Shown: one piece after another, positions 1 to 64,000 of the stretch
Layout of the letters: every line of letters begins with the position of its first letter
How positions within the stretch are numbered: position 1 is the first letter of the stretch
From: Microbacterium sp. Marseille-Q6648
Lineage (GTDB): Bacteria > Actinomycetota > Actinomycetes > Actinomycetales > Microbacteriaceae
DNA length: 64,000 bases
Direction: 5' to 3'
Assembly (NCBI RefSeq): GCF_943181415.1
Contig: NZ_CALPBZ010000002.1
Location: 1-64,000, forward strand
The notes under the pieces: model-generated
The model's database searches: none
The model's input: only the letters and a program-made list of their open reading frames with translations
What the model was told of the DNA's origin: nothing
Program-made: the position numbers and the translations under genes

Positions 1-24
1 CCCGCCCGCCTGCCCCCGGCGCCG

Positions 25-1110
25 TCAGCGAGCGGCGTGCACCGGCCGGCCGACACGACGGCCGGTCATCCAGCCCATCGCCCACTCGATCGGCCCGGGT
101 CCGACGAAGCGCCACCACAGCCAGCCGACGAGAACCATGCCGGGAACGATCAGCAGCCACCCGAGATAGTCGTTGGCGTTCGGCCACACCCCCTGCCACA
201 GCGCAAGCAGCCCGACGTGCAGCACGTAGAGACTGAGCGCGACCGCGCCGATCGCGCGCAGCGGCACGAACGCCGCCCCGATCGCGCGTTGCGCCGCCGG
301 CCGCCGCACGGTGGCGAGCACCACCACCGCGACGTACACCGCGAACACCAGACCCACGTCGTGCAGTGTGTCGGGCCAGGAGCCCGAGACGACGAGCACT
401 CCCGACGATTCGACGACGGGCCGCACGGCGTAGGCCACGGGGGCGACGGCGAGCATCAGCCACAGCACCCGGTCGCGGACGAACCCGTGACGCAGGAGCA
501 GGGCGCCGAGTAGGAAGAAGGGCAGCAGGTTCGTCAGCCGGTAGGCCTGCCCGAGCACGAACCAGGACGCCGCTTCACGCAGCAGTCCCGTCGGATCCGC
601 CCCGACGACGCCCGACAGCAGCGTCCGCGCCCACGCGTTGAGAGGATCGCTGACGACCGCCAGCCCGACGGCGACCACCGCCAGCCACCGCGACGACAGG
701 AACAGCAGCGGCGCCCCGACGATCAGCAGCACGCCGAGGTAGCTGAGGACGATCGCGACCCACGTCCCCCACTCCGACAGGATCATGCCGAGCCCGATGA
801 GGATCATCCCGCGGATGATCTGCTGGAAGAGCATGAACGGGATGCCGCTGCGCACCGTCCGCTGCAGGACCAGCTGCGCCGACACACCCATCACGAGGGC
901 GAACAACGGCGAGGCGAGGTCGTTGATGTTCGCCATCACCACGGCGAGCGCGGCCGGGCGCTCGGGGAGGAACGGCACCGCGTGGGCGATCAGCATCGCC
1001 AGGAGCGCGACGCCCCGCAGGACGTCGGGCACCAGCAGCCGGGGACCACCGCCCGCTCCCCCGGCGTCGGCCGTGGTGACAGGAGCTCGGGCGGACCGGT
1101 CAGAGGTCAC
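25..1110 (-). CDS. Multi-pass membrane acyltransferase-like protein (DUF1624/DUF418/HGSNAT type)
   Basis: A 361-residue integral membrane protein. After a short Ser/Ala/Gly-rich cytoplasmic N-terminus it shows the pattern 'PDVLRGVALLAMLIAHAV' followed by 'LFALVMGVSAQLV', typical of the DUF1624/DUF418/heparan-glucosaminide acetyltransferase-like membrane families; about nine to ten further hydrophobic segments follow. I chose GTG at 1110 because GGAGGT lies about eight bases upstream; an ATG at 1137 is open in frame but has no obvious ribosome binding site. Members of these families are thought to move acyl groups across or at the membrane, but the substrate cannot be told here. It is transcribed alone, leftward, at the window edge. 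The family assignment is moderate; a generic membrane protein remains possible. Confidence 0.72.
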   Translation of the reverse strand: MTSDRSARAPVTTADAGGAGGGPRLLVPDVLRGVALLAMLIAHAVPFLPERPAALAVVMANINDLASPLFALVMGVSAQLVLQRTVRSGIPFMLFQQIIRGMILIGLGMILSEWGTWVAIVLSYLGVLLIVGAPLLFLSSRWLAVVAVGLAVVSDPLNAWARTLLSGVVGADPTGLLREAASWFVLGQAYRLTNLLPFFLLGALLLRHGFVRDRVLWLMLAVAPVAYAVRPVVESSGVLVVSGSWPDTLHDVGLVFAVYVAVVVLATVRRPAAQRAIGAAFVPLRAIGAVALSLYVLHVGLLALWQGVWPNANDYLGWLLIVPGMVLVGWLWWRFVGPGPIEWAMGWMTGRRVGRPVHAAR

Positions 1111-1241
1111 GGGCTCGCACCTCCGGACGTTCGGCATGACGGGTCTGCGGCCACGATAGCGCGATGGATCGGGAGCGGCGTCGCCGACCCTCGCCTACCT
1201 CGTGTCACCGACCGCCGAGTGACCCGTCTCGGAGCCCTGCG

Positions 1242-1934
1242 TCACGAGACGCCGAGCTCCGCCTCCGCCGTGACCCGCGCGGTCACGAGGATCGGCAGGT
1301 GGTCGCTGAGCCCCTGGGGCAGGGTCGTCACCTTGTCGATCGTGAACCCCGACGATGTGGCGAAGTCGTAGTGCCCGCGGAAGAACCGGTACCGCGTGTA
1401 CGTCCGGGTGTCGCTGAGCGACAGCTCGTAGCCCTGCTCGCGCACGTGCTGGCCGAGGTGCTCCTTGAACACGGGGTAGTTGTAATCCCCCACCATCAGC
1501 GCGGGCAGCCCCTCGCCCAGGTGCTGGATCTCGGCGAGGGCGGTGCGGATCTGATGGCGCCGCAGCGAATTCAGCGCCGTCAGCGGCGCGGCGTGGAACG
1601 ACGCGAGGATGACGTCGCGGCCGGCGTCGATGTCGTGGAGGCGGACCCCCAGCATCCGCTCTTCCGCCGGTTTGAGCACGCGGTCGTGCAGCGACTTCTT
1701 CAGCGACAGCAGGCGCATGTCGACGGCGCGATAGGTGTTCTCGCGGTAGTACACCGCCAATCCGAGCCGGTTGCGCTGCGTGGCGTGGGCCAGGCGGAGA
1801 CCGTGGATGACCTCGGGGATGTCGGCGGAGTCGCACTCCTGCAGGCACAGGACGTCGACGTTGTGGCGCTCGACCAGCGCATCGAGCTCGGTCGCGGCCC
1901 GGTGCTTGCGCAGGTTGTACGAGATGACCCTCAT
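1242..1934 (-). CDS. Endonuclease/exonuclease/phosphatase (EEP) family protein
   Basis: A 230-residue soluble protein of the EEP (DNase I-like) fold. It begins 'MRVISYNLRKHR', has the metal-binding Glu in 'LCLQECDSADIP', the 'GDYNYP' Asp/Asn motif in the middle and the C-terminal 'LSDHLPILV' Asp-His motif, so all the usual catalytic motifs are present. Family members cut DNA or RNA phosphodiesters, sphingomyelin or inositol phosphates; no signal peptide is seen, so it probably acts in the cytoplasm. The substrate cannot be predicted. It reads leftward, divergent from the Rrf2 gene, with about 137 bases between the two starts that must hold both promoters. Confidence 0.85.
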   Translation of the reverse strand: MRVISYNLRKHRAATELDALVERHNVDVLCLQECDSADIPEVIHGLRLAHATQRNRLGLAVYYRENTYRAVDMRLLSLKKSLHDRVLKPAEERMLGVRLHDIDAGRDVILASFHAAPLTALNSLRRHQIRTALAEIQHLGEGLPALMVGDYNYPVFKEHLGQHVREQGYELSLSDTRTYTRYRFFRGHYDFATSSGFTIDKVTTLPQGLSDHLPILVTARVTAEAELGVS

Positions 1935-2071
1935 GACGACGCCAGCCTAGACCCGGCCCGGTGGCCGACGGGCGTCCTTGACAGGTCGCACAGAGGGCGC
2001 ATCGGTTTCGTTCAGGATGCCGCGCCCTGCACGACAATGGAACCTGCCACCCCGTCGCGAGGAGACCCGTC

Positions 2072-2533
2072 ATGCGCATCTCGGCACGAGCGGACTACGC
2101 CGTCCGCGCCGCCGTCTCCCTCGCCCGCGCCGGAGCCGACGAGCACGTCTCGGGCGAGCGGATCGCCACCGAGCAGCAGATCCCGGCGACCTTCCTCGAG
2201 GGGATCCTCGGCGCCCTCCGCAAAGGCGGCATCGTCACCAGCCGCCGCGGAGCCGCCGGCGGCTACCGACTGGCCGCCCCGGCATCCGACATCTCGGTCG
2301 CCGACGTCATCCGCGCCGTCGAAGGCCCCCTCGTCTTCGTGCGCGACGAGCGGCCCAGCGAGATCGAGTACCCGCCGGGCGGCGAGGCTCTGGTGACGCT
2401 GTGGGTGGCGCTGCGGGCGAGCGTTCGGCGCGTGCTGGACGACACCTCGCTGGCGGCCCTCGCCTCGGGCGATCTGCCGCCGGTCGTGCAGGAGCTCGCC
2501 GCAGACCCGGAGTCGTGGGTCAGCGGACGCTGA
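2072..2533 (+). CDS. Rrf2 family transcriptional regulator without cysteines
   Basis: A 153-residue Rrf2-type winged-helix repressor: 'MRISARADYAVRAAV' at the N-terminus, the recognition region 'ISVADVIRAVEG' and the wing with 'SRRGAAGGYRLA' are diagnostic. Unlike IscR, NsrR or RsrR it contains no cysteine at all, so it cannot hold an Fe-S cluster and must sense something else, as the cysteine-metabolism regulator CymR does by protein contact. GGAG sits upstream of the ATG. The next gene on the same strand encodes a TauE/SafE exporter preceded by a perfect palindrome, so I infer that this protein controls that exporter, perhaps in response to sulfur supply. The role is inferred; the family is certain. 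Confidence 0.9.
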   Translation: MRISARADYAVRAAVSLARAGADEHVSGERIATEQQIPATFLEGILGALRKGGIVTSRRGAAGGYRLAAPASDISVADVIRAVEGPLVFVRDERPSEIEYPPGGEALVTLWVALRASVRRVLDDTSLAALASGDLPPVVQELAADPESWVSGR

Positions 2534-2637
2534 AGCCGAGCGACGCCCGCACCCCGCTCCCCACCCCGCGGTGTCCGGCCCGGACGCACCGACACATTGC
2601 GTCACGTTGTTGGCGGCATCCGGCCTTCCGTGAGGGA

Positions 2638-2660
2638 ATACCGACTAAACCAGTCGGAAT
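2638..2660 (+). promoter_or_regulatory. Candidate Rrf2 operator upstream of the TauE/SafE gene
   Basis: A perfect inverted repeat CCGACT-AAACC-AGTCGG with A/T flanks (ATA on the left, AAT on the right) lies 18 bases before the exporter ATG. It closely resembles the type 1 IscR/Rrf2 half-site pattern (CCGACT...AGTCGG). Because the Rrf2 gene is immediately upstream, this is the natural site for it; binding here would also cover or adjoin the ribosome binding site GCGGAAAGG. Confidence 0.7.
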
Positions 2661-2678
2661 TAGCGGAAAGGCCTGCCC

Positions 2679-3623
2679 ATGCAGACTCTCGTCCTCCTCG
2701 CGCTCGTCGGCCTCGGGGCCCAGCTCGTCGACGGCGCGCTGGGCATGGCGTACGGCGTGACGTCGACGACGCTGCTGCTGGCGATCGGGGCGAACCCGGC
2801 TGCGGCGAGCGCGTCGGTGCACCTGGCCGAGATCGGCACGACCCTCGCGTCGGGCGTGTCGCACTGGCGCTTCGGCAACGTCGACTGGAAGGTCGTCCTG
2901 CGCATCGGCGTGCCCGGCGCGATCGGCGCCTTCCTCGGCGCGACGGTCCTCTCAGCGCTGTCGACCGATGTCGCCAAGCCGATCATGAGCGTGATCCTCC
3001 TGGTCCTCGGCCTCTACATCCTCGCCCGCTTCACCTTCCGCTCGCTCCCCCGCGTGGACCGCAGCAAGCCGCTGCGCCTGCGCTTCCTCGCGCCGGTCGG
3101 CCTCGTCGGAGGTTTCCTCGACGCCACCGGCGGCGGCGGATGGGGCCCGGTCGGCACTCCGGCGCTGCTGGCCAGCGGCCGCATCGAACCGCGCAAGGTG
3201 ATCGGCTCGATCGACACCAGCGAGTTCCTCGTGGCGATCTCGGCCTCGCTCGGGTTCCTCATCGGGCTCGGCTCGGGCGGCTTCGACCTGACCTGGGTGG
3301 GCGCGCTGCTGATCGGCGGCCTCATCGCCGCCCCCATCGCCGCGTGGCTCGTCCGCAAGCTCCCGGCCCGTCTGCTGGGCTCGCTCGTCGGCGGCATCAT
3401 CGTCTTCACCAACGCCCGCACGCTGCTCCTGGCGTGGGACACGGACGGCGCCGTCACGGGGTGGGTGCTGGCCGGCATCGCCGTGCTGTGGGCAGCCGCG
3501 GTGGCCGTCTCGTGGCGGGCCTGGCGTGCCGAGAAGCACGCCGCCGCCCTCGAGGCGAGCGACGCAGCGGAGGACGCCGAGAAGACTCCCGGCGAACTCG
3601 TAGACAACTCCTCGACCCGGTGA
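2679..3623 (+). CDS. Sulfite exporter TauE/SafE family membrane protein
   Basis: A 314-residue protein with eight or so hydrophobic helices. The opening 'LVGLGAQLVDGALGMAYG' and the second repeat 'GLVGGFLDATGGGGWGPVG' are the duplicated Gly-rich signatures of TauE/SafE (DUF81) transporters, which move sulfite, sulfoacetate, thiosulfate or related anions across the plasma membrane. The C-terminal 30 residues are charged and probably cytoplasmic. A good ribosome binding site (GGAAAGG) precedes the ATG. It is adjacent to, and very likely regulated by, the Rrf2 protein through the palindrome at 2638-2660. Substrate is not determinable from sequence; a sulfur oxyanion is the first guess. Confidence 0.9.
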   Translation: MQTLVLLALVGLGAQLVDGALGMAYGVTSTTLLLAIGANPAAASASVHLAEIGTTLASGVSHWRFGNVDWKVVLRIGVPGAIGAFLGATVLSALSTDVAKPIMSVILLVLGLYILARFTFRSLPRVDRSKPLRLRFLAPVGLVGGFLDATGGGGWGPVGTPALLASGRIEPRKVIGSIDTSEFLVAISASLGFLIGLGSGGFDLTWVGALLIGGLIAAPIAAWLVRKLPARLLGSLVGGIIVFTNARTLLLAWDTDGAVTGWVLAGIAVLWAAAVAVSWRAWRAEKHAAALEASDAAEDAEKTPGELVDNSSTR

Positions 3624-3739
3624 TGGACACGGCCCCCTGACGGGGTTACAGTTTCTGCAGGAACAGCGGCATAGAGGCTCGACTTCACCCGAACGACGAC
3701 CTTGCAGGCCTCGCCCGGTTTGCCGTTGCTTCTCGAGGT

Positions 3740-3780
3740 CCCCTCGGCGTCTCCTAACTGCTTCATGGTCCGCCGAGGGG
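3740..3780 (+). terminator. Stem-loop after the TauE/SafE gene
   Basis: CCCCTCGGCG at 3740-3749 pairs perfectly with CGCCGAGGGG at 3771-3780 across a 21-base loop. It lies 117 bases after the exporter stop and before the signal peptidase gene, with no clear U tract. It may be a terminator of the U-less actinobacterial kind, or an RNA stem in an untranslated leader. Confidence 0.45.
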
Positions 3781-3841
3781 ATCCTGCTATTCCGGGAGCC
3801 GCGTCGCGCGCGGCGTCACCGGCGACCGGTACGGTGGCGGG

Positions 3842-3945
3842 GTGACCGACGACTCGCCCCGCGCCGCCCGGGACGACGCCGAGGCACCCCAGCCTCAGAC
3901 TCCCCCGCCACCGCCGACCCCGCCCATCGGCCCGCGTGGCGACGC
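3842..3945 (+). other. Out-of-frame N-terminal coding segment of the signal peptidase gene
   Basis: From a GTG at 3842 (preceded by GGCGGG) the reading frame gives a proline-rich, acidic cytoplasmic stretch starting 'MTDDSPRAARDDAEAPQP' with strongly GC-biased third positions, exactly the kind of N-terminus seen before the first membrane helix of actinobacterial signal peptidases. It leaves the lepB frame by one base near 3947-3951. Adding one G in the GTGGTC run would fuse it to the downstream frame without a break, so a single missing base (assembly error or real mutation) is the simplest explanation. Confidence 0.6.
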
Positions 3946-4608
3946 GTGGTCGGCAGCACCTGGTTCCACCTCGCCGCCGCGCTCGTGATCACCGGCCTGG
4001 TGCTGAGTTTCGTGGCGAAGCCGTATTGGGTGCCGTCGTCGTCGATGGAGCAGACGCTCATGCCCGGCGACCGCGTGCTGGTCGATCGCCTCGCCTACCT
4101 CGGCGGCGGGCCGAGCGCGGGCGACGTCGTCGTCTTCGACGCCGGGGACGCGTGGGGCATTCAGCAGAACACGGCGGACTCCCCGCTCAGCGTCGCCCTG
4201 CGGTGGATCGGCGAGGTCACCGGCTTCGGGCCCACCGGACCCCACACCCTCATCAAACGCGCCGTCGCCGTCGCCGGACAGACCGTCGCCTGCTGCAGCG
4301 ACGACGGCAGGATGCTGGTCGACGGCGACCCCGTCGACGAGCCGTACGTGGGCTCGGACTACGACTTCGAACCCGGGGTCCTCGACTGCGACACCGAGCC
4401 CCGGTCGCTCCGCTGCCTCCCCGAGACGACGGTTCCCGAGGGGGCGTTCGTGGCCCTCGGCGACAACCGCACCTCGTCGGCGGACTCCGCGGCGCTCTGC
4501 CGCACGCCGGTGCCCGAGGACGGATGCTGGCGCTTCGGCTACGACGGCGAGGCCGTGGGCCGCGCGGCGGTCATCCTGTGGCCGATCGACCGATGGAGCG
4601 GGCTGTGA
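3946..4608 (+). CDS. lepB: Signal peptidase I
   Basis: A serine-lysine leader peptidase that removes signal peptides from exported proteins at the outer face of the membrane. The open frame from GTG 3946 gives 220 residues: one N-terminal membrane helix, the catalytic serine motif 'PSSSMEQTL', then the catalytic lysine in 'LIKRAVAVAGQ' and the late box 'ALGDNRTSSADSA'. The listed start lies directly at the membrane helix with no ribosome binding site; the true start is probably GTG 3842 in another frame (see the adjacent entry). The stop overlaps the next gene by GTGA, so the two are probably co-transcribed. Function is clear; only the N-terminus is doubtful. Confidence 0.88.
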   Translation: MVGSTWFHLAAALVITGLVLSFVAKPYWVPSSSMEQTLMPGDRVLVDRLAYLGGGPSAGDVVVFDAGDAWGIQQNTADSPLSVALRWIGEVTGFGPTGPHTLIKRAVAVAGQTVACCSDDGRMLVDGDPVDEPYVGSDYDFEPGVLDCDTEPRSLRCLPETTVPEGAFVALGDNRTSSADSAALCRTPVPEDGCWRFGYDGEAVGRAAVILWPIDRWSGL

Positions 4609-5426
4609 CCGCGAGCGCGCCGGCGGCGACCCTCGCGTCGACCTCGTTGCAGCGCACGTACCGGTACCTGAGGATCGCGACAGCCTTGACGGTCGTGGCG
4701 ATCTTCGTCGGCGTGCTCGCCGCCGTGCCCGCCGTCGGCTGGCTGCCGAGCATCAGCCACTACTACTACTCGCCGGCCCGGACGGTGTTCACCGGCGCTC
4801 TCGTCGCCGCGGCCGTCTGCCTGTTCGCGCTGTCGGGTCGCGGCCCCTCGCGCGCCCTGCTCGATGCCGCCGCCCTCTTCGCCCCGCTCGTGGCCGTCAT
4901 TCCCGCCTCGGGGCTACCGGGGGCCCGTGCTCCCGAAGCCGCCGCCGACGAGGTCGCGGTCGGGCTCACGACCTACCTCGTGATCGGCGTGCTCGTCGTG
5001 GCCGTCGGCGCAGGTCTGGCGCTCACCGGCGAGGTCGAGCGCCGCGCGGCCGCCCTCACCCTCGGCGTGAGCGGCGGCATCCTCGTCATCGTCGCCATCT
5101 CGTGGGCGGTGGCGCCGGAGGCGGTGCTCCGCTTCGGGCACGTCGTCGCAGCCGTCTCGTTCTTCGCCCTCATCGCCGTCACCGCACTCGTGGAGGCGCT
5201 GGGTCCGGCATCGCAGACGCTCCCCCGGTGGCTGCGCACCGCATACATCGTCCTGGGCGCGGGGCTCGCCGTCGTGCTGGTGGCGACACTGCTGTTCAGC
5301 GACGAGCGGTTCTATCCCGCCCGCCCGGTGCTCATCGGCGAGTCGATCGCCCTGGTCCTGTTCGCGACGTTCTGGGTGCTGCAGACCGCGCAGAACTGGC
5401 GCGACCCGAACCCGGCGCTGCGGTGA
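4605..5426 (+). CDS. Multi-pass membrane protein of unknown function
   Basis: A 273-residue hydrophobic protein that I cannot place in a named family. About seven membrane helices are visible; the first is followed by the exposed motif 'SISHYYYSPARTVF', then a loop rich in Ala/Pro/Glu and further helices, ending in a short hydrophilic tail. The GTG at 4605 has GGAG six bases upstream and overlaps the lepB stop (GTGA); an ATG at 4593 is an alternative. The stop in turn overlaps the start of the glycosidase gene, so lepB, this gene and the GH6 gene form a translationally coupled set. A sensor or envelope role is possible but unsupported. Confidence 0.75.
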   Translation: MTASAPAATLASTSLQRTYRYLRIATALTVVAIFVGVLAAVPAVGWLPSISHYYYSPARTVFTGALVAAAVCLFALSGRGPSRALLDAAALFAPLVAVIPASGLPGARAPEAAADEVAVGLTTYLVIGVLVVAVGAGLALTGEVERRAAALTLGVSGGILVIVAISWAVAPEAVLRFGHVVAAVSFFALIAVTALVEALGPASQTLPRWLRTAYIVLGAGLAVVLVATLLFSDERFYPARPVLIGESIALVLFATFWVLQTAQNWRDPNPALR

Positions 5427-6391
5427 CGCCCCGCCGGGCCGTTGCCGTGGCGGCGGCCGTCCTCGGTGTCGCCGCCGCGCTGTCGGTCGCGATCTGGGCG
5501 ACCACCGCGGGAACCAGGGCTGCTCCCTCGCCCGGCACGGACTTCCTCGTCCCTTCCGATTCGTCGGCCGCGCGCGCCGCGGAGTCCGCGGCCGCCGGCT
5601 CGCCCGAGGCGGAGGCCGCGGCCCACCTCGCGGGCCGGCCCACCGCGGTGTGGCTGACACCCGAGACCTCCCCCGTCGACGAGGTCGGCGCCCGCGTGAC
5701 CGACCTCGTCGATCAGGCCCGCGCCGAGGGCCGCGCCCTCGCGCTCGTGGTCTACGGACTCCCCGGGCGGGACTGCGGCGGGCTGTCGGCGGGGGGCCTC
5801 GCCGAAGCGGACTATCGCGACTGGGTGGGCGCCATCGGCGAAGCGCTCGAGGGCGGGGTCACGACCGTCGTCGTGCTGGAGCCGGACAGCCTCGCGCTCG
5901 CTCCCGAATGCGGGAACGTCGCAGAGCGCCAGGCTCAGTTGAGCGACGCCCTGGCCGCACTGACTTCCGAGAGCATCTTCGTGTACCTGGACGGCGGGCA
6001 CTCGCGCTGGCTGCCGCCAGCGGAGATGGCCGATCTGATCGCCGGCGTCGAGGGTCGTGAGCGCGCCCGCGGCTTCGCCACAAATGTCTCCAACAGCAAC
6101 GACGACGCCCTCGAGATCGCGTACGCCCACGAGGTCGCCGAGCGCCTCGGCCCCGGCGCGCACGCCGTGATCGACACGTCCCGCAACGGCTCGGACTCGA
6201 CCGGGGAGTGGTGCAACGCCTCCGGCCGCTCGATCGGGGCACCCGCCGGTGCTTACGGCGACGACATCGTCGACACGAACCTCTGGATCAAGCCCCCGGG
6301 TGAGAGCGACGGCCCCTGCAACGGCGGCGCCCCCGCGGGGGAATGGATGCCGCGCGCCGCGGTCGAGCTCACCCGCGACGTGCTTCGATGA
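5423..6391 (+). CDS. Glycoside hydrolase family 6 (cellulase-like), exported
   Basis: A 322-residue protein starting with a hydrophobic signal or anchor segment (Ala/Val-rich, residues about 5-28) and then a single GH6 catalytic domain. Family landmarks visible in order are 'VVYGLPGRDCGG' (Asp near the catalytic site), 'VLEPDSLA', 'VYLDGGHSRWL', 'AVIDTSRNG' and 'NLWIKPPGESDG' with the paired cysteines around it. GH6 enzymes cut beta-1,4-glucan by inversion; here no carbohydrate-binding module is attached, so it may act on the cell's own or a neighbour's glucan as much as on plant cellulose. GTG 5423 overlaps the upstream stop codon. Confidence 0.9.
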   Translation: MTPRRAVAVAAAVLGVAAALSVAIWATTAGTRAAPSPGTDFLVPSDSSAARAAESAAAGSPEAEAAAHLAGRPTAVWLTPETSPVDEVGARVTDLVDQARAEGRALALVVYGLPGRDCGGLSAGGLAEADYRDWVGAIGEALEGGVTTVVVLEPDSLALAPECGNVAERQAQLSDALAALTSESIFVYLDGGHSRWLPPAEMADLIAGVEGRERARGFATNVSNSNDDALEIAYAHEVAERLGPGAHAVIDTSRNGSDSTGEWCNASGRSIGAPAGAYGDDIVDTNLWIKPPGESDGPCNGGAPAGEWMPRAAVELTRDVLR

Positions 6392-6569
6392 TCGGACGGC
6401 GACAACCGGCCCGGACTTTTCGCTAGCCGAACGAGGAATGTTACGTCACCGGGACGAAATCCTGCTGTTGCGGGTGTGACGGATGTGTACCATCGAGAAG
6501 ACCTCGCGAGGCGGGTCCGGGACGATCCGGTCGGCGGGGTCCTGTCATGCGATCGGCCGGGGGGCTAAC

Positions 6570-7529
6570 GTGATCAGCACTTCCGAGATCCAGCGCACCG
6601 CGGTGATCGTCGAGGACGACCCTGAGATCCGCCACATCCTGGCCGAGGTCTTCGAATCGGCGGGGTTCTCGACCGTCACGGTCGGCAACGGCATCGACGG
6701 CGTGCGGGCGGTCACCGCCTACCAGCCGCTCATCACGACGCTGGATGTCAACATGCCCGGCATCGACGGCTTCGAAGCCGCCCGCCGCATCCGCTCGCAG
6801 AGCAGCACGTACATCATCATGCTGACCGGGATGCAGGACGAGACAGACGTCGTGCTCGGCCTCGGGGCAGGCGCCGACGAGTACCTCTCGAAGCCGTTCC
6901 GCCCGCGCGAGCTGCGCGCCCGCATCGACGCCATCCTGCGCCGCCAGGGATCCCCGGCGACCGCACCCACGTCGGTTCCCCTGCAGGACAGCGTCGGGCC
7001 GTCCTTCCCGGGGCACGCCTCGGCGGGCGCCGCCCACCCCGCCCCGTCCGCGGGGCCGAGCGCGACCATCGCAACCGGCGCAGCGAACATCGCCGGCGAC
7101 ACCCGCTCCGCGCGTCGCGCCAGAGGCGAGGCGGCCGAGGTCGCGCCGGCCGAGAGCGGCTTCTCCGCCGGCGACGTCGCCACCGCGACCGGCTCGTGGC
7201 TGCAGCACCGCGATCTCCGCGTCGACCCCGACACCCGCATCGCGCTCATCGGCGACGCCGAGGTCGAGCTCACCCGCACCGAGTTCGACCTGCTGACCAC
7301 GCTGCTGCACTCCAAGCGCCGTGTTCGCAGCAAGGCCGACCTCACGCTGGTGCTGCGCGGGGAGTCGTACGTGACGAGCTACCTCGTCGGCGACGCCGAC
7401 AAGCGGGCCATCGAGGCGCACATGACGAATCTCCGCCGCAAGCTCGGCGACAACCCGACCCAGCCCCGCTATATCGAGACGGTGCGCGGCGTCGGCTACC
7501 GCCTGACCTCCGAGCTCCTGGCCTCCTGA
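6570..7529 (+). CDS. Response regulator with winged-helix output and a long linker
   Basis: A 319-residue response regulator. Residues about 10-125 form the receiver: acidic pair 'VEDDPE' near 15-17, phosphoacceptor Asp59 in 'TTLDVNMPGIDG', 'MLTGMQDE' and the Lys in 'EYLSKPF'. An unusually long Ala/Ser/Gly-rich linker of about 90 residues precedes an OmpR-type winged helix ('LTRTEFDLLTTLL' to 'IETVRGVGYRLTS'). I took GTG 6570 (GGGGGG upstream) over an ATG-like start at 6483 because the domain begins directly after it. The likely partner kinase is at 9426, beyond a reverse-strand glycosyltransferase, making this a split two-component system probably controlling surface polysaccharide. Confidence 0.9.
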   Translation: MISTSEIQRTAVIVEDDPEIRHILAEVFESAGFSTVTVGNGIDGVRAVTAYQPLITTLDVNMPGIDGFEAARRIRSQSSTYIIMLTGMQDETDVVLGLGAGADEYLSKPFRPRELRARIDAILRRQGSPATAPTSVPLQDSVGPSFPGHASAGAAHPAPSAGPSATIATGAANIAGDTRSARRARGEAAEVAPAESGFSAGDVATATGSWLQHRDLRVDPDTRIALIGDAEVELTRTEFDLLTTLLHSKRRVRSKADLTLVLRGESYVTSYLVGDADKRAIEAHMTNLRRKLGDNPTQPRYIETVRGVGYRLTSELLAS

Positions 7530-7790
7530 GGCCGGGCCCCAGCCCCGACCTCACGGCCCTCGCCGCCTCCCCAGCGCGGCTCCCCAGCCTCGTGCCAGGG
7601 CTCCCCAGAGCCCTGACCCCCAGCATCCCCAGTCCCGGTCCGCGGCGCCCCAGCGCCGCCGTCCGGATGCTCCACCCCGGGACCTCGGGTCGGTCCCGGG
7701 GGGAGCTTCGGGGGAGCACCTCTTCGGGTGAAGCGCTCCCGGTGCGTGCGGCCGGAATCCCCAGATCCCCAGTCGGCCCCACGCGGCTTT
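7530..7790. repeat. CCCCAG-rich intergenic region
   Basis: Between the convergent response regulator and glycosyltransferase genes the hexamer CCCCAG occurs nine times in 260 bases, often as TCCCCAG, together with short G-runs. No gene is seen here. It could be a set of binding sites, a degenerate minisatellite or simply a biased composition; the spacing is irregular. Confidence 0.45.
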
Positions 7791-7791
7791 C

Positions 7792-9252
7792 TCACACTCT
7801 GTATCCGTGCTGCCTGCGCATCAGCTTCACGAACATGAGGAGAGTCTGTAGGACGGTGACGACACCGACGATCGGCCAGCCGATCCAGAGGATCGACGAC
7901 TGCGCGACCGGACCCAGCATGGTCCAGATCAGCGCGACGGCAACCAGGACCGCGGCCAGCACGACGAAGGGAGCCCAGTGGGCGTGCCCACCGCCCTTCT
8001 CGGCCTTGGCCTGCATGGCCCAGTTGTCGACCTGCTTGCGCGAGAGGAAGCGGGTCCACGAGCGGATGAAGTGGCTGAGCCGGATCCACATGAACAGCTC
8101 CGCCGGCACGATCAGCAGCGCGAAGAGCACGTCGCGCGCGGTGCGGGTCTTCAGCGTGAGCGCGATGCGCAGGTTCAGCAGCACCGCCACGGCCGGCGGG
8201 ATGAGCCACCACGGCGAGAACACGAACGCGTTGATCGAGAGCGACCCCGCCAGCAGCACCAGGAACGCGATGCGGACGAAGAGGTTCGTGAGCATTCCGA
8301 CGTTCTCGAACCAGCGCAGCCGCAGGTTCGGGTGGAACGGCTGCCCCTTGGTGTCGCCACGCTGCCCCGGCCACATGAGTTCGATCGCGCCGTAGGTCCA
8401 CTTCACCTGCTGGGCGTCGTAGCCGCGGAGAGTGGTCATGCCGCCGACGTCGGCGCGGGCGAACGGGCTGATCTTGGTGAGGTAGCCGGCGCTCTTGATC
8501 TGCAGCGACAGCAGCGAGTCCTCGACCTCGCTGTCCTTCACCCACGGGGTGGCCTGGTGGTTGTCGCGCATGACATCACGCAGCGCCTGCGTGGCGAAGA
8601 TCGAGAACTGCCCGCCGAGCACCGCCATGTTCCGACCGCGCAGCAGGTTCTGCATGTTGAACGCGGCGAACTGCGTGCGCTGGCCGGCGATGAGGAACTT
8701 CGCGATGAATCCGGTGATGGGACGGTCGTCGATCGAGTAGATCGCCGAGATGCCGCCGATGCGGGTGTCCTTGACGGCCTCGGCCTCGAGCAGCTCGACG
8801 GCCCGCGCGTCGGCGACGGTGTCGCCGTCGACGCCCAGCAGGTAGTCGTACCCCTCGACGAGCGCGTACCCGTAGTTCAGCGCGCCGACCTTCTTGTCGG
8901 GGTTCTTGCCGATGTCGTGAACGAACACCTCGGTGAACTGATCGCCGAGGTCCGTGACGAGTTCGTGGGGGCCGCTGTACTGCGAGGCGATCTTCACCGT
9001 CTGGTCGGAGGTGTTGTTGACCACCACGTGGATGACGTCCGGGACCCGCGTCTGAGCGAGCAGGCTCTCGATCACCTGGGCGATCGACTCCTCCTCGTTG
9101 TACGCCGGGATCACGCAGCCGATCGTCGAGCGGTGCACCGAGATGCTCTCGAGGACCGACTCGAACTCCTCCGCCCTGGCGCGCTGCGGCTCGGCCTCGA
9201 CGGGGGTCGAGCCGGCGGCGATGCGCTCGGTGCGGCGGACGATGTCGGTCAT
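7792..9252 (-). CDS. Processive family 2 glycosyltransferase (BcsA-like)
   Basis: A 486-residue membrane glycosyltransferase. The GT-A domain shows 'CVIPAYNEEESI' near residue 46, the metal-binding Asp-Gly-Asp at 142-144, the acceptor-site Glu-Asp at 244-245 and the processivity signature Gln-Gln-Val-Lys-Trp at 281-285, followed by five or so C-terminal membrane helices. This D,D,D,QxxRW-like set marks processive synthases of cellulose, poly-N-acetylglucosamine or hyaluronan type. ATG 9252 has GGAGAA eight bases upstream; the longer frame to 9348 lacks one. It lies between a response regulator and a histidine kinase, suggesting it is their target, and near a GH6 hydrolase. The polymer it makes is unknown. 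Confidence 0.87.
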   Translation of the reverse strand: MTDIVRRTERIAAGSTPVEAEPQRARAEEFESVLESISVHRSTIGCVIPAYNEEESIAQVIESLLAQTRVPDVIHVVVNNTSDQTVKIASQYSGPHELVTDLGDQFTEVFVHDIGKNPDKKVGALNYGYALVEGYDYLLGVDGDTVADARAVELLEAEAVKDTRIGGISAIYSIDDRPITGFIAKFLIAGQRTQFAAFNMQNLLRGRNMAVLGGQFSIFATQALRDVMRDNHQATPWVKDSEVEDSLLSLQIKSAGYLTKISPFARADVGGMTTLRGYDAQQVKWTYGAIELMWPGQRGDTKGQPFHPNLRLRWFENVGMLTNLFVRIAFLVLLAGSLSINAFVFSPWWLIPPAVAVLLNLRIALTLKTRTARDVLFALLIVPAELFMWIRLSHFIRSWTRFLSRKQVDNWAMQAKAEKGGGHAHWAPFVVLAAVLVAVALIWTMLGPVAQSSILWIGWPIVGVVTVLQTLLMFVKLMRRQHGYRV

Positions 9253-9413
9253 TCTCGGTTCTCCGGTCGGGGCGCCTCGTGGCTGCCGAGGAACACTCTG
9301 CCGGGTCGACCGCAAGGACCCGACCGGAAGGCCCCGAGGTAACCGCAAGAAACCCTCAAGGAATCCACCGGACGACGCACCCTCGACCGAGGGGAACCGT
9401 ACGCCACCGCCGA

Positions 9414-9425
9414 TAGACTCCCCCC
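9414..9425 (+). promoter_or_regulatory. Candidate leaderless promoter of the histidine kinase
   Basis: A TAGACT -10 hexamer ends six bases before the ATG at 9426 and no ribosome binding site is present between them, so transcription would begin at or next to the start codon. This arrangement is characteristic of leaderless mRNAs, which are common in actinobacteria. No convincing -35 box is visible. Confidence 0.5.
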
Positions 9426-11066
9426 ATGACCGTGAAGCAGTCAGGGGCGCTCGGCGTGCCTGATTCCCGCACGCGGTCGATCTGGCTCACCCAGCTCTCA
9501 CTGGCGGTGAGCGTCGTGGTGCTGATCGTGGCGATCCTCGTGATCGACCCGGTGCTGTTCGCACGCCCGACCGTGGCCACCGGCATCCTGATCATCGTCA
9601 TCGCCACCATCTCGAGCCTCGCCGCTCCGCGACGATGGCTTCGCTCGAAAGCCGTCATGGCTGTTCCGTTCGTGGATGCCGCCGCGGTCGGTCTCATGTC
9701 GTACGACAGCGACCTGCGCTTCGGAGCGTTCTGGATCTTCCCCGTCATGTGGGTGGCGATGCGGTTCTCGCCCATCGCACTGGCAGGGATGCTCGCCCTC
9801 ATCGCGGCGATGCTGCTGGCGTCCGCGCTCACCTCCGGCACCGGCGAGTCGCCGCTGCGGATCGTACTGACGCTGCTCTCGCTCGGGTTCCTCGGCATCA
9901 CCGCCCACATCACGATGCGGGCGGCGAAGGCCTATCGCACGCTCATGCGGCGTCAGGCGCGACGCCTCCAGGCGACACTGGACCGCAGCTCGCGGCAGGA
10001 GCGACGCGTCAGCGACCTGCTGAACGGCCTCGACACCGCCGTCGCGCGTGTGACCCCCTCGGGCCGGATCGTCACCACCAACGACGCCTACGTCCGCCTC
10101 TACGGGCTCGACCCGCACGACGTCGCCCAGCCCGCGCGCTCGATCGAGTACGACGCCGAAGGCGGCATCCCGCTGCCGGCCGACCAGCGTCCCGTCGCAC
10201 GCGCGGCGCGCGGCGAGACGCTCGATGACCTGCGGGTCTGGCTGTACACCGTCGACGGCTCGTGGCGCGCGCTTTCGATCACCACGAAACGCGAGGGCGA
10301 CCAGGACGACGAAGACACCCGCACGCTCCTTTTCGTGCACGACGTCACCGAGGTCGTGCTCGCCGAACGCGAGCGGCGGCGGCTGGCGGCGATCGCCTCG
10401 CATGAGCTGAAGCACCCGCTCACCGCCGTCCTCGGCTACGCCGAACTGGCGCTCGAGGCCGACGACCTGCCGCCGCGCACCCGCGATCAGCTCGAGAGCA
10501 TCCACCGCGCGAGCGAGCGGATGCTCGAGATGACGACGACCCTTCTCACCGAGCCCGGGCAGCGCAGACCCGCCACCCGCCCCCGTCACCGGCTCGACCT
10601 GCGCGACATCGTCCGCGAATCCGTCGAGTCCTTCGCCGCCGCCGCGGCAGCCAAGGACATCGCCTTCGCCGTCGAGGCGGACGAGCCGCTGCCGATCGTC
10701 GGCGACGCGTTCCGCCTGCGGCAGGTCGTCGACAACCTGGTCAGCAACGCGGTCAAGTACACCCCGCGCGGCGGACACGTGTGGATGAGCGCGGGCAGGG
10801 AGGATGCCGACGCCGTCGTGGCGATCACCGACACCGGCATCGGCATCGGCGCCGAGCACCTCGCCGACATCTTCACCCCGTACTTCCGCACCGACGAAGC
10901 CGTCACCAGCGCCCCCGGCACCGGTCTCGGCCTCGGCATCAGCCGCGAGATCGTCCTCGAGCACGACGGAGGGCTGACGGTCGACAGCGAGCGCGGCGCC
11001 GGCACGACCGTCACGCTGCGGCTGCCGTACGCGGCGGCATCCACCGAACGGCAGGCGATGGCATGA
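9426..11066 (+). CDS. Membrane sensor histidine kinase with PAS-like domain
   Basis: A 546-residue kinase. Residues 20-165 hold about five membrane helices, a short coiled region follows, then a PAS-like sensor (about 195-310, 'VTPSGRIVTTNDAYVRLYG'), a HisKA dimerisation domain with the phospho-accepting His326 in 'ASHELKHPLTAVL', and a HATPase domain with the N box Asn437/Asn441, 'DTGIGIG' and 'GTGLGLGIS'. It should autophosphorylate in response to a membrane or cytoplasmic signal and pass phosphate to a response regulator, most likely that at 6570. ATG 9426 appears leaderless. It overlaps the following gene by ATGA, so the two are co-translated. Confidence 0.92.
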   Translation: MTVKQSGALGVPDSRTRSIWLTQLSLAVSVVVLIVAILVIDPVLFARPTVATGILIIVIATISSLAAPRRWLRSKAVMAVPFVDAAAVGLMSYDSDLRFGAFWIFPVMWVAMRFSPIALAGMLALIAAMLLASALTSGTGESPLRIVLTLLSLGFLGITAHITMRAAKAYRTLMRRQARRLQATLDRSSRQERRVSDLLNGLDTAVARVTPSGRIVTTNDAYVRLYGLDPHDVAQPARSIEYDAEGGIPLPADQRPVARAARGETLDDLRVWLYTVDGSWRALSITTKREGDQDDEDTRTLLFVHDVTEVVLAERERRRLAAIASHELKHPLTAVLGYAELALEADDLPPRTRDQLESIHRASERMLEMTTTLLTEPGQRRPATRPRHRLDLRDIVRESVESFAAAAAAKDIAFAVEADEPLPIVGDAFRLRQVVDNLVSNAVKYTPRGGHVWMSAGREDADAVVAITDTGIGIGAEHLADIFTPYFRTDEAVTSAPGTGLGLGISREIVLEHDGGLTVDSERGAGTTVTLRLPYAAASTERQAMA

Positions 11067-12256
11067 TCTCGGCGGATTTCCATCACGCCGTCGCCACGAC
11101 CGGCCTGGAGGGGCTTCTCGGCCTGGTGCTGGCGCTGTTCACGACCCTCGCGACGATCGCGGCGTACAGCGTCGGGTTCCTCTTCCGCCCGAGCCGGACG
11201 ACCCTTCTCTGGTCGACGGCGCTGACGGTGGCGATGATCGCCGGGTGCGGCGTCGTCGCCGCCGACGCCGTCGGCTCGCCGAGCATGCGGCTGGCTGCCC
11301 TCGGCCTCTTCGCCGGCGTGCCCGCGCTGGTGTGGTCGGGCATGCGCGCCCGCCGCACGGCCCTCGCCTTCGTGTGGACCGGACCTCTCGTCAGCGCCGG
11401 GGCGTCGGTCGCCATGCTCTTCAGCGACGACCCGCTCGCACTCGGCCCGGTGTGGCGCATCGCCCTGCTCGCGGCGGGGGTCTTCGCCGCCCTCGTGGTC
11501 GCCGAGTGGGTCGTGCAGCCCCGCCCGCGTGACCCCTTCCTGATGCCGCTCGTGGCGGCATCCGCTCTGCTCGTCGCGATCGGCGTGCTCGTCTACGTCA
11601 CCGGACTCGTCGGGACGCCGTTGATGGGGCTGGAGCTGATCACCATGCGGCTCGTGCGGACGAGCTTTCTGGTGCTCTTCCTCGGGTGCGTGCTGATCGC
11701 CACGATCGGGCCGTCGATCCGCGACATCGCTCGGAGGCTGCGGACCGGGCCGACACGGGAGTGGGACCGGTTCGAAGAGTCCGCGCACGCCCGCCTCGTC
11801 CGCGGGCGCGAGACGGGCACCCCCTGGTCGGTGATCTCGTTCCAGCTCGATGACGCCGCCGAGGTGCGCCGGGTCGCGGGCGCGCCCGCGCTCGCGACCA
11901 CCACCTCCCGCGCCGAGCAGGTGCTGCGCGAGACGTTCCCGCCCGATGCCGAGATCTCCTCCCCCGCCGCCGGCGTCGTCGTCGTGCTCACCCCGAGCCC
12001 CAACCCCCAGGTGCGTCAGCTCATCCGCGTGGCGCTCAGCCGCATCTCGCAGCTGCCGCCGTACGGCCGCATCCCGGTGCGCCCCTCGGCGAGCGCCGGG
12101 TGGGTTCCGGCTTCGACGGCGGGCTATGACCTGACGGTCCTGCTGTATCTCGCCGCGCAGGCCGCCGCCAATGCGCAGGCGCGCGGCGGCGACCGGTGGG
12201 AGCGGGTCAGCCCCGAGACGGTGCTGGGGGCGATCAGTCCGTCAGAGCGACCGTGA
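11063..12256 (+). CDS. Membrane protein with degenerate GGDEF-like C-terminal domain
   Basis: A 397-residue protein with about seven N-terminal membrane helices (residues 10-220) and a soluble C-terminal half. The soluble part has the length and rhythm of a diguanylate cyclase domain ('WSVISFQLDDAAEVRR' at the start, 'SASAGWVPAST' and an Ala-rich last helix) but no GG(D/E)EF active-site motif, so I infer a catalytically dead GGDEF-like or related nucleotide-cyclase fold used for binding. It overlaps the kinase stop by ATGA and is surely expressed with it. Its 3' end overlaps the convergent lipoprotein gene by 23 bases. The domain call is tentative. Confidence 0.7.
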   Translation: MISADFHHAVATTGLEGLLGLVLALFTTLATIAAYSVGFLFRPSRTTLLWSTALTVAMIAGCGVVAADAVGSPSMRLAALGLFAGVPALVWSGMRARRTALAFVWTGPLVSAGASVAMLFSDDPLALGPVWRIALLAAGVFAALVVAEWVVQPRPRDPFLMPLVAASALLVAIGVLVYVTGLVGTPLMGLELITMRLVRTSFLVLFLGCVLIATIGPSIRDIARRLRTGPTREWDRFEESAHARLVRGRETGTPWSVISFQLDDAAEVRRVAGAPALATTTSRAEQVLRETFPPDAEISSPAAGVVVVLTPSPNPQVRQLIRVALSRISQLPPYGRIPVRPSASAGWVPASTAGYDLTVLLYLAAQAAANAQARGGDRWERVSPETVLGAISPSERP

Positions 12257-12833
12257 GCGTGTCGGTCGCGGTCTGCTTGGCGTACTCCTTCGACGTCGGC
12301 GTCGTCTGCACCAGGAAGTCGAACGTGAACTGCAGGGTCACGTGCGTCGCCTCGTCGGGCACGGGGCCCGTGACAAAGGTCTGCGAGTAGCTGTACGGGT
12401 CGAGCACGAGGTAGCCGGGACTCACGGTGGACGCGTCCTGCTGCGCCTCCAGGGGCGCCAGGTCGGCCTCGGCCGTGCCCGGGACGGCGATCATCGTGGC
12501 CGACTGCAGGTACACCTTCTGCCCGTCGTCGGGAGCGACCGTCGTCGTCATCGACAGGCTCACCGGTTTCAGCGCCGTGGCCGTCCAGCGCTCCATGCCC
12601 AGCGTCGACCAGTAGTCCACCGCGGCGGTCACCGCTCCCGCGGTCAGTTCACGCGCCGTCGCGCCCCCCGACAGGTCGTTGGGGATCGGCGCCGGCGCGA
12701 CGCTCGCGGTCGGGGTCGGCGTGGCGGAGCCGCCGGCCTCGTCCCACGGTGCGACCCCGCATCCGCTCAGCGTCGCCGCCCCGGCGACGGCGATCCCGAT
12801 GACGGCGACCCACCGGCGCGCGACAGTGTTCAT
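12234..12833 (-). CDS. Predicted lipoprotein of unknown function
   Basis: A 199-residue secreted protein with a lipoprotein signal: charged 'MNTVARR', a hydrophobic stretch and the lipobox 'LSGC' at about residues 21-24, followed by a Thr/Pro/Ala-rich tether ('TPTPTASVAPAP'). The mature domain has no motif I recognise; it is beta-rich in appearance and ends in 'TDTLTVALTD'. The ATG at 12833 has GGGGGAG just upstream; a longer frame to 12902 would hide the signal peptide, so I rejected it. It lies head-to-tail after truA but behind a terminator, so it probably has its own promoter, and overlaps the end of the convergent membrane protein gene. Confidence 0.8.
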   Translation of the reverse strand: MNTVARRWVAVIGIAVAGAATLSGCGVAPWDEAGGSATPTPTASVAPAPIPNDLSGGATARELTAGAVTAAVDYWSTLGMERWTATALKPVSLSMTTTVAPDDGQKVYLQSATMIAVPGTAEADLAPLEAQQDASTVSPGYLVLDPYSYSQTFVTGPVPDEATHVTLQFTFDFLVQTTPTSKEYAKQTATDTLTVALTD

Positions 12834-12870
12834 GCTCCCCCGAGAATCTCCGGTGGCCCGGAAGACGAAA

Positions 12871-12891
12871 CGCGGGCGACGATCGCCCGCG
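12871..12891 (-). terminator. Rho-independent terminator of truA
   Basis: CGCGGGCGA pairs perfectly with TCGCCCGCG across a CGA loop. Read on the minus strand it follows the truA stop by 26 bases and is followed by TTTCGTCTT, a proper U-rich tail. Confidence 0.85.
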
Positions 12892-12917
12892 ACTCGGCTC
12901 ATTCTAGAGGGCGGCGA

Positions 12918-13928
12918 TCAGGCGCCGTCGCGGTCGCCGTCGCGACGGGCGCGGGTCTGCTCCGCACGCTGCGCGAGCAGGTCGTCCGCGGGATAGCCGA
13001 CCTCGGTGAGGGTGAGGCCACGCGCGGCGAGCACCTTCACCTCGGGCACCCGCTCGGCCTCGTCGCGGATCTCTGCGACGTCGGCCACGGCCAGGCGTCC
13101 CTCGCCGACGGCGACGCACGCTCCCACGAGGGCCCGCACCATACTGTGGCAGAACGCATCGGCCTTGACGTTGGCGACGAGCACGCCGTCGGCCTCCCGC
13201 CGCCAGTCGAACTCCAGCAGCGTCCGGATCGTGGTGGCCTCGGGCCGGGGCTTGCAGTACGCGGCGAAGTCGTGCAGGCCGATGAGACTGCGGGCGGCAG
13301 CATCCATCGCCGCGACGTCCAGCGACGAGCGCACCGTCGTCGTGCGGTGCCGCTCGAGGGGGTCGTAGCCGCTCTCACGGTCGGCGATCCGGTACGCATA
13401 CCGGCGCCACACCGCCGAGAACCGCGCGTCGAATCCGGCCGGGGCGAGCGCGGAGCGCACCACCGCCACGTCGGCATACTGGCCCAGCACGCCCGTGATG
13501 CGCGCCGCGAGCGCCGCGGCGGGCTGCGCGGCCCCGGGCGCCGGCGCGGGTGCGGGGCCCGGAGCCGGACGGATCACAACTCCTGCAGCCGGATCCGGTC
13601 CCGCCGCACCATCCCCGCGGAATTCCGCGGTTCTTGCGGCCACCGGCCCCGCCGTCGCGGCCGGGGTGCAGGAGTTATGATCCGCCGCACGCCGGCCCCG
13701 GACGTTCAGGAGCCGCTGCTGCTGGTCGGCGTCGAGGTCGAGGTGAGCGACCTGGTCGCTGGCGTGCACGCCGGCGTCGGTGCGGCCGGCGACCACCAGC
13801 CGCGGCTCGCCGCCGAGGATGCGGGCGATCGCGTCCTCGAGGGTGCCCTGCACGGTGCGAAGACCCGGCTGGCGAGCCCAGCCGCGGAAGTGCGTGCCGT
13901 CGTAGGCGATGTCGAGCCGGATGCGCAC
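12918..13928 (-). CDS. truA: tRNA pseudouridine synthase A carrying an in-frame repeat insertion
   Basis: TruA converts uridines 38-40 of tRNA anticodon arms to pseudouridine. The catalytic Asp51 lies in 'VAGRTDAGVHAS', and 'FDARFSAVWRRYAYRI', 'LIGLHDFAAYCK' and 'FCHSMVRALVGACV' follow, so the enzyme looks active. At 336 residues it is 40-60 longer than usual, because a palindromic repeat element (13571-13683) is translated as residues about 82-120 ('ADHNSCTPAATAG' through 'PAAGVVIRP'), followed by an Ala-Pro run. The site falls in the variable loop between the catalytic motif and the Tyr motif, where family length varies. Ends at a strong terminator; otherwise a single-gene unit. Confidence 0.92.
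   Translation of the reverse strand: MRIRLDIAYDGTHFRGWARQPGLRTVQGTLEDAIARILGGEPRLVVAGRTDAGVHASDQVAHLDLDADQQQRLLNVRGRRAADHNSCTPAATAGPVAARTAEFRGDGAAGPDPAAGVVIRPAPGPAPAPAPGAAQPAAALAARITGVLGQYADVAVVRSALAPAGFDARFSAVWRRYAYRIADRESGYDPLERHRTTTVRSSLDVAAMDAAARSLIGLHDFAAYCKPRPEATTIRTLLEFDWRREADGVLVANVKADAFCHSMVRALVGACVAVGEGRLAVADVAEIRDEAERVPEVKVLAARGLTLTEVGYPADDLLAQRAEQTRARRDGDRDGA
13571..13683. repeat. Palindromic repeat element, copy 1 (inside truA)
   Basis: A 113-bp element with 17-bp terminal inverted arms, GGATCACAACTCCTGCA at 13571-13587 and TGCAGGAGTTATGATCC at 13667-13683 (one mismatch in the stem). The core CCGCGGAA begins 44 bases from the left end, here as part of a symmetric CCGCGGAATTCCGCGG. 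Two further full copies lie at 17964 and 19183. It is open in the truA frame and contributes about 38 residues. Confidence 0.9.
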
Positions 13929-14040
13929 CCGCCCAGCCTAACCGCGCCCGCCCGGCCCAACCGTGCCCGCCCGCCTCCCCAGGACGAGCGGGCACGACCC
14001 CAGCTTCACCCCCGCCGTCTTCGCGACCGAGCCCCTGCCC

Positions 14041-14883
14041 TCAACGGACGATGGCGGTGAGCCCACGCAGGCGGTAGAGCATCTGCTCGCTCACCGACCC
14101 CAGCAGGAATCGTCGCACCGCGCCGCGCCCGTGGGATCCCATCACCGTCATCCGTGCCGTCACCGCATAGGCGCTCAGGACGTCGGCGGCGGCACCCTCG
14201 TCGACGTGGCGATCCACCTGCAGGTCGGGGTAGGTCTGCGCGAGACCGGCGAGCGAGATCGCCTGCGCCTCCTCGGCGAGCTGCCGCAGCGCATCGACGT
14301 AGCTCGCCGGCTGCAGCCCCGGCGAGCGCGGCACCTCCATGGGCTGCCACGCGGTGACCGCGATCAGCGGCTCGCCGATCCGGTCGGCCTCGGCGGCGGC
14401 GAACGCGATCGCCTTCTCGCTGAGCTCCGATCCGTCCACCCCGACCACGACGCCGGCGCGTTCGCCGTGCTCCGAGTCGGGGACGACGACGACCGGGCAG
14501 TGCGCGCCGGCGCTGATGCGGATGCCGTGCAGTCCGCGCGCCGGGCCCTTCCCGCCCGGGCGGTAGTCACTGCCGATCACCAGCAGTCCGGCATCCTTCG
14601 ACGCCTCGACGAGCTTCGTGACCGGGTTGCCGTGATCCACGCGAGTGGTCACAGGCACGCCGTGATAGCGGATGCTGTCCGCCTCGGCCGCGAGATGCTC
14701 GGCGGCTGCCGCCTCGATCTCGGTCACCAGCGCCGCCTCGCCCACGACGCCGACGGCGCCGCCGATGATGCGGAAGAGTTCGAGGGGCGTGTGCGTCGCG
14801 GCGGCCCGTTCAGCCGCCCATTCGACGGCGCGGCGCCCCGCCTCGGTCGGAACCACGCCGACGACGATCTTCTTCTTCGACAT
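14041..14883 (-). CDS. Universal stress protein with two UspA domains
   Basis: A 280-residue tandem UspA protein. Domain 1 ('KKKIVVGVVPTEAGRRAVEW' to 'CPVVVVPD') and domain 2 ('GVVVGVDGSELSEKAI' to the C-terminus) each have the Rossmann-like core. The ATP-binding pattern is complete in domain 2 ('GSHGRGAVRRFLLGSVS') and altered in domain 1 ('GSDYRPGGKGPARG'). Such proteins bind ATP and help cells through hypoxia, starvation or oxidative stress, by unknown means. It is a lone gene; about 110 bases separate it from truA, and its upstream region contains a minisatellite-like array, so its promoter must sit within or beside repeats. Confidence 0.92.
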   Translation of the reverse strand: MSKKKIVVGVVPTEAGRRAVEWAAERAAATHTPLELFRIIGGAVGVVGEAALVTEIEAAAAEHLAAEADSIRYHGVPVTTRVDHGNPVTKLVEASKDAGLLVIGSDYRPGGKGPARGLHGIRISAGAHCPVVVVPDSEHGERAGVVVGVDGSELSEKAIAFAAAEADRIGEPLIAVTAWQPMEVPRSPGLQPASYVDALRQLAEEAQAISLAGLAQTYPDLQVDRHVDEGAAADVLSAYAVTARMTVMGSHGRGAVRRFLLGSVSEQMLYRLRGLTAIVR

Positions 14884-14947
14884 CTCGGCACTCCCTTCGG
14901 GACTGTCTGGATAGGTGTGCTTCGACGCTATGCGCGGCGGCCGCGAC

Positions 14948-15163
14948 CGACCAGGGCCGAAAGACCCAGTGGCCGGAAGTCCCGCTGCGCTCAGAGAACC
15001 CGTGCGCGAAAGACCGGTGCGCCGGTAGGCCCAGTGCGCCGGAAGAGCCCCACACCCCGGAAAACTCAGAGCGCGGAAGACCCGCTGCGCTCAGAAAGCC
15101 GGTGCGCTGAAAGACCCGGTGTCTGAAGAACCTCGTTCGCCGGAGGACCGTGCGCCGGCTGAC
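14948..15163. repeat. Degenerate 15-17 bp tandem array
   Basis: About 13 imperfect tandem units of the kind AAGACCCGGTGCGCCGG run from 14948 up to the stop codon of the HprK-like gene at 15164; the last unit (CTAGTGCTCCGG) includes that stop codon. No open gene is supported here. The array fills nearly the whole space between the stress-protein start and the next gene. Confidence 0.7.
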
Positions 15164-16555
15164 CTAGTGCTCCGGCTCTCCCACCGGCGCGACCAGGTGC
15201 AGGTCGACCAGTTCGGCGACGAACGCCGCCACATCCTCGGCGACGCGGTGGTCGAACGCGCCGGAATGCTCCGTGGCGCGCGCGCTCAGCTGGGTGAGGG
15301 TCACCGGCTCGTCGAGCCAGTCCCACAGCACCGCCGCTGTGCCCTCGAGCAGGCGCGGCCGTCCCTCGACGTCGTCGAGAGCGAGGGCGTAGACCCGGTC
15401 GTCGCGGTCGACCCACGCGACGTCGTCGCGACGCCGGAGGTGCGGTTCGTCCGAGACCAGCAGCCCTGCATCCAGCAGGGCGCCGACGGCGACGAGCACG
15501 GCGGGAGCGGCATCCGGCCCGGGAGGAGTGCCATAGGCGGCCACGGCGGCCGCCGCCAGCTCGTCGAGGCTCGCACCGTCCGCCGCGCGCCAGACAGCCG
15601 GCGCGATCCCGGCCAGCACCCGCACCGTGCCGCGCCCTCGGGTGTCCACGCTCAGGACGGCGACGCGATCGGGGTCGTGCAGCTCGATGTGGTCCGCCCA
15701 GTCGGCCCGGCGAAACCGCGGCGGCGCGCCCGGTGTGTTCGCGACGGCCTGCGGCAGGGCCTCGGATGCCGGTTCCCACCCGCTCTGGGCGGGCGTCGTG
15801 CGCGCGGGCAGCACCGCGGAACCGGCGTCCATGAGCGCAGCGATCACCGGCACCAGCTCGTCCGCCTCGCGGTACACCACGCGCCGGACGCCGCCGGCGG
15901 CTGAGGCGACGTCCGCGATGAACTGCAACGGCGCGTCGGCGTGGGTGAGGAAGCTCGACTGCTCCACCAGGTCGCCGAGCGCGTCTCCGAGGTCGAGGAC
16001 CTCCACCTCCGGCGCTCCGTCGTGGTCGGGCCGCCGGTCCAGCAGCACGATGGCGCACACGCGCAGCGTCGCGTCGGGTAGCGGCCGCAGACCGGCGGCC
16101 GAGGGCGGCACCTGCGCCTTGGGCAGCGCGGGATCCTCGATGACCGACAGCGGCTTGCGGTAGGCGCGCACGCGGCCGGATTCCTCGATGGCGACGGTCT
16201 CGTCCGAGACGTAGCCGAACTCCCGCCCCAGGACGCGCGAGGCGGTGGTCTTGCCCCGTCCCGACGGACCGACGAGCACCACCACCTCGCCGGTCTCATT
16301 CGCGAGGCCCGCTGCGTGCAGCATCCACGCCTGCCCGCGTGCCGCGTCGATGGCGGTGATCGTCACAAGCTGCGACAGCCCGGACAGCATGCTCTCGACG
16401 GGAGCGTCGGCGGGGGTGACGACGACATCCGGGATGCCGTCGGCTGCGGCATCCGCCCAGGCCCGACGGATCGCGGCGGCGCGGACCTCATCCAGACCGC
16501 TCAGGTCGATCCCGATGCGCGCACCGACCGCGTCGACGCAGAACACCTCGGGCAC
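15164..16555 (-). CDS. HprK-like P-loop protein with PqqD-like C-terminus
   Basis: About 463 residues from GTG 16555. A Walker A motif 'GPSGRGKTT' (about 96-104) preceded by 'MLHAAGLA' and followed by 'FGYVSDETVAIEESG' matches HPr kinase-like proteins that phosphorylate serine or act in peptide-natural-product clusters. The C-terminal 90 residues ('RVYALALDDVEGRPRLLEGT' onward) resemble a PqqD-type peptide-carrier fold. No obvious precursor peptide or synthetase is nearby, so the partner is unknown. The frame stays open to 16666, but those extra residues are encoded by tandem repeat DNA, so I start at the GTG before 'PEVFCVDAVG'. No clear ribosome binding site supports any start. Confidence 0.75.
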   Translation of the reverse strand: MPEVFCVDAVGARIGIDLSGLDEVRAAAIRRAWADAAADGIPDVVVTPADAPVESMLSGLSQLVTITAIDAARGQAWMLHAAGLANETGEVVVLVGPSGRGKTTASRVLGREFGYVSDETVAIEESGRVRAYRKPLSVIEDPALPKAQVPPSAAGLRPLPDATLRVCAIVLLDRRPDHDGAPEVEVLDLGDALGDLVEQSSFLTHADAPLQFIADVASAAGGVRRVVYREADELVPVIAALMDAGSAVLPARTTPAQSGWEPASEALPQAVANTPGAPPRFRRADWADHIELHDPDRVAVLSVDTRGRGTVRVLAGIAPAVWRAADGASLDELAAAAVAAYGTPPGPDAAPAVLVAVGALLDAGLLVSDEPHLRRRDDVAWVDRDDRVYALALDDVEGRPRLLEGTAAVLWDWLDEPVTLTQLSARATEHSGAFDHRVAEDVAAFVAELVDLHLVAPVGEPEH

Positions 16556-16575
16556 ATCCGAAGTGTAGGGCCTGG

Positions 16576-16825
16576 CGCCGGTCACCCGGCACGCGGCGGC
16601 CGGATGCGGGCGCGCACTGGCCGCCGATCCCCCGCCGGCCACCGGCTTCGCCCGACTGTGCGTCACGAGGCGGCCGCATGCGAGCGCGCGGCGGCGGCCG
16701 GGTGCCGCCGGCCACCGGCCTCGCCCGATAGTGCGTCACGCGGCGGCGGCATGCGAGCACCGGCGGCGGCCACCTGCTGGTGCCGCCGTCCGCCGTCCGC
16801 CGGCCTCGCCCGAGGGTGCGTTCCG
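16576..16825. repeat. 73-85 bp tandem repeat, about three units
   Basis: GTCAC at 16581, GTGCGTCACG at 16658 and 16731, and the decayed GTGCGTTCCG at 16816 mark successive units, each holding GCGGCGGC(C)GCATGCGAGC and GCCGGCCACCGGCCTCGCC blocks. The array fills the gap between the double-GNAT gene and the HprK-like gene and contains no supported gene. Confidence 0.7.
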
Positions 16826-16884
16826 TACTCGCGGAAGGCGCCGGGTTCAGAACTCGCGGAAGGCGCGCGGTCAGAACTCGCGGA
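16823..16884. repeat. 24-bp tandem repeat duplicating the stop region of the GNAT gene
   Basis: The block TCAGAACTCGCGGA occurs at 16847 and 16871, and a decayed form (CCGTACTCGCGGA) at 16823. The copy at 16871 is the stop codon and last codons of the double-GNAT gene, so the 3' end of that gene has been tandemly duplicated outward, with 24-25 bp spacing. Confidence 0.7.
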
Positions 16885-17917
16885 CGAGGGCGCGGTCCCG
16901 CTCGGTCGCGATGAACCCGAGCCGCTCGTACAGCGTGTTCGCGCCGGTAGGGCTCTCGGTGTCGACATCGAGCACGGCTTTCGCCAGGCCCGCATCCGTC
17001 ATAGCCCTCAGGGTCCGCGCGACCACCCGCGGCGCAAGTCCCTGCCCACGTCGGTCGCGGACGACGCCGATGAGGTCGATGTAGGAGTTCGTCGCGCCGA
17101 GCGTGACCCAGTCGTCCTCGTTGACGGACGCCAGGCAGAAGGCCACGATCCGACCGTCGGCGTCGAGGGCGAGCGTCGACAGGTCCGGCCGCAGGAACGG
17201 CCCGCCGACGAACTTCTGCCACCGGTCGGGACTGGACGGCAGGCTTCCCCAATGATCGCGGAAGGCGTCGTTGCGCGCCTCTCGGGCATCCTCGGCGCGA
17301 TCGGCGCTGTAGGGCACGAGGGTGATGCCCGCGAGGTCCTCCAGTTCGGCGACGGCCACGGAGTTGTCCCGCACCATCGAGGTGAACCACCGCGCGGTGC
17401 GAAGTCCGAGAGCCTCCGCGAGAATCACGGCGCCGTCGTTCCCGTCGCTGGCGTAGACGTCGATCTCCCCCGGAAGCGTCGAACCCGATGCCGCCAGCTG
17501 CTGCAAGGCCCGGGAGTACTGCCACCTCATCAGCTCGGCGCCGATGCCGCGGCGGCGCCAGGTCGGGTAAACGGCTCCCTGGAGGTAGGACTTCACGCGG
17601 GTCGTCGTGTCGGGATGCCGCATCGCCGTCCCTGCCGCGACGACGGTGCCGTCGTGCGCGATCGCCAGGATCGTGTCGACCGTGTGGTCGACGTCGGGCA
17701 GGTCGAACGTGTCCTCGACCTCCTCGCGCGGCGTCACCCACGTCGGGTGGTCGACCTGATCGGCGGCGGCGAAGACCGCGTGCATGGCGTCGATGTCATC
17801 GCGCGTCGCGCCTCGCCACCGCGCGATGTCGGGATGCCGCGGCTCAGCCGGTCCGGACGCGTCGGCCCCGGCATCCGCGAGACGCTGGGCGAGGGGTGCG
17901 GGCGCGGTGTCAATCAC
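16871..17917 (-). CDS. Double-domain GNAT N-acetyltransferase
   Basis: A 348-residue protein with two GNAT folds, as in MshD-like enzymes. The first domain has the acetyl-CoA loop 'YPTWRRRGIGAEL' near residue 120, the second 'VVRDRRGQGLAPRVV' near 290 followed by 'TESPTGANTLYERLGF'. Proteins with this layout usually have one active and one degenerate domain; here both retain Arg/Gly-rich pyrophosphate loops. The acceptor is unknown; a mycothiol or antibiotic link cannot be shown. The last codons and stop are duplicated downstream as 24-bp tandem repeats. It faces away from the nuclease-like gene, with a palindromic repeat element 47 bases before its start. Confidence 0.88.
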   Translation of the reverse strand: MIDTAPAPLAQRLADAGADASGPAEPRHPDIARWRGATRDDIDAMHAVFAAADQVDHPTWVTPREEVEDTFDLPDVDHTVDTILAIAHDGTVVAAGTAMRHPDTTTRVKSYLQGAVYPTWRRRGIGAELMRWQYSRALQQLAASGSTLPGEIDVYASDGNDGAVILAEALGLRTARWFTSMVRDNSVAVAELEDLAGITLVPYSADRAEDAREARNDAFRDHWGSLPSSPDRWQKFVGGPFLRPDLSTLALDADGRIVAFCLASVNEDDWVTLGATNSYIDLIGVVRDRRGQGLAPRVVARTLRAMTDAGLAKAVLDVDTESPTGANTLYERLGFIATERDRALVREF

Positions 17918-17963
17918 CCCGCCACCCTACGCCCGCCGCCATCCGCCCCATCCTCGCGACGCC

Positions 17964-18064
17964 GGATCACAACTCCTGCACCTCGGCCGGTCACCCCGAG
18001 CGCGACCCGCGGAAACACGCCACTGCGCCGCGGCCGACCCCGCCGGGTGCAGGAGTTGTGATCC
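17964..18064. repeat. Palindromic repeat element, copy 2
   Basis: A 101-bp element with perfect 17-bp arms: GGATCACAACTCCTGCA at 17964-17980 and TGCAGGAGTTGTGATCC at 18048-18064. The core CCGCGGAAA begins 43 bases from the left end. It lies between the divergent GNAT and nuclease-like genes, 105 bases before the latter's ATG. Confidence 0.92.
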
Positions 18065-18169
18065 GCCCACGCCCCACTCCCCTCCTCCCCAACCCTCCCC
18101 GGCAGCACCGTTGTGCACAGCCGCCCGGGGACGACCGTCGCCGCCCGCGCCCGGTGCGAGCGTCGACGG

Positions 18170-19036
18170 ATGCAGGAAGCGACGTTGCCGCGAGTCCTCA
18201 CCCGGGCCGGGCTCATCGAGGCGGGCTACACCGCGAAGACGATCACCCGGGACGTCAAGCGCGGGGTGCTCGTGCGCCTGCGACGCGACCGTTACGCGAT
18301 CACGCCGTCGGCGGATGCCGACACCGCGGTGCGCATCGGCGGGCGGGTCTCTTGTCTGACCGCGATCGCGGCGACGGGGGCGTTCACCATGGGCGACGAG
18401 CGCGTGCACGTGCAGGTCGAGCGACGCGGTTCCCGTCTTCGCAGCCCGAACACGAGCAAGGAGCGCTGGCTGCGCAGCCGCGCGTCGACGGCGAAGATCC
18501 GGCTCCACTGGAGCGACTGCGCAGAGACCGGAGGCTCACTCGAGTCCGTCCCGTTCGAGGACGCCCTCCGGCAGTTCATCCGGTGCCAGCCACCGCGGGA
18601 GGTGGTCGCGACTCTCGACAGCCTCCTGCGTTCGCGCACGGTGAAGCGACGGCAGCTACGCGAGGTGTTCGCCTCGCTTCCGCCGCGCTATCGCGTCCTG
18701 CTCACGCTCGTCGACCCGCGCGCCGAGTCGGGACCGGAATCGCTCCTCCGGCTCATGCTGCGACAGCTCGGCATTCCGTTCGAGATCCAGGTGAGCATTC
18801 CGGGCGTCGGACGCGTCGACTTCGTCATCGGCGGCGTGCTCATCATCGAGTGCGACAGCCGCGCACACCACGAGGGGTGGGAGTCGCAGCAGAAGGATCG
18901 CATCCGCGACGTCGAGGCGGCGCGCCTCGGCTACGCCACCATCCGCCTCTTGGCCGCGGACGTCATGTACCACCCCGACGACGTCCGCGACGTGCTCCGC
19001 GACGTCGCGCGGGCATGGGCGCCCAGGGCCGCCTGA
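18170..19036 (+). CDS. AbiEi-N/DUF559 protein with a Vsr-like nuclease fold
   Basis: A 288-residue protein. The N-terminal 60 residues ('LPRVLTRAGLIEAGYT' and 'VKRGVLVRLRRDRYAI') look like the winged-helix start of AbiEi-type proteins; the C-terminal 110 residues form a DUF559/PD-(D/E)XK-like domain with Glu190, Asp217 in 'GVGRVDFVIG', and Glu227/Asp229 in 'LIIECDSRAHH'. Such domains are relatives of the very-short-patch repair endonuclease. ATG 18170 is chosen because the helix-turn-helix begins shortly after. Palindromic repeat copies lie 105 bases upstream and from 82 bases downstream, so the gene is bracketed by them. Nuclease activity and any part in repeat movement are inference. Confidence 0.85.
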   Translation: MQEATLPRVLTRAGLIEAGYTAKTITRDVKRGVLVRLRRDRYAITPSADADTAVRIGGRVSCLTAIAATGAFTMGDERVHVQVERRGSRLRSPNTSKERWLRSRASTAKIRLHWSDCAETGGSLESVPFEDALRQFIRCQPPREVVATLDSLLRSRTVKRRQLREVFASLPPRYRVLLTLVDPRAESGPESLLRLMLRQLGIPFEIQVSIPGVGRVDFVIGGVLIIECDSRAHHEGWESQQKDRIRDVEAARLGYATIRLLAADVMYHPDDVRDVLRDVARAWAPRAA

Positions 19037-19117
19037 CCCGCCTCCTGCGTCGTCACAGAGCCGGAACCGCTCACGCCGGCTCCCGGCGTTGCTCCGGCTC
19101 GTCTCGCGCTCGGCTGG

Positions 19118-19133
19118 GGATCACAACTCCTGC
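19118..19133. repeat. Solo left arm of the palindromic repeat
   Basis: GGATCACAACTCCTGC, identical to 16 of 17 bases of the full arm, lies 65 bases before and in the same orientation as the left arm of copy 3, with no matching right arm of its own. It looks like a truncated copy or a nested insertion. Confidence 0.75.
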
Positions 19134-19182
19134 GTCCGCCGGACGGCTCCTCGCAGACCGAGCCGCCCGGGGAGGCATCCGA

Positions 19183-19284
19183 GGATCACAACTCCTGCAC
19201 CGCACGGCGGGAGGAGTGCGCGCACCCCCGGTTTTCCGCGGGCACGGGCGGACCGGAGGCCGCGACGTGCAGGAGTTGTGATCC
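19183..19284. repeat. Palindromic repeat element, copy 3
   Basis: A 102-bp element with perfect arms: GGATCACAACTCCTGCA at 19183-19199 and TGCAGGAGTTGTGATCC at 19268-19284. Its core reads TTTTCCGCGG, that is CCGCGGAAAA in reverse, and begins 43 bases from the right end, so relative to copy 2 this element is inverted. Confidence 0.92.
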
Positions 19285-19407
19285 GCCCCGGCGCGAATCG
19301 CGCACGCGCAGGAGTTGTCATCCACCCCCGCGCGGATCGCGCACGCGCAGGGGGTGTGGTCCGCCAGACACGGGCGCGAATGCCGCCACGGGCAGGGGCT
19401 GTGACCC
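19268..19407. repeat. Tandem series of decaying right arms
   Basis: Starting with the right arm of copy 3, related 17-mers recur at 19307 (CGCAGGAGTTGTCATCC), 19346 (CGCAGGGGGTGTGGTCC) and 19391 (GGCAGGGGCTGTGACCC), spaced 39, 39 and 45 bases. The intervening DNA (CGCGAATCGCGCACG and its CGCGGATCGCGCACG variant) is also repeated, so the unit is about 39 bp and loses identity with distance. The whole gap 19037-19511 holds only these repeats and the rplQ terminator. Confidence 0.8.
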
Positions 19408-19440
19408 CGCGCCCCGCCCGCATCACCCGCCCGGACGCAG

Positions 19441-19474
19441 CGAGACCCGCCGCCCCGAAGGGCGGCGGGTCTCG
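19441..19474 (-). terminator. Terminator of the infA-rplQ operon
   Basis: CGAGACCCGCCGCCC pairs perfectly over 15 bases with GGGCGGCGGGTCTCG across a four-base loop, 37 bases after the rplQ stop on the minus strand. No U tract follows, as is common in high-GC actinobacteria. Confidence 0.75.
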
Positions 19475-19511
19475 CGGGGAGGACCGCTGCGGGCTCAGAG
19501 AGCCCGCAGGG

Positions 19512-20102
19512 TCACTCGGACTTCTTGTCCTCGACGGCGTCCTCGGCAGCGGCCTCGGCGGCAGCGCCCTCTTCCGGCGACTCGGCGCCGGCTTCGGTTG
19601 CCGACTCGTCCGCGGCGGTCCCGTCCGCGTCAGCCGAAGCGGCCTCGTCGGCAGCAGCATCCTCAGCCGGAGCAGCATCCTCAGCCGGAGCAGCGGCAGC
19701 CGGAGCAGCCTTCTTCGACGACGACGACTTCGCCTTCGGGGTCACGGGCTCGAGGACGAGCTCGATGACGGCCATGGGCGCGTTGTCGCCCTTGCGGTTG
19801 CCGACCTTGGTGATGCGGGTGTAGCCGCCCTCACGGTCGGCGACCAGCGGCGCGATCTCGGCGAACAGGACGTGCACGACTTCCTTGTCACCGATGATCG
19901 ACAGCACGCGACGACGCGCGTGCAGGTCGCCGCGCTTGGCGAACGTGATCAGGCGCTCGGCGAGCGGACGCAGGCGCTTGGCCTTGGTCTCGGTCGTCTT
20001 GATCGACTTGTGGGTGAACAGCGCGGCGGCCAGGTTCGCCAGCAGCAGACGCTCGTGTGCGGGACCGCCTCCGAGGCGGGGACCCTTCGTGGGCTTGGGC
20101 AT
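19512..20102 (-). CDS. rplQ: 50S ribosomal protein L17 with acidic C-terminal tail
   Basis: bL17 lies at the exit side of the large subunit. The first 120 residues are standard ('[20 protein letters not shown]', '[14 protein letters not shown]', '[15 protein letters not shown]'), but at 196 residues the protein has an Ala/Glu/Asp-rich tail of about 70 residues that is absent from most bacteria and typical of some Microbacteriaceae. It is the last gene of the operon, 49 bases after rpoA, and is followed by a strong hairpin. Confidence 0.97.
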
Positions 20103-20151
20103 TCTCGATTACTCCAGTGGGAAAAGTCGGTCGGGGAGGGAGCCGGACGGC

Positions 20152-21141
20152 TCAGACGTTCTCGTCGTCGTAGCCGCCGTAGAAGTGCGCGCCGTCGAAC
20201 CCGGGGACCGAGTCCTTCAGCGACAGGCCGAGCGAGACGAGCTTGTCGCGCACCTCGTCGACCGACTTCTGACCGAAGTTGCGGATGTTCATCAGCTGCG
20301 TCTCCGACAGGGCGACCAGCTCGGAGACCGTGTTGATGCCCTCGCGCTTGAGGCAGTTGTAGGAGCGGACCGACAGGTCGAGGTCCTCGATCGGCATCGA
20401 CAGCTCGTTCGACAGGACGGTCTCGACCGGCGCGGGGCCGATCTCGATGCCCTCGGCCTCGACGTTCAGCTCGCGGGCGAGACCGAACAGCTCGGTGAGG
20501 GTGCGACCGGCCGAAGCGACGGCGTCGCGCGGGGCGATCGAGGACTTCGTCTCGACGTCCAGGACGAGCTTGTCGAAGTCGGTGCGCTCACCGGCACGGG
20601 TCGCGTCCACGCGGTAGCTGACCTTCAGCACCGGCGAGTAGATCGAGTCGATCGGCACCTGGCCGGCCTCGGCGTACTCGTTGCGGTTCTGGGTCGCCGA
20701 CACGTAGCCGCGGCCGCGCTCGATGGTGAGCTCGAGCTCGAACTTGGCGGTGTCGTTCAGGGTCGCGATGACCAGGTCGGGGTTGTGCACCTCGACGCCG
20801 GCCGGGGCGGAGATGTCCGCCGCGGTGACCTCGCCGGAGCCCGTCTTGCGCAGGTACGCGGTGATGGGCTCGTCACGCTCGCTCGAAACGACGAGCTGCT
20901 TGATGTTGAGGATGATCTCGGTGACATCCTCTTTGACACCCGGGATGGTGCTGAACTCGTGGAGGACGCCGTCGATGCGGATGGAGGTGACGGCTGCGCC
21001 GGGGATCGACGACAGGAGGCTGCGACGCAGCGCGTTGCCGATCGTGTAACCGAAGCCGGGCTCGAGCGGCTCGATGATGAAGCGGCTGCGGAACTCCCCG
21101 ATCTTCTCCTCGGTCAGAGTGGGACGCTGTGCGATGAGCAC
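20152..21141 (-). CDS. rpoA: DNA-directed RNA polymerase alpha subunit
   Basis: The alpha subunit nucleates RNA polymerase assembly through its N-terminal domain (residues about 1-230, '[20 protein letters not shown]') and contacts UP elements and activators through the C-terminal domain (about 245-315, '[19 protein letters not shown]' and '[15 protein letters not shown]'). The 329-residue length is normal. The start is GTG 21141 with AAAGGAACA upstream. A 149-base gap holding two hairpins separates it from rpsK, so it may be transcribed or processed separately from the upstream ribosomal genes. Confidence 0.98.
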
Positions 21142-21211
21142 TATGTGTTCCTTTCGATCACGTGCCCGCTATATGACACGTGCGGTGGGTGAGGTGTTGA
21201 GTTTTGATCCG

Positions 21212-21233
21212 GGATGCCGGTCCTCCGGCATCC
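21212..21233 (-). promoter_or_regulatory. Second stem-loop between rpsK and rpoA
   Basis: GGATGCCGG pairs perfectly with CCGGCATCC across a TCCT loop. With the larger hairpin just upstream it could terminate, attenuate or mark an RNA processing site within the operon. Confidence 0.5.
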
Positions 21234-21247
21234 GTGAACGTGCGGTG

Positions 21248-21282
21248 GCCGGGCGTCGGGGTGCGAGACCCCGACGCCCGGC
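21248..21282 (-). terminator. Strong hairpin after rpsK
   Basis: GCCGGGCGTCGGGGT and ACCCCGACGCCCGGC form a perfect 15-bp stem with a five-base loop, 8 bases after the rpsK stop on the minus strand. There is no U tract. Its strength suggests partial termination between rpsK and rpoA. Confidence 0.6.
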
Positions 21283-21290
21283 ACGGGAGA

Positions 21291-21689
21291 TCAGACGCGG
21301 CGGCGCTTCGGCGGACGGCAGCCGTTGTGGGCCTGCGGCGTCACGTCCTGGATCGAGCCCACCTCGAGACCGGCGGCGGTCAGCGAGCGGATCGCGGTCT
21401 CGCGGCCCGAACCCGGACCCTTCACGAAGACGTCGACCTTCTTGACGCCGTGCTCCTGCGCCTGGCGGGCAGCGGACTCCGCGGCCATGCCTGCGGCGTA
21501 CGGGGTCGACTTGCGCGAGCCCTTGAAGCCCACGCCACCCGACGAGGCCCAGCTGATGACAGCGCCCGAGGGGTCGGTGATCGAGACGATCGTGTTGTTG
21601 AACGTCGACTTGATGTGGGCCTGGCCCACGGCGATGTTCTTCTTCTCCTTGCGGCGCGGCTTGCGCGCGGCGGTCTTGGCCTGTGCCAT
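21291..21689 (-). CDS. rpsK: 30S ribosomal protein S11
   Basis: uS11 lies on the small-subunit platform near the mRNA exit. The 132-residue protein is standard, with '[16 protein letters not shown]', '[18 protein letters not shown]' and the C-terminal '[18 protein letters not shown]'. It follows rpsM by 32 bases; AGGAGAG precedes the ATG. Confidence 0.98.
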
Positions 21690-21721
21690 GTTCGTTCTCT
21701 CCTAAACCAGGGGGCGCCGGA

Positions 21722-22096
21722 CTAGCGCGCCTTCTTCTTGCCGGCGACGGTGCGCTTCGGGCCCTTGCGGGTGCGCGCGTTGGTCTTGGTGCGCTGGCCG
21801 CGGACGGGGAGGCCACGGCGGTGGCGGATGCCCTCGTACGAGCCGATCTCGACCTTGCGGCGGATGTCGGCGGCGACCTCGCGGCGAAGGTCACCCTCCA
21901 CCTTGTAGGTGCCCTCGATGTGGTCACGGAGTGCGACGAGCTGCTCGTCGGTCAGGTCCTTGACGCGGATGTTCTCGTCGATCTCCGTCGCGGTGAGGAT
22001 CTCGTTCGAGCGGGTACGGCCGATGCCGTAGATGTAGGTCAGGGCGATGACCACGCGCTTGTCGCGCGGGATGTCGACGCCGGCGAGACGTGCCAT
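21722..22096 (-). CDS. rpsM: 30S ribosomal protein S13
   Basis: uS13 sits in the head of the small subunit and touches the P-site tRNA and the large subunit. The 124-residue protein is normal: '[20 protein letters not shown]', the helix-hairpin-helix '[14 protein letters not shown]' and the basic tail with '[19 protein letters not shown]'. A 225-base gap with a hairpin and a repeat separates it from rpmJ; TAGGAGAG precedes the ATG. Confidence 0.98.
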
Positions 22097-22164
22097 GCGG
22101 CTCTCCTAGGAGTGTCGTGGAGGTGTGGAGCAGGATCGGTGCCCGGGCCTCCGCCCCGAGGTGT

Positions 22165-22197
22165 CGGTCTCGTCGGGCCGTTGAGCCCGTCGAAACG
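22165..22197. repeat. Short intergenic palindrome between rpmJ and rpsM
   Basis: The segment contains CGGGCCGTTGAGCCCG flanked by TCTCGTC and TCGAAACG. From memory, GTTGAGCC-GTCGAAACG-type palindromes recur between genes in Microbacterium and relatives; only this copy is in the window. GCAGGATC (22130) and GATCCTGC (22201) bracket it as an outer inverted repeat. Confidence 0.5.
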
Positions 22198-22285
22198 TCT
22201 GATCCTGCCGTTTGTGTGTTCAGTTGTAGGTCTGTGCGGCTTCGTCTCGGTCGCCTGCGGCGGCCTTGCTCAGCCTTGACGTTCG

Positions 22286-22314
22286 CGTGTCGATGCGGCT
22301 GGCGCATCGACACG
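22286..22314 (-). terminator. Hairpin after rpmJ
   Basis: CGTGTCGATGCG pairs with CGCATCGACACG over 12 perfect base pairs with a five-base loop, 7 bases past the rpmJ stop on the minus strand; no U tract follows. It divides infA-rpmJ from rpsM onward and may act as a partial terminator or a processing site. Confidence 0.6.
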
Positions 22315-22321
22315 TCTCATG

Positions 22322-22438
22322 TCAACCCTGGCGCTGCTTGTGACGCGGGTTGGACTTGCAGATGACCATGACGCGACCGTGACGACGGATGACCTTGCAG
22401 TGGTCGCAGATGGGCTTGACGGAGGGGTTGACCTTCAT
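22322..22438 (-). CDS. rpmJ: 50S ribosomal protein L36, zinc-binding form
   Basis: A 38-residue protein, the smallest of the large subunit, binding 23S rRNA near the peptidyl-transferase region. The sequence runs '[19 protein letters not shown]' and ends '[13 protein letters not shown]'; Cys11, Cys14, Cys27 and His33 give the zinc site of the C+ form. It lies 62 bases after infA in the classical order infA-rpmJ-rpsM. Confidence 0.96.
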
Positions 22439-22500
22439 GATTTCCTGTTTCGCTGTCTTCGCCGCCCGCGCGGAGCCGGGGGCGTTACTTCTCGACCGGT

Positions 22501-22722
22501 CTAGCGGTAGCGGTAGACGATGCGGCCGCGGGTCAGGTCGTAGGGCGAGAGCTCCACGACCACGCGGTCCTCGGGGATGATGCGGATGTAGTTCTGCCGC
22601 ATCTTTCCCGAGATCGTGGCGAGTACCTTGTGACCGTTGGTCAGCTCAACGCGGAACATCGCGTTGGGCAGAGCCTCGGACACGACGCCCTCGATCTCGA
22701 TGACACCGTCTTTCTTCGCCAT
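22501..22722 (-). CDS. infA: Translation initiation factor IF-1
   Basis: A 73-residue OB-fold protein that occupies the A site during initiation. The sequence starts '[20 protein letters not shown]', continues with 'HISGKMR'-like '[13 protein letters not shown]' and ends '[11 protein letters not shown]', as usual. A longer frame runs upstream to 23061 but has no support; the ATG at 22722 is the family start. A candidate sigma-70-type promoter lies about 95 bases upstream. Confidence 0.97.
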
Positions 22723-22816
22723 ACGCTCGCTAACACTTGTGCAGACCGGTCGGTCTGCGGTGGATGGGGTGGTGGTGCCCGGACACGCCGAGACAGGCGC
22801 AAAGCACCAAAGATCA

Positions 22817-22845
22817 ATAGTACGTGATAGCGGATGCCGCGGCAA
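22817..22845 (-). promoter_or_regulatory. Candidate promoter of the infA operon
   Basis: On the minus strand TTGCCG (22840-22845) and TACTAT (22817-22822) are separated by exactly 17 bases. Transcription would start near 22810, giving a leader of about 88 bases before the infA ATG. Confidence 0.65.
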
Positions 22846-22945
22846 CTCGGTCTCGACACCGCCCGCCGCGCGATCCCCTCCGCTGCGTGATTCGGCAAGC
22901 CCCCCCTGTTCCCCCCTGAAGTCGACTGCTAGCGTCTGCCGCAGG

Positions 22946-24514
22946 ATGATGCGCGCATGGGGGATGAGCGCGCTCCGGGGCGTCCGCGGAGCGCACGTAT
23001 GGGGAACGATCGCAGCAACGGCGATGCTGGCTGCTGCGCTTTTGGCGTGGGCGGTGATCACCCCGGGAATGCGCGGCCCCGACGAGCCGAATCACGTGGC
23101 CGTGGCCGTCGATCTGTTCGAGACGGGCGCATATCCGCCGCCCGGCACTGCGCCATTTCCGGCGAGCGTGCGAGCCTCTTACCCATGGTTCGGCTTCCCC
23201 GGCGCCGCGGAGGTCTTCAGCTCGGCGGGACCGGTCGGCGCCCTGCCCGACGATGCGCCCACACTCCGCGATCTGCGTGACGAGAACCCCACCGCTGACG
23301 CGGCCATGACGAACCAGATCACCCAACACCCACCCCTGTATTACCTCGCACTGGCGGGCGCGATCCACGCGTTCGGGCTCGCTGACGTGCCCGTGACCCA
23401 GGCGATTCTGGCGCTTCGACTGGTTACCGCCGCAATGCTCCTTCCGATCCCCGCGCTCATCGCCACGACGTGCCGGCGGCTGCGCTTGCCGCCCGCAGCG
23501 ATTCTCGCAGCCTCGTTCATCCCGGCGGCGTGGATACAGTTCGCACACATCAATGTCCTCGTGGGCAACGGCGCCCTCCTGGCACTGACGTGCACGCTCG
23601 CGCTTGCGTTGATGGTTCGGGTGGTCACCGGTGACCTGACGGTGCGCACCGGCGTTGCCCTGGGGTTTGCGCTCGCCGCGGCGCTGTGGACGAAAGGCTA
23701 CGCCCTGGCGCTCCTGCCGTTGGCGATCTTCGTCTACCTGTGGCGCTGGCGGGCCGACCGCGCTCGCATCTGGCCGCCCATGCTGGCAGGCGCGGCTGTC
23801 GCCGCGCTCGGTCTGGTCTGGTACGTCGGGGCGCTCCTGGTCCACGGGTCGCTGCAGCCGACCGCCGGACCCCCGAAAGTGATCGTGTTCGCGTGGGAGC
23901 CGCTCCTGACCTGGATCGGCGTGTTCGCCCGCGACCTGTCGGGATCGATGTGGATGAACCTCGGCTGGCTCGAGACGCCGATACGCCCTGCGGCCCTTCA
24001 CATCGCGGCGAGCCTCATCGCCCTCGCCCTCGCCGCCTACGGCGCGTGGAGGCTTCGCGACCGTCCCGCGGTGATCGTCCTGCTGGTGGGTGCCATCCTG
24101 CTCACCGTCCTCATCTTCGCCGTCGGCAGCGCCCGCCACTGGCTGTGGAACGGCACCATCCGCGCCGCACAGGGCCGCTACCTGCACGGCGCAGTCCTCG
24201 CGGTCGCCGTGATGATCGCCGCGGGCCTCCCCCGGGCCCGCTGGATCGCCGTGGCAGCACCGTCTGCCGCCGCGCTGTCGGTGCTGGCGGGGGCCGTCTT
24301 CGGCGTGCGGCACTTCTGGGAAGACGCTTCGCTCTCGTACGTCGTCGCGGCGTGGCCGGCAGGCGGGATCGTGCTCGTGCTCGCAGTGATGCTCCTGATC
24401 GGCGGGATCATCGTGGGGACCGTCGCCGCGTCGCGCCTCCCGCCCTCGGGCAGCCGGTCTCGCACCGTCGATGACATCGCACGGGACGGCGCGGCGACCG
24501 CCCGGAGCGGCTGA
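22946..24514 (+). CDS. DUF2142-like multi-pass membrane protein
   Basis: A 522-residue membrane protein with about twelve hydrophobic helices. After the first helix comes '[17 protein letters not shown]', the acidic-His motif typical of DUF2142 proteins, followed by a long outside loop that ends '[16 protein letters not shown]'. This resembles lipid-linked-sugar glycosyltransferases of the GT-C fold, so transfer of a sugar from a polyprenyl carrier to a surface polymer is a reasonable guess. I start at the tandem ATG at 22946; a TAGCGT -10-like box ends about ten bases upstream, implying an almost leaderless mRNA. It ends 5 bases from the convergent DsbA-like gene. Confidence 0.8.
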
Positions 24515-24519
24515 GACGC

Positions 24520-25203
24520 CTACTCGAAGAGCGAGGCGAGCGCCGCCGGCTCGGGCAGGTCGGAGTTGGCGATCGCCTCGCCGTTGACCGCGATGGTCGG
24601 GGTGGCGATCCCGGCCTGGCCGGGCTGGACCGGGGTCTCCTCGGTCATCTCCGCGACGAAGTCCGCATAGGTGCCCTCGGTGACGCACGTGTCGATGCCG
24701 GTGACGCCGACCGATCCTGCCACTTCGATGATCTGCTCATCGGTGAGGCCCGTCGTCCCCTCAGCCGGCTGGTTGGCGAACATGGTCTGCATGAACGGCA
24801 GCGCGGCATCCGCGTCGGCCACGGCGACGCAGTACATCGCGTTGGCGGAGCGGGTCGAGTACTCGGAGCCCTGCGACGCGCGGTCGAGGATCGAGATCGG
24901 GTGGATGCCGAGCGTGGCCGTGCCGTCGTCGACGAGTCCCTGGATGGATTCGCCGTACGCCTGCTCGAACTGGTTGCACACCGGGCACATGAAGTCGATG
25001 TAGGTGTCGAGGCGGTTCTCGCCGTCGCCGATGAGGATCGCGCCGGTCTCGGCCTCGATGTTCGACGCCTGCGGGGCCTCGCCCGGCTCGTTCGCGGCGT
25101 TGTTGAGCGTGACCACCAGCACCGCGACGAGCGCGAGCGCGACGACGAGGCCGACGCTCACCCAGATCGCGAACCAGTTCACTTTGCGCGCCTGCGCTGC
25201 CAT
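24520..25203 (-). CDS. Membrane-anchored DsbA-like thioredoxin-fold protein
   Basis: A 227-residue protein with one N-terminal membrane helix (residues about 10-33) and an extracytoplasmic thioredoxin fold. The redox pair is Cys73-Pro-Val-Cys76 in 'IDFMCPVCNQFE', and the cis-proline loop is 'IATPTIAVNG'. Proteins of this type form or isomerise disulfides in exported proteins. ATG 25203 is preferred to an overlapping GTG at 25206 because GGAG lies five bases before the ATG. It follows map by 31 bases and so probably belongs to the secY-adk-map operon, linking Sec export with folding of exported proteins. Confidence 0.88.
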   Translation of the reverse strand: MAAQARKVNWFAIWVSVGLVVALALVAVLVVTLNNAANEPGEAPQASNIEAETGAILIGDGENRLDTYIDFMCPVCNQFEQAYGESIQGLVDDGTATLGIHPISILDRASQGSEYSTRSANAMYCVAVADADAALPFMQTMFANQPAEGTTGLTDEQIIEVAGSVGVTGIDTCVTEGTYADFVAEMTEETPVQPGQAGIATPTIAVNGEAIANSDLPEPAALASLFE

Positions 25204-25234
25204 CACTTCTCCTCGGTGTCGAATGCGGGTGCGC

Positions 25235-26071
25235 TCACGCGATGGGCTGCGGCGTCACGCCGAAGCGCGCCAGTTCGGCCGCTCCCCCGTCGGGTGCGGT
25301 CAGCACCCATACGCCCCCATCGTGCACGGCGACGCTATGTTCCCAGTGTGAGCCGGACGACCCGTCGAGGGTCGACACGGTCCAATCGTCGTCCTCGGTG
25401 AAGGTCGCCTGGTCTCCTGCCACGACCATCGGCTCGATCGCGACGGCGAGCCCCGGTCGCACCTCGGCGCCGGGCTCAGGGGTGCGGTAGTTGAAGATCG
25501 ACGGGGACTCGTGCATCTTGCGCCCGATGCCGTGGCCGACGTAATCGCGGAGGATCCCGTACCCGCCCTCGGGTGCGTTCGCCTCGATGTAGTCCTGGAT
25601 GGCCGCGCCGACCTGGCCGAGGTGGGACGCCGAGGCCAATGCCGCGATACCCGCCCACAGAGATCCTCGCGTGACCTCGCTCAGGCGCTCCCGCTGCGCG
25701 ACGAGCTCGGGCCGCGAAGGATCGGGCACCACGACGGTGAAGGCCGAGTCGCCGTTCCAGCCCTTGTACTCCGCTCCGCAGTCGATCGAGACGATGTCGC
25801 CGGGCTCCAGCATCCGATCGCCGGGGATGCCGTGGACGACCTGCTCGTTCACGGAGGCGCAGATGGTGTGCCGGTAGCCGCGCACCAGCTGGAAGTTCGA
25901 CCGCGCCCCGCGCGAGACGATCGCCTCGGATGCCGCGGCGTCCAGCGCGGCCGTCGTCACGCCCGGGGCGACGAGCGCCCGGACCGCGTCGAGGGCGGCG
26001 GCGGTGATGAGACCGGGTTCCACCATCGCCCGCAGCTGCGCGGGGGTCTTGTAGATCGAGCGCCGGAGCAC
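25235..26071 (-). CDS. map: Methionine aminopeptidase type I
   Basis: Removes the initiator methionine from nascent proteins whose second residue is small. The 278-residue protein carries the five metal ligands of the family in 'DIVSIDCGAEYKGWNGDSAF' (two Asp), 'DYVGHGIGRKMHESP' (His), 'VAIEPMVV' (Glu) and 'SHWEHSVAV' (Glu). It follows adk by three bases in the conserved secY-adk-map order. Confidence 0.97.
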   Translation of the reverse strand: MLRRSIYKTPAQLRAMVEPGLITAAALDAVRALVAPGVTTAALDAAASEAIVSRGARSNFQLVRGYRHTICASVNEQVVHGIPGDRMLEPGDIVSIDCGAEYKGWNGDSAFTVVVPDPSRPELVAQRERLSEVTRGSLWAGIAALASASHLGQVGAAIQDYIEANAPEGGYGILRDYVGHGIGRKMHESPSIFNYRTPEPGAEVRPGLAVAIEPMVVAGDQATFTEDDDWTVSTLDGSSGSHWEHSVAVHDGGVWVLTAPDGGAAELARFGVTPQPIA

Positions 26072-26074
26072 GGC

Positions 26075-26686
26075 TCAGGCCGCGGCGGAGCGCACGAATC
26101 CGCGCGCCTCGAGGGCGGCGACGATGCGCGCGGTGATCTCATCCAGCGATCCCACGCCGTCGACGGCGTCGACGATGCCGCGTTCGCGATACACCTCGAG
26201 GATCGGAGCGGTCTCCCGCTCGTAGATCGACAGGCGGTTCGCGATGATCTCTTCGGTGTCGTCGGTGCGGCCCTGCTCCTGCGCGCGCAGCGAGAGGCGG
26301 GTGATGCTCTCGTCCCGCGGGACGCTGAGCTCGATGACGGCGTCCAGCGCTTCGCCGCGGTCTTCGAGGAACGCGTCCAGGTCGCGGACCTGACCGAGGT
26401 TGCGCGGGTACCCGTCGAGGAGGAAGCCCCCGGCGGCGTCGCCCTGCGAAAGCCGCTCGCGCACGACGGCGCTGGTCAGCTCGTCGGGAACCAGGTCGCC
26501 CGCCTCGATGATGGCCTTCACCTGCTGGCCGAGGTCGGAGCCTGCGGCCACGGCCGCGCGGAAGACGTCGCCGGTCGAGATGGCGGGGATGCCGAACGCC
26601 TCGGCGATCCGGACGCCCTGCGTGCCCTTGCCGGAGCCCTGGGGCCCGACGATGAGAAGACGTGCCTGCGTGTGGTGGTGCGTCAT
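26075..26686 (-). CDS. adk: Adenylate kinase
   Basis: Catalyses ATP + AMP to 2 ADP. The 203-residue protein has the P-loop 'IVGPQGSGKGTQ', the AMP-site motif 'ISTGDVFRAAV', 'GGFLLDGYPRNLGQ' and the short-lid form of the family ('RAQEQGRTDDTEEI') with no zinc cysteines. ATG 26686 overlaps the secY stop (ATGA). A much longer frame upstream of this ATG is secY read out of frame. Confidence 0.97.
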   Translation of the reverse strand: MTHHHTQARLLIVGPQGSGKGTQGVRIAEAFGIPAISTGDVFRAAVAAGSDLGQQVKAIIEAGDLVPDELTSAVVRERLSQGDAAGGFLLDGYPRNLGQVRDLDAFLEDRGEALDAVIELSVPRDESITRLSLRAQEQGRTDDTEEIIANRLSIYERETAPILEVYRERGIVDAVDGVGSLDEITARIVAALEARGFVRSAAA

Positions 26687-28005
26687 CGGAGAAGTCCCTC
26701 GTAGTGGCGCTGCTGGAGCTGCGCGTCGATCTGCTTCACGGTCTCGAGACCCACACCGACGATGATGAGGATCGACGCGCCGCCGAACGGGAAGTTCTGA
26801 TTCGCGCCGACCGTGGCCAGGGCGATGAGCGGCAGCAGGGCGATGAGGCCCAGGTAGATGGAGCCCGGCAGGGTGATGCGCGTGAGGACGTAGTCGAGGT
26901 ACTCGGCGGTCGGACGACCCGCGCGGATGCCGGGGATGAAGCCGCCGTACTTCTTCATGTTGTCGGCGACGTCGACCGGGTTGAACGTGATCGCGACGTA
27001 GAAGTACGTGAAGCCGACGATCAGCAGGAAGTACAGCGCCATGTACAGCGGGTGGTCGCCGGTCACGAGGTACTGCTGGATCCACGCGACCCACGCCGGA
27101 ACGGTCTCGCCGGCCTGCGGCTGGTTGAACTGCGCGATCAGCGCCGGGATGTACAGCAGCGACGAGGCGAAGATGACCGGCACCACACCGGCCATGTTGA
27201 CCTTGATGGGGATGTACGTGTTCGTCCCGCCGTAGGTGCGGCGGCCGACCATCCGCTTGGCGTATTGCACCGGGATGCGGCGCTGCGACTGCTCGACGAA
27301 GACCACGAGCGCGATCACGAGCACACCCACCGCCAGGACGAGGAGGAACACCTCGAAGCCGCGGGACTGCCAGATGGCCCACAGCGAGCCGGGGAACGCC
27401 GCGGCGATCGAGACGAAGATCAGCAGCGACATGCCGTTGCCGACGCCGCGCTCGGTGACGAGCTCGGCGAACCACATGATGAGGCCGGTACCGGCGGTCA
27501 TCGTGATGATCATGAGCAGCTGGGCCCACCACACGTCGTTGGTCAGCAGCTGCTCGCACTCGGGAACGCCGGTGATCCCGAAGAGCTGGCCGCTGCGGGC
27601 GACCGTGACGAGCGTCGTGGACTGAAGCAGCGCGAGCGCGATGGTGAGGTAACGCGTGTACTGGGTCAGCTTGGCCTGGCCCGCCTGCCCCTCTTTGTAG
27701 AGGGTCTCGAAGTGCGGGATGACCACGCGCAGCAGCTGGACGATGATCGTCGCGGTGATGTAGGGCATGACGCCCAGCGCGAAGATGGACAGCTGCAGCA
27801 GTGCACCGCCCGAGAAGAGGTTGACCAACGACAGCAGCCCCTCGGTGCCCGCGCTCGCACTGAGGCAGGACTGCACGTTGGGGAAGTCCACGAACGGCGC
27901 CGGGACGTGGGCGCCGAGTCGGTAGAGCGTGATGATGGCCAGGGTGAATGCGATCTTCCGACGAAGGTCGGGGGTACGGAAGACCCGCGCGATGGCGCTG
28001 AACAA
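26683..28005 (-). CDS. secY: Preprotein translocase channel subunit SecY
   Basis: The 440-residue, ten-helix core of the Sec channel. Recognisable parts are 'DLRRKIAFTLAIITLYR', the plug region, 'GALLQLSIFALGVMPYITA', the charged loop 'SQRRIPVQYAKRMVGRR' and 'LPLIALATVGANQNFPFGG'. The start codon is TTG 28005, supported by GGAGG seven bases upstream and by the family N-terminus 'FSAIARVFRTP'. It begins the secY-adk-map unit after a terminator that closes the spc operon, so it needs its own promoter or readthrough. Confidence 0.97.
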   Translation of the reverse strand: MFSAIARVFRTPDLRRKIAFTLAIITLYRLGAHVPAPFVDFPNVQSCLSASAGTEGLLSLVNLFSGGALLQLSIFALGVMPYITATIIVQLLRVVIPHFETLYKEGQAGQAKLTQYTRYLTIALALLQSTTLVTVARSGQLFGITGVPECEQLLTNDVWWAQLLMIITMTAGTGLIMWFAELVTERGVGNGMSLLIFVSIAAAFPGSLWAIWQSRGFEVFLLVLAVGVLVIALVVFVEQSQRRIPVQYAKRMVGRRTYGGTNTYIPIKVNMAGVVPVIFASSLLYIPALIAQFNQPQAGETVPAWVAWIQQYLVTGDHPLYMALYFLLIVGFTYFYVAITFNPVDVADNMKKYGGFIPGIRAGRPTAEYLDYVLTRITLPGSIYLGLIALLPLIALATVGANQNFPFGGASILIIVGVGLETVKQIDAQLQQRHYEGLLR

Positions 28006-28063
28006 GAGGATGCCTCCAGAGGGGATGCCGGGCGCACAGGGCGCACCGACGTCCAGGGTAACG

Positions 28064-28097
28064 CAGAGGGGGCCGGAGCAAGCTCCGACCCCCTCTG
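28064..28097 (-). terminator. Terminator between rplO and secY
   Basis: A 16-bp stem (28064-28079 with 28082-28097, two-base loop) beginning CAGAGGGGG. On the minus-strand RNA the single irregular position is a G-U wobble, while on the plus strand it would be a C-A mismatch, so the hairpin is built for the rplO transcript. It follows the rplO stop by 5 bases. Confidence 0.75.
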
Positions 28098-28102
28098 GTG
28101 CA

Positions 28103-28717
28103 CTACTTGACGGAACCGCCGGCAGCGACGATCTTCTGCTCTGCGGAGCCAGAGACCTTGTCGACGGTCACGTTGAGCTTCACCGAGATGTCGCCGGTGC
28201 CGAGCACCTTGACCTTCTCGTTCTTGCGGACCGCGCCCTTGGCGACGAGGTCGCCCACCGTGACGTCCCCACCCTGCGGGTAGAGCTCGGCGAGCTTCTC
28301 CAGGTTCACGACCTGGTACTCGACGCGGAACGGGTTCTTGAAGCCGCGGAGCTTCGGGGTGCGCATGTGCAACGGCATCTGCCCACCCTCGAAGCCGACC
28401 TTGACCTGGTAGCGGGCCTTGGTGCCCTTGGTGCCACGGCCCGCGGTCTTGCCCTTCGAGCCCTCACCGCGACCCACACGGGTCTTGGCGGTGTGAGCAC
28501 CCGGGACGGGGCGCAGGTGGTGGACCTTGAGCACGCCGGGGCGCGAAACCGCGACGTCCTTCTTGGGCTCCGCCTTCTTGGCGGCGGCCTTCTTGGCCGG
28601 CGCCTTCTCGGCGGCGGGCTTGGCGTCTGCCTCGGCGGCGGCCTTGGGGGCAGCCTTCTTGGCGGAAGCCTTCTTCTCGACGACCTCTTCGGTCGCCTTC
28701 TCGGCCTTCTCAGCCAT
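28103..28717 (-). CDS. rplO: 50S ribosomal protein L15 with basic N-terminal extension
   Basis: uL15 is an early assembly protein of the large subunit. The family part starts near residue 58 ('[20 protein letters not shown]', '[17 protein letters not shown]'), while residues 1-54 are an Ala/Lys/Glu repeat-like extension not found in most bacteria. The total of 204 residues compares with about 146 usually. It is the last gene of the spc operon and overlaps the rpmD stop by one base. Confidence 0.97.
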
Positions 28718-28902
28718 CAGTCGATCTCCTCAACCTTCACGAGGTGCGCGACGGTCTTGACGTAACCGCGCGTCTGCGCGTCGTCCGGACGGACGACGGA
28801 GTCGCCGATCCGCTTCAGACCGAGCGAACGCAGCGTGTCACGCTGGTTCTGCTTCTCGCTCACCTTGGACTTGACCTGGGTCACCTTCAGACGGGCGGCC
28901 AT
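28717..28902 (-). CDS. rpmD: 50S ribosomal protein L30
   Basis: A 61-residue uL30: '[20 protein letters not shown]', '[19 protein letters not shown]' and '[14 protein letters not shown]'. Two adjacent ATGs (28905 and 28902) overlap the rpsE stop; the second gives the usual start. Its stop shares a base with the rplO ATG. Confidence 0.97.
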
Positions 28903-29582
28903 CATGCACCAACCTTCGCGGCAGCGGCAGCCTCGGCCTCTGCGCGCACGAGGCGCGCCGGGGCCACCTGATCGAACTCGAGGCCGCGACGAGCGGCGAC
29001 GGCACGGGGCTCCTCGAGCTGCTTCAGCGCTGCGACGGTCGCGTGCACGATGTTGATCGTGTTCGACGAGCCGAGCGACTTCGACAGGACGTCGTGGATT
29101 CCGGCGCACTCGAGCACGGCGCGGACCGGGCCACCGGCGATGACACCGGTACCGGCAGCAGCCGGACGCAGCAGCACGACGCCGGCAGCGGCCTCGCCCT
29201 GCACCGGGTGCGGGATGGTCGACGCCGAGCGGGGCACGCGGAAGAAGTTCCGCTTGGCCTCTTCGACACCCTTGGAGATGGCGAGGGGGACCTCACGGGC
29301 TTTGCCGTAGCCGACGCCCACGACGCCGTTGCCGTCGCCGACGACGACGAGCGCGGTGAAGCTGAAGCGACGACCGCCCTTGACGACCTTCGACACGCGG
29401 TTGATGGTGACGACGCGCTCGAGGAACTGGCTCTCGTTGCGGTCGCGCCCACCGCGGTCGCGGTTGGGGTTGCGCTCGCGCCCGCCGCGGCGCGGCTCTC
29501 GCTCGGCCGGCGCCGTGGCCGCCTCGGCCGGAGCCTCGGCAGCAGCCTGCTCGGTCACGTTGCTCTCCTTGTTGTCACTCAC
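28902..29582 (-). CDS. rpsE: 30S ribosomal protein S5 with N-terminal extension
   Basis: uS5 is needed for decoding accuracy and contacts the mRNA entry channel. The dsRNA-binding domain starts near residue 52 ('[20 protein letters not shown]'), followed by '[20 protein letters not shown]' and '[15 protein letters not shown]'. The first 50 residues are a Glu/Ala then Arg/Gly/Asn-rich extension. The start overlaps rplR by ATGA. Confidence 0.97.
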
Positions 29583-29938
29583 AGGTTCAGACCTCCTTCA
29601 CGGGCGCCGTCGGCGATCGCCGCGACCCGGCCCGCGTAGCGGTTGCCACCGCGGTCGAAAACGACATCCTCGATGCCGGCGGCCTTCGCGCGCTCGGCGA
29701 CGAGCTCGCCGACCTTGCGCGCCTTGGCGGTCTTGTCACCGTCGAACGAACGCAGGTCCGCCTCGAGGGTGGAGGCCGAGGCCACGGTGTGACCCTTCGC
29801 GTCGTCGACCACCTGGACGAAGACGTGACGGGCCGAGCGGGTCACGACGAGGCGCGGACGCAGCTCGGTGCCGACGACCTTCTTGCGAAGGCGGGCGTGA
29901 CGGCGCGTACGCGCCTGAGTCTTGGTCTTGACAGCCAT
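29579..29938 (-). CDS. rplR: 50S ribosomal protein L18
   Basis: uL18 binds 5S rRNA in the central protuberance. The 119-residue protein is normal: '[20 protein letters not shown]', '[16 protein letters not shown]' and the C-terminal '[20 protein letters not shown]'. It follows rplF by two bases. Confidence 0.97.
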
Positions 29939-29940
29939 GG

Positions 29941-30477
29941 TTACTTACCACTCTTTCCGGCCTTGCGCCGAACGACCTCGCCGGCGTACCGCACACCCTT
30001 GCCCTTGTACGGCTCGGGCTTGCGGATCTTGCGGATGTTGGCGGCCGCCTCGCCGACGGCCTGCTTGTCGATGCCGCTCACGGTGAGCTTGTTGTTGCCC
30101 TCGACCGTGAAGGTGATGCCCGCGGGGGGCTCGACCAGGACGGGGTGCGAGAAGCCGAGGGCGAACTCGACCGAGCTGCCCTTCTGCGCGACGCGGTATC
30201 CCGTGCCGACGACCTCGAGGCCCTTGGTGTAGCCCTGGGTGACACCGATGATGTTGTTGTTGATGAGCGTGCGCGTCAGGCCGTGGAGCGAGCGCGACTC
30301 GCGCTCGTCGTCGGCACGGGACACGACGACCTGGCCCTCTTCGACCTCGACCGCGATGGGCTTGGCAACGGTGAGCTGGAGCTCGCCCTTCGGGCCCTTG
30401 ACGGCGACGTTCTGGCCGGCCACCTCGACGGTCACGCCGGAGGGGATGTCGATGGGAAGACGTCCGATGCGGGACAT
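29941..30477 (-). CDS. rplF: 50S ribosomal protein L6
   Basis: uL6 lies at the base of the factor-binding stalk. The 178-residue protein has both repeats, with '[19 protein letters not shown]', '[19 protein letters not shown]' and the C-terminal motif '[16 protein letters not shown]'. Six bases separate it from rpsH. Confidence 0.98.
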
Positions 30478-30483
30478 GTCAGA

Positions 30484-30882
30484 TCACCACACGTAGGCGA
30501 GGACTTCCCCACCCACGCCCTTCTGCTCGGCCTGACGGTCGGTGAGAAGACCGGAGGAGGTGGACAGGATCGCGACGCCGAGGCCGCCGAGGACCGTGGG
30601 GATCTCGGTCGACTTCGCGTAGACACGCAGACCGGGCTTCGACACGCGCTTGATGCCGGCGATCGACCGCTCGCGGTTCGGGCCGTACTTCAGCGTGAGG
30701 GTCAGGGTCTGACCGACGCGGGCGTCCGCGACGGTCCAGTCCGAGATGTAGCCCTCCTGCTTGAGGATGTCGGCGATGTTGGTCTTGAGCTTGGAGCTCG
30801 GCAGCGACACGGAGTCGTGGTGCGCCGAGTTCGCGTTGCGCAGACGGGTCAGCATGTCTGCGACCGGGTCTGTCATTGTCAT
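30484..30882 (-). CDS. rpsH: 30S ribosomal protein S8
   Basis: uS8 binds helix 21 of 16S rRNA and in many bacteria represses its own operon. The 132-residue protein has '[20 protein letters not shown]', '[15 protein letters not shown]' and '[19 protein letters not shown]'. ATG 30882 has GAAGGA eight bases upstream. The 114-base gap before it, where rpsN often sits, holds a hairpin. Confidence 0.98.
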
Positions 30883-30969
30883 GAGTGATTCCTTCGTTCA
30901 CCAGGTTTCGTACGCCGTTACACGACGGCCGACCTGTGGTGTGTTTCGATTCGGCCGCGTCGCGGCCTT

Positions 30970-30990
30970 CTCGGCAACCGGGTTGCCGAG
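30970..30990 (-). promoter_or_regulatory. Hairpin between rplE and rpsH
   Basis: CTCGGCAAC and GTTGCCGAG pair perfectly with a three-base loop, six bases after the rplE stop on the minus strand. No U tract follows. It could be a processing or regulatory stem, possibly the S8 autoregulatory region; that is a guess from position only. Confidence 0.45.
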
Positions 30991-30996
30991 CGGGGA

Positions 30997-31587
30997 TTAC
31001 GCCTGAGCGTCCTCGTTGCGGAACGGGAAGCCGAGGTGGCGCAGCAGGGCGCGACCTTCAGCGTCCGTCGACGCCGACGTCACGATGGTGATGTCGAAGC
31101 CGCGGACGCGGTCGATCCGGTCCTGGTCGATCTCGTGGAAGACCGACTGCTCCTGCAGACCGAACGTGTAGTTGCCGTGTCCGTCGAACTGCGCGCCCGA
31201 GAGGCCGCGGAAGTCGCGGATACGGGGCAGGGCGAGGTTCACCAGACGGTCCACGAACTCCCACGCGCGGTCGCCGCGCAGGGTGACGTGGGCGCCGATG
31301 GCCTGGCCCTCGCGCAGCTTGAACTGGGCGATCGACTTGCGGGCCTTGGTGACGACCGGCTTCTGCCCGGTGATCTTGGTGAGGTCGTCGACCGCACCAT
31401 CGATCACCTTGCTGTCGCGAGCAGCCTCACCGACACCGGTGTTGACGACGACCTTGACGAGACCGGGAATCTGCATGACGTTCGCGTAGCCGAACTCCTC
31501 CTGCAGCTTCTGCTGGATCTCAGCGCGGTACTTCTGCTTCAGGCGCGGCTGGATCTTGCCAGCCGGCGCGGCAGTGGTGGTGCTCAT
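30997..31587 (-). CDS. rplE: 50S ribosomal protein L5
   Basis: uL5 bridges 5S rRNA and the small-subunit head. The 196-residue protein has '[20 protein letters not shown]', '[20 protein letters not shown]', '[18 protein letters not shown]' and '[18 protein letters not shown]'. It begins one base after the rplX stop and is followed by a gap instead of rpsN. Confidence 0.98.
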
Positions 31588-31588
31588 A

Positions 31589-31948
31589 TCAGAGGTCCTT
31601 GCCTGACTTCTTCGCGAAACGCACGCGGACGGTGCGCTTCACGCCGTCCTTCGTCTGCTCCTCGACGCGGTGGCCGACGCGGGTCGGCTTCTTGGTCGAG
31701 GGGTCGACGAGTGCGACGTTGGAGATGTGGATCGGCGCCTCGAAGGTCTCGATGCCGCCGGTCTTGGTGCCGCGCTGGGTCTGGCCCACGCGGTTGTGCT
31801 TGGTGACGTAGTTCACGCCCTGGACGATGACGCGGTTCTGCTCGGTGAGGACCTCGAGGACCTTGCCCTGCTTGCCGCGGTCGCCGCCGCGCTCGGGCTT
31901 GGCGCCCGAGATGACCTGAACCAGGTCGCCCTTCTTGATCTTCGCCAT
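31589..31948 (-). CDS. rplX: 50S ribosomal protein L24
   Basis: uL24 is an assembly initiator near the exit tunnel. The 119-residue protein has the KOW motif ('[20 protein letters not shown]') and '[20 protein letters not shown]'. It follows rplN by two bases. Confidence 0.97.
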
Positions 31949-31950
31949 GA

Positions 31951-32319
31951 TCAGATGACCTCCGGTGCGAGCGAGACGATCTTCATGAACTTCTTGTCGC
32001 GAAGCTCACGACCGACCGGCCCGAAGATGCGGGTGCCGCGAGGCTCCCCGTCGCCCTTCAGGATCACGGCGGCGTTCTCGTCGAACTTGATGTACGAGCC
32101 GTCGGGACGACGGGTCGACTTGACGGTGCGGACGATGACGGCCTTGACCACATCGCCCTTCTTGACGTTGCCGCCCGGGATCGCGTCCTTGACCGTGGCG
32201 ACGATGACGTCACCCAGGCCCGCGTAACGCCGGCTGGAGCCGCCGAGCACACGGATGGTGAGCAGCTCCTTCGCACCGGTGTTGTCGGCGACCTTGAGGC
32301 GGGATTCGTTCTGAATCAC
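31951..32319 (-). CDS. rplN: 50S ribosomal protein L14
   Basis: uL14 forms an intersubunit bridge. The 122-residue protein is canonical: '[20 protein letters not shown]', '[20 protein letters not shown]' and '[20 protein letters not shown]'. Confidence 0.98.
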
Positions 32320-32352
32320 TTGTTACTCCTTGGGTTCCAAGCAAGCCGAGGC

Positions 32353-32691
32353 TTACTTGGCCTTCTCGAGGATCTCGACCAGGCGCCAGCGCTTGGTGGC
32401 GCTCAGCGGGCGGGTCTCGTTGATGAGGACGAGGTCGCCGATGCCGGCCGAGTTGCCCTCGTCGTGCGCCTTGACCTTCGACGTGCGACGGATGACCTTG
32501 CCGTAGAGGGGGTGCTTCACGCGGTCCTCGACCTCGACGACGATCGTCTTGTCCATCTTGTCGCTGACGACGTATCCACGCCGAGCCTTGCGGTAACCGC
32601 GGGCGTCGACGTCGCGGACGTCGTGCTCGGCCGACTCGTGGCCGGCGACCTGCTCCTTGACGGGAGCGTCAGCCTTCTTCGCAGTAGCCAT
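32353..32691 (-). CDS. rpsQ: 30S ribosomal protein S17 with N-terminal extension
   Basis: uS17 is a primary binder of 16S rRNA. The OB fold starts near residue 35 ('[20 protein letters not shown]', '[16 protein letters not shown]'), preceded by a charged 34-residue extension. ATG 32691 shares a base with the rpmC stop; a GTG three bases earlier is an alternative. Length 112 against about 85-90 in most bacteria. Confidence 0.96.
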
Positions 32692-33005
32692 CACTCAGTC
32701 TCTTCCTTCACGGCCTCGTCGGCGGCATCCGCCTTCTTGGCCTTCGTCTTCTTGGCCTTCGTCGCCGTCTCGACGGGCGCGGGCGTGGCACGGATGCCGA
32801 GCTCGCGCTCCCGGATGACGGTGTAGAGCCGCGCGATGTCGCGCTTGACGGCGCGGATGCGGCCGTGGCTCTCGAGCTGGCCGGTGGCCGACTGGAAGCG
32901 CAGGTTGAACAGCTCTTCCTTGGCCTTGCGCAGCTCCTCGACGAGGCGCTGGTCTTCGAACGTGTCGAGCTCGCTGGGTGCGAGCGTCTTGGTGCCGATC
33001 GCCAT
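32691..33005 (-). CDS. rpmC: 50S ribosomal protein L29 with C-terminal tail
   Basis: uL29 lies at the tunnel exit near the signal recognition particle and trigger factor. Residues 1-72 are standard ('[20 protein letters not shown]', '[20 protein letters not shown]'); a 30-residue Lys/Ala/Glu tail follows ('[15 protein letters not shown]'). The ATG shares a base with the rplP stop. Confidence 0.96.
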
Positions 33006-33424
33006 TACGCGTCGCCCTCCTCGCGCTTGATGATGCGTGCCTTCAGCGGCAGCTTGTGGATGGCACGGGTCAGGGCCTCACGAGCGAGTTCCTCGTTGAC
33101 GCCCGCGACCTCGAAGAGGACGCGACCCGGCTTGACGTTGGCGACCCACCACTCGGGCGAGCCCTTACCGGAACCCATGCGGGTCTCGGCCGGCTTCTTG
33201 GTGAGCGGTCGGTCGGGGTAGATGTTGATCCACACCTTTCCACCGCGCTTGATGTGACGCGTCATCGCGATACGAGCGGACTCGATCTGACGGTTCGTCA
33301 CGTACGCGGGGGTGATGGCCTGGATGCCGAACTCGCCGAACGACACCTTGGTGCCACCGGTGGCCTGGCCCGAGCGACCCGGGTGGTGCTGCTTGCGGTA
33401 CTTGACCTTGCGGGGGATAAGCAT
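33005..33424 (-). CDS. rplP: 50S ribosomal protein L16
   Basis: uL16 organises the A-site side of the peptidyl-transferase centre. The 139-residue protein is canonical: '[19 protein letters not shown]', '[20 protein letters not shown]' and '[19 protein letters not shown]'. One-base overlaps with rpsC and rpmC. Confidence 0.98.
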
Positions 33425-34182
33425 CAGGCCGACGCTCCTTCTGCCACGGGGGCCTCGTTGCGGGGGCCACGACGACGGTCGCCACCGCGGTCGTCACGAC
33501 CGCGGGACTTCGGCGCGTTGGCCTGCTCGCGGGCGAGCTCCTTGTTGGTGAGATCGCCCTTGTAGATCCAGACCTTCACGCCGATGCGGCCGAAGGTGGT
33601 CTTGGCCTCGTAGAAGCCGTAGTCGATGTTCGCGCGCAGCGTGTGCAGCGGCACACGACCCTCGCGGTAGAACTCCGACCGGCTCATCTCGGCGCCGCCG
33701 AGGCGGCCCGACACCTGGACGCGGACGCCCTTGGCGCCGGCGCGCTGGGCGCCCTGCAGGCCCTTGCGCATCGCGCGGCGGAAGGCCACACGTGCGGAGA
33801 GCTGCTCGGCGATGCCCTGCGCGACGAGCTGAGCGTCGGCCTCGGGGTTCTTGACCTCGAGGATGTTCAGCTGGATCTGCTTGCCGGTGAGCTTCTCGAG
33901 GTCGGCGCGGATGCGCTCGGCCTCGGCGCCGCGGCGACCGATCACGATGCCCGGGCGGGCGGTGTGGATGTCGACGCGGACGCGGTCACGCGTGCGCTCG
34001 ATCTCGATGTTGCTGACACCGGCGCGGTCGAGCGACGTGGTCAGCAGACGACGGATCTTGATGTCCTCGGCCACGTAGTCGGCGTATCGCTGTCCGGGCT
34101 TGGTCGAGTCCGAGAACCAGCGCGACACGTGGTCCGTGGTGATGCCGAGGCGGAAGCCGTACGGGTTGACTTTCTGTCCCAT
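33424..34182 (-). CDS. rpsC: 30S ribosomal protein S3
   Basis: uS3 lines the mRNA entry channel. The 252-residue protein has the KH domain ('[20 protein letters not shown]') and the C-terminal domain ('[20 protein letters not shown]', '[20 protein letters not shown]'), ending in an Arg/Gly/Asp-rich tail of about 30 residues. It shares one base with rplV. Confidence 0.98.
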
Positions 34183-34580
34183 TACTTGCTCGCCTTCTTG
34201 GTCTTGGCAGCCGGCGCCGTCTCGGCGACCTCGGGGGTCGACAGCACGACGGTGATGTGGCTGGTGCGCTTCTTGATCTGGAAAGCACGACCCTGCGCGC
34301 GGGGCTGGAAACGCTTGAGCGTCGTGCCCTCGTCGACGTACGCGTTCTTCACGTACAGGTCCTGCTCGGCCAGGTACTCGCCGTCCTGATCGGCCTTCAC
34401 GCGAGCGTTCGCGATCGCCGAGGCGACGAGCTTGTAGATCGGCTCGCTCGCGCCCTGCGGTGCGAACTTGAGGATGGCCAGGGCCTCCTCGGCCTGCTTG
34501 CCCTTGATGAGCGCGACGACACGACGAGCCTTCTGAGGGGTCACGCGGATGTGTCGCACGCGTGCGATGGACTCCACCAT
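34182..34580 (-). CDS. rplV: 50S ribosomal protein L22
   Basis: uL22 lines the peptide exit tunnel and helps form the macrolide-sensitive constriction. The 132-residue protein has '[20 protein letters not shown]' and the beta-hairpin region '[20 protein letters not shown]', plus a short Ala/Lys tail. It follows rpsS by 25 bases. Confidence 0.97.
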
Positions 34581-34605
34581 TTCTCTCTCCTCTTGCGTCC
34601 CCGCG

Positions 34606-34887
34606 TCAGCGGCGACGGCCCTTCTTGTCGTCCTTCACGTGGCCGCGGAAGGTGCGGGTGGGCGCGAACTCGCCCAGCTTGTGGCCGACCATGGTCTCGG
34701 TCACGAACACGGGGATGTGCTTGCGACCGTCATGCACGGCGATCGTGTGGCCCAGCATGGCCGGCACGATCATCGAGCGACGCGACCAGGTCTTGATGAC
34801 GTTCTTGGATCCCGCTTCGTTCTGGACGACGACCTTGCGAAGCAGGTGTTCGTCGACGAAGGGGCCCTTCTTGAGACTGCGTGGCAT
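34606..34887 (-). CDS. rpsS: 30S ribosomal protein S19
   Basis: uS19 sits in the head near the A-site tRNA. The 93-residue protein is canonical: '[20 protein letters not shown]', '[20 protein letters not shown]' and '[16 protein letters not shown]'. It follows rplB by 12 bases. Confidence 0.98.
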
Positions 34888-34899
34888 CTTCCTCTGCTC

Positions 34900-35739
34900 C
34901 TACTTGCGCTTCTTGCCGGCGGTGCGACGGCGGACGATGTACTTGTCGCTTTCCTTGTTCGCGTGGCGGGTGCGGCCTTCGGCCTGGCCCCACGGCGAAA
35001 CGGGGTGACGACCACCGGAGGTCTTGCCCTCACCACCACCGTGCGGGTGGTCGACGGGGTTCATCGCGACACCACGGACGGTCGGGCGGACGCCCTTCCA
35101 GCGCTTGCGGCCGGCCTTGCCCCAGTTGATGTTCGACTGCTCGGCGTTGCCGACCTCGCCGATGGTCGCGCGGCAGCGCGCATCGACGTTGCGGATCTCG
35201 CCCGAGGGCAGACGCAGCTGGGCGTAGGGGCCGTCCTTCGCCACGAGGCGAACCGACACACCCGCCGAGCGAGCCAGCTTCGCGCCGCCGCCGGGGCGGA
35301 GCTCGATCGCGTGGATCACGGTACCGGTGGGGATGTTGCGCAGCGGCAGGTTGTTGCCCGGCTTGATGTCGGCGCCGGCACCCGACTCCACGACGTCACC
35401 CTGCGACAGCTTGTTCGGGGCGAGGATGTAGCGCTTCTCGCCGTCGACGTAGTGCAGCAGCGCGATGCGCGCGGTGCGGTTGGGGTCGTACTCGATGTGG
35501 GCGACCTTGGCGTCGATGCCGTCCTTGTCGTTGCGACGGAAGTCGATGACGCGGTACTGACGCTTGTGTCCACCACCGATGTGACGGGTGGTGATGCGAC
35601 CCTGGTTGTTGCGACCGCCGGTCTTGGACAGCGGGCGCAGGAGCGACTTCTCAGGCGTCGATCGGGTGATCTCGGCGAAGTCGGCCACCGACGAGCCGCG
35701 GCGACCCGGGGTCGTGGGCTTGTACTTGCGAATAGCCAT
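34900..35739 (-). CDS. rplB: 50S ribosomal protein L2
   Basis: uL2 is needed for subunit association and peptidyl-transferase assembly. The 279-residue protein has '[20 protein letters not shown]', '[20 protein letters not shown]' and the C-terminal region with the essential His in '[20 protein letters not shown]'. It follows rplW by 24 bases. Confidence 0.98.
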
Positions 35740-35763
35740 ATCTCTAGTCCTCTATCCCGACCG

Positions 35764-36063
35764 TCAGCCGACTGCCGTGAAGATGTCGATGGTGCCCGAC
35801 TTCAGGGTCACGATGGCGCGCTTGGTGTCCTTGCGCTTGCCCGTGCCGAAGCGGGTGCGGCGGGCCTTGCCGACCCGGTTGATCGTGTTGACCGCTGCGA
35901 CCTTGACGCCGAAGATCTTCTCGATGGCGAGCTTGATCTCGGTCTTGGAGGCGCGGGGATCCACGAGGAACGTGTACTTGCCCTCGTCGATGAGCCCGTA
36001 GCTCTTCTCCGAAACGACCGGCTTCAGGATGATGTCGCGCGGGTCCTTGTTCACGGCGGTCAT
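35764..36063 (-). CDS. rplW: 50S ribosomal protein L23
   Basis: uL23 is the docking site for trigger factor and SRP at the tunnel exit. The 99-residue protein has '[20 protein letters not shown]' and '[20 protein letters not shown]'. It overlaps the rplD stop by four bases. Confidence 0.97.
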
Positions 36064-36719
36064 GCCGAGACCTCCTCGGTGGCCGACTTGGACGACACGA
36101 ACGCGTCGTAAGCGGCCTTGGTGAAGACGATGTCGTCGGAGACGAGCACGTCGTAGGCGTTCAGCTGGTCGAAGGTCAGCACGTGCACGTACGCGAGGTT
36201 GCGCAGGCTCAGGATGCTGAGCTCGTCGTCGCGGTCGATGACGACCAGGACGTTCTTGGTCGCGCCGAGCGTGGCCAGGACGGCAGCAGCCGCCTTGGTC
36301 GCCGGGGCGCCGTCGATGCCGAACGACTCCACCACGTGGAGACGCTCGCCACGAGCGCGGTCGCTCAGCGAGCCCAGAAGGGCCGCGGCGATCATCTTCT
36401 TGGGGGTCCGCTGCGCGTAGTCGCGCGGCTTCGGACCGTGGACGATGCCACCGCCGGTCATGTGCGGCGCACGGATCGAGCCCTGACGGGCGTTACCCGT
36501 GCCCTTCTGCTTGAAGGGCTTGCGGCCGGCGCCCGAGACCTCACCGCGACGCTTGGTCGAGTGGGTGCCCTGGCGAGCCGCCGCGCGCTGCGCGACGACG
36601 ACCTGGTGGATCAGCGGGATGTTCGTCTTGACGTCGAAGAGCGCGGCGGGCAGCTCGACAGAGCCGGCCTTCTTGCCGTCGGCCTTCAGGACGTCGAGCG
36701 CGAGAGTCGAGTCAGCCAT
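36060..36719 (-). CDS. rplD: 50S ribosomal protein L4
   Basis: uL4 lines the exit tunnel opposite uL22. The 219-residue protein has the loop '[20 protein letters not shown]' and '[20 protein letters not shown]'. I start at ATG 36719, four bases after the rplC stop, rather than an in-frame GTG at 36731 that lies inside rplC. Confidence 0.97.
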
Positions 36720-36723
36720 CGGA

Positions 36724-37383
36724 TCAGGCACCCTTCACTGCGTTGCGGACGTAGACGATGCGGCCGCGCGCGCCGGGGACGGCGCCCTTGACGAGCAGCA
36801 GACCCTTCTCGGCGTCGACGGCGTGCACCGTGAGGTTGAGGACGGTCACGCGCTCGCCACCCATACGGCCGGCCATGCGCATGCCCTTGAAGACGCGGCT
36901 CGGGGTCGACGACGCGCCGATCGAGCCGGGCTTGCGGTGGTTGCGGTGCGCACCGTGCGAGGCGGAAACACCCTTGAAGTTGTGGCGCTTCATGACACCC
37001 GCGGTGCCCTTGCCCTTGCTGGTGCCGACGACGTCGACCCGCTGGCCGGCCTCGAACGTGCCGTCCACCGTGAGCTCCTGACCGAGTGAGTAGTCAGCAG
37101 CGTCCGCGGTGCGGATCTCGGTGAGGTGGCGACGCGGGGTCACACCGGCGGCCTCGAAGTGAGCCGACTGCGGCTTGTTGACCTTGCGGGGGTCGATCTG
37201 GCCGTAGGCGATCTGCACGGCCTTGTAGCCGTCCTTCTCGGGCGTGCGAACCTGGGTGACCACGTTCGGAGCGACCTCGATGACGGTGACGGGGACGAGC
37301 TTTCCGCTTTCGTCCCAGACCTGGGTCATGCCGAGCTTGGTGCCCAGCAGGCCCTTGGAAATCTTGGAGTTGATGTCAGCCAT
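36724..37383 (-). CDS. rplC: 50S ribosomal protein L3
   Basis: uL3 is an early assembly protein reaching the peptidyl-transferase centre. The 219-residue protein has '[20 protein letters not shown]', '[20 protein letters not shown]' and '[20 protein letters not shown]'. It follows rpsJ by 8 bases. Confidence 0.98.
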
Positions 37384-37391
37384 GTCGAACC

Positions 37392-37700
37392 TCAGAGCTT
37401 GATCTCGATGTTGACGTCGGCCGGCAGGTCAAGGCGCATCAGCGAGTCGACGGCCTTGGGCGTCGGATCGATGATGTCGATCAGACGCTTGTGGGTGCGC
37501 ATCTCGAAGTGCTCGCGGCTGTCCTTGTACTTGTGGGGCGACCGGATGACGCACACGACGTTCTTCTCGGTCGGAAGGGGCACGGGGCCCACGACGGTCG
37601 CGCCTGCACGGGTCACGGTGTCGACGATCTTCCGCGCCGACGAATCGAGGCCGGCGTGGTCGTACGACTTCAGGCGAATGCGGATCTTCTGTCCCGCCAT
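37392..37700 (-). CDS. rpsJ: 30S ribosomal protein S10
   Basis: uS10 sits in the small-subunit head and also pairs with NusB in antitermination. The 102-residue protein is canonical: '[20 protein letters not shown]', '[20 protein letters not shown]' and '[12 protein letters not shown]'. A longer frame upstream to 37877 is leader RNA; ATG 37700 is the family start. It heads the S10 operon. Confidence 0.98.
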
Positions 37701-38016
37701 TGTCTGCTCACTCTCTTTCTCGCGTCTTACCTCCCGGGTTCCCCGGGGGCATCGGACGCACGATGACGCTGTTGCGCCATGGCACTTCCACCAGCCGAAG
37801 CTGGTGCTGCTGCACCGCTGTTCTGCTGTCAAACCGGAGGGCTCCCCCGGCTCCGGCCGCCCGCTCCGCACGCGCACGTGCGGACCTGTCTCCAGGTGGG
37901 TTGTCGGATGTTTCGTTCTGCTGCCCGCGGCCTAGGACCCTGCGCGTATCGCGCCGCCTATGCACTGCCCTGGCAGTGATCCTGAGCACGCCGAAAGGCG
38001 CGTCGGAATGTGGAAC
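37701..38016 (-). other. Long untranslated leader of the S10 operon
   Basis: About 315 bases lie between the predicted transcription start and rpsJ. No gene is supported. The leader holds a small perfect hairpin (ACCAGC-CGAA-GCTGGT, 37790-37805), several G/C-rich stems and a CCCGGG pair close to the rpsJ ribosome binding site. Its length suggests autoregulation by a ribosomal protein, as uL4 does in enterobacteria, although structure is not conserved across phyla. Confidence 0.5.
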
Positions 38017-38022
38017 TGGTCT

Positions 38023-38051
38023 AGTCTACGTGCCGGTCGGGCGTGTCGCAA
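38023..38051 (-). promoter_or_regulatory. Candidate promoter of the S10 operon
   Basis: On the minus strand TTGCGA (38046-38051) and TAGACT (38023-38028) are separated by 17 bases. The site lies just past the terminator of the gene at 38141 and is the only good sigma-70-like match in the gap. Confidence 0.65.
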
Positions 38052-38092
38052 ACCCGGGCGTGTCGCGCGCGGAGGTATACGGCGGGTTCACA

Positions 38093-38131
38093 GCAGAACG
38101 GCCCCGGTCTTCGCGTCCGGAGCCGTTCTGC
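38093..38131 (-). terminator. Terminator of the small helical protein gene
   Basis: GCAGAACGGC (38093-38102) pairs with GCCGTTCTGC (38122-38131) and the stem is extended by an inner CCGG pair around a nine-base loop. It lies 9 bases after the stop at 38141 and isolates that gene from the S10 promoter. Confidence 0.7.
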
Positions 38132-38140
38132 GGGCCGTGT

Positions 38141-38356
38141 CTACTCGTTTCCGATGGCCTTGTCGATGTTGTCGCGCACGCCGTCCACGTGTGTGTCGAC
38201 GGAGTCCGGCGCGATCTTCTTCACGAACTCCGCAGCGGCGTCGAGCGCCTTGTCGCTGACATCCTCGGCCTGATCCGACTTCAGCGTCTGCTCGATCTGA
38301 TCCTTGTTCTTCTCGAGGAAGTCCTTGCCCTGATTGACGAGGTCGTCGATCCCCAT
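38141..38356 (-). CDS. Small helical protein, Rv0909-like
   Basis: A 71-residue acidic, helical protein starting 'MGIDDLVNQGKDFLEKNKDQ' and containing 'SDKALDAAAEFVKKIAP'. It resembles small actinobacterial proteins annotated as Rv0909-family antitoxins or CsbD-like stress proteins. No toxin partner is adjacent, so the antitoxin label may be misleading. AAGGGGATC precedes ATG 38356. It is a lone gene with its own terminator. Confidence 0.75.
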   Translation of the reverse strand: MGIDDLVNQGKDFLEKNKDQIEQTLKSDQAEDVSDKALDAAAEFVKKIAPDSVDTHVDGVRDNIDKAIGNE

Positions 38357-38588
38357 GTGATCCCCTTCCGATCCGCGGGTGCGTGCGCACCGCGCTTCAT
38401 TCTGGCGTGGCGGGCGGTTCGCACGGAAGAGCAGAGCGGATGCCGGCGCGCGCCGTCGCGGCATCCGGTCCACCCCTGGGAATACGACCGGATCGGTGGC
38501 ACAATGGCAGACGTCGCTCGGGCCTCCGCTACTGGGGATGCGGACCGCGGGTTCACCCGCCTCGCCGCGAGCGGCCGAGAGGGGAATT

Positions 38589-40133
38589 GTGGCGTCGAAT
38601 GTCATCGGCGCGGCGAGGATGCCGCCCGATCCGGAGCCCGACCGGTACGGCCTGGGGCAGCTGCGCGCTCTCACCACCGCCACCGCGGCGACATCGGCCG
38701 CCGACTGGCGCGCGCGCTACTCGCTGCGGCTGTGGGTGAGCGATCTGATCGTGCTGCTGGCCGTGGTCTTCGGCACGCACATCGCGTGGTTCGGCCTGGG
38801 CAATGCGCAGGTCTCCATCCGCGAGGACTCGCGCCTGAGCGCGGTGTCGTACTGGATCTTCTCGCTGGGACTCGTGGCGCTGTGGATGTGGGCGCTGAGC
38901 CTGGCGGACTCGCGCAGCGACCGCGCCATCGGCACCGGGTCCAGCGAGTACGTGCGCATGATGTCGGCCAGCCTCCGGCTGTTCGGGATGATCGCCATCC
39001 TCGCCTTCCTCCTGCGCGTCGACGTCGCCCGCGGGTACCTGCTCATCAGCCTGCCGCTCGGCGTCGCGATGCTGCTGCTGGAACGCTGGCTGTGGCGGCA
39101 GTGGCTCGTCCGCCGCCGCGCGCGCGGCGAGTTCAGCGCGCGCGTCGTGCTCGTGGGCTCGGAGCGGTCGATCGCCCAGATCGGCGCCGCCCTGTCGCGC
39201 GCGCCCAGCGCCGGCTACCACGTCGTGGGCGCGTGCGTCCCCGGCGGGCGCGCCGGGGACGAGATCGACGGCACCGGCATCCCGGTTCTGGGCGACGTCG
39301 CGTACGTCTCCCGGGCGATGGCCGCGGCATCCGCCGACACCGTCGCGGTGACCAGTACGGACGAGCTGCCGCCGTCGAGCGTCAAGCGCATCGCGTGGGA
39401 GCTCGAAGCCGGGCGCCAGCACCTCGTGCTCGCGCCGAGCATCGTCGACGTGGTGGGCCCGCGCATCCAGACACGACCCGTCGCCGGTCTCCCGCTCATC
39501 CACGTGGAGACACCGCGCTACAGCAAGGGACAGCGCATCGCCAAGCGCACGATGGACATCGTCCTGGCCGGGATCGGGGTCATCGTGCTGGCGCCCCTGA
39601 TGGCGGTCATCGCCGTGATCATCCGCACCCGCACCGGCGGCCCCGCGCTGTTCCCGCAGACTCGCGTCGGGCTCGACGGCGAGGAGTTCCGGATGCTGAA
39701 GTTCCGCACGATGGTGTGCGACGCCGAAGAGCGGCTCACCGGGCTCGAGCTGCGTCAGGATGCCGGCAACGAAGTCCTGTTCAAGATGCTCGACGATCCC
39801 CGGGTCACGACCATCGGGCGGTTCCTGCGGCGGTACAGCCTGGACGAGCTCCCGCAGCTGTTCAACGTGCTCGACGGGTCGATGTCCGTCGTCGGTCCGC
39901 GCCCGTCGCTCCCCCGCGAGGTGCGGCAGTACGCCGACCACGTGCACCGCCGCTTCATGGTTAAGCCGGGCATCACCGGACTCTGGCAGGTGAGCGGGCG
40001 CTCGAGCCTGTCGTGGGACGAGACCGTGCGCCTGGACCTGTCGTACGTGGAGAACTGGTCGCTCATCGGCGACGTGGTGATCCTGTTCAAGACCGCGCGT
40101 GCCGCGCTGGCTCCCGGCCTCACCGCAGCCTGA
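38589..40133 (+). CDS. Polyprenyl-phosphate sugar-phosphotransferase (WbaP/ExoY-like)
   Basis: A 514-residue enzyme that starts exopolysaccharide repeat synthesis by moving a sugar phosphate to undecaprenyl phosphate. It has four N-terminal membrane helices, a Rossmann-like middle ('[20 protein letters not shown]') and the C-terminal bacterial sugar transferase domain: '[18 protein letters not shown]', '[14 protein letters not shown]', '[20 protein letters not shown]', '[12 protein letters not shown]' and '[14 protein letters not shown]'. GTG 38589 has GAGAGGGGA upstream; the frame is open further but without support. The convergent gene encodes a glycosyltransferase, so both may serve one surface polymer. 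Confidence 0.93.
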
Positions 40134-40195
40134 ACCACGCCGCCGGCGGCCGCTCGAGCAGGCGGCGATCCTCGCGTGCGGAGGTCGGCACGCAG

Positions 40196-40224
40196 AAACG
40201 GCCCGGACGATGTCCGGGCCGTTT
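40196..40224 (+). terminator. Terminator of the sugar transferase gene
   Basis: AAACGGCCCGGAC and GTCCGGGCCGTTT form a perfect 13-bp stem with a three-base loop, followed by CCTCTT. It lies 62 bases after the stop and, being symmetric, can also serve the convergent glycosyltransferase gene ending at 40284. Confidence 0.88.
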
Positions 40225-40283
40225 CCTCTTACGGACATCGCGACCCGGCCGGGGGGCAGGCCGGGCCGCGACGATCAAGGGGC

Positions 40284-41396
40284 TCAGGCGAAGGCGTGGA
40301 CGCCGGCGTGAACCTCGACCCACGACCGGATCTTCGACGTGAACACCGAGGTGTCGAAGTCGGTCGCCCGGGCGATGCAGTCCTCAGGGCGTGCCTCGAC
40401 GGCACGGCTGACCGCATCGGCGAGCTCGTCGGGGTGCCACGTGTACACGTGCGCCCCCGTGCGGCCGTCGATGACGGACTCGGATGCCCCGCCGACCGCA
40501 TTGGCGACGACGGGCGTGCCCGAGGCCATGGCCTCGACCGGCACGATGCCGAAGTCCTCGACCGGTGCGAACACCAGGGCGGACGCGCGACGGTACAGGG
40601 CCCGCAGCAGCGCGAACGACGGGTGGCGCAGCAGCGTCACCGAGATGCCCGACTCTGCGGCATAGGCGCGCAGCCGGCGCTCTTCGGGTCCGGCCCCGGC
40701 CAGCACCACCGGCATCCCCGAGGCGGCCCCGGCGTCGATGACGGCTTCGAGTCGCTTGTAGGGCACGAAGCGCGAGACGCCGAGGAGGAACTCGGTAGGC
40801 AGCGCCTTCAGGATGCGCTGCTCGGCGACCGTGTGGACGAGCGCCGCCGTCGAGAAGTCGGCCACCCGCACCGGCGGGTGGATGACCTCGGCCTCGCGGC
40901 CCCACTTGTCGGCGATGCGCTCGGCGATGTAGTGGCTGTTGGCGGCGATCGCCGTGGCCTCCGCGGCGCGCGAGCGGTCGAGCATCTTGAGCACACCCGA
41001 GACCGCCCGGGCCACGGCGTTGTCGCCGCGCTTGTCGAGCTCGGGCACCCACACGTAGCGCGCGGGAGTGTGCGCGTAGACGAGCTTGGGCGCTGTGGCC
41101 GCCTTGCCGGCGAACTTGGCGTGGTGCGCGAAGACGTGACTGCTCGCGAGCACCCAGTCCGCGTCGCTCTCAGGCAGATTCCGCCAGACCGCCGGCATCA
41201 GCGGCAGCGCCATCGCCTTGCTGTGCCGCAGCGGCGTGCGCGCCAGTGAGCTCTCGGTGACGCCGGTGAAGCGTCCTGCGCTGTCATTCCACAGGCAGAA
41301 GCGATCGGCGTCCGGGAACGTGTCGACGAGAGTCTCGAAGACGTTCTCGGATCCACCGCTGGCTTCGAGCCACTCGTGGACGATCATCCCGCTCAT
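40284..41396 (-). CDS. Family 1 glycosyltransferase (GT-B, WbaZ-like)
   Basis: A 370-residue GT-B enzyme. The N-terminal lobe opens 'IVHEWLEASGGSENVFETLV'; the donor lobe contains 'EFLLGVSRFVPYKRLEAVID' and the signature 'EDFGIVPVEAMASGTPVVA' with the Glu pair that binds the nucleotide sugar. It likely adds mannose or another sugar to a lipid-linked glycan. ATG 41396 has GAGGTGC upstream; the longer frame to 41444 lacks support. It lies next to a sugar-phosphotransferase and a DUF4012 gene. Confidence 0.9.
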   Translation of the reverse strand: MSGMIVHEWLEASGGSENVFETLVDTFPDADRFCLWNDSAGRFTGVTESSLARTPLRHSKAMALPLMPAVWRNLPESDADWVLASSHVFAHHAKFAGKAATAPKLVYAHTPARYVWVPELDKRGDNAVARAVSGVLKMLDRSRAAEATAIAANSHYIAERIADKWGREAEVIHPPVRVADFSTAALVHTVAEQRILKALPTEFLLGVSRFVPYKRLEAVIDAGAASGMPVVLAGAGPEERRLRAYAAESGISVTLLRHPSFALLRALYRRASALVFAPVEDFGIVPVEAMASGTPVVANAVGGASESVIDGRTGAHVYTWHPDELADAVSRAVEARPEDCIARATDFDTSVFTSKIRSWVEVHAGVHAFA

Positions 41397-41423
41397 GCGT
41401 GCACCTCGTCTCGGTGCGCGCAT

Positions 41424-41609
41424 GGCGGATTTTGTGGTGCACAAATAACGGACATCGGCCCCCCAGAGGCAGTTGTTCCCAGTTGCCTGCCACGAGGGAC
41501 CATCGGGTCGGTCCGCTCGCGCCCAGTGCAGGCGACTTCATCCTAGCCATGCGGGGCCACCGCTGCCTAGAGCGAATCCGGCATTGCGGGTGCCGGATTC
41601 CGTGGTGTA
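41424..41609. promoter_or_regulatory. Pair of related motifs and inverted repeats upstream of the glycosyltransferase
   Basis: GGCGGATTTTGTGGTGCA (41424-41441) and GCCGGATTCCGTGGTGTA (41592-41609) match at 14 of 18 positions. The first includes a perfect TTGTG-GTG-CACAA inverted repeat; just before the second, GAATCCGGCA (41574-41583) pairs with TGCCGGATTC (41591-41600). The 237-base gap holds no gene. The signals could be operators for the glycosyltransferase or a terminator for the DUF4012 gene. Confidence 0.4.
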
Positions 41610-41633
41610 GTGAGATCCCCCGCTTCCGGGTGA

Positions 41634-43475
41634 TCAGCCGGTGAAGGTGCCCACGACGTCGGCGCAGGAATCGGCGATCGACACCGGCGTGTCGGTGACG
41701 GTGGGCGTGTGCCGCACCGAGACCGCGCCGAGGTCCTGCTCGGGGAGTCGGCTCGTGTACGAGACCGTGCGGGTCTGCCCGCGGTCCACCAGCACGGTCA
41801 CGCTCTCGGCCTGGCGACCGCCTTCGATGCCGGTTCGCGCGAGCGCGTCCACCGCACCGCCCGGGACCTCGACACGATCGACCGTCGCTCCGGGAGGGGC
41901 CACGTACAGCACGTCGAGCATCATCGTGGTCTTCGATCCCCCGTACGTCGGCGATCGGCGGGCCAGCATGTGGAAGGTCAGGTCGTCCCGGTCGAGGGTG
42001 TTGGTGACCGACACCGTGGTGGTGACCGTGCGCGCCTCGACGTCGCACCGCACATCCACCTCCGAGCGGAGGTAGTACTCGAGCTTGCCGACCGCGGAGT
42101 CGTTCAGGAAGATGCCGACCTCGGTGGTGCTCTCGTTGTCGGCGGCGAGCCGTCCGTCGATGCCCAGCTCGGCGGCGACCGCCTCTTCCTCTTCGCGGGG
42201 GAACCACGCGTAGACGCGCTGCTCGTCGACCGACGTGCGCAGAGCCTCGATCATCTCGAGAGGGTCCCATCGCCCGCGCACGAGCTTGTCGAACACCGAG
42301 GCGGACGCCGCGGCGAAGAAGGCGTCGGCGGGGGCCTGGTCGCCGGGGAAGCGCAGGTAGGTCTCCTCGAGGAGCACCTGCACGACGTTGTCCGAGGTGA
42401 TCTGGTAGCCGTCCACGTCCACGGGACCCGCGACCGCCAGCATGTGCGACAGCGCGACCGGGTCCAACGACAGCACGCCGTCGATCTCTCGGCCGGTCTC
42501 GGCCAGGATGCCCTGGAAGAGACGGGCTGACGTCGGGAAGCTCGGGGTCTTGGTGTAGTTCTGCGAATACCGCGCCCACTCGTCGTCGTAGAGCGCGGTG
42601 GTCTCGGCGGGCAGATCGACGAACTGCCGACCGGTGAGGTCCGGGGTGGCGAACGTCGTGCTGCTCGCCTGATCACTGAGGGCCACCCGGCCGGCGTCGA
42701 CGCGGATCAGGACGGATGCGGCCGGGTTCCCGCCCGTGGCCCGGATCTCGGCGTTGTTCTGGAACATCACGAAGTACGTGCGCGGCTCGTCGTCGCCCAG
42801 GATCTGCAGCGCGGTCGGCAGCACCTCGGTCGCGGTGTGGACGAGGGGCGCCGTCTCGTCGATGACCTCGACGACCTGACCGACGGCGTCATCGACGATC
42901 GGCAGCAGCGCGTCGCGGTCGATGCGGTCGACGTGCTCCTGTGCGGAGGCGAACGCCGCATCGATCTCGGGCAGCACCCCCAGCGCCGTGCGGAAGGGAT
43001 CGAGATTGAACCCGCCCCCCGCGAACCGGATCTTGTCGATGTCGACGGCGCCGAGCACTTCGAAGCTGGCCGGCAGCGCGTCGCGCACGAGGATGTGCGT
43101 GGCCGCGGTCGCCTCGCGCACGGCGCCGATGTTGGGCCCGACGCCGGGGATCCACGTGGCGATCTCCCACAGCGGGCCCTGCACGGTCTCGTCCGCGCGC
43201 GTCGTGTGCGCCAGAACGCTCGCCGCCGCGGCGTCGAACTGATCGGTGTCGCCCTCGCGCACGAGGGCGGGAACGCTGCTCAGCTCGGACTGTGCCGCCT
43301 CGAGGTCGTCCCGGACCTCCAGCGCCTGACCTGCCAGGGCCACCCCCGCGATCGCGAGGCCGGCCAGGACGGCGATGAGCACGGCCAGGATCCCGAGCCC
43401 CCATGGCCACCGACGGCGTCGCGGCCGCGCGGGGGCGTCATCGCGCGCCATGAGATCGTCGAGGGTGTCGGGCAC
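41634..43475 (-). CDS. DUF4012 membrane-anchored extracellular protein
   Basis: A 613-residue protein with a basic cytoplasmic N-terminus ('RPRRRRWPWGLG'), one membrane helix (about 27-50) and a long extracytoplasmic part. The motifs 'YFVMFQNNAEIRATGGNPAA' and 'DGVLSLDPVALSHMLAVAGP' define the DUF4012 family, found beside exopolysaccharide genes and distantly like LytR-CpsA-Psr proteins in context. A role in attaching or assembling surface polymers is plausible but unproven. The start is GTG 43475; the gene reads toward the glycosyltransferase. Confidence 0.88.
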   Translation of the reverse strand: MPDTLDDLMARDDAPARPRRRRWPWGLGILAVLIAVLAGLAIAGVALAGQALEVRDDLEAAQSELSSVPALVREGDTDQFDAAAASVLAHTTRADETVQGPLWEIATWIPGVGPNIGAVREATAATHILVRDALPASFEVLGAVDIDKIRFAGGGFNLDPFRTALGVLPEIDAAFASAQEHVDRIDRDALLPIVDDAVGQVVEVIDETAPLVHTATEVLPTALQILGDDEPRTYFVMFQNNAEIRATGGNPAASVLIRVDAGRVALSDQASSTTFATPDLTGRQFVDLPAETTALYDDEWARYSQNYTKTPSFPTSARLFQGILAETGREIDGVLSLDPVALSHMLAVAGPVDVDGYQITSDNVVQVLLEETYLRFPGDQAPADAFFAAASASVFDKLVRGRWDPLEMIEALRTSVDEQRVYAWFPREEEEAVAAELGIDGRLAADNESTTEVGIFLNDSAVGKLEYYLRSEVDVRCDVEARTVTTTVSVTNTLDRDDLTFHMLARRSPTYGGSKTTMMLDVLYVAPPGATVDRVEVPGGAVDALARTGIEGGRQAESVTVLVDRGQTRTVSYTSRLPEQDLGAVSVRHTPTVTDTPVSIADSCADVVGTFTG

Positions 43476-43556
43476 GCTCGCATCCTACTGACGCGCACCC
43501 CGGATTCGCCGTGAATCGCACCGACCTGGCCTGGTCCCGCCTGCGGGTACGCGAAA

Positions 43557-43584
43557 GGGGGCCGGACCGAATGGTCCGACCCCC
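43557..43584 (-). terminator. Terminator of tuf
   Basis: A 12-bp stem (43557-43568 with 43573-43584, loop GAAT on the plus strand) fully paired on minus-strand RNA if one U-G wobble is allowed, followed by CTTTCGCG. It begins 17 bases after the tuf stop and is closely similar in sequence to the rplO terminator. Confidence 0.85.
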
Positions 43585-43600
43585 TCGAGATCGCGTCAGA

Positions 43601-44794
43601 TCACTTCAGGATCTTCGTGACCGTGCCGGCGCCGACGGTGCGGCCACCCTCACGGATCGCGAAGCCGAGGCCCTCCTCCATGGCGATCGGCTGGATCAGC
43701 TCGACCGTCATGTCGGTGGTGTCGCCGGGCATGACCATCTCGGTGCCCTCGGGCAGCGAGATGACGCCGGTGACGTCGGTAGTGCGGAAGTAGAACTGCG
43801 GACGGTAGTTCGTGAAGAACGGGTTGTGGCGACCGCCCTCGTCCTTGGACAGGATGTACGCCGTGCCCTCGAAGTTGGTGTGCGGGGTGACCGAACCGGG
43901 CTTCACGACGACCTGGCCGCGCTCGACGTCGTCACGCTTGGTGCCGCGCAGGAGCAGACCACAGTTCTCGCCGGCCCAGGCCTCGTCGAGCTGCTTGTGG
44001 AACATCTCGATACCGGTGACGGTCGTCTTCTGCGTCGGGCGCAGACCCACGATCTCGACCTCGGAGTTGATGGCGAGGGTACCGCGCTCGGCGCGGCCGG
44101 TGACGACCGTGCCACGACCGGTGATCGTGAAGACGTCCTCGACGGGCATGAGGAACGGCTTGTCCTTGTCACGCACCGGGTCCGGGATGGACTCGTCGAC
44201 GGCTTCCATGAGCTCGACGATCTTCTCGACCCACTCGGCGTCGCCCTCGAGAGCCTTCAGGCCCGAGACGCGCACGACGGGGGCGTTGTCACCGTCGAAG
44301 TCCTGCGACGACAGCAGCTCGCGGACCTCGAGCTCGACGAGCTCCAGGATCTCCTCGTCGTCGACCATGTCGGCCTTGTTCAGCGCGACGAGCAGGTAGG
44401 GGACGCCGACCTGCTTGGCGAGCAGAACGTGCTCACGGGTCTGAGCCATCGGGCCGTCGGTGGCGGCGACCACGAGGATCGCGCCGTCCATCTGGGCGGC
44501 ACCGGTGATCATGTTCTTGATGTAGTCCGCGTGGCCCGGGGCGTCGACGTGCGCGTAGTGGCGCTTCGGCGTCTCGTACTCGACGTGGGAGATGTTGATC
44601 GTGATACCGCGCTGACGCTCTTCGGGAGCGGAGTCGATCGACGCGAAGTCACGCTGCACGTTGGTGGCCGACGGGTACTTGTCGGCGAGCACCTTCGAGA
44701 TGGCAGCGGTGAGCGTGGTCTTGCCGTGGTCGACGTGACCGATCGTTCCGATGTTGACGTGCGGCTTGGTCCGCTCGAACTTGGCCTTGGCCAC
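43601..44794 (-). CDS. tuf: Elongation factor Tu
   Basis: EF-Tu delivers aminoacyl-tRNA to the ribosome as a GTP complex. The 397-residue protein has G1 '[11 protein letters not shown]', the switch region '[19 protein letters not shown]', '[20 protein letters not shown]', '[10 protein letters not shown]', and the domain 2/3 motifs. It closes the str operon but is 156 bases from fusA behind a strong hairpin; a TACTAA box in the gap suggests its own promoter. Confidence 0.99.
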
Positions 44795-44910
44795 TGGGTC
44801 CTCCTCAGGACGTTCATGTAGAGGTGCCGGGCACTGGTTTGCGACCGGATCTCTACGGGGATGTCTCCACCTTAGTAGAGAGGTTTCTGATGGGTCTGTG
44901 TGAAGTTGTA

Positions 44911-44944
44911 CTCCGGGATGCTTCGTCGTGGAAGCATCCCGGAG
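44911..44944 (-). terminator. Hairpin between fusA and tuf
   Basis: CTCCGGGATGCTTC and GAAGCATCCCGGAG form a perfect 14-bp stem with a six-base loop, starting 6 bases after the fusA stop. No U tract follows. It may lower readthrough and allow separate control of tuf. Confidence 0.7.
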
Positions 44945-44950
44945 GAAGGG

Positions 44951-47065
44951 TTACTCGCCCTTGGTCTTCTGGACGATCTCGTCCATGACGTTGCGCGGAA
45001 CCTCGGCGTAGCTGTCGAACTCCATGGAGTAGACGGCGCGGCCGGAGGTCTTGGAGCGCAGGTCGCCGATGTAGCCGAACATCTCGGACAGCGGCACGTT
45101 CGCACGGACCACCTTGACGCCGGCGGCGTCCTCCATCGACTGGATCTGACCGCGACGCGAGTTCAGGTCGCCGATGACGTCGCCCATGTACTCCTCGGGC
45201 GTGCGCACCTCGACGGCCATGATCGGCTCGAGGATGACGGGGTTCGCCTTGCGGATGGCCTCCTTGAAGCCCATCGACCCGGCGATCTTGAACGCCATCT
45301 CGGACGAGTCGACGTCGTGCGCGGCACCGTCGGTGAGGATCGCCTTCACGCCCACCATCGGGTAGCCGGCGAGCACGCCGACGTTCATCGCGTCCTGGAA
45401 GCCGGCATCCACCGAGGGGATGTACTCGCGCGGGATGCGCCCACCGGTGACCTTGTTCTCGAACTCGTACGTCTTCTCGGCCGTGACCTCGAGCGGCTCG
45501 ATGCCGAACTGGATCTTCGCGAACTGGCCGGAGCCACCGGTCTGCTTCTTGTGCGTGTAGTCGTGACGCTCGACGGTCTTGCGAATCGTCTCGCGGTACG
45601 CGACCTGGGGCTTTCCGACGTTGGCCTCGACCTTGAACTCGCGCTTCATGCGGTCCACGAGGATGTCGAGGTGCAGCTCGCCCATGCCCTTGATGACCGT
45701 CTGGCCGGTCTCGGAGTTCTGCTCGACGCGGAACGTGGGGTCCTCTTCGGCGAGCTTCTGGATCGCCAGACCCAGCTTCTCCTGGTCGGCCTTGGTCTTG
45801 GGCTCGATCGCGACCTCGATGACCGGCTCGGGGAAGGTCATCGACTCGAGCACGACCTGGCTGTTCGAGTCCGAGAGGGTGTCACCGGTGGTGGTGTCCT
45901 TCAGACCGATCACGGCGTAGATGTGCCCCGCGGTGACCGAGTCGACCGGCATCTCCTTGTTGGCGTGCATCTGGAAGATCTTCCCGATGCGCTCCTTCTT
46001 GCCCTTGGTGGAGTTGACCACCTGGGCACCGGAGTCGAGGTGACCCGAGTAGACGCGGATGTAGGTGAGTCGACCGAAGAACGGGTGGGTCACGATCTTG
46101 AACGCGAGGGCCGCGAACGGCTCTTCACGATCGGCGTGACGCTCGATGATGTTCTCTTCGTTCTTCGGGTCGTGCGCCTCGATCGCCGGGACGTCCAGCG
46201 GCGAGGGCAGGTAGTCCACGACGGCGTCGAGCATCGGCTGCACACCGCGGTTCTTGAACGCCGAGCCGCACAGCACGGGGTAGACCTCGCTGGCGATCGT
46301 CATCTTGCGGATCGCGGCCTTGATCTCCTCGGGGGTGAGGCCCTCACCGCTGAAGTGCTTCTCGAGCAGCACCTCGTCGGACTCGGCGACGGTCTCGAGC
46401 AGCTTCTCGCGGTACTCGGCGGCCTTCTCGACGAGGTCGGCGGGGATCTCCTGGATCTCGTACTTCGCGCCCATCGTCACGTCGCCCTTGGCGTCGCCGG
46501 GCCACACGAGCGCCCGTTCGTAGACGAGGTCGACCACGCCGACGAAGTCGTTCTCGGCGCCGATCGGGATCTGCAGCACGAGGGGCTTGGCCTTCAGACG
46601 GTTCACGATCGTGTCGACGGTGAAGTAGAAGTCGGCGCCCAGCTTGTCCATCTTGTTGACGAAGCAGATGCGGGGGACGTCGTACTTGTCGGCCTGACGC
46701 CACACGGTCTCGGACTGGGGCTCCACGCCCTCCTTGCCGTCGAACACCGCGACGGCGCCGTCGAGGACGCGCAGCGAACGCTCGACCTCGACCGTGAAGT
46801 CGACGTGGCCGGGCGTGTCGATGATGTTGATCTGGTTCTTCTCCCAGAAGCACGTCACCGCAGCAGAGGTGATCGTGATGCCACGCTCCTGCTCCTGCTC
46901 CATCCAGTCGGTGGTGGCAGCGCCGTCGTGCGTCTCGCCGATCTTGTGGTTGACGCCCGTGTAGAACAGGATGCGCTCGGTCGTCGTCGTCTTGCCGGCA
47001 TCGATGTGCGCCATGATGCCGATGTTGCGGACCTTGTTGAGGTCGGTGAGCACTTCTTGTGCCAC
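44951..47065 (-). CDS. fusA: Elongation factor G
   Basis: EF-G drives translocation and, with RRF, ribosome recycling. The 704-residue protein has G1 '[16 protein letters not shown]', '[19 protein letters not shown]', '[18 protein letters not shown]', '[12 protein letters not shown]' and the domain IV motif '[14 protein letters not shown]'. A 110-base gap with a long palindrome separates it from rpsG. Confidence 0.99.
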
Positions 47066-47098
47066 GGGGTGTCCTTACGTCTGGATCGGTACAGGGGG

Positions 47099-47173
47099 CG
47101 TTTCGTCTCGGCTTCGCCGCTCGCTCGACGACCGGGTTCTCCGGTCGTCGAGCGAGCGAAGCGAGACGAAACG
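47099..47173. repeat. Long imperfect palindrome between rpsG and fusA
   Basis: CGTTTCGTCTCG (47099-47110) and CGAGACGAAACG (47162-47173) are perfect outer arms; inner GCTCGCTCGACGACCGG pairs with CCGGTCGTCGAGCGAGC, with a small irregularity between. Total stem is about 30 bp. I recall similar GAGCGAAGCGAGACGAAACG palindromes between genes of Microbacterium relatives, so it is probably a dispersed intergenic repeat rather than a specific operon signal. Confidence 0.75.
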
Positions 47174-47175
47174 GT

Positions 47176-47646
47176 TTACCAGCGGTAGTGCGCGAAAGCG
47201 CGGTTCGACTCGGCCATCTTGTGGGTGTCTTCGCGGCGCTTGACCGCGGCACCCAGGCCGTTCGAGGCGTCGAGGATCTCGTTCTGCAGACGCTCGGTCA
47301 TCGTCTTCTCACGACGACCCTTCGCGTAGCTGACGAGCCAGCGCAGCGCGAGCGTGTTCGCGCGGTGCGGCTTGACCTCGACCGGAACCTGGTAGGTCGA
47401 GCCGCCGACGCGGCGGCTCTTGACCTCGAGGGTGGGGCGGACGTTGTCGAGCGCCTTCTTGAGCGTCGCGACGGCGTCCTGGCCGTTCTTGGACTCGACG
47501 CCGCGGAGGGCGTCGTACACGATCGACTCGGCGAGCGACTTCTTGCCGTCGACGAGGATCTTGTTCACGAGCTGGGTGACGATGGGGGCACCGTACACCG
47601 GGTCGTTGACGACGGGGCGCTTCGGGGCGGGACCCTTACGAGGCAT
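47176..47646 (-). CDS. rpsG: 30S ribosomal protein S7
   Basis: uS7 nucleates the small-subunit head and contacts mRNA at the E site. The 156-residue protein is canonical: '[19 protein letters not shown]', '[20 protein letters not shown]' and '[20 protein letters not shown]'. It follows rpsL by 5 bases. Confidence 0.98.
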
Positions 47647-47651
47647 CTAAC

Positions 47652-48020
47652 TCAACCCTTCTTCGCGCCGTAGCGGCTACGGGCCTGCTTGCGGTTCTTG
47701 ACGGCCTGGGTGTCCAGGGCGCCGCGGACGATCTTGTAGCGGACACCGGGGAGGTCCTTCACACGGCCGCCGCGCACGAGCACCAGCGAGTGCTCCTGCA
47801 GGTTGTGGCCCTCACCGGGGATGTACGCGGTGACCTCGGTGCCGTTGCGCAGCTTCACACGTGCGACCTTGCGCATCGCCGAGTTCGGCTTCTTGGGCGT
47901 GGTCGTGTACACGCGGGTGCACACGCCCGCCTGCTGCGGGTTCGCCTTCAGAGCGGGCGCCTTGGTCTTGGAGACCTTCGGCGAACGCCCCTTGCGAACC
48001 AACTGCTGAATGGTTGGCAC
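47652..48020 (-). CDS. rpsL: 30S ribosomal protein S12
   Basis: uS12 controls decoding accuracy and is the site of streptomycin-resistance mutations. The 122-residue protein has '[20 protein letters not shown]', '[19 protein letters not shown]' with the wild-type Lys of the first resistance site, and '[18 protein letters not shown]' with the second. The start is GTG 48020 (AGGAGAG upstream). It heads the str operon. Confidence 0.98.
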
Positions 48021-48223
48021 GTTCTCTCCTCTTTCGTGCTGCACGGTGACAGCGTCGTGGTTTCACCACAGATCCACCGGCGCGGCAGAAACCTGCTGCG
48101 GATTGGTTGGTGGATATGCCGTGGGGGCGGCCTGTTCGCAGACCGATCCCTGAGATGCGGCATCCGCTGCCCTTCTCGGTGCCGAGGCACGTCGGAGGGC
48201 GCGCGCGAACGCACACCCGATCA

Positions 48224-48253
48224 ATGATACGCGGGATCCGGAGGAGCGGTCAA
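48224..48253 (-). promoter_or_regulatory. Candidate promoter of the str operon
   Basis: On the minus strand TTGACC (48248-48253) and TATCAT (48224-48229) are 18 bases apart, a near-consensus sigma-70-type promoter. It implies a leader of about 195 bases before rpsL and lies in the gap behind the type VII locus. Confidence 0.75.
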
Positions 48254-48282
48254 ACGAACCCCGATGCGGGGGATGCCGCCGC

Positions 48283-48531
48283 TCACGCCCGCCGGCGACG
48301 GAGGACGTACGCGGAAGCCAGGACCGCGCCCGCGCTCAGCAGCGCGAACACCGTGAAGACGATGGCGCCGACGAGGGCGGTGGTCTCGCCCTCCCCCGTG
48401 CCGCGGCCGGAGGCGGACAGCGGTGCGTCCGGACCGACGGTGAAGACGGTGACCCATGAGCTGATCGCGCCCCAGCCGAGGAACACCAGGAGGAGGAGCC
48501 CGACGACGAGCAGGCCGACGCGGAGGATCAC
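48283..48531 (-). CDS. Small two-helix membrane protein
   Basis: An 82-residue protein with membrane helices at about residues 3-25 and 52-75 and a basic C-terminus ('VLRRRRA'). I do not recognise the family. GTG 48531 overlaps the stop of the preceding gene (GTGA), so it is the last translated unit of the type VII operon. It may be a small accessory membrane protein. Confidence 0.65.
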   Translation of the reverse strand: MILRVGLLVVGLLLLVFLGWGAISSWVTVFTVGPDAPLSASGRGTGEGETTALVGAIVFTVFALLSAGAVLASAYVLRRRRA

Positions 48532-49121
48532 GAGGCCGCCTCGGCGTGGACGGGCGTGCGGCCCCGCAGCCGGATCGAGCGGAAGAGCGCCTCGACGACA
48601 GGCTCGAGCTCTTCGACCACGGCGGTGTGCTCTTCGATGAGCTCGATGACGAAGACGTACCCGTCCGCCAGACCGAGGCAGCGCAGCACCGTGAGGGAGC
48701 GATCCGGGATCTCGGTGAGCACCACGGCGCGCATCGCGACGTCGAACCCGGTGTCCTCGAGCACCGTGACGGTCTGCACGAAACCGCCGACCCCGGCCCG
48801 GGCCAGCTGCGCGAGCTCCTCGGCGGTGGTCGCCTCGGTGGAGGTGACGTAGAGGTGCACGAGGCGCTCGGGGCCGCCCTGCTCGGGGAGGTGCCAGAAG
48901 CGTTCGAGGGCGCCGGGGAGCGGTGGGTCGACCTCCGACATCGCCTGCGCGGCGTCGCGGAGTCGCGCACGCACGTCGTCGGGCGCGTCGATGCCCGTGG
49001 TGAGCGCGGTGCTCACGTCCTGCGACCACGAAGCGACGTCCTCGTAGCCGTTCCAGGGGAAGGCCAGCGGGACGGGGATCCAGACGGAGTGATCGAGCTC
49101 GATCGTGTATTCGAGGGTCAT
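48528..49121 (-). CDS. Small soluble protein of the type VII locus, Mog1/PsbP-like
   Basis: A 197-residue soluble protein without a signal peptide. Its C-terminal pattern, strands ending in 'EELEPVVEALFRSIRL', resembles Mog1/PsbP-like proteins that act as chaperones or adaptors, but the match is by eye. It overlaps the genes on both sides, so it is co-translated with them. A chaperone or adaptor role for secreted WXG proteins is a guess based on position. Confidence 0.65.
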   Translation of the reverse strand: MTLEYTIELDHSVWIPVPLAFPWNGYEDVASWSQDVSTALTTGIDAPDDVRARLRDAAQAMSEVDPPLPGALERFWHLPEQGGPERLVHLYVTSTEATTAEELAQLARAGVGGFVQTVTVLEDTGFDVAMRAVVLTEIPDRSLTVLRCLGLADGYVFVIELIEEHTAVVEELEPVVEALFRSIRLRGRTPVHAEAAS

Positions 49122-49702
49122 CGCCAGCGGAAGGTCTCCATGATCGTGTCGACGCGTTCGGTCAGCGCGTCGACCATGTCTTCGGACGAGTCGTCCAGGT
49201 AGGGCGTGGCGGCGAGGAAGACGAGCCCGCGCCGCTCACCGGCACCCGGGAGCGGGAAGCCGTAGCCGATCTGACGACTGCGGATCTCGGCGATCTCACC
49301 TTCGCCGCGGGTCTCCTCCACCCACCGCAGCACGGTGCCGATGGGGGTGTCGAAGGTCTCGATCGGAGCGGACGTGACAGCGCGCAGCGACTGGGCGAAG
49401 TCGGTGCCGGCGGGCGCCGCGTGCTGGCGGACGGCGATGCTCGCGGTCGGCAGCACCTCGTCGCCCTCGCCCGGCAGATAGATCGCGGTGATCCGCGCAC
49501 TGCGCAGCTTGCGCCACTGCACTTCGACGAGGGTCCGCGCCTCGGCATCGAGGTCGGGGCGCGACAGCTCGCGCATGCGCCGGCTGATCTGGGCGATGAG
49601 CGCCCGCTTGCCCTCGTCGTCGACGAGATAGCGCGACCACCCGGGCGGCATCATGATGTGGAAGCCGGTCGGCGCCGGGGCCGTGGCGACGTCGTCGGTC
49701 AT
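49118..49702 (-). CDS. Soluble protein of the type VII locus, Mog1/PsbP-like
   Basis: A 194-residue protein. The opening 'GFHIMMPPGWSRYLVDDEGK' and the ending 'LTERVDTIMETFRWR' match the usual strand order of Mog1/PsbP folds, shared with the next gene, so the two may be diverged paralogues. ATG 49702 (AAGGGCGA upstream) overlaps the preceding stop by ATGA. No enzyme motif is visible. Confidence 0.68.
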   Translation of the reverse strand: MTDDVATAPAPTGFHIMMPPGWSRYLVDDEGKRALIAQISRRMRELSRPDLDAEARTLVEVQWRKLRSARITAIYLPGEGDEVLPTASIAVRQHAAPAGTDFAQSLRAVTSAPIETFDTPIGTVLRWVEETRGEGEIAEIRSRQIGYGFPLPGAGERRGLVFLAATPYLDDSSEDMVDALTERVDTIMETFRWR

Positions 49703-50181
49703 GCTTCGCCCTTCGGGGATTCGTGGCGGGCGGCCGTGGCACGGGCCCCCGCGATGACGGATGCCGCGACGATCACTGCGAGCGAGATCGCCGTCACTGC
49801 GAGGACGTACCCGTACGGCGGGGCGTCGTCTGCGCCGAGGTGGGCGAGGATGAAGAAGCCCGGAGCCATCGCGGCGGCGACCGTGGGGCCGATCGCGCCG
49901 GTGAGCGCGGGGGCCTCCTCGGGCCGCGCGGTCAGCGCCCACGTCAGTCCGGCACCGAGGCCGATGACCGCGGGGACGAGCAGCAGCCACACCGGCACCG
50001 GGAACACCGGGAACGGCACGACCTGGTCCCACGCGGGAGACCCCGCGGCCGTCACCTGAGCGCCCGAGAGCAGCAGCGACGCCACGAGGAAGACCACGAG
50101 GATCGCGGCCGGCACCCACTGGCAGACCACGTAGACCACTCCCGCGACGCGGAGTGCGGGGGCGGTCGCCGTCGTGGTCAC
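49699..50181 (-). CDS. Four-helix membrane protein of the type VII locus
   Basis: A 160-residue hydrophobic protein with about four membrane helices and a short cytoplasmic tail. I see no named family. GTG 50181 overlaps the stop of the LXG-like gene, and its own stop overlaps the next ATG. Given the absence of EccB/D/E-like genes it could be a channel component, but nothing in the sequence shows that. Confidence 0.62.
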   Translation of the reverse strand: MTTTATAPALRVAGVVYVVCQWVPAAILVVFLVASLLLSGAQVTAAGSPAWDQVVPFPVFPVPVWLLLVPAVIGLGAGLTWALTARPEEAPALTGAIGPTVAAAMAPGFFILAHLGADDAPPYGYVLAVTAISLAVIVAASVIAGARATAARHESPKGEA

Positions 50182-51467
50182 CGTCCCCACGGTACCTGTA
50201 TGTCCTCCAGCACGGGGATGTCGGGCTGCAGTCCGGCGACGCCGAGCGCGTCGTTCGCGGTGAACGACGTCCACAGTCCGACGTTGAGGATCTGCTCGCC
50301 ACGGCCGGGCAGCGTGCCCGTCGTGCGCACGATGAAGTCGCGCACCGCGGGGTTCGAGCCCCACTGCGACGACCGCATCGTGTTGAGGAAGTTCTGGACC
50401 TGCACCGCTTCGGAGCCGCCCATCGCCAGCGACCGGAACGGGTTGACGAACATGCCGGGCCGCGGCAGCGCGAGCCACGAGCGCACCGGGGCGACGAGCG
50501 AGCGCAGCGGCGACACCCAGGTCGTCGGCCGGCGCAGTGCGACCTGCGGCAGTCCCGCCCGGATCGCGCCGGTGACCGTGCCGCGGCCGGAGCGGATGAT
50601 CGTGGAGAGCACGGGCGCACCCTTGGAGAGGATCTTGCCGATGCCGAAGGGCAGCAGTCCCACCAGGCTCCACGCGAGGTCGCTGAGGGTGGCCCGGCCG
50701 AAGGCGAACTTCAACGCCGTCAGCGCCACGGTCAAGAGGGTCAGCCCCAGCAGGACCATGCCCAGCAGACCCACGAGCGGCGCGCCGATGATCAGCGCGA
50801 TGACGCTGAGCACGATCATCACGATGGCGATGACGTTGAGCGCCGAGTCGACGAACTCCCAGAAGCCGTCGTTGTTCTTGGCGCTCTCCATCGCCTTCTG
50901 GATGTCTTCGACGGCGTCGTCGTAGGCGTTCGACCACTTCTCGAACACCTGGTCGAAGGCCGTCCACAGTTCGTCGCGCTTCGTCTCCGCGCTGTCCAGC
51001 GCGCCGTTCGCATCGGCGACGGCGTCGCGGGCGGCGTTCAGCTCGGTCTGCGTGGGATCGTCCTCCCACACCCAGACGCGCTCGAGCGAGTCCTGAGCGC
51101 TCTTCGCGTCGGCCTTCGCCTCGATCGCGGACTGGTAGGCCAGCTCGGCCGCCTCGACGTCGGCCATGTTGTTCCGCAGCCAGGTCTTCGCGGTGTCGAG
51201 CGCGTTGCCGTACTTGCGAAGCGCGCGACCGGTCTCGTCGTAGCGCACCGCCGCCTTCTTGAGGTCGTCGACGCTCTCGGCTGCCATCTCGGCGAGCTTG
51301 TCGGTGCCCTTGCTCTTGTGCACCGAGGAGTCGCCGATCGCGGCGAGCTCGGTCGCCGTGCTCTCCATGACGTTCGAGAGCTTGACCCACTTGTCGCCGC
51401 GCTCCCAGATCTTCTCGGCGTTGCCCTCGAGCTGGCGAAGCTCGTGGCCGCCCACCGGCGAGCGCAT
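50178..51467 (-). CDS. LXG-like helical membrane protein, candidate type VII effector
   Basis: A 429-residue protein. Residues 1-215 are helical and charged ('NAEKIWERGDKWVKLSNVME', 'KAAVRYDETGRALRKYGNAL'), like WXG/LXG-type secretion domains; residues about 225-285 are strongly hydrophobic; the C-terminal 130 residues are Arg/Pro/Ser-rich and contain no known toxin motif. This layout fits a substrate of type VII secretion with a membrane-active middle. ATG 51467 overlaps the stop of the WXG gene upstream (TGATG). An effector role is inference from order and architecture. Confidence 0.68.
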   Translation of the reverse strand: MRSPVGGHELRQLEGNAEKIWERGDKWVKLSNVMESTATELAAIGDSSVHKSKGTDKLAEMAAESVDDLKKAAVRYDETGRALRKYGNALDTAKTWLRNNMADVEAAELAYQSAIEAKADAKSAQDSLERVWVWEDDPTQTELNAARDAVADANGALDSAETKRDELWTAFDQVFEKWSNAYDDAVEDIQKAMESAKNNDGFWEFVDSALNVIAIVMIVLSVIALIIGAPLVGLLGMVLLGLTLLTVALTALKFAFGRATLSDLAWSLVGLLPFGIGKILSKGAPVLSTIIRSGRGTVTGAIRAGLPQVALRRPTTWVSPLRSLVAPVRSWLALPRPGMFVNPFRSLAMGGSEAVQVQNFLNTMRSSQWGSNPAVRDFIVRTTGTLPGRGEQILNVGLWTSFTANDALGVAGLQPDIPVLEDIQVPWGR

Positions 51468-51799
51468 CAGGCGACCCTGTTCACGTTGGTGGTGGTCTGC
51501 TCGGTCGCGCCTTCGAGGTCGCCGGCGGTGGTGGTGTCCCACTCGTTCCAGCCGTCGATGATGCTCTTGAGCTGCTTGTTGATGTTCTCGAGGTTCTCGG
51601 TCAGGGTGTCGCGCTTGCCGTTCCACGCCGACTCGAAATCGGAGGCCTTGTCGCGCAGCGCGCTGCGGTCATCGGGGCGGCCGATGGCCTCCTCGAGATC
51701 GTTGTTGATGTCGGACGCGTCCTTGAACTCCGCCACAGCCGCGGCGACCCCCGCCTGCGCTTCGCGCAGCCGCTCGAGGTCGAGCATGATGTCGGCCAT
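51467..51799 (-). CDS. WXG100-like protein
   Basis: A 110-residue helical-hairpin protein with Trp-Asn-Gly in 'FESAWNGKRDTL' near residue 58-60, the hinge motif of WXG100 (EsxA/EsxB) proteins. Such proteins form antiparallel helical dimers that are exported by the FtsK-like ATPase. It is likely the partner of the 95-residue protein upstream and is co-translated with the LXG-like gene. Confidence 0.78.
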   Translation of the reverse strand: MADIMLDLERLREAQAGVAAAVAEFKDASDINNDLEEAIGRPDDRSALRDKASDFESAWNGKRDTLTENLENINKQLKSIIDGWNEWDTTTAGDLEGATEQTTTNVNRVA

Positions 51800-51870
51800 C
51801 TTTCCCCCTGATCGTTCTCGAGAACCGGGACGCGGACGCCGGCTTCCACGCCGGCGTCCGCGTCATGCCG

Positions 51871-52158
51871 TCAGCTGCCGGCGAGCGCCTGGTCGGTGTC
51901 CTTGATCGCCTGCATCATCTTGCGCAGCGACTCACCCATGTCCGAGATGCCCTCGATGGCCTTCTCCAGGCCCGTGGTCAGCTCGTTGTAGCCCTCGCCG
52001 AACTTGCCCGACGCGTGCTGCGTCTTGAAGTCGTCGCCCAGCAGGCGGTCCACGTCGCTCTTGAGGCGGCGCAGCGTGTCACCGATCTCCTCACGACCCG
52101 AGTCCAGCTTGCCGGCCATGGCCTCCATCTCGCCATACGAAGCCTTGAAATCAGCCAT
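51871..52158 (-). CDS. WXG100-family protein lacking the Trp
   Basis: A 95-residue helix-turn-helix protein of EsxA size: 'DFKASYGEMEAMAGKLDSGR' in helix one and a turn 'GDDFKTQHASGKFGEGY' in which Phe stands at the usual Trp position, followed by helix two with 'LTTGLEKAIEGISDMGESL'. ATG 52158 (GGGGATTCTG upstream) is chosen over an upstream ATG. It is the first gene after the ATPase, with 138 bases between, and is the probable main secretion substrate. Confidence 0.78.
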   Translation of the reverse strand: MADFKASYGEMEAMAGKLDSGREEIGDTLRRLKSDVDRLLGDDFKTQHASGKFGEGYNELTTGLEKAIEGISDMGESLRKMMQAIKDTDQALAGS

Positions 52159-52296
52159 CAGAATCCCCTCCGAAAATCGCCGGTCCATCCGACTGCCCCC
52201 ACGCTAACCGACCCCCGGTCGCGGTGCCCATGGGGAGGATTCCCCATCCATCACCCGCGGTATCCGCAGCCGGGGTCGACCGAGCCGGCGGTGAGG

Positions 52297-55200
52297 TCAG
52301 CTCCCCGCCGGGACAAGGGGCAGCTGCACCGTCACGATCTGCCCGTTCTCGACGAACAGACCGCGGCCGGCGGGGAACTCGTGGCGCTGCACCTTCGGGA
52401 ACGGCAGCTTGAACAGCGACTCGCCGTCGTACGACTCCGGCCGCAGCGCCACCCCGTGCCGGCCCGCCTTGAGCTCGCCGATGAGACCGAACCCGCTGGA
52501 GAGCTGGGCGACGTCGCCGTCGGCGACGAGGAAGTGATCGCTGCGGTTGACGGCCTGGAAGAGCTCCTTCAACGGCCGCTCGGCGTCGGTGTCGCTGAAC
52601 TCGGTGATGTTCTCGACGACGACGACGATGCGAGAGGCGGCCGGCTCCTGGGCCACCATCTCCTTGAGCTCCTTCGCCAGGGCGCGCACCTCCTCGATCT
52701 GAGACTCCGCGCGCTCCCACGACCGGTGATCCTTCAGCGCCGCGCGCCGCCCGCCGATGTGGAACAAGCGCACCGCGGGGTCGAAGCGCTCGAGAGCGGC
52801 CACGATCCCGCGCAGGGCCGTGGTCTTGCCGCTCTGCGGCGGCCCTGCCACGACGAAGGTCCCGATGGGCTCGAACCCCTTGGGCCCGAGGGTGTCGTCG
52901 CCGATGCCGAGGACCGGGAACTCCCCCACCCGCGCCGGCAGCCGCGACGCGTCGAGCTCGGTCGGCAGCGCACCGACGTCGCCGGCCTCGACGGCGCCAT
53001 CCGACCTCAGACGCGCGGCGAAGGCCTCGGCCGCGGCGTTCTGCTCGGCGACGTTGGTGGTGCCGCCGATGACGGCGACCTGCGTCTCAAGCCCGTCGAC
53101 GATGGCGCGGCCGGGAGCGCTGCGCTCATCGAGCACGTCCTTGGGCACGCCGAGGATCGAATACGCGCCTTCGTCGCTCATCCGCAGGACGATGCGCTTG
53201 GTGACGTTGGCGCTGACCGCGGTGGGCACGGCGCCGTAGCGGTCCGCGGTCGCGACGACGTGCACACCGAGCGGACGTCCTTCGCCCAGCATCCGCATGA
53301 AGATCGCGTAGAACGGCGCGCGGCTCGAGGTGGTCTCCCAGTCCTGCTTGAAGACGCCGAAGCCGTCGATGAGCACGAGGATGCGCGGCTCTGCGGTGTC
53401 GCCGCTGATCTGGCGGTACTCGGTGAGCGTCGCGGCGTTGACGGCCGAGAACCGCTTGGCGCGGTCGTCGAGGACGCCCCGCAGGGTGCGCAGCAGCCGC
53501 TGCACGCGCTCGGCGTCGTCCCCCGAGACGATCGAGCCCACGTGCGGCATGATCTCGAGCGAGCGCAGCGAACCGGTGCCGAAGTCGATGCCGTACACCT
53601 CGACCCGACCGGCGTCGGGGCGCGCTCCGGCGCCGATGGCGATCGTGCGCAGCGCGGCGCTCTTCCCGGCGCCGCTCGTGCCGTAGACCAGCATGTGGCC
53701 GTCGGTGTCGGGAGTGAAGTACACCGCCTCCTGACGCTGACGCTGCGGGATGTCGGCGAGGCCGATCGGGATGCGGCCGTCGCCTTCGAGCGGGAGGTCG
53801 CGCAGGTCGATGGTGGTGGCGAGGTCGTCGAGCCAGGGCCTGCGCGGAGCGGGGATGGCGGCTTCCTGCGAGGCGCGGACGAGGTTGGCGACCAGGCGCT
53901 TCTGGTCGTTCGGTCCCAGGTCCTCGTCGTGCGTGTCGGATTCGCGGTCGCCCTCCTGCTCCCACAGCGTCACGGATCCGAAGCGCAGCTCGGCCACGCG
54001 CACCTGGGCACGGTCGGGCTCGTCGGTGGTCCAGCCGCCGGCGTAGCCGGACTGGAAGGGCACCAGGCGTCCCGGACCGGTCTTGGCGATGCCGCGTCCC
54101 GGGATCGACGGGTCGAAGGTCGAGGCGACGACGTCGCCGACCACGTCGTTCGAGTCGGCTGCGTCGGCCATGCGCAGCGCCACGCGCAGGTTGGTGTTGG
54201 CGCGCAGGTTGTCCTTGATGACGCCGGCCGGTCGCTGCGTGGCCATGATCAGGTGGATGCCGAGCGAGCGGCCTCGCTGGGCGATGTCGACCACGCCGTC
54301 GACGAACTCGGGCACCTCGGTGGCGAGGGCGGCGAACTCGTCGATGACGAGGACCAGCGCGGGCGGGGTCTCGGGGTCCTGGCGCTTCTCGAGCTCGAGG
54401 AGATCCTTGGCCTTCTTGCGATTGAACAGATGCTCGCGATGATGGAGCTCGGCGCGGAGGCTCGTGAGCGCCCGGCGCACCAGGTGCGGGCTGAGGTCGG
54501 TGACCAGGCCCACGCAGTGGGGCAGGTCGACGCAGTCGGCGAACGCCGAGCCGCCCTTGTAGTCGACGAACAGGAAGGTCACCCGGTCGGGGCTGTATTC
54601 GGCGGCCATCCCCAGCACCCACGCCTGCAGGAACTCCGACTTGCCCGATCCCGTGGTGCCGCCCACGAGGGCGTGCGGGCCCTGGGTGCGCAGATCCAGC
54701 GACATCGCGTCGGGACTGCCCTGTCCGATGTAGGCCTTCAGCGTGCCGGCGCGTTTCAGGCGCGGACGCGGACCGCGCGCGCGGTCGACGATGGAGTTGT
54801 TCTGGCGCCAGCGCTCGATCGCCGCCTGCGGCTCGGTGGCCATGTCGGTTCCGATGAGACGCAGCAGTGAGACGCTGGCGGGGAGGTCGGAGGAGTCCGC
54901 GGCGACCGAGCTGGAATCCACGACCGGGGCCAGCCGCTTGGCGAAGATCTCGGCGTACTCGCGCGAGACTCCCTCCACAGCCACGTCCTGTGCGCGCTCG
55001 CCCGCGCGCACCCAGCCGACGACGGCCTCGTCGAGGCCGCCCGAGACGTCGATGAAGGTGCGGCACGCGGCCGGAAGGGACTCCACCGTGGGCGCGACGA
55101 AGATCGTGTAGACCCCGGCATCCGGGCCCCGTTCGATCACCTGGGTCAGGCGCGGCCGGTCCACCGGCGCGTCATGGGTGACGAACAGCACGAGCGAGAC

Positions 55201-56787
55201 GTCCCCGACGCCGCCCGAGCCGCGATCGGCCTGCTCGCCGACGTACTTGCCGAGCGACATCGACGCGTCCTTCTCGCCGACCGGCCCGCGGCGGGTCGCC
55301 GACCCGGAGAGCCGCTCGAGGATGGCCTCCTCGAGGCCGTTGAGCAGGGCGGTTCCGGCGGACTGGCTGTCGGCGAGCGCCATCTCGGCGAAGGGCGATC
55401 GAGGGCTGGTGGTGTGCGGCAGCCACTTCATCCACTCCATGTCGCGCGTCCAGCCCGGATCGACGATGGCCGCCGTGACGACCTCGTTCGGGGCGTGGAG
55501 TCCGAACAGCTGCACCCCCAGCCCGCGGACCACGTCGGCCGCCAGCTCGCGCGGGCCCGCGATGCCGATGGCGCCCGCCGAGGGCAGCAGCTCGATGACG
55601 GGCACCCCTTCGACGTCCGCGAAGCGGTCCCGCACGCGGGCGACCTCTTTGGCGTACTGGGCGATCCCACGCTGATCGGTCGGCTCCTGGACGGTGTTGC
55701 GACTGCGGCCGACTCCCACACCCAGCCGCAGACCGAGGAAGTTCCAGTGCTCGGGCCGCCGCGTCCACAGCAGCGAGCCCAGTGATGTGGCGTTCTGGTA
55801 GACGGTGGCCGTCGCCGGGGCCTCGGCGCGCCGGCGATCCCGTTCGACCGTCTCTTCGTGGGCGAGGGTGTCCTCGAGCTCTTCGAGCTGCGTCTCGAAC
55901 GTCTCGATCTCGAGCTGCAGCTTCTTGCCCTGCTGGGTGCGCTGGCCGATGAAGTTGCCGAGCATCATCAGCGGCGCCATGGCCACGATCAGCAGCGACG
56001 TGGGTCGCTGGGTGAGGGCGAACATGCCGAGCCCGAGCAGGACCGGCGCCATGATCATCGGCCACGGGAAGATGCGGGGGTCGGCTTCGGTGGGGATGAT
56101 CGGATGCCGGAACTCGCGGCCCGTGTAGCGGTCCTCCACGCGGGGAGACCGGTTGAACATCAGAGCGCCGCCGCGCTCGAGCACGCGGCCGTCGGCGCCG
56201 CCCACGCGCGGCACGAGCTCGAACGACACGTCGGTGGCCCCGAGTGTGATCGTCTTGCCGGGGATGACGCGCACGCGCTGGACGAGTCCGCCGTCCACCA
56301 CGAGGCCGTTCGCGGAGTTGAGGTCGATGAGCTCGATGCCCTCGTCCACTTCGACGCGGGCGTGGCGCTTGGACACCAGCGGGTCGTCGAGGATCACCTG
56401 GGCGGGCGCGACACGCCCGATGACGCTGGCGCCCGCCGGAAGCGGGACGGTGCGGCCGGCGTCCGGACCGCTGTGGATGCGCATGATCGCGGCCGTCGGG
56501 CCACCCGCACCGGCGGCGGGGACGGCGGGGACGATGGAGGCGTCGAACCCCGAGCCGATCGGCGCCTCGCCGACCAGCGACGTCGGGTCGAGCTGGACGG
56601 GGCGACCCGCGGGCGAGGCGACGAGGAGCGTGGGCACCTCGCTGGCGTTCACGCCACCGCCCGCCGCGAGCGCGTCGCCGTCCGACAGCGCGTGCGCGAC
56701 GTCCTGCACGGTGGCGGTGGCGTCGGCGGTGATGAGCACGTCGACCGTGGTCCCCACGCCCCGCCGCAGTCCCAGCTTGAGCTTCAC
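52297..56787 (-). CDS. EssC/EccC-type FtsK-SpoIIIE ATPase with FHA domain
   Basis: The 1496-residue motor of a type VII secretion system. In order: a ubiquitin-like or leader region, an FHA domain (about 102-190, with Gly124-Arg125, Ser139, His142 and Asn158-Asn160), two membrane helices (about 240-287), a coiled segment, and three ATPase modules. Walker A lysines are at about 716 ('GGTTGSGKSEF'), 1042 ('YGTSGAGKSAAL') and 1321 ('GPPQSGKTTAL'); Walker B 'LVLVIDEFAAL' lies near 816 and a degenerate 'VVVVENITEF' in module 3. The FHA-first layout is nearer to Firmicute EssC than to mycobacterial EccC. GTG 56787 overlaps the RDD-FHA stop. Confidence 0.95.
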   Translation of the reverse strand: MKLKLGLRRGVGTTVDVLITADATATVQDVAHALSDGDALAAGGGVNASEVPTLLVASPAGRPVQLDPTSLVGEAPIGSGFDASIVPAVPAAGAGGPTAAIMRIHSGPDAGRTVPLPAGASVIGRVAPAQVILDDPLVSKRHARVEVDEGIELIDLNSANGLVVDGGLVQRVRVIPGKTITLGATDVSFELVPRVGGADGRVLERGGALMFNRSPRVEDRYTGREFRHPIIPTEADPRIFPWPMIMAPVLLGLGMFALTQRPTSLLIVAMAPLMMLGNFIGQRTQQGKKLQLEIETFETQLEELEDTLAHEETVERDRRRAEAPATATVYQNATSLGSLLWTRRPEHWNFLGLRLGVGVGRSRNTVQEPTDQRGIAQYAKEVARVRDRFADVEGVPVIELLPSAGAIGIAGPRELAADVVRGLGVQLFGLHAPNEVVTAAIVDPGWTRDMEWMKWLPHTTSPRSPFAEMALADSQSAGTALLNGLEEAILERLSGSATRRGPVGEKDASMSLGKYVGEQADRGSGGVGDVSLVLFVTHDAPVDRPRLTQVIERGPDAGVYTIFVAPTVESLPAACRTFIDVSGGLDEAVVGWVRAGERAQDVAVEGVSREYAEIFAKRLAPVVDSSSVAADSSDLPASVSLLRLIGTDMATEPQAAIERWRQNNSIVDRARGPRPRLKRAGTLKAYIGQGSPDAMSLDLRTQGPHALVGGTTGSGKSEFLQAWVLGMAAEYSPDRVTFLFVDYKGGSAFADCVDLPHCVGLVTDLSPHLVRRALTSLRAELHHREHLFNRKKAKDLLELEKRQDPETPPALVLVIDEFAALATEVPEFVDGVVDIAQRGRSLGIHLIMATQRPAGVIKDNLRANTNLRVALRMADAADSNDVVGDVVASTFDPSIPGRGIAKTGPGRLVPFQSGYAGGWTTDEPDRAQVRVAELRFGSVTLWEQEGDRESDTHDEDLGPNDQKRLVANLVRASQEAAIPAPRRPWLDDLATTIDLRDLPLEGDGRIPIGLADIPQRQRQEAVYFTPDTDGHMLVYGTSGAGKSAALRTIAIGAGARPDAGRVEVYGIDFGTGSLRSLEIMPHVGSIVSGDDAERVQRLLRTLRGVLDDRAKRFSAVNAATLTEYRQISGDTAEPRILVLIDGFGVFKQDWETTSSRAPFYAIFMRMLGEGRPLGVHVVATADRYGAVPTAVSANVTKRIVLRMSDEGAYSILGVPKDVLDERSAPGRAIVDGLETQVAVIGGTTNVAEQNAAAEAFAARLRSDGAVEAGDVGALPTELDASRLPARVGEFPVLGIGDDTLGPKGFEPIGTFVVAGPPQSGKTTALRGIVAALERFDPAVRLFHIGGRRAALKDHRSWERAESQIEEVRALAKELKEMVAQEPAASRIVVVVENITEFSDTDAERPLKELFQAVNRSDHFLVADGDVAQLSSGFGLIGELKAGRHGVALRPESYDGESLFKLPFPKVQRHEFPAGRGLFVENGQIVTVQLPLVPAGS

Positions 56788-58091
56788 GAATCAGCACCTC
56801 TCGCAATCACCGCGAACGAGCGTCCGCCCACCTGCACGGTCCACCCCGGGAGGACCCGCACCGCCTCGTCGGACGGCACATCCGCCACCTCGCCCTCCGG
56901 AGAGCGCAGCTGTGTGCCGTTGCGCGAGGCCCGGTCGCGGACCCACACGCCGTCGAGGTCTTGCCCGAAGGCCGCGTGCGTCTTCGACATGAGACGCTCG
57001 GGATCCTCGAGGCGGATCAGCGCGTCGACGGCTTCACCCTGCGCCGGCTCGGGATCGCGGCCCACCAGCCCGAACGCGGGGACCCGGACGAGGGACCCGT
57101 CGTCGAAGCGGACGATCTGCTGCGCCCGACGGGGCACCCCGGCCGGGCCGGCGCCGGCGACGGCGACGACATCGGGCGCGGGGGCCGGTTCGGCGGGCAG
57201 GGCGGCGGCGGTGGCAGAGGCCGCAGCGGCGGCGGGGTCGACGGTGGCGACCGGAGCGTGGAATGCGGCGGTCGGAATCGTGGGTGCGGGCTCGGGCAGT
57301 GCCGTGGGCTCGGCCCCGGGGACGCCGTCGATGAGCTCCGGCGGCGGCGCCGACAGCGCCAGCTCCCACCGCGCTCCCGTTCCCCCGGGCCCGACGACGC
57401 CGGCGCGCGAGCGGTCGTCGGGGATCCGCAGCGCGTCCTCCACGCCGACTTCGACGCCGGTGGCCATGGGGGGCAGATGCTCGTTCAGGCCGTCCGTGCG
57501 GGGGCGGAGCGCCCGGCGCGCGTGCCGCAGCGCCTTGGCGTCGAAGGGGTCCAGGCCCGCGCGCGCATCGATGAGCCACAGCCTGCCGACGCGATCCAGG
57601 ATGCTGCGCCCGCGCCGCTGCGGATCCCACAGGCTCGAGGCGAACAGAACCGCGGGACCGACGACGGGCACGATGCCGCTCAGCCACAGCACGAGGGCCC
57701 GCAGCACGACGCGACCGAAACCCGGTCGGCCGTAGTCGGTCGCACGGACCGAGCGCAGACGCAGCGCGGCCTTGCCCACGGTGACCCCACGACGGCCGTG
57801 CACGATCAACTGGATCAGTCCGAACAGTGCGGACGCCGCCGCACCGACGATGAGAAGGACGATCGACAGCACGACATCGGCCCGCGGGCCGTTCACCGTG
57901 AGCAGCACCGCACCCGCGACGGCCGGCGCCACCAGCATCCCCCACAGAGCCAGGTCGATCGAGAAGGCCAGGGCGCGGACTCCCGGTGTGGCCGGGACGA
58001 TTCCCAGCGCCGCCGCGACGGCGGGGTCGGCGTCGTCGGCGTGTTCGTCGCCGAAGGTCGCGGATGAAGGCGCGGTGGCGGTATCGGTCAT
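56784..58091 (-). CDS. RDD membrane domain fused to an FHA domain
   Basis: A 435-residue protein. Residues about 35-190 form an RDD-type membrane domain (four helices, 'GRRGVTVGKAALRLRSVRA'), a Pro/Ala linker follows, and residues about 330-430 form an FHA domain ('FGLVGRDPEPAQGE', 'LMSKTHAAFGQDLDGVWVRD', 'ASRNGTQL'). FHA domains bind phosphothreonine, so it can dock a phosphorylated partner at the membrane. ATG 58091 has GAGGA six bases upstream. It is co-translated with the ATPase gene. Confidence 0.88.
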   Translation of the reverse strand: MTDTATAPSSATFGDEHADDADPAVAAALGIVPATPGVRALAFSIDLALWGMLVAPAVAGAVLLTVNGPRADVVLSIVLLIVGAAASALFGLIQLIVHGRRGVTVGKAALRLRSVRATDYGRPGFGRVVLRALVLWLSGIVPVVGPAVLFASSLWDPQRRGRSILDRVGRLWLIDARAGLDPFDAKALRHARRALRPRTDGLNEHLPPMATGVEVGVEDALRIPDDRSRAGVVGPGGTGARWELALSAPPPELIDGVPGAEPTALPEPAPTIPTAAFHAPVATVDPAAAAASATAAALPAEPAPAPDVVAVAGAGPAGVPRRAQQIVRFDDGSLVRVPAFGLVGRDPEPAQGEAVDALIRLEDPERLMSKTHAAFGQDLDGVWVRDRASRNGTQLRSPEGEVADVPSDEAVRVLPGWTVQVGGRSFAVIARGADS

Positions 58092-58111
58092 GGTCATTCC
58101 TCGAGGGCGCG

Positions 58112-58714
58112 TCACATCTGCAGCAGGGCGAGCACGGCGAGCGCGGCGAGCAGGACCCCCGCGCCCACGAGCACTCCGACGACCATATGACGTCGCACGC
58201 GAACGCGCCGGGCGCGCCGCGCCTCGTCGTGGTCGATCACCGGTCCCCCGGACGGGGCCTGCTGCGGTTCGGGGCGAGCGATGCGCACCGGGTCGGCGTG
58301 CCGCGGAGCGTACCGCTTCCGCAGTGCGCCCGCGTCGGGGAGCTCGGCCCGGCGCAGGCCTTCGGTGCGCTCTTCGGCGGCGGCAGGCGGCTTCCGACGC
58401 ATCGGTGCCGGGACGGTGCTCGCGGACGCGCCGCGGCGGGCCGAGATCACGGTGTCGTCCGCGACGCCCCGGCGCACCGAGACCACCGTGTCGTCGGGCG
58501 CCGTGTCATCGGGCAGGGCGGCCGGCACCGCGGCCCGGCGGTGAGAGATCACGGTCTCGTCGTCCGGAGCGGCCCGGCGGCGAGAGACCACGGTCTCGTC
58601 GTCCGGAGCGGCCCGGCGGCGAGAGACCACGGTCTCGTCGTCCGGGGTCTCGTCCGCGGATGCGCCGGCACGCGACCGCGCCGAGCGGATCGTGTCGTCG
58701 TCGGGTTCGCTCAT
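58112..58714 (-). CDS. Tail-anchored protein with a tandem Thr-motif array
   Basis: A 200-residue protein with a disordered charged N-terminal part and a single membrane helix near the C-terminus (about 177-198). Six copies of an acidic-Thr-hydrophobic-Ser/Arg-Arg motif occur, with Thr at 8, 28, 41, 54, 76 and 88; three of them are an exact 13-residue tandem ('PDDETVVSRRRAA' type, 39-bp DNA repeats at 58526-58642). Such D-D-E-T motifs suit kinase phosphorylation followed by FHA binding, and FHA proteins are encoded on both sides. No family is known to me. Phosphorylation is inference. Confidence 0.78.
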   Translation of the reverse strand: MSEPDDDTIRSARSRAGASADETPDDETVVSRRRAAPDDETVVSRRRAAPDDETVISHRRAAVPAALPDDTAPDDTVVSVRRGVADDTVISARRGASASTVPAPMRRKPPAAAEERTEGLRRAELPDAGALRKRYAPRHADPVRIARPEPQQAPSGGPVIDHDEARRARRVRVRRHMVVGVLVGAGVLLAALAVLALLQM

Positions 58715-60129
58715 CGAGCCTGGTCGTCCGGGACCAGGCGCACCTCGGCGTCACCGACGAGGAGTCGCGCGGGCGCGGGGTGCGAAGTGCCGGGAGCGAT
58801 CTCGGTCTCGGCACCGTCGCTGCTCATGAGCACCGTGCCGTTCGTGGAGTGCAGGTCCACGACGCGCCAGCCTTCACCGTCCTTCTCGAGGCGCAGGTGG
58901 GTCTTCGAGACGGTGCCGTCATCGATCTCGACCAACTGCGCCCCGGGGAAGGCCGAGGAGCGCGAGGGCCTGCGTCCCACCAGGACGACCTCCTCGGTGA
59001 GCGATACCGGCGTGCCCGTCGGCAGCACCAGCACCCAGGAGACGCGCCGGCGATGGGCGATCACGGTGTGGTCGATGTCTTCGGGGATCTCGGGCCGGCT
59101 GTGCTGTGCCGAGACGGCCGACAGCGCGGAGCGCGGGTTCCCCGAGGTGGGCGCCCCGGCCACGGCCGAGACCTCCCCCGACGCTTCGGGGAACCCGTCG
59201 GGTTCGGGCATCGGCGACCGGGACGGCGCCCACGGCTCCTCGGCGGGGCGGGGAGGCGCCGGGATACGGGTGACGGCGGGCGGGGCTGCGAAGACATCCT
59301 CCGCGGGCGCCGGTCGGGACGCGGACGCGCGGCCGGCGCCGGCTCCTCGTCGTGAGGGCGACCCGGGACGGCGGCGATCGGGCCCGGTGCGCCGCTGATC
59401 GCGCCGGTGACCTCGTCGTCGTCTTCGGGCACCCGCGTCGACCGGGGCATGGGGGCGATCGGAGGCGGAGCCAGCCGTTCGACGGGGACGCGGGCGTCCC
59501 GGGCGCGACGGGGGCAGGAGCTGCAGGAGACGCGGGCGCGGGCGGCGCGGGCCGGGCTGCCGACGCGGGCGTGGAAAACGAGGCGGTCGCAGGTGCGGGC
59601 GGGACGCCGGTGCGGGCCGACCTGCGGTTGCGGGCGACGACTCGTGAGGATCCGGATCGACGGGCGGCGTGCCGAACAGCGGTCCCGGCGTGCGCGGCGG
59701 CGCCGCGAGGGGCGGCTCCGCCGCGGTCGAGCGCGCACGCAGCGGACCGGACTCCGCTCCGAGCCAGCGTGCGGGGCCGAACCCGACGATCGTCGCCCAG
59801 ACCGGCAGCACCAGGGCGGCGAGGACCGTCATGCCGACGCCGAGGCCGAACGCCGAGTTGATGCGATGGCACGCGACCACGAGGGCGATCCACAGCGCGA
59901 GTGCGCCGAGGAAGGGGATGAAGACCAGGAGCACCAGCCACCCCGACATGCCGCCGAGCTGCAGCAGCGTGTACACGTTGAGGAACGGCACCCACGCCTT
60001 GAACGACTCTTCGCCGCTCTTGCGGAAGACGGCGGCCAGGGCGAGCGCGACCCAGACGTAGACGACGACCGACAGCAGCGTCGAGGTGAGCGCGAGGGTG
60101 GTGACCATGGTGGTGTCTGCGGTGGTCAT
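58711..60129 (-). CDS. Membrane FHA-domain protein with frame-disturbed linker
   Basis: A 472-residue protein. Residues 1-120 hold four membrane helices ('FKAWVPFLNVYTLLQLGGMS'), residues about 370-465 an FHA domain ('VVLVGRRPSRSSAF', 'TVSKTHLRLEKDG', 'LHSTNGTVL'). Just before it is 'IDHTVIAHRRR' with Thr355, the same Thr motif as in the next gene. In the linker (about 59310-59645) coding signals hop to the other two frames and back, so the listed residues of about 160-270 are probably wrong in detail. ATG 60129 overlaps the transglutaminase-like stop; the open frame upstream of it is spurious. Confidence 0.82.
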   Translation of the reverse strand: MTTADTTMVTTLALTSTLLSVVVYVWVALALAAVFRKSGEESFKAWVPFLNVYTLLQLGGMSGWLVLLVFIPFLGALALWIALVVACHRINSAFGLGVGMTVLAALVLPVWATIVGFGPARWLGAESGPLRARSTAAEPPLAAPPRTPGPLFGTPPVDPDPHESSPATAGRPAPASRPHLRPPRFPRPRRQPGPRRPRPRLLQLLPPSRPGRPRPRRTAGSASDRPHAPVDAGARRRRRGHRRDQRRTGPDRRRPGSPSRRGAGAGRASASRPAPAEDVFAAPPAVTRIPAPPRPAEEPWAPSRSPMPEPDGFPEASGEVSAVAGAPTSGNPRSALSAVSAQHSRPEIPEDIDHTVIAHRRRVSWVLVLPTGTPVSLTEEVVLVGRRPSRSSAFPGAQLVEIDDGTVSKTHLRLEKDGEGWRVVDLHSTNGTVLMSSDGAETEIAPGTSHPAPARLLVGDAEVRLVPDDQAR

Positions 60130-62636
60130 GGCGATGTGCGCGCGAGGCCGATGGCCCGGCGCTTCCCCCTCTCGGCAAGGCGCTTCGCGGTGCCCGAAGG
60201 CGCCAGCTGACGGATGAACGATCTCAACGATACGGTCATGGCGATCCGGCGCCAGAACCCCCGGCTGCGGGCGAGGGCGCGCCGCTCCCCTTCGACGACG
60301 CGCCAGAAGGCGGCCGCGTCCTCCGCCGCGAGGACGGACCCCGAGAAGACCGCACGGTCGGCCTCGACGGCCAGCAGCCCGCCGTGGGCGGTGCCGAAGG
60401 ACGCGGCGAGCTCGTGCCGGGTGAGCCTGCGCGGCGCCTCGCGACCGGCATCCACCGCCGCGTCGACGTACTCGTCCCAGCCGCCGGCCACCCGGGCTGC
60501 GGGCGTCGGCGCGCGTCGTCGGCTGCGGCGGCGGGAGGCCTTGGCCGCGAGCACCACCGCGAACGGGCCGATCAGGACCAGAAGCGCCAGCGACAGGATG
60601 CCCGCGATGCGCAGGACGGGCCACAGCCACGCCAGGTCGGGCCCCGTCGCCGCGGTTTCGTCGTCGCGCCGCACGGTGTCCTCTTGCAGCGGCTCGGGCG
60701 GCACGACCTCTTCGACGGCATCCGGGCGCACATCGGTGACGTTCTCGGGATCCCGCTGCTCGGTGACATCGAGCGCGGGAGAGACCTCGTGCTGCGGCGT
60801 CACGTCGATCGGCGCCCACGCGCCGTCCGCGGACTGGACCTCGGTCCACGCCGCGACATCCTCGCCACTGCAGACGGCGTCCTCGCACACGGTGAGGCCG
60901 GGGTCATCGCTGTGCAGCCGCACCCCGACGACCACGCGCGCGGGGAATCCGAGCTCGCGCGCGATGAGGGCGACCGCGGTGGCGAACTGCTCGTCGTCGC
61001 CGACGGCGGCGACGTAGCTCCCGGTCGCCGCCGCACGCGGATCGGTCTCGCGCTCGAGGAGCCGGGTGAACATGGTCTGGATGCGGGCCAGCGAATGGCC
61101 GGCCGCGCTCGGCTGGAACGCGTAATCCCCGAGCGACCGCGTCCAGACGGCCGGCTCCTCTCCGGCGGTCAGGGCGTGGCTGAGGTAGCCGCGCTCGCGG
61201 AGGAGATCGACGAGGTCGGCGAGCGCGGCGCCGTCCGTGCCCTTCGCGTGCCGGTCCGTCCACGTGCGCAGCGCCTCGGGCGCGGGCACCGCCGAGGCCG
61301 GCGCTTCCGGAGCGACCAGCGTCTGCAGTGCAGGGTCGGCGATCACGGACGCCTCGATGCGCACGACGTCGCCGGGCGCGAGGCCGCCGCCCGCGGTCTG
61401 CACACCGGCGGCCGCATCGCGGTTGTAGTAGAAGCCGTCGGCGAGGGCGGAGGCCCGCGGACCGTCGAAGCCCACCGAGGTCGCGCCGGCGACGGTCGGC
61501 ATCCAGATCTCGGACCACTCCGCGATCCGGATCTCGACATCGGCCGCCCCTGCGCCCCGGGCATCCAGCATCGCCGGCACTCTCACGAACCGGGCGTCGG
61601 CGGCGGCGCCCTCGGTGCCGCTGCGGAAGACGCTGCCGTCGTATTCGTCGAGGGTCGCCAGCCGCACCCGCTCCGGTGCAGGGCCCTGGAACGAGACGGT
61701 GAACAGCTCTGCGCGGGCGCGGTCGTCGGCGAACAGCGAGCGGTAGTCCACGAGAGGGCTGACGGCGCGCGACATCGCCAGCTCGGGACCGGCGGCCTCG
61801 CGCAGCACATCGCGCTCGGCCCCGCGAGCCGCGAACGGCACGACCGCGACGGCCGCCGCCAGAGCGGTGATGATCATCCCCGCCCCCAGCGCCGTCCGTC
61901 TGCGATCGACGCCGGAGGACCGGCGGTACGGGCGCACCCCGCTTCCGGCGACAGCGCGGGCGAGCGCTCGCTCCCGCTCGTCATGACCGCGCCACGCGAG
62001 CCACAGCAGGCAGGTGAGGAGCGTTCCCGCCCCTATGGCGGTCTCGACGGGCGCGTACAGGACGACAGAGCCCACTCTCAGCGGGTCGCTCACGGTGGCG
62101 GCGCCGAACAGCAGACCGAACGAGACCATGCCGATCGCGACGGGCACCGCGGCGTAGGCGGCGTGGTCGGCACGCCACGCCAGCCGCAGCAGGACGACGA
62201 TGCCGACGAGGAAGACGAGGAACGCCGGGACGAGGAGGTTGCGGTACACGCCGACGGGGAGGTCGACGGTCACGAGATCCTTGGGTCCGGTGACGACCCC
62301 CGACGCGAGTTCCGCGAGCCCGCGGGCGAAGGATGCCGGATCCCCTGTCCGGGTGGGGACGGCCAGCGGCACTCCGAGGAGAAGGAAGGCGCCGGCGACG
62401 ACGGCGGCGGTGGGCCAGCCGGTCCAGCCGCGGCGGGCGCTGACGGCCGCGATCAGGATCGCTGCGAGGACCGCGCCACCAGCGGTGACGGCGAGCCAGG
62501 GTGTTCGGTACACCGGCCAGGCCGCGGCGAGCGCGAGTGCCGCGACGGCCGCCCCGAACACCAGTCCCGCGGCGACGCGCGCGAAGGCGCCGCCCCGCGC
62601 CGGCGTGCGGGGTGCGGCATCCGTTCGCCGGCTCAC
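60126..62636 (-). CDS. Transglutaminase-fold membrane protein without catalytic Cys/His
   Basis: An 836-residue protein of DUF3488/TgpA layout: about seven N-terminal helices, an extracytoplasmic transglutaminase-like core, a last membrane helix and a C-terminal DUF4129-like stretch. The core motif usually reading Cys-Glu-x-Phe-Ala is 'DEQFATAVALIARELGFPAR' here (Asp548 for Cys), and the usual His-Ala-Trp is 'AAWTEVQ' (Ala596 for His); only Asp611 remains. It is therefore probably inactive and used as a binding or scaffold domain. It overlaps the DUF58 and FHA genes and is translated with them. Confidence 0.88.
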   Translation of the reverse strand: MSRRTDAAPRTPARGGAFARVAAGLVFGAAVAALALAAAWPVYRTPWLAVTAGGAVLAAILIAAVSARRGWTGWPTAAVVAGAFLLLGVPLAVPTRTGDPASFARGLAELASGVVTGPKDLVTVDLPVGVYRNLLVPAFLVFLVGIVVLLRLAWRADHAAYAAVPVAIGMVSFGLLFGAATVSDPLRVGSVVLYAPVETAIGAGTLLTCLLWLAWRGHDERERALARAVAGSGVRPYRRSSGVDRRRTALGAGMIITALAAAVAVVPFAARGAERDVLREAAGPELAMSRAVSPLVDYRSLFADDRARAELFTVSFQGPAPERVRLATLDEYDGSVFRSGTEGAAADARFVRVPAMLDARGAGAADVEIRIAEWSEIWMPTVAGATSVGFDGPRASALADGFYYNRDAAAGVQTAGGGLAPGDVVRIEASVIADPALQTLVAPEAPASAVPAPEALRTWTDRHAKGTDGAALADLVDLLRERGYLSHALTAGEEPAVWTRSLGDYAFQPSAAGHSLARIQTMFTRLLERETDPRAAATGSYVAAVGDDEQFATAVALIARELGFPARVVVGVRLHSDDPGLTVCEDAVCSGEDVAAWTEVQSADGAWAPIDVTPQHEVSPALDVTEQRDPENVTDVRPDAVEEVVPPEPLQEDTVRRDDETAATGPDLAWLWPVLRIAGILSLALLVLIGPFAVVLAAKASRRRSRRRAPTPAARVAGGWDEYVDAAVDAGREAPRRLTRHELAASFGTAHGGLLAVEADRAVFSGSVLAAEDAAAFWRVVEGERRALARSRGFWRRIAMTVSLRSFIRQLAPSGTAKRLAERGKRRAIGLARTSP

Positions 62637-64000
62637 GACGCGGCCCCGCGCAGAAGCAGCCCGGAGAGGTCGTCGAGGGTGCCGACGGTGAGGACGTTCA
62701 TGCCCGACACCGCGCGCATGCGGGGGTGGGCGCGCTCATCGCAGACGACGCCGACGACGACCGTGTCGGAGCCGAAAGCCAGCGCCGCCTGCTGCAGTCG
62801 GGTGAGACCCACCGTGGAGCCGACCACGACGAAGGCGATCGACAGGTTCCGCGCCGACTCCGCCGCCAGGCGGCACACATCCGCCACGGACATCGTGCTC
62901 TCGAGCAGATCGACACCGCTGAAACCGTCGAGGAGCGCGCGGGGGGAAGCCGAGGGGAGGTGGCGGATCGCGCGTACCCGCCCGCGCACCACGCGCGGGA
63001 TGCGGGAGCCGGTGACGACGGCGACCTCGCGCGCGTCGCGCACGGCCCGCAGCCCGAGCGAGGCCGCGCACGAGACGGCGAGCTCGTACTCCTCGCCGTC
63101 GAGGTACTCCGACTGGGCGGCGGCGAGCACCACGGCCATGCGGGAGCGACGGGACTCCTCGTACTGGCGGACCATCAGGCGCCCGGTCTTGGCGGTGGAC
63201 CTCCAGTGGATCTGACGGCGCGAGTCTCCCGGTGCGTACTCGCGGATGGCGTGGAACGACATGTCGGCGTCGACGAGCCGACGTGTGGGGCTGCCCTCGA
63301 GGTCGCGGATCAGCCCGGCGCTGGTGGTGGGGATCTCGACCGTGCGGGGGTGGACGTACAGCTCGTGCACGTCCTCGAACGATCGCTCCCGGCGCAGCAG
63401 CCCGACGGGGTCGCCGCGCACCGTCGTGGCGGGCCCGATCCGCACCACCCCTCGGCGCAGCGCGGGGATCTCGAGGGGCTCGACGACCCGATGACCGGGC
63501 CGCAGCAGCGGCACCCCGAACTCCACCAGCCCCGCCCCCACCGGGATGTCGATGCGGCCGGGAAGCGCAGCCCGGGGGCCGTGGTTGCGCACGACGATCT
63601 CGCCGACGACGTCGTCACCCGCGGTGACGCGCTCGTGCTGCAGGGTCAGGTCGACGTCGTACGCGCGTGCGCCGAAGAGGAAGGGGACCGCGGCGACCAG
63701 CAGGAGCAGCGCCGCCGCCCCCGCGGTCATCCATTCCACCCAGCCGAACGAGATCCCCAGCACCAGGCCCACGGTCGCGACGAGCGCGATCAGCGCACCG
63801 GCGGGACGGACGGTGCTCAGGGCGGCGCGCGCGGCGGCGTGGAGGGCGATGTCGACGGCCGCCGACGCCCGCGTCCACTGCACGACCGCGCGCAGGGCCG
63901 CGCGTGCCACGGGGCCCTCGCGGCGCGCGGCCGCGGTGGCCGTGAGCTCGGTGCCCCCGGCGCTGCCGGTGACCGCGGACGTGCGGGTGAGACGGGATTC
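62633..64000 (-). CDS. DUF58 protein, 5' end beyond the window
   Basis: At least 455 residues. Two membrane helices near the N-terminus are followed by a beta-sandwich and a vWA-like domain with the DUF58 signature 'FHAIREYAPGDSRRQIHWRS'. DUF58 proteins usually work with MoxR ATPases and transglutaminase-like proteins as a chaperone module; a moxR gene may lie just outside. A GTG at 63910 could be the start, but the frame continues open and protein-like to the window edge, so I treat the gene as partial. Its stop overlaps the next ATG. Confidence 0.88.
   Translation of the reverse strand, partial: ESRLTRTSAVTGSAGGTELTATAAARREGPVARAALRAVVQWTRASAAVDIALHAAARAALSTVRPAGALIALVATVGLVLGISFGWVEWMTAGAAALLLLVAAVPFLFGARAYDVDLTLQHERVTAGDDVVGEIVVRNHGPRAALPGRIDIPVGAGLVEFGVPLLRPGHRVVEPLEIPALRRGVVRIGPATTVRGDPVGLLRRERSFEDVHELYVHPRTVEIPTTSAGLIRDLEGSPTRRLVDADMSFHAIREYAPGDSRRQIHWRSTAKTGRLMVRQYEESRRSRMAVVLAAAQSEYLDGEEYELAVSCAASLGLRAVRDAREVAVVTGSRIPRVVRGRVRAIRHLPSASPRALLDGFSGVDLLESTMSVADVCRLAAESARNLSIAFVVVGSTVGLTRLQQAALAFGSDTVVVGVVCDERAHPRMRAVSGMNVLTVGTLDDLSGLLLRGAAS

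Follow-up and report, generated by a model that had tools for sequence, protein, structure and literature searches.

A dispersed family of short palindromic elements paired with AbiEi-DUF559-type nuclease genes in Microbacterium and its relatives

Two of the three palindromic repeats in a 64,000-nucleotide stretch of DNA from Microbacterium sp. Marseille-Q6648 (the window) flank a gene for a putative nuclease, which the initial annotation of the repeats had overlooked. Comparison with related genomes shows that nuclease genes of this type are paired with palindromes. As the genes of many relatives are flanked by a different repeat of their own, our finding suggests a formerly unrecognised pairing of an enzyme with small mobile DNA sites. 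Searches of an open library gave no report of a nuclease-palindrome pairing. The features in the window are as follows.

12918-13928, minus strand: truA, tRNA pseudouridine synthase, 336 aa, open through copy 1 (ORF; Pfam PF01416; alignment)
13571-13683, plus strand: element copy 1, 113 bp, lying within the frame of truA; arms at 13571-13587 and 13667-13683 (the right one with one mismatch), core CCGCGGAATTCCGCGG at 13615-13630
17940-19430, no strand: element-nuclease-element block, approximate extent; three relatives lack it at this position, where the GNAT gene and rplQ adjoin the gap
17964-18064, plus strand: element copy 2, 101 bp, on the upstream side of the nuclease gene, with the core CCGCGGAAACACG
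18113-19036, plus strand: gene for a predicted endonuclease, AbiEi-like wHTH and DUF559/MTES_1575 (PD-(D/E)XK, EDxHD-like), 307 aa from GTG (Pfam; homologues; PDB profile; AbiEi matches)
19118-19134, plus strand: extra left arm, one mismatch, downstream of the nuclease gene (arm search)
19183-19284, plus strand: element copy 3, 102 bp, on the downstream side of the nuclease gene, with its core in the opposite orientation to that of copy 2
19307-19323, minus strand: extra right arm, two mismatches (arm search)
19346-19362, minus strand: possible decayed right arm, four mismatches (arm search)
19391-19407, minus strand: possible decayed right arm, four mismatches (arm search)

The three palindromic copies described initially are real and paired, and they belong to a dispersed family that shares the arm GGATCACAACTCCTGCA. 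Eight sites in the window match this arm with at most three mismatches, against 0.14 expected, and none of 100 shuffles attained eight. The arms are conserved in the paired copies as annotated, except that the right arm of copy 1 reads GTTATG instead of GTTGTG. The core, an imperfect palindrome near the centre of the element, is indeed turned round in copy 3, and the interior is as variable as had been claimed: its mean identity was 0.59, compared with 0.54 after shuffling (102 pairs from 15 elements, omitting the three pairs among three tandem copies), whereas the arms were 0.94 identical over all 105 pairs. The extra arms at 19118 and 19307 are nested around copy 3. The sites at 19346 and 19391 are uncertain as decayed arms, because a further site with four mismatches occurs elsewhere in the window, at 29584.

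The initial annotation had also named two circumstances that would tell against a mobile family, namely confinement of the arm pair to the window and origin of the copies by one local duplication. The genome contains 35 arm sites with at most two mismatches, and the reversed control gave none. Local duplication was rejected as the source of the family, because the interiors are unrelated, near the shuffled level, except within the tandem cluster at C1:1095742-1096187. Outside that cluster, no recent copying can be seen, since the interiors of the dispersed copies are barely alike. None of the 59 dispersed elements tested falls in a gene-like frame (60 loci were fetched, and one, L404, was too short). 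The arms alone form no hairpin of their own (folds at 0 and -0.3 kcal/mol), and the window had no match in Rfam at the gathering scores. Scanning genome contigs with GATCAYAACTCCTGCA gave, among the matches listed (at least 80), one match apiece in scattered phyla, which we took as chance; a viral scan gave 17 stretches with a single match in each.

The protein encoded between copies 2 and 3 has an AbiEi-like winged-helix N-domain and a DUF559/MTES_1575 (Vsr-like) C-domain, and an in-frame ATG at 18170 is a possible true start. E209, D236, H253, and D262 are invariant in 24 aligned proteins, and the first two are kept in 63 of 63; equating the four residues with the EDxHD motif is our own reading of the sequences. 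A PDB profile search matched the mobile intron protein 3r3p (E 0.0097), which we take to be I-Bth0305I, and a search with the single sequence gave AcrF11 alone (E 0.86). At a threshold of E<=0.1, 15 of the 24 family members were matched by AbiEi_4 (best 2.8e-9) and 21 by one of the PADLOC models for AbiEi; the match of the window protein to AbiEi_4 was weak, at 18.4 bits under a cut-off of 25. The structure predicted from the single sequence was unusable (mean pLDDT 33). Proteins of this type occurred in 84 of 197 genomes of the class at E<=1e-15, and to our knowledge none has a tested function. No relative was found in the viral contigs; three plasmid records, all from Tsukamurella (33-41% identity), and one phage record (47% of the query) contained relatives. 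The neighbouring genes in the window encode a GNAT acetyltransferase and rplQ, and no AbiEii nucleotidyltransferase toxin partner was seen there. The earlier statement that no transposase is linked to the repeats holds within what was examined, but a nuclease gene is linked to them.

For the pairing of nuclease genes with arms, a locus passed when the same 14-base word was found in an upstream pair and in a downstream pair with a score of at least 36 out of 42. The threshold was chosen after the null had been inspected, and counts at 35 are also given. Loci of close homologues and paralogues were taken best first from the homologue list, not at random. At 36, 32 of 41 close homologues and 10 of 22 paralogues passed, whereas this score was reached by 0 of 29 truA loci, used as controls, and by 1 of 252 shuffles. 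Lowering the threshold to 35 gave 34/41, 12/22, 1/29, and 3/252, respectively. Among the 20 usable loci from other families of the class, 10 passed, versus 0 of 140 shuffles; L445 and L450, cut by contig ends, were counted as misses, L448, which scored 36 with flanks overlapping on a short contig, was left out, and loci of the own family (4 of 7 passing) were kept separate. Over both tests, 1 of 392 shuffles passed. The misses were thus 9 of the 41 close homologues, 12 of the 22 paralogues, and 10 of the 20 loci from other families. Shuffling preserved dinucleotides in both of these tests; in the flank analysis of G051 and of the spacing classes, two-base blocks were shuffled.

The arm word varies from protein to protein, and its similarity is best tracked by identity over residues 22-135 (rho 0.31; 0 of 999 permutations). 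G051 differs at a syntenic locus in its nuclease allele and, together with it, in the palindromes on both sides. Dispersed copies are predictable from the arms found next to the gene: the G075 arm had 14 sites in G075, 7 in G078, and 0-3 in ten other genomes, and the G138 arm had only 4 sites in G138, two of which adjoin the gene, and 0 in eleven others. The mere presence of a homologue at E<=1e-20 does not discriminate, as it was seen in 20 of 21 element-rich genomes and also in 23 of 25 others. In G501, G503, and G556, the exact-pattern elements adjoin none of the listed nuclease matches, and one decayed pair with TGCAGGAGTT lies upstream of a nuclease match in G501. G003 has elements and gave no nuclease match at E<=1e-20.

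Three relatives (G359, G310, and G332) have the same neighbouring genes as the window and lack the whole element-gene-element block. Their empty site contains neither AACTC nor GAGTT, no arm pair, and no arm at all; therefore, insertion there did not require an element already in place. Solo copies outnumber blocks in the genomes examined.

Copy 1 lies in the frame of truA, at a loop that is shorter in 28 aligned relatives, and by this alignment it is an insertion in the gene relative to them. Rows were obtained from 28 of 29 relatives (none from L182), and L172 is out of frame past the loop. The location in truA had not been mentioned in the initial annotation. The best relative is 83% identical around truA, and neither a precise junction nor a target-site duplication could be defined; at the listed copies in the own genome, no target-site duplication was seen by eye.

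The two arms of an element are about 6, 7, 8, or 9 helical turns apart, in spacing classes of 63-64, 73-75, 83-88, and 94-96. The best-fitting period was 11.0-11.1, not exactly 10.5, in a sample of 143 dispersed spans, which were among the first places listed per genome, and 43 flank spacings, all transcribed manually; the control consisted of uniform draws in which kinship was ignored. One orthologous element measures 62 bases in G192 and 83 in G149, G051, and G086, a difference of two turns. In orthologous elements, the outer arms were 0.81 identical, compared with 0.64 in the adjacent flank; the outer arm alone counts as evidence of conservation, because ascertainment makes the 9-base arm core identical. 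No clean empty site was found for the element at G192:2304169: in G051 there is a copy with an altered arm, and at this point the matches listed for G086, G272, G149, and G279 are interrupted.

From the pairing, the occurrence of matching arms upstream and downstream of the gene, the covariation of arm and protein, the dispersal, the spacing, the truA insertion, and the indel block, all read from sequence, we propose a two-part endonuclease/palindrome system that resembles REPIN/RAYT in its working and uses an unrelated enzyme, and we regard this reading as reasonably probable. One part would be the gene for the DNA-binding nuclease, and the other a short element of two inverted arms, specific in sequence to that nuclease, which sits on either side of the gene and as solo copies over the genome. 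Two nuclease subunits would read the two arms, chiefly through the N-domain and on the same face of the helix, and the nuclease domain would cut or nick at the arms. Such cutting could then lead to copying of the elements, and of the element-gene-element block, to new places, for which RAYT and REPIN serve as the model, as RAYTs are thought to move REPINs.

An explanation by regulation alone seems unlikely to us. The protein would then be an orphan AbiEi-type regulator, and the inverted repeats its operators, located at its own promoter as well as at other genes and forming a selected regulon that was not spread by the nuclease. AbiEi proteins have been described as binding two 23-bp inverted repeats, bending DNA, and repressing their own promoter (PMC7319586), and operators would suit the helical phasing of the arms, the position of the tested dispersed elements outside genes, and the outer arms being the best-conserved unascertained part at orthologous sites. 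However, equal arm pairs are also found downstream of the nuclease gene, one copy is within truA, the catalytic residues are invariant or nearly so, and the indel comprises the entire block with both elements.

A homing endonuclease gene sits in its own recognition site, and the empty allele holds an intact target. Homing of this type, with the nuclease cutting block-less alleles, repair copying the block in, and solo elements as pre-existing targets or remnants, is in our estimate improbable, more so than operators. It would agree with the similarity to 3r3p, with the pairs of elements, 5.5 kb or 2.7 kb apart, that G086 and G192 have in place of the single one in G149 and G051, and with the EDxHD homing enzyme I-Bth0305I, described as dimerising on a target of nearly 60 bp (PMC3943268), but the armless empty site in three relatives and the excess of solo copies over blocks speak against it. 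Least credible of all is an origin as MITEs of the classical kind, derived from an unrelated DDE transposon that ends in inverted repeats, with the nuclease genes as hitch-hikers. Our elements fit this in being short, dispersed, and intergenic, with terminal inverted repeats and one insertion in a gene; yet many nuclease subfamilies in several families have their own arm on both sides, the interiors are not conserved, and the listed own-genome copies show no target duplication by eye. The statistical link of the arms to DUF559 genes disfavours this explanation.

Whether the proposed two-part system extends over the class is a claim on which we are evenly balanced. Each AbiEi-DUF559 nuclease gene would mobilise its own private bipartite palindrome, both changing specificity together and moving as a block, as a genome parasite or a domesticated system that evolved independently of REPIN/RAYT. 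An abundant 'domain of unknown function' would then make up one half of a single system, and many unexplained intergenic palindromes the other. The arms next to each gene give the nuclease family specific candidate DNA sites, legible in the sequence; thus, binding and cutting could be assayed together on dozens of natural enzyme/site pairs. A lone enzyme kept with short palindromic repeats would also be known from a second, unrelated example, so that comparison could address why REPIN/RAYT-like pairs persist. Should cleavage be confirmed, the family would be a source of nucleases with long, naturally diversified bipartite sites.

Several known systems share parts of this arrangement. Rickettsia palindromic elements and ERIC/RU repeats occur in genes, and like them copy 1 is a palindromic repeat within a still-open reading frame; we know of no nuclease pairing for either, and the comparison is by description. 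AbiE, a type IV toxin-antitoxin system in which the AbiEi antitoxin is followed by the AbiEii toxin, has the AbiEi-type winged-helix domain and inverted repeats upstream of the gene, whereas here the C-domain is a nuclease and arms are also downstream and dispersed. By our reading, the EDxHD homing enzymes resemble the present proteins in conserved residues of the E, D, H, D type and in the profile similarity to 3r3p, and a long target with a dimer would be a further likeness. The present proteins differ in the AbiEi-like DNA-binding part, in whole palindromes flanking the gene instead of a split target, in dispersed solo sites, and in an empty site with neither an intact target nor an arm. 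The initial annotation had considered the repeats mobilised or structurally selected, REPIN-like, and not a simple duplication. As a way of working, this agrees with the dispersed inverted arm pairs around a variable spacer, the truA insertion, the indel block, and the conserved outer arms, but membership of the REP/REPIN family was rejected, because RAYT (PF01797) was absent from all 20 genomes searched (the control search was positive in 5 of 14 known genomes) and the arm has no hairpin. Each REP end is an imperfect hairpin-forming palindrome, and RAYT is a Y1 transposase, in contrast to the DUF559-type nuclease with its AbiEi-like domain; in addition, REPINs number hundreds of copies, against up to 29 exact-pattern copies per genome here, where the arm spacing is helically quantised and elements are on both sides of the gene. 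REPINs are described as extragenic, with inverted ends of about 16 bp and a variable spacer, clustering beside a distinctive single-copy gene, the enzyme and the repeat diverging together (PMC3116915). The present elements likewise have conserved inverted ends around a variable spacer and are dispersed and extragenic, with the truA copy as the exception, and as with RAYT, the repeats beside the enzyme gene are specific to their cognate enzyme, which here belongs to a different family.

The three palindromic copies described in the initial annotation were found at the coordinates it reported. Their 17-base arms are present as claimed, except that the right arm of copy 1 has one mismatch. The features discussed here are as follows.

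12918-13928, minus strand: truA, which contains copy 1 and whose reading frame stays open
13571-13683: copy 1
17964-18064: copy 2
18113-19036, plus strand: nuclease gene (307 aa), with copies 2 and 3 on its two sides; not mentioned in the initial annotation
19183-19284: copy 3

Allowing up to three mismatches, the 17-base arm is found eight times in the window (0.14 expected). Copy 3 is surrounded by two extra nested arms, followed by two more that may be decayed arms. The arm pair also occurs beyond the window, with 35 arm sites at up to two mismatches in the 3.49-Mb genome of eight contigs (18 forward and 17 reverse; reversed control, 0). Among 15 paired elements compared, arm identity was 0.94, and interior identity was 0.59 vs 0.54 when shuffled (102 pairs). 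Folded as single strands, the three copies in the window outperform shuffled sequences by a wide margin (z -6.2 to -7.6), and the arm on its own gave no folding in the computation.

Several other arrangements were observed in this genome (G000; contigs C1 and C2; L numbers denote loci taken for comparison). The copy at G000:C2:262924-263012 (L011) lacks the CCGCGG core and has GTTGACGT twice in its interior; a possible ATG start falls partly within its right arm. Extra-arm arrays at G000:C2:555680-555900 (L014) and 582405-582567 (L019), with three right arms spaced 33 bases and left-arm pairs at 43 and 51 bases, look like tandem duplications of an arm together with its flank. Two elements at G000:C1:1084976-1085061 and 1085152-1085237 (L417) have arms of the type of genomes G306 and G012, GGCGCATAACTCCTGCACC, not GGATCACA, as if they were remnants of another nuclease subfamily. 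Short direct repeats occur in the window at 14957-15107 and 16632-16843, with unit spacings of about 50 and 73-85 bases.

The exact arm is almost confined to this genome: at up to one mismatch, 2 of 149 genus genomes have it, own genome counted. Of 366 genus genomes, 94 have the looser pair CTCCTGCA..TGCAGGAG; 82 of these have one to three occurrences, a chance-like level (the reversed control reaches 4), and 12 of the 366 have 5-29 copies. A pair with 9-base arms was found in 11 of 299 family genomes and 4 of 85 genera (reversed controls, 0). In several species, CTCCTGCA elements have arms of a second type (like ATCTGAGGAGTT / AACTCCTCAGAT) only tens of bases away (near position 1000 of L370, L373, L384, L390, L392, L394, and L395); thus, element families nest or cluster.

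The 307-aa protein matches the Pfam families MTES_1575 (29.8 bits, below the cut-off of 38.2), DUF559 (23 bits, above the cut-off of 20.6), and, weakly, AbiEi_4 (18.4 bits; cut-off 25). An alignment of 24 proteins shows no variation at R57, A72, G89, E209, R213, Q226, D236, H253, or D262 and almost none at E246 and D248; E209 and D236 stay constant across 63 proteins. AbiEi_4 matches 15 of the 24, and one PADLOC AbiEi model matches 21 (E ≤ 0.1). Profile comparison with the PDB picked out an endonuclease-like entry, 3hrl, at E 2.6e-7, and a mobile intron protein, 3r3p, at E 0.0097.

In a protein search (E ≤ 1e-20) of 46 genomes that we chose, 43 had nuclease homologues. Because these comprised 20 of 21 element-rich and 23 of 25 other genomes, presence alone says nothing about a link to the elements. 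The position of the gene was more informative. Two pattern-found elements enclose the first- or second-ranked homologue in G149, G086, G192, G443, G554, G505, G441, and G011. In genomes without the CTCCTGCA pair, palindromic pairs with other arms adjoin the nuclease gene; GGCGCACAACTCAGGC in G106, CTCCACAACTCCGGAGA in G075, and CGGGCGTAACTCAGTCT in G138 are examples. An AACTC/GAGTT arm pair with at least 16 of 22 complementary bases was found at 26 of 41 homologue loci, at 13 of them on both sides, vs 3 of 22 paralogue loci, 0 of 29 truA loci, and 0 of 820 shuffles.

We also used a motif-free test, in which the same 14-base arm must pair both upstream and downstream of the gene (score out of 42). 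At a threshold of 36, homologues passed in 32 of 41 cases and distant paralogues in 10 of 22, against none of the 29 truA loci and 1 shuffle in 252; lowering the threshold to 35 gave 34, 12, 1, and 3. Paralogues meant as controls therefore carry arms of their own, such as GCACAACTTCGGAC (L345) and TGCGCAACTCAGGA (L346). The test was also passed at 10 of the 20 loci usable in other families of the class, vs 0 of 140 shuffles, and at many of these loci the upstream and downstream elements are equal in length (73/73, 90/90, 77/77, and 75/75). The gene-side arm of G075, searched in 12 genomes, had 14 sites in G075 (eight making four pairs by position), 7 in G078, whose nuclease gene has a similar arm, and 0-3 in the other ten (reversed control, 0-1). 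That of G138 had four sites in G138, two adjoining the gene, and none in eleven other genomes, which is in line with the prediction of dispersed copies, but weakly.

Where the arm test was passed (42 loci), residues 22-135 were the part of the protein whose identity best tracked the similarity of the arms (rho 0.31; 0 of 999 permutations). The relation was weaker for the nuclease domain (rho 0.19; 26 of 999) and absent for residues 136-200 (255 of 999). Because arm similarity follows residues 22-135 best, the N-domain is likely the reader of the arm.

From AACTC start to GAGTT end, 43 flanking pairs span only 63-64, 73-75, 83-88, or 94-96 bases (class means 63.7, 73.6, 85.2, and 95.0; step about 10.4 bp). 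The best-fitting period was 11.0 (coherence 0.85; 0.83 at 10.5); 2000 uniform sets scanned across periods from 8 to 16 reached at most 0.57, in statistics that ignore relatedness among loci. The 143 dispersed spans (typed) are 70-74 and 81-86, plus single cases of 62, 92, and 97. One orthologous element has 62 bases in G192 vs 83 in G149, G051, and G086, two turns apart. Such classes would be expected if protein bound two sites facing the same side of the double helix, and we infer that duplex DNA is recognised by two subunits.

In three relatives (G359, G310, and G332), rpoA, rplQ, and the GNAT gene are in the same order, and the rplQ-GNAT gap of a few hundred bases contains no DUF559 gene, no AACTC, and no GAGTT. 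Copy 2, the nuclease gene, and copy 3 therefore form a single indel unit. Loss of this block by recombination between its two elements should leave one element behind. Elsewhere, two elements enclose 5.5 kb in G086 and 2.7 kb in G192, and G149 and G051 have a single element with the same outer flanks. The 5.5 kb (L409 2539-7863) is filled by a 1774-aa ORF, the start of which resembles a secretion signal by eye.

At a syntenic locus next to a gene judged adenosine-deaminase-like by its sequence, without a search, G086, G192, and G149 have closely related nuclease alleles and ACTCCTGCA arms. In G051, the neighbour gene is 86-96% identical, the nuclease gene is mostly 44-75% identical (83-86% in one 100-column window), and both flanking palindromes have AACTCCTC arms. 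In G051, the enzyme and its arms have thus changed in concert.

The truA loop holding copy 1 is shorter in all 28 aligned relatives; G359 and G310 have the same or nearly the same residues before the loop, followed by a short arm-free linker. The copy inside truA is unusual, because 0 of 59 dispersed elements tested lie in a gene-like frame, in a test that also failed to flag the truA copy and can thus miss such cases. At 17 orthologous element sets from four species, identity in the outer arm, the 8 arm bases beyond the ascertained 9-mer, was 0.81 vs 0.64 in the adjacent flank (-20 to -9), 0.72-0.74 in the farther flank, and 0.65-0.71 in the interior.

Some observations run against the pairing. 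G501, G503, and G556 have exact-pattern elements, none beside any listed nuclease match, although one of the G501 matches has a decayed pair with TGCAGGAGTT upstream of it. G003 has elements and no nuclease match at E ≤ 1e-20. The arm test fails at roughly half the loci, both for the distant paralogues and for the other families. Neither an insertion junction nor a target duplication could be defined, and the strongest rival explanation gives the elements an operator role only.

We found no report of a DUF559 nuclease paired with palindromes, and nothing on AbiEi together with DUF559, among the papers listed in our searches of an open-access collection, which lacks most subscription journals and all bioRxiv preprints. 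By title and opening of the abstract, papers matching parts of the arm sequence were unrelated; by listing and opening of the abstract, those on DUF559 as a palindrome-linked or mobile endonuclease did not concern such pairing, and the MTES_1575 papers, judged by listing, gave no report of it. Known systems offer parallels: AbiEi places two monomers on two 23-bp inverted repeats and bends the DNA (PMC7319586); the EDxHD homing enzyme I-Bth0305I acts as a dimer on a target near 60 bp (PMC3943268); and REPINs, paired palindromic repeats with a spacer between two conserved inverted ends, adjoin single-copy RAYTs, their tyrosine transposases, movement by a RAYT dimer being a prediction (PMC3116915). 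Putting the AbiEi, I-Bth0305I, and REPIN/RAYT facts together, the likeliest working of the nuclease-palindrome pair is that two nuclease subunits would sit on two phased arms and cut at the arms; our guess is that the elements would then be copied into new sites via repair or strand transfer.
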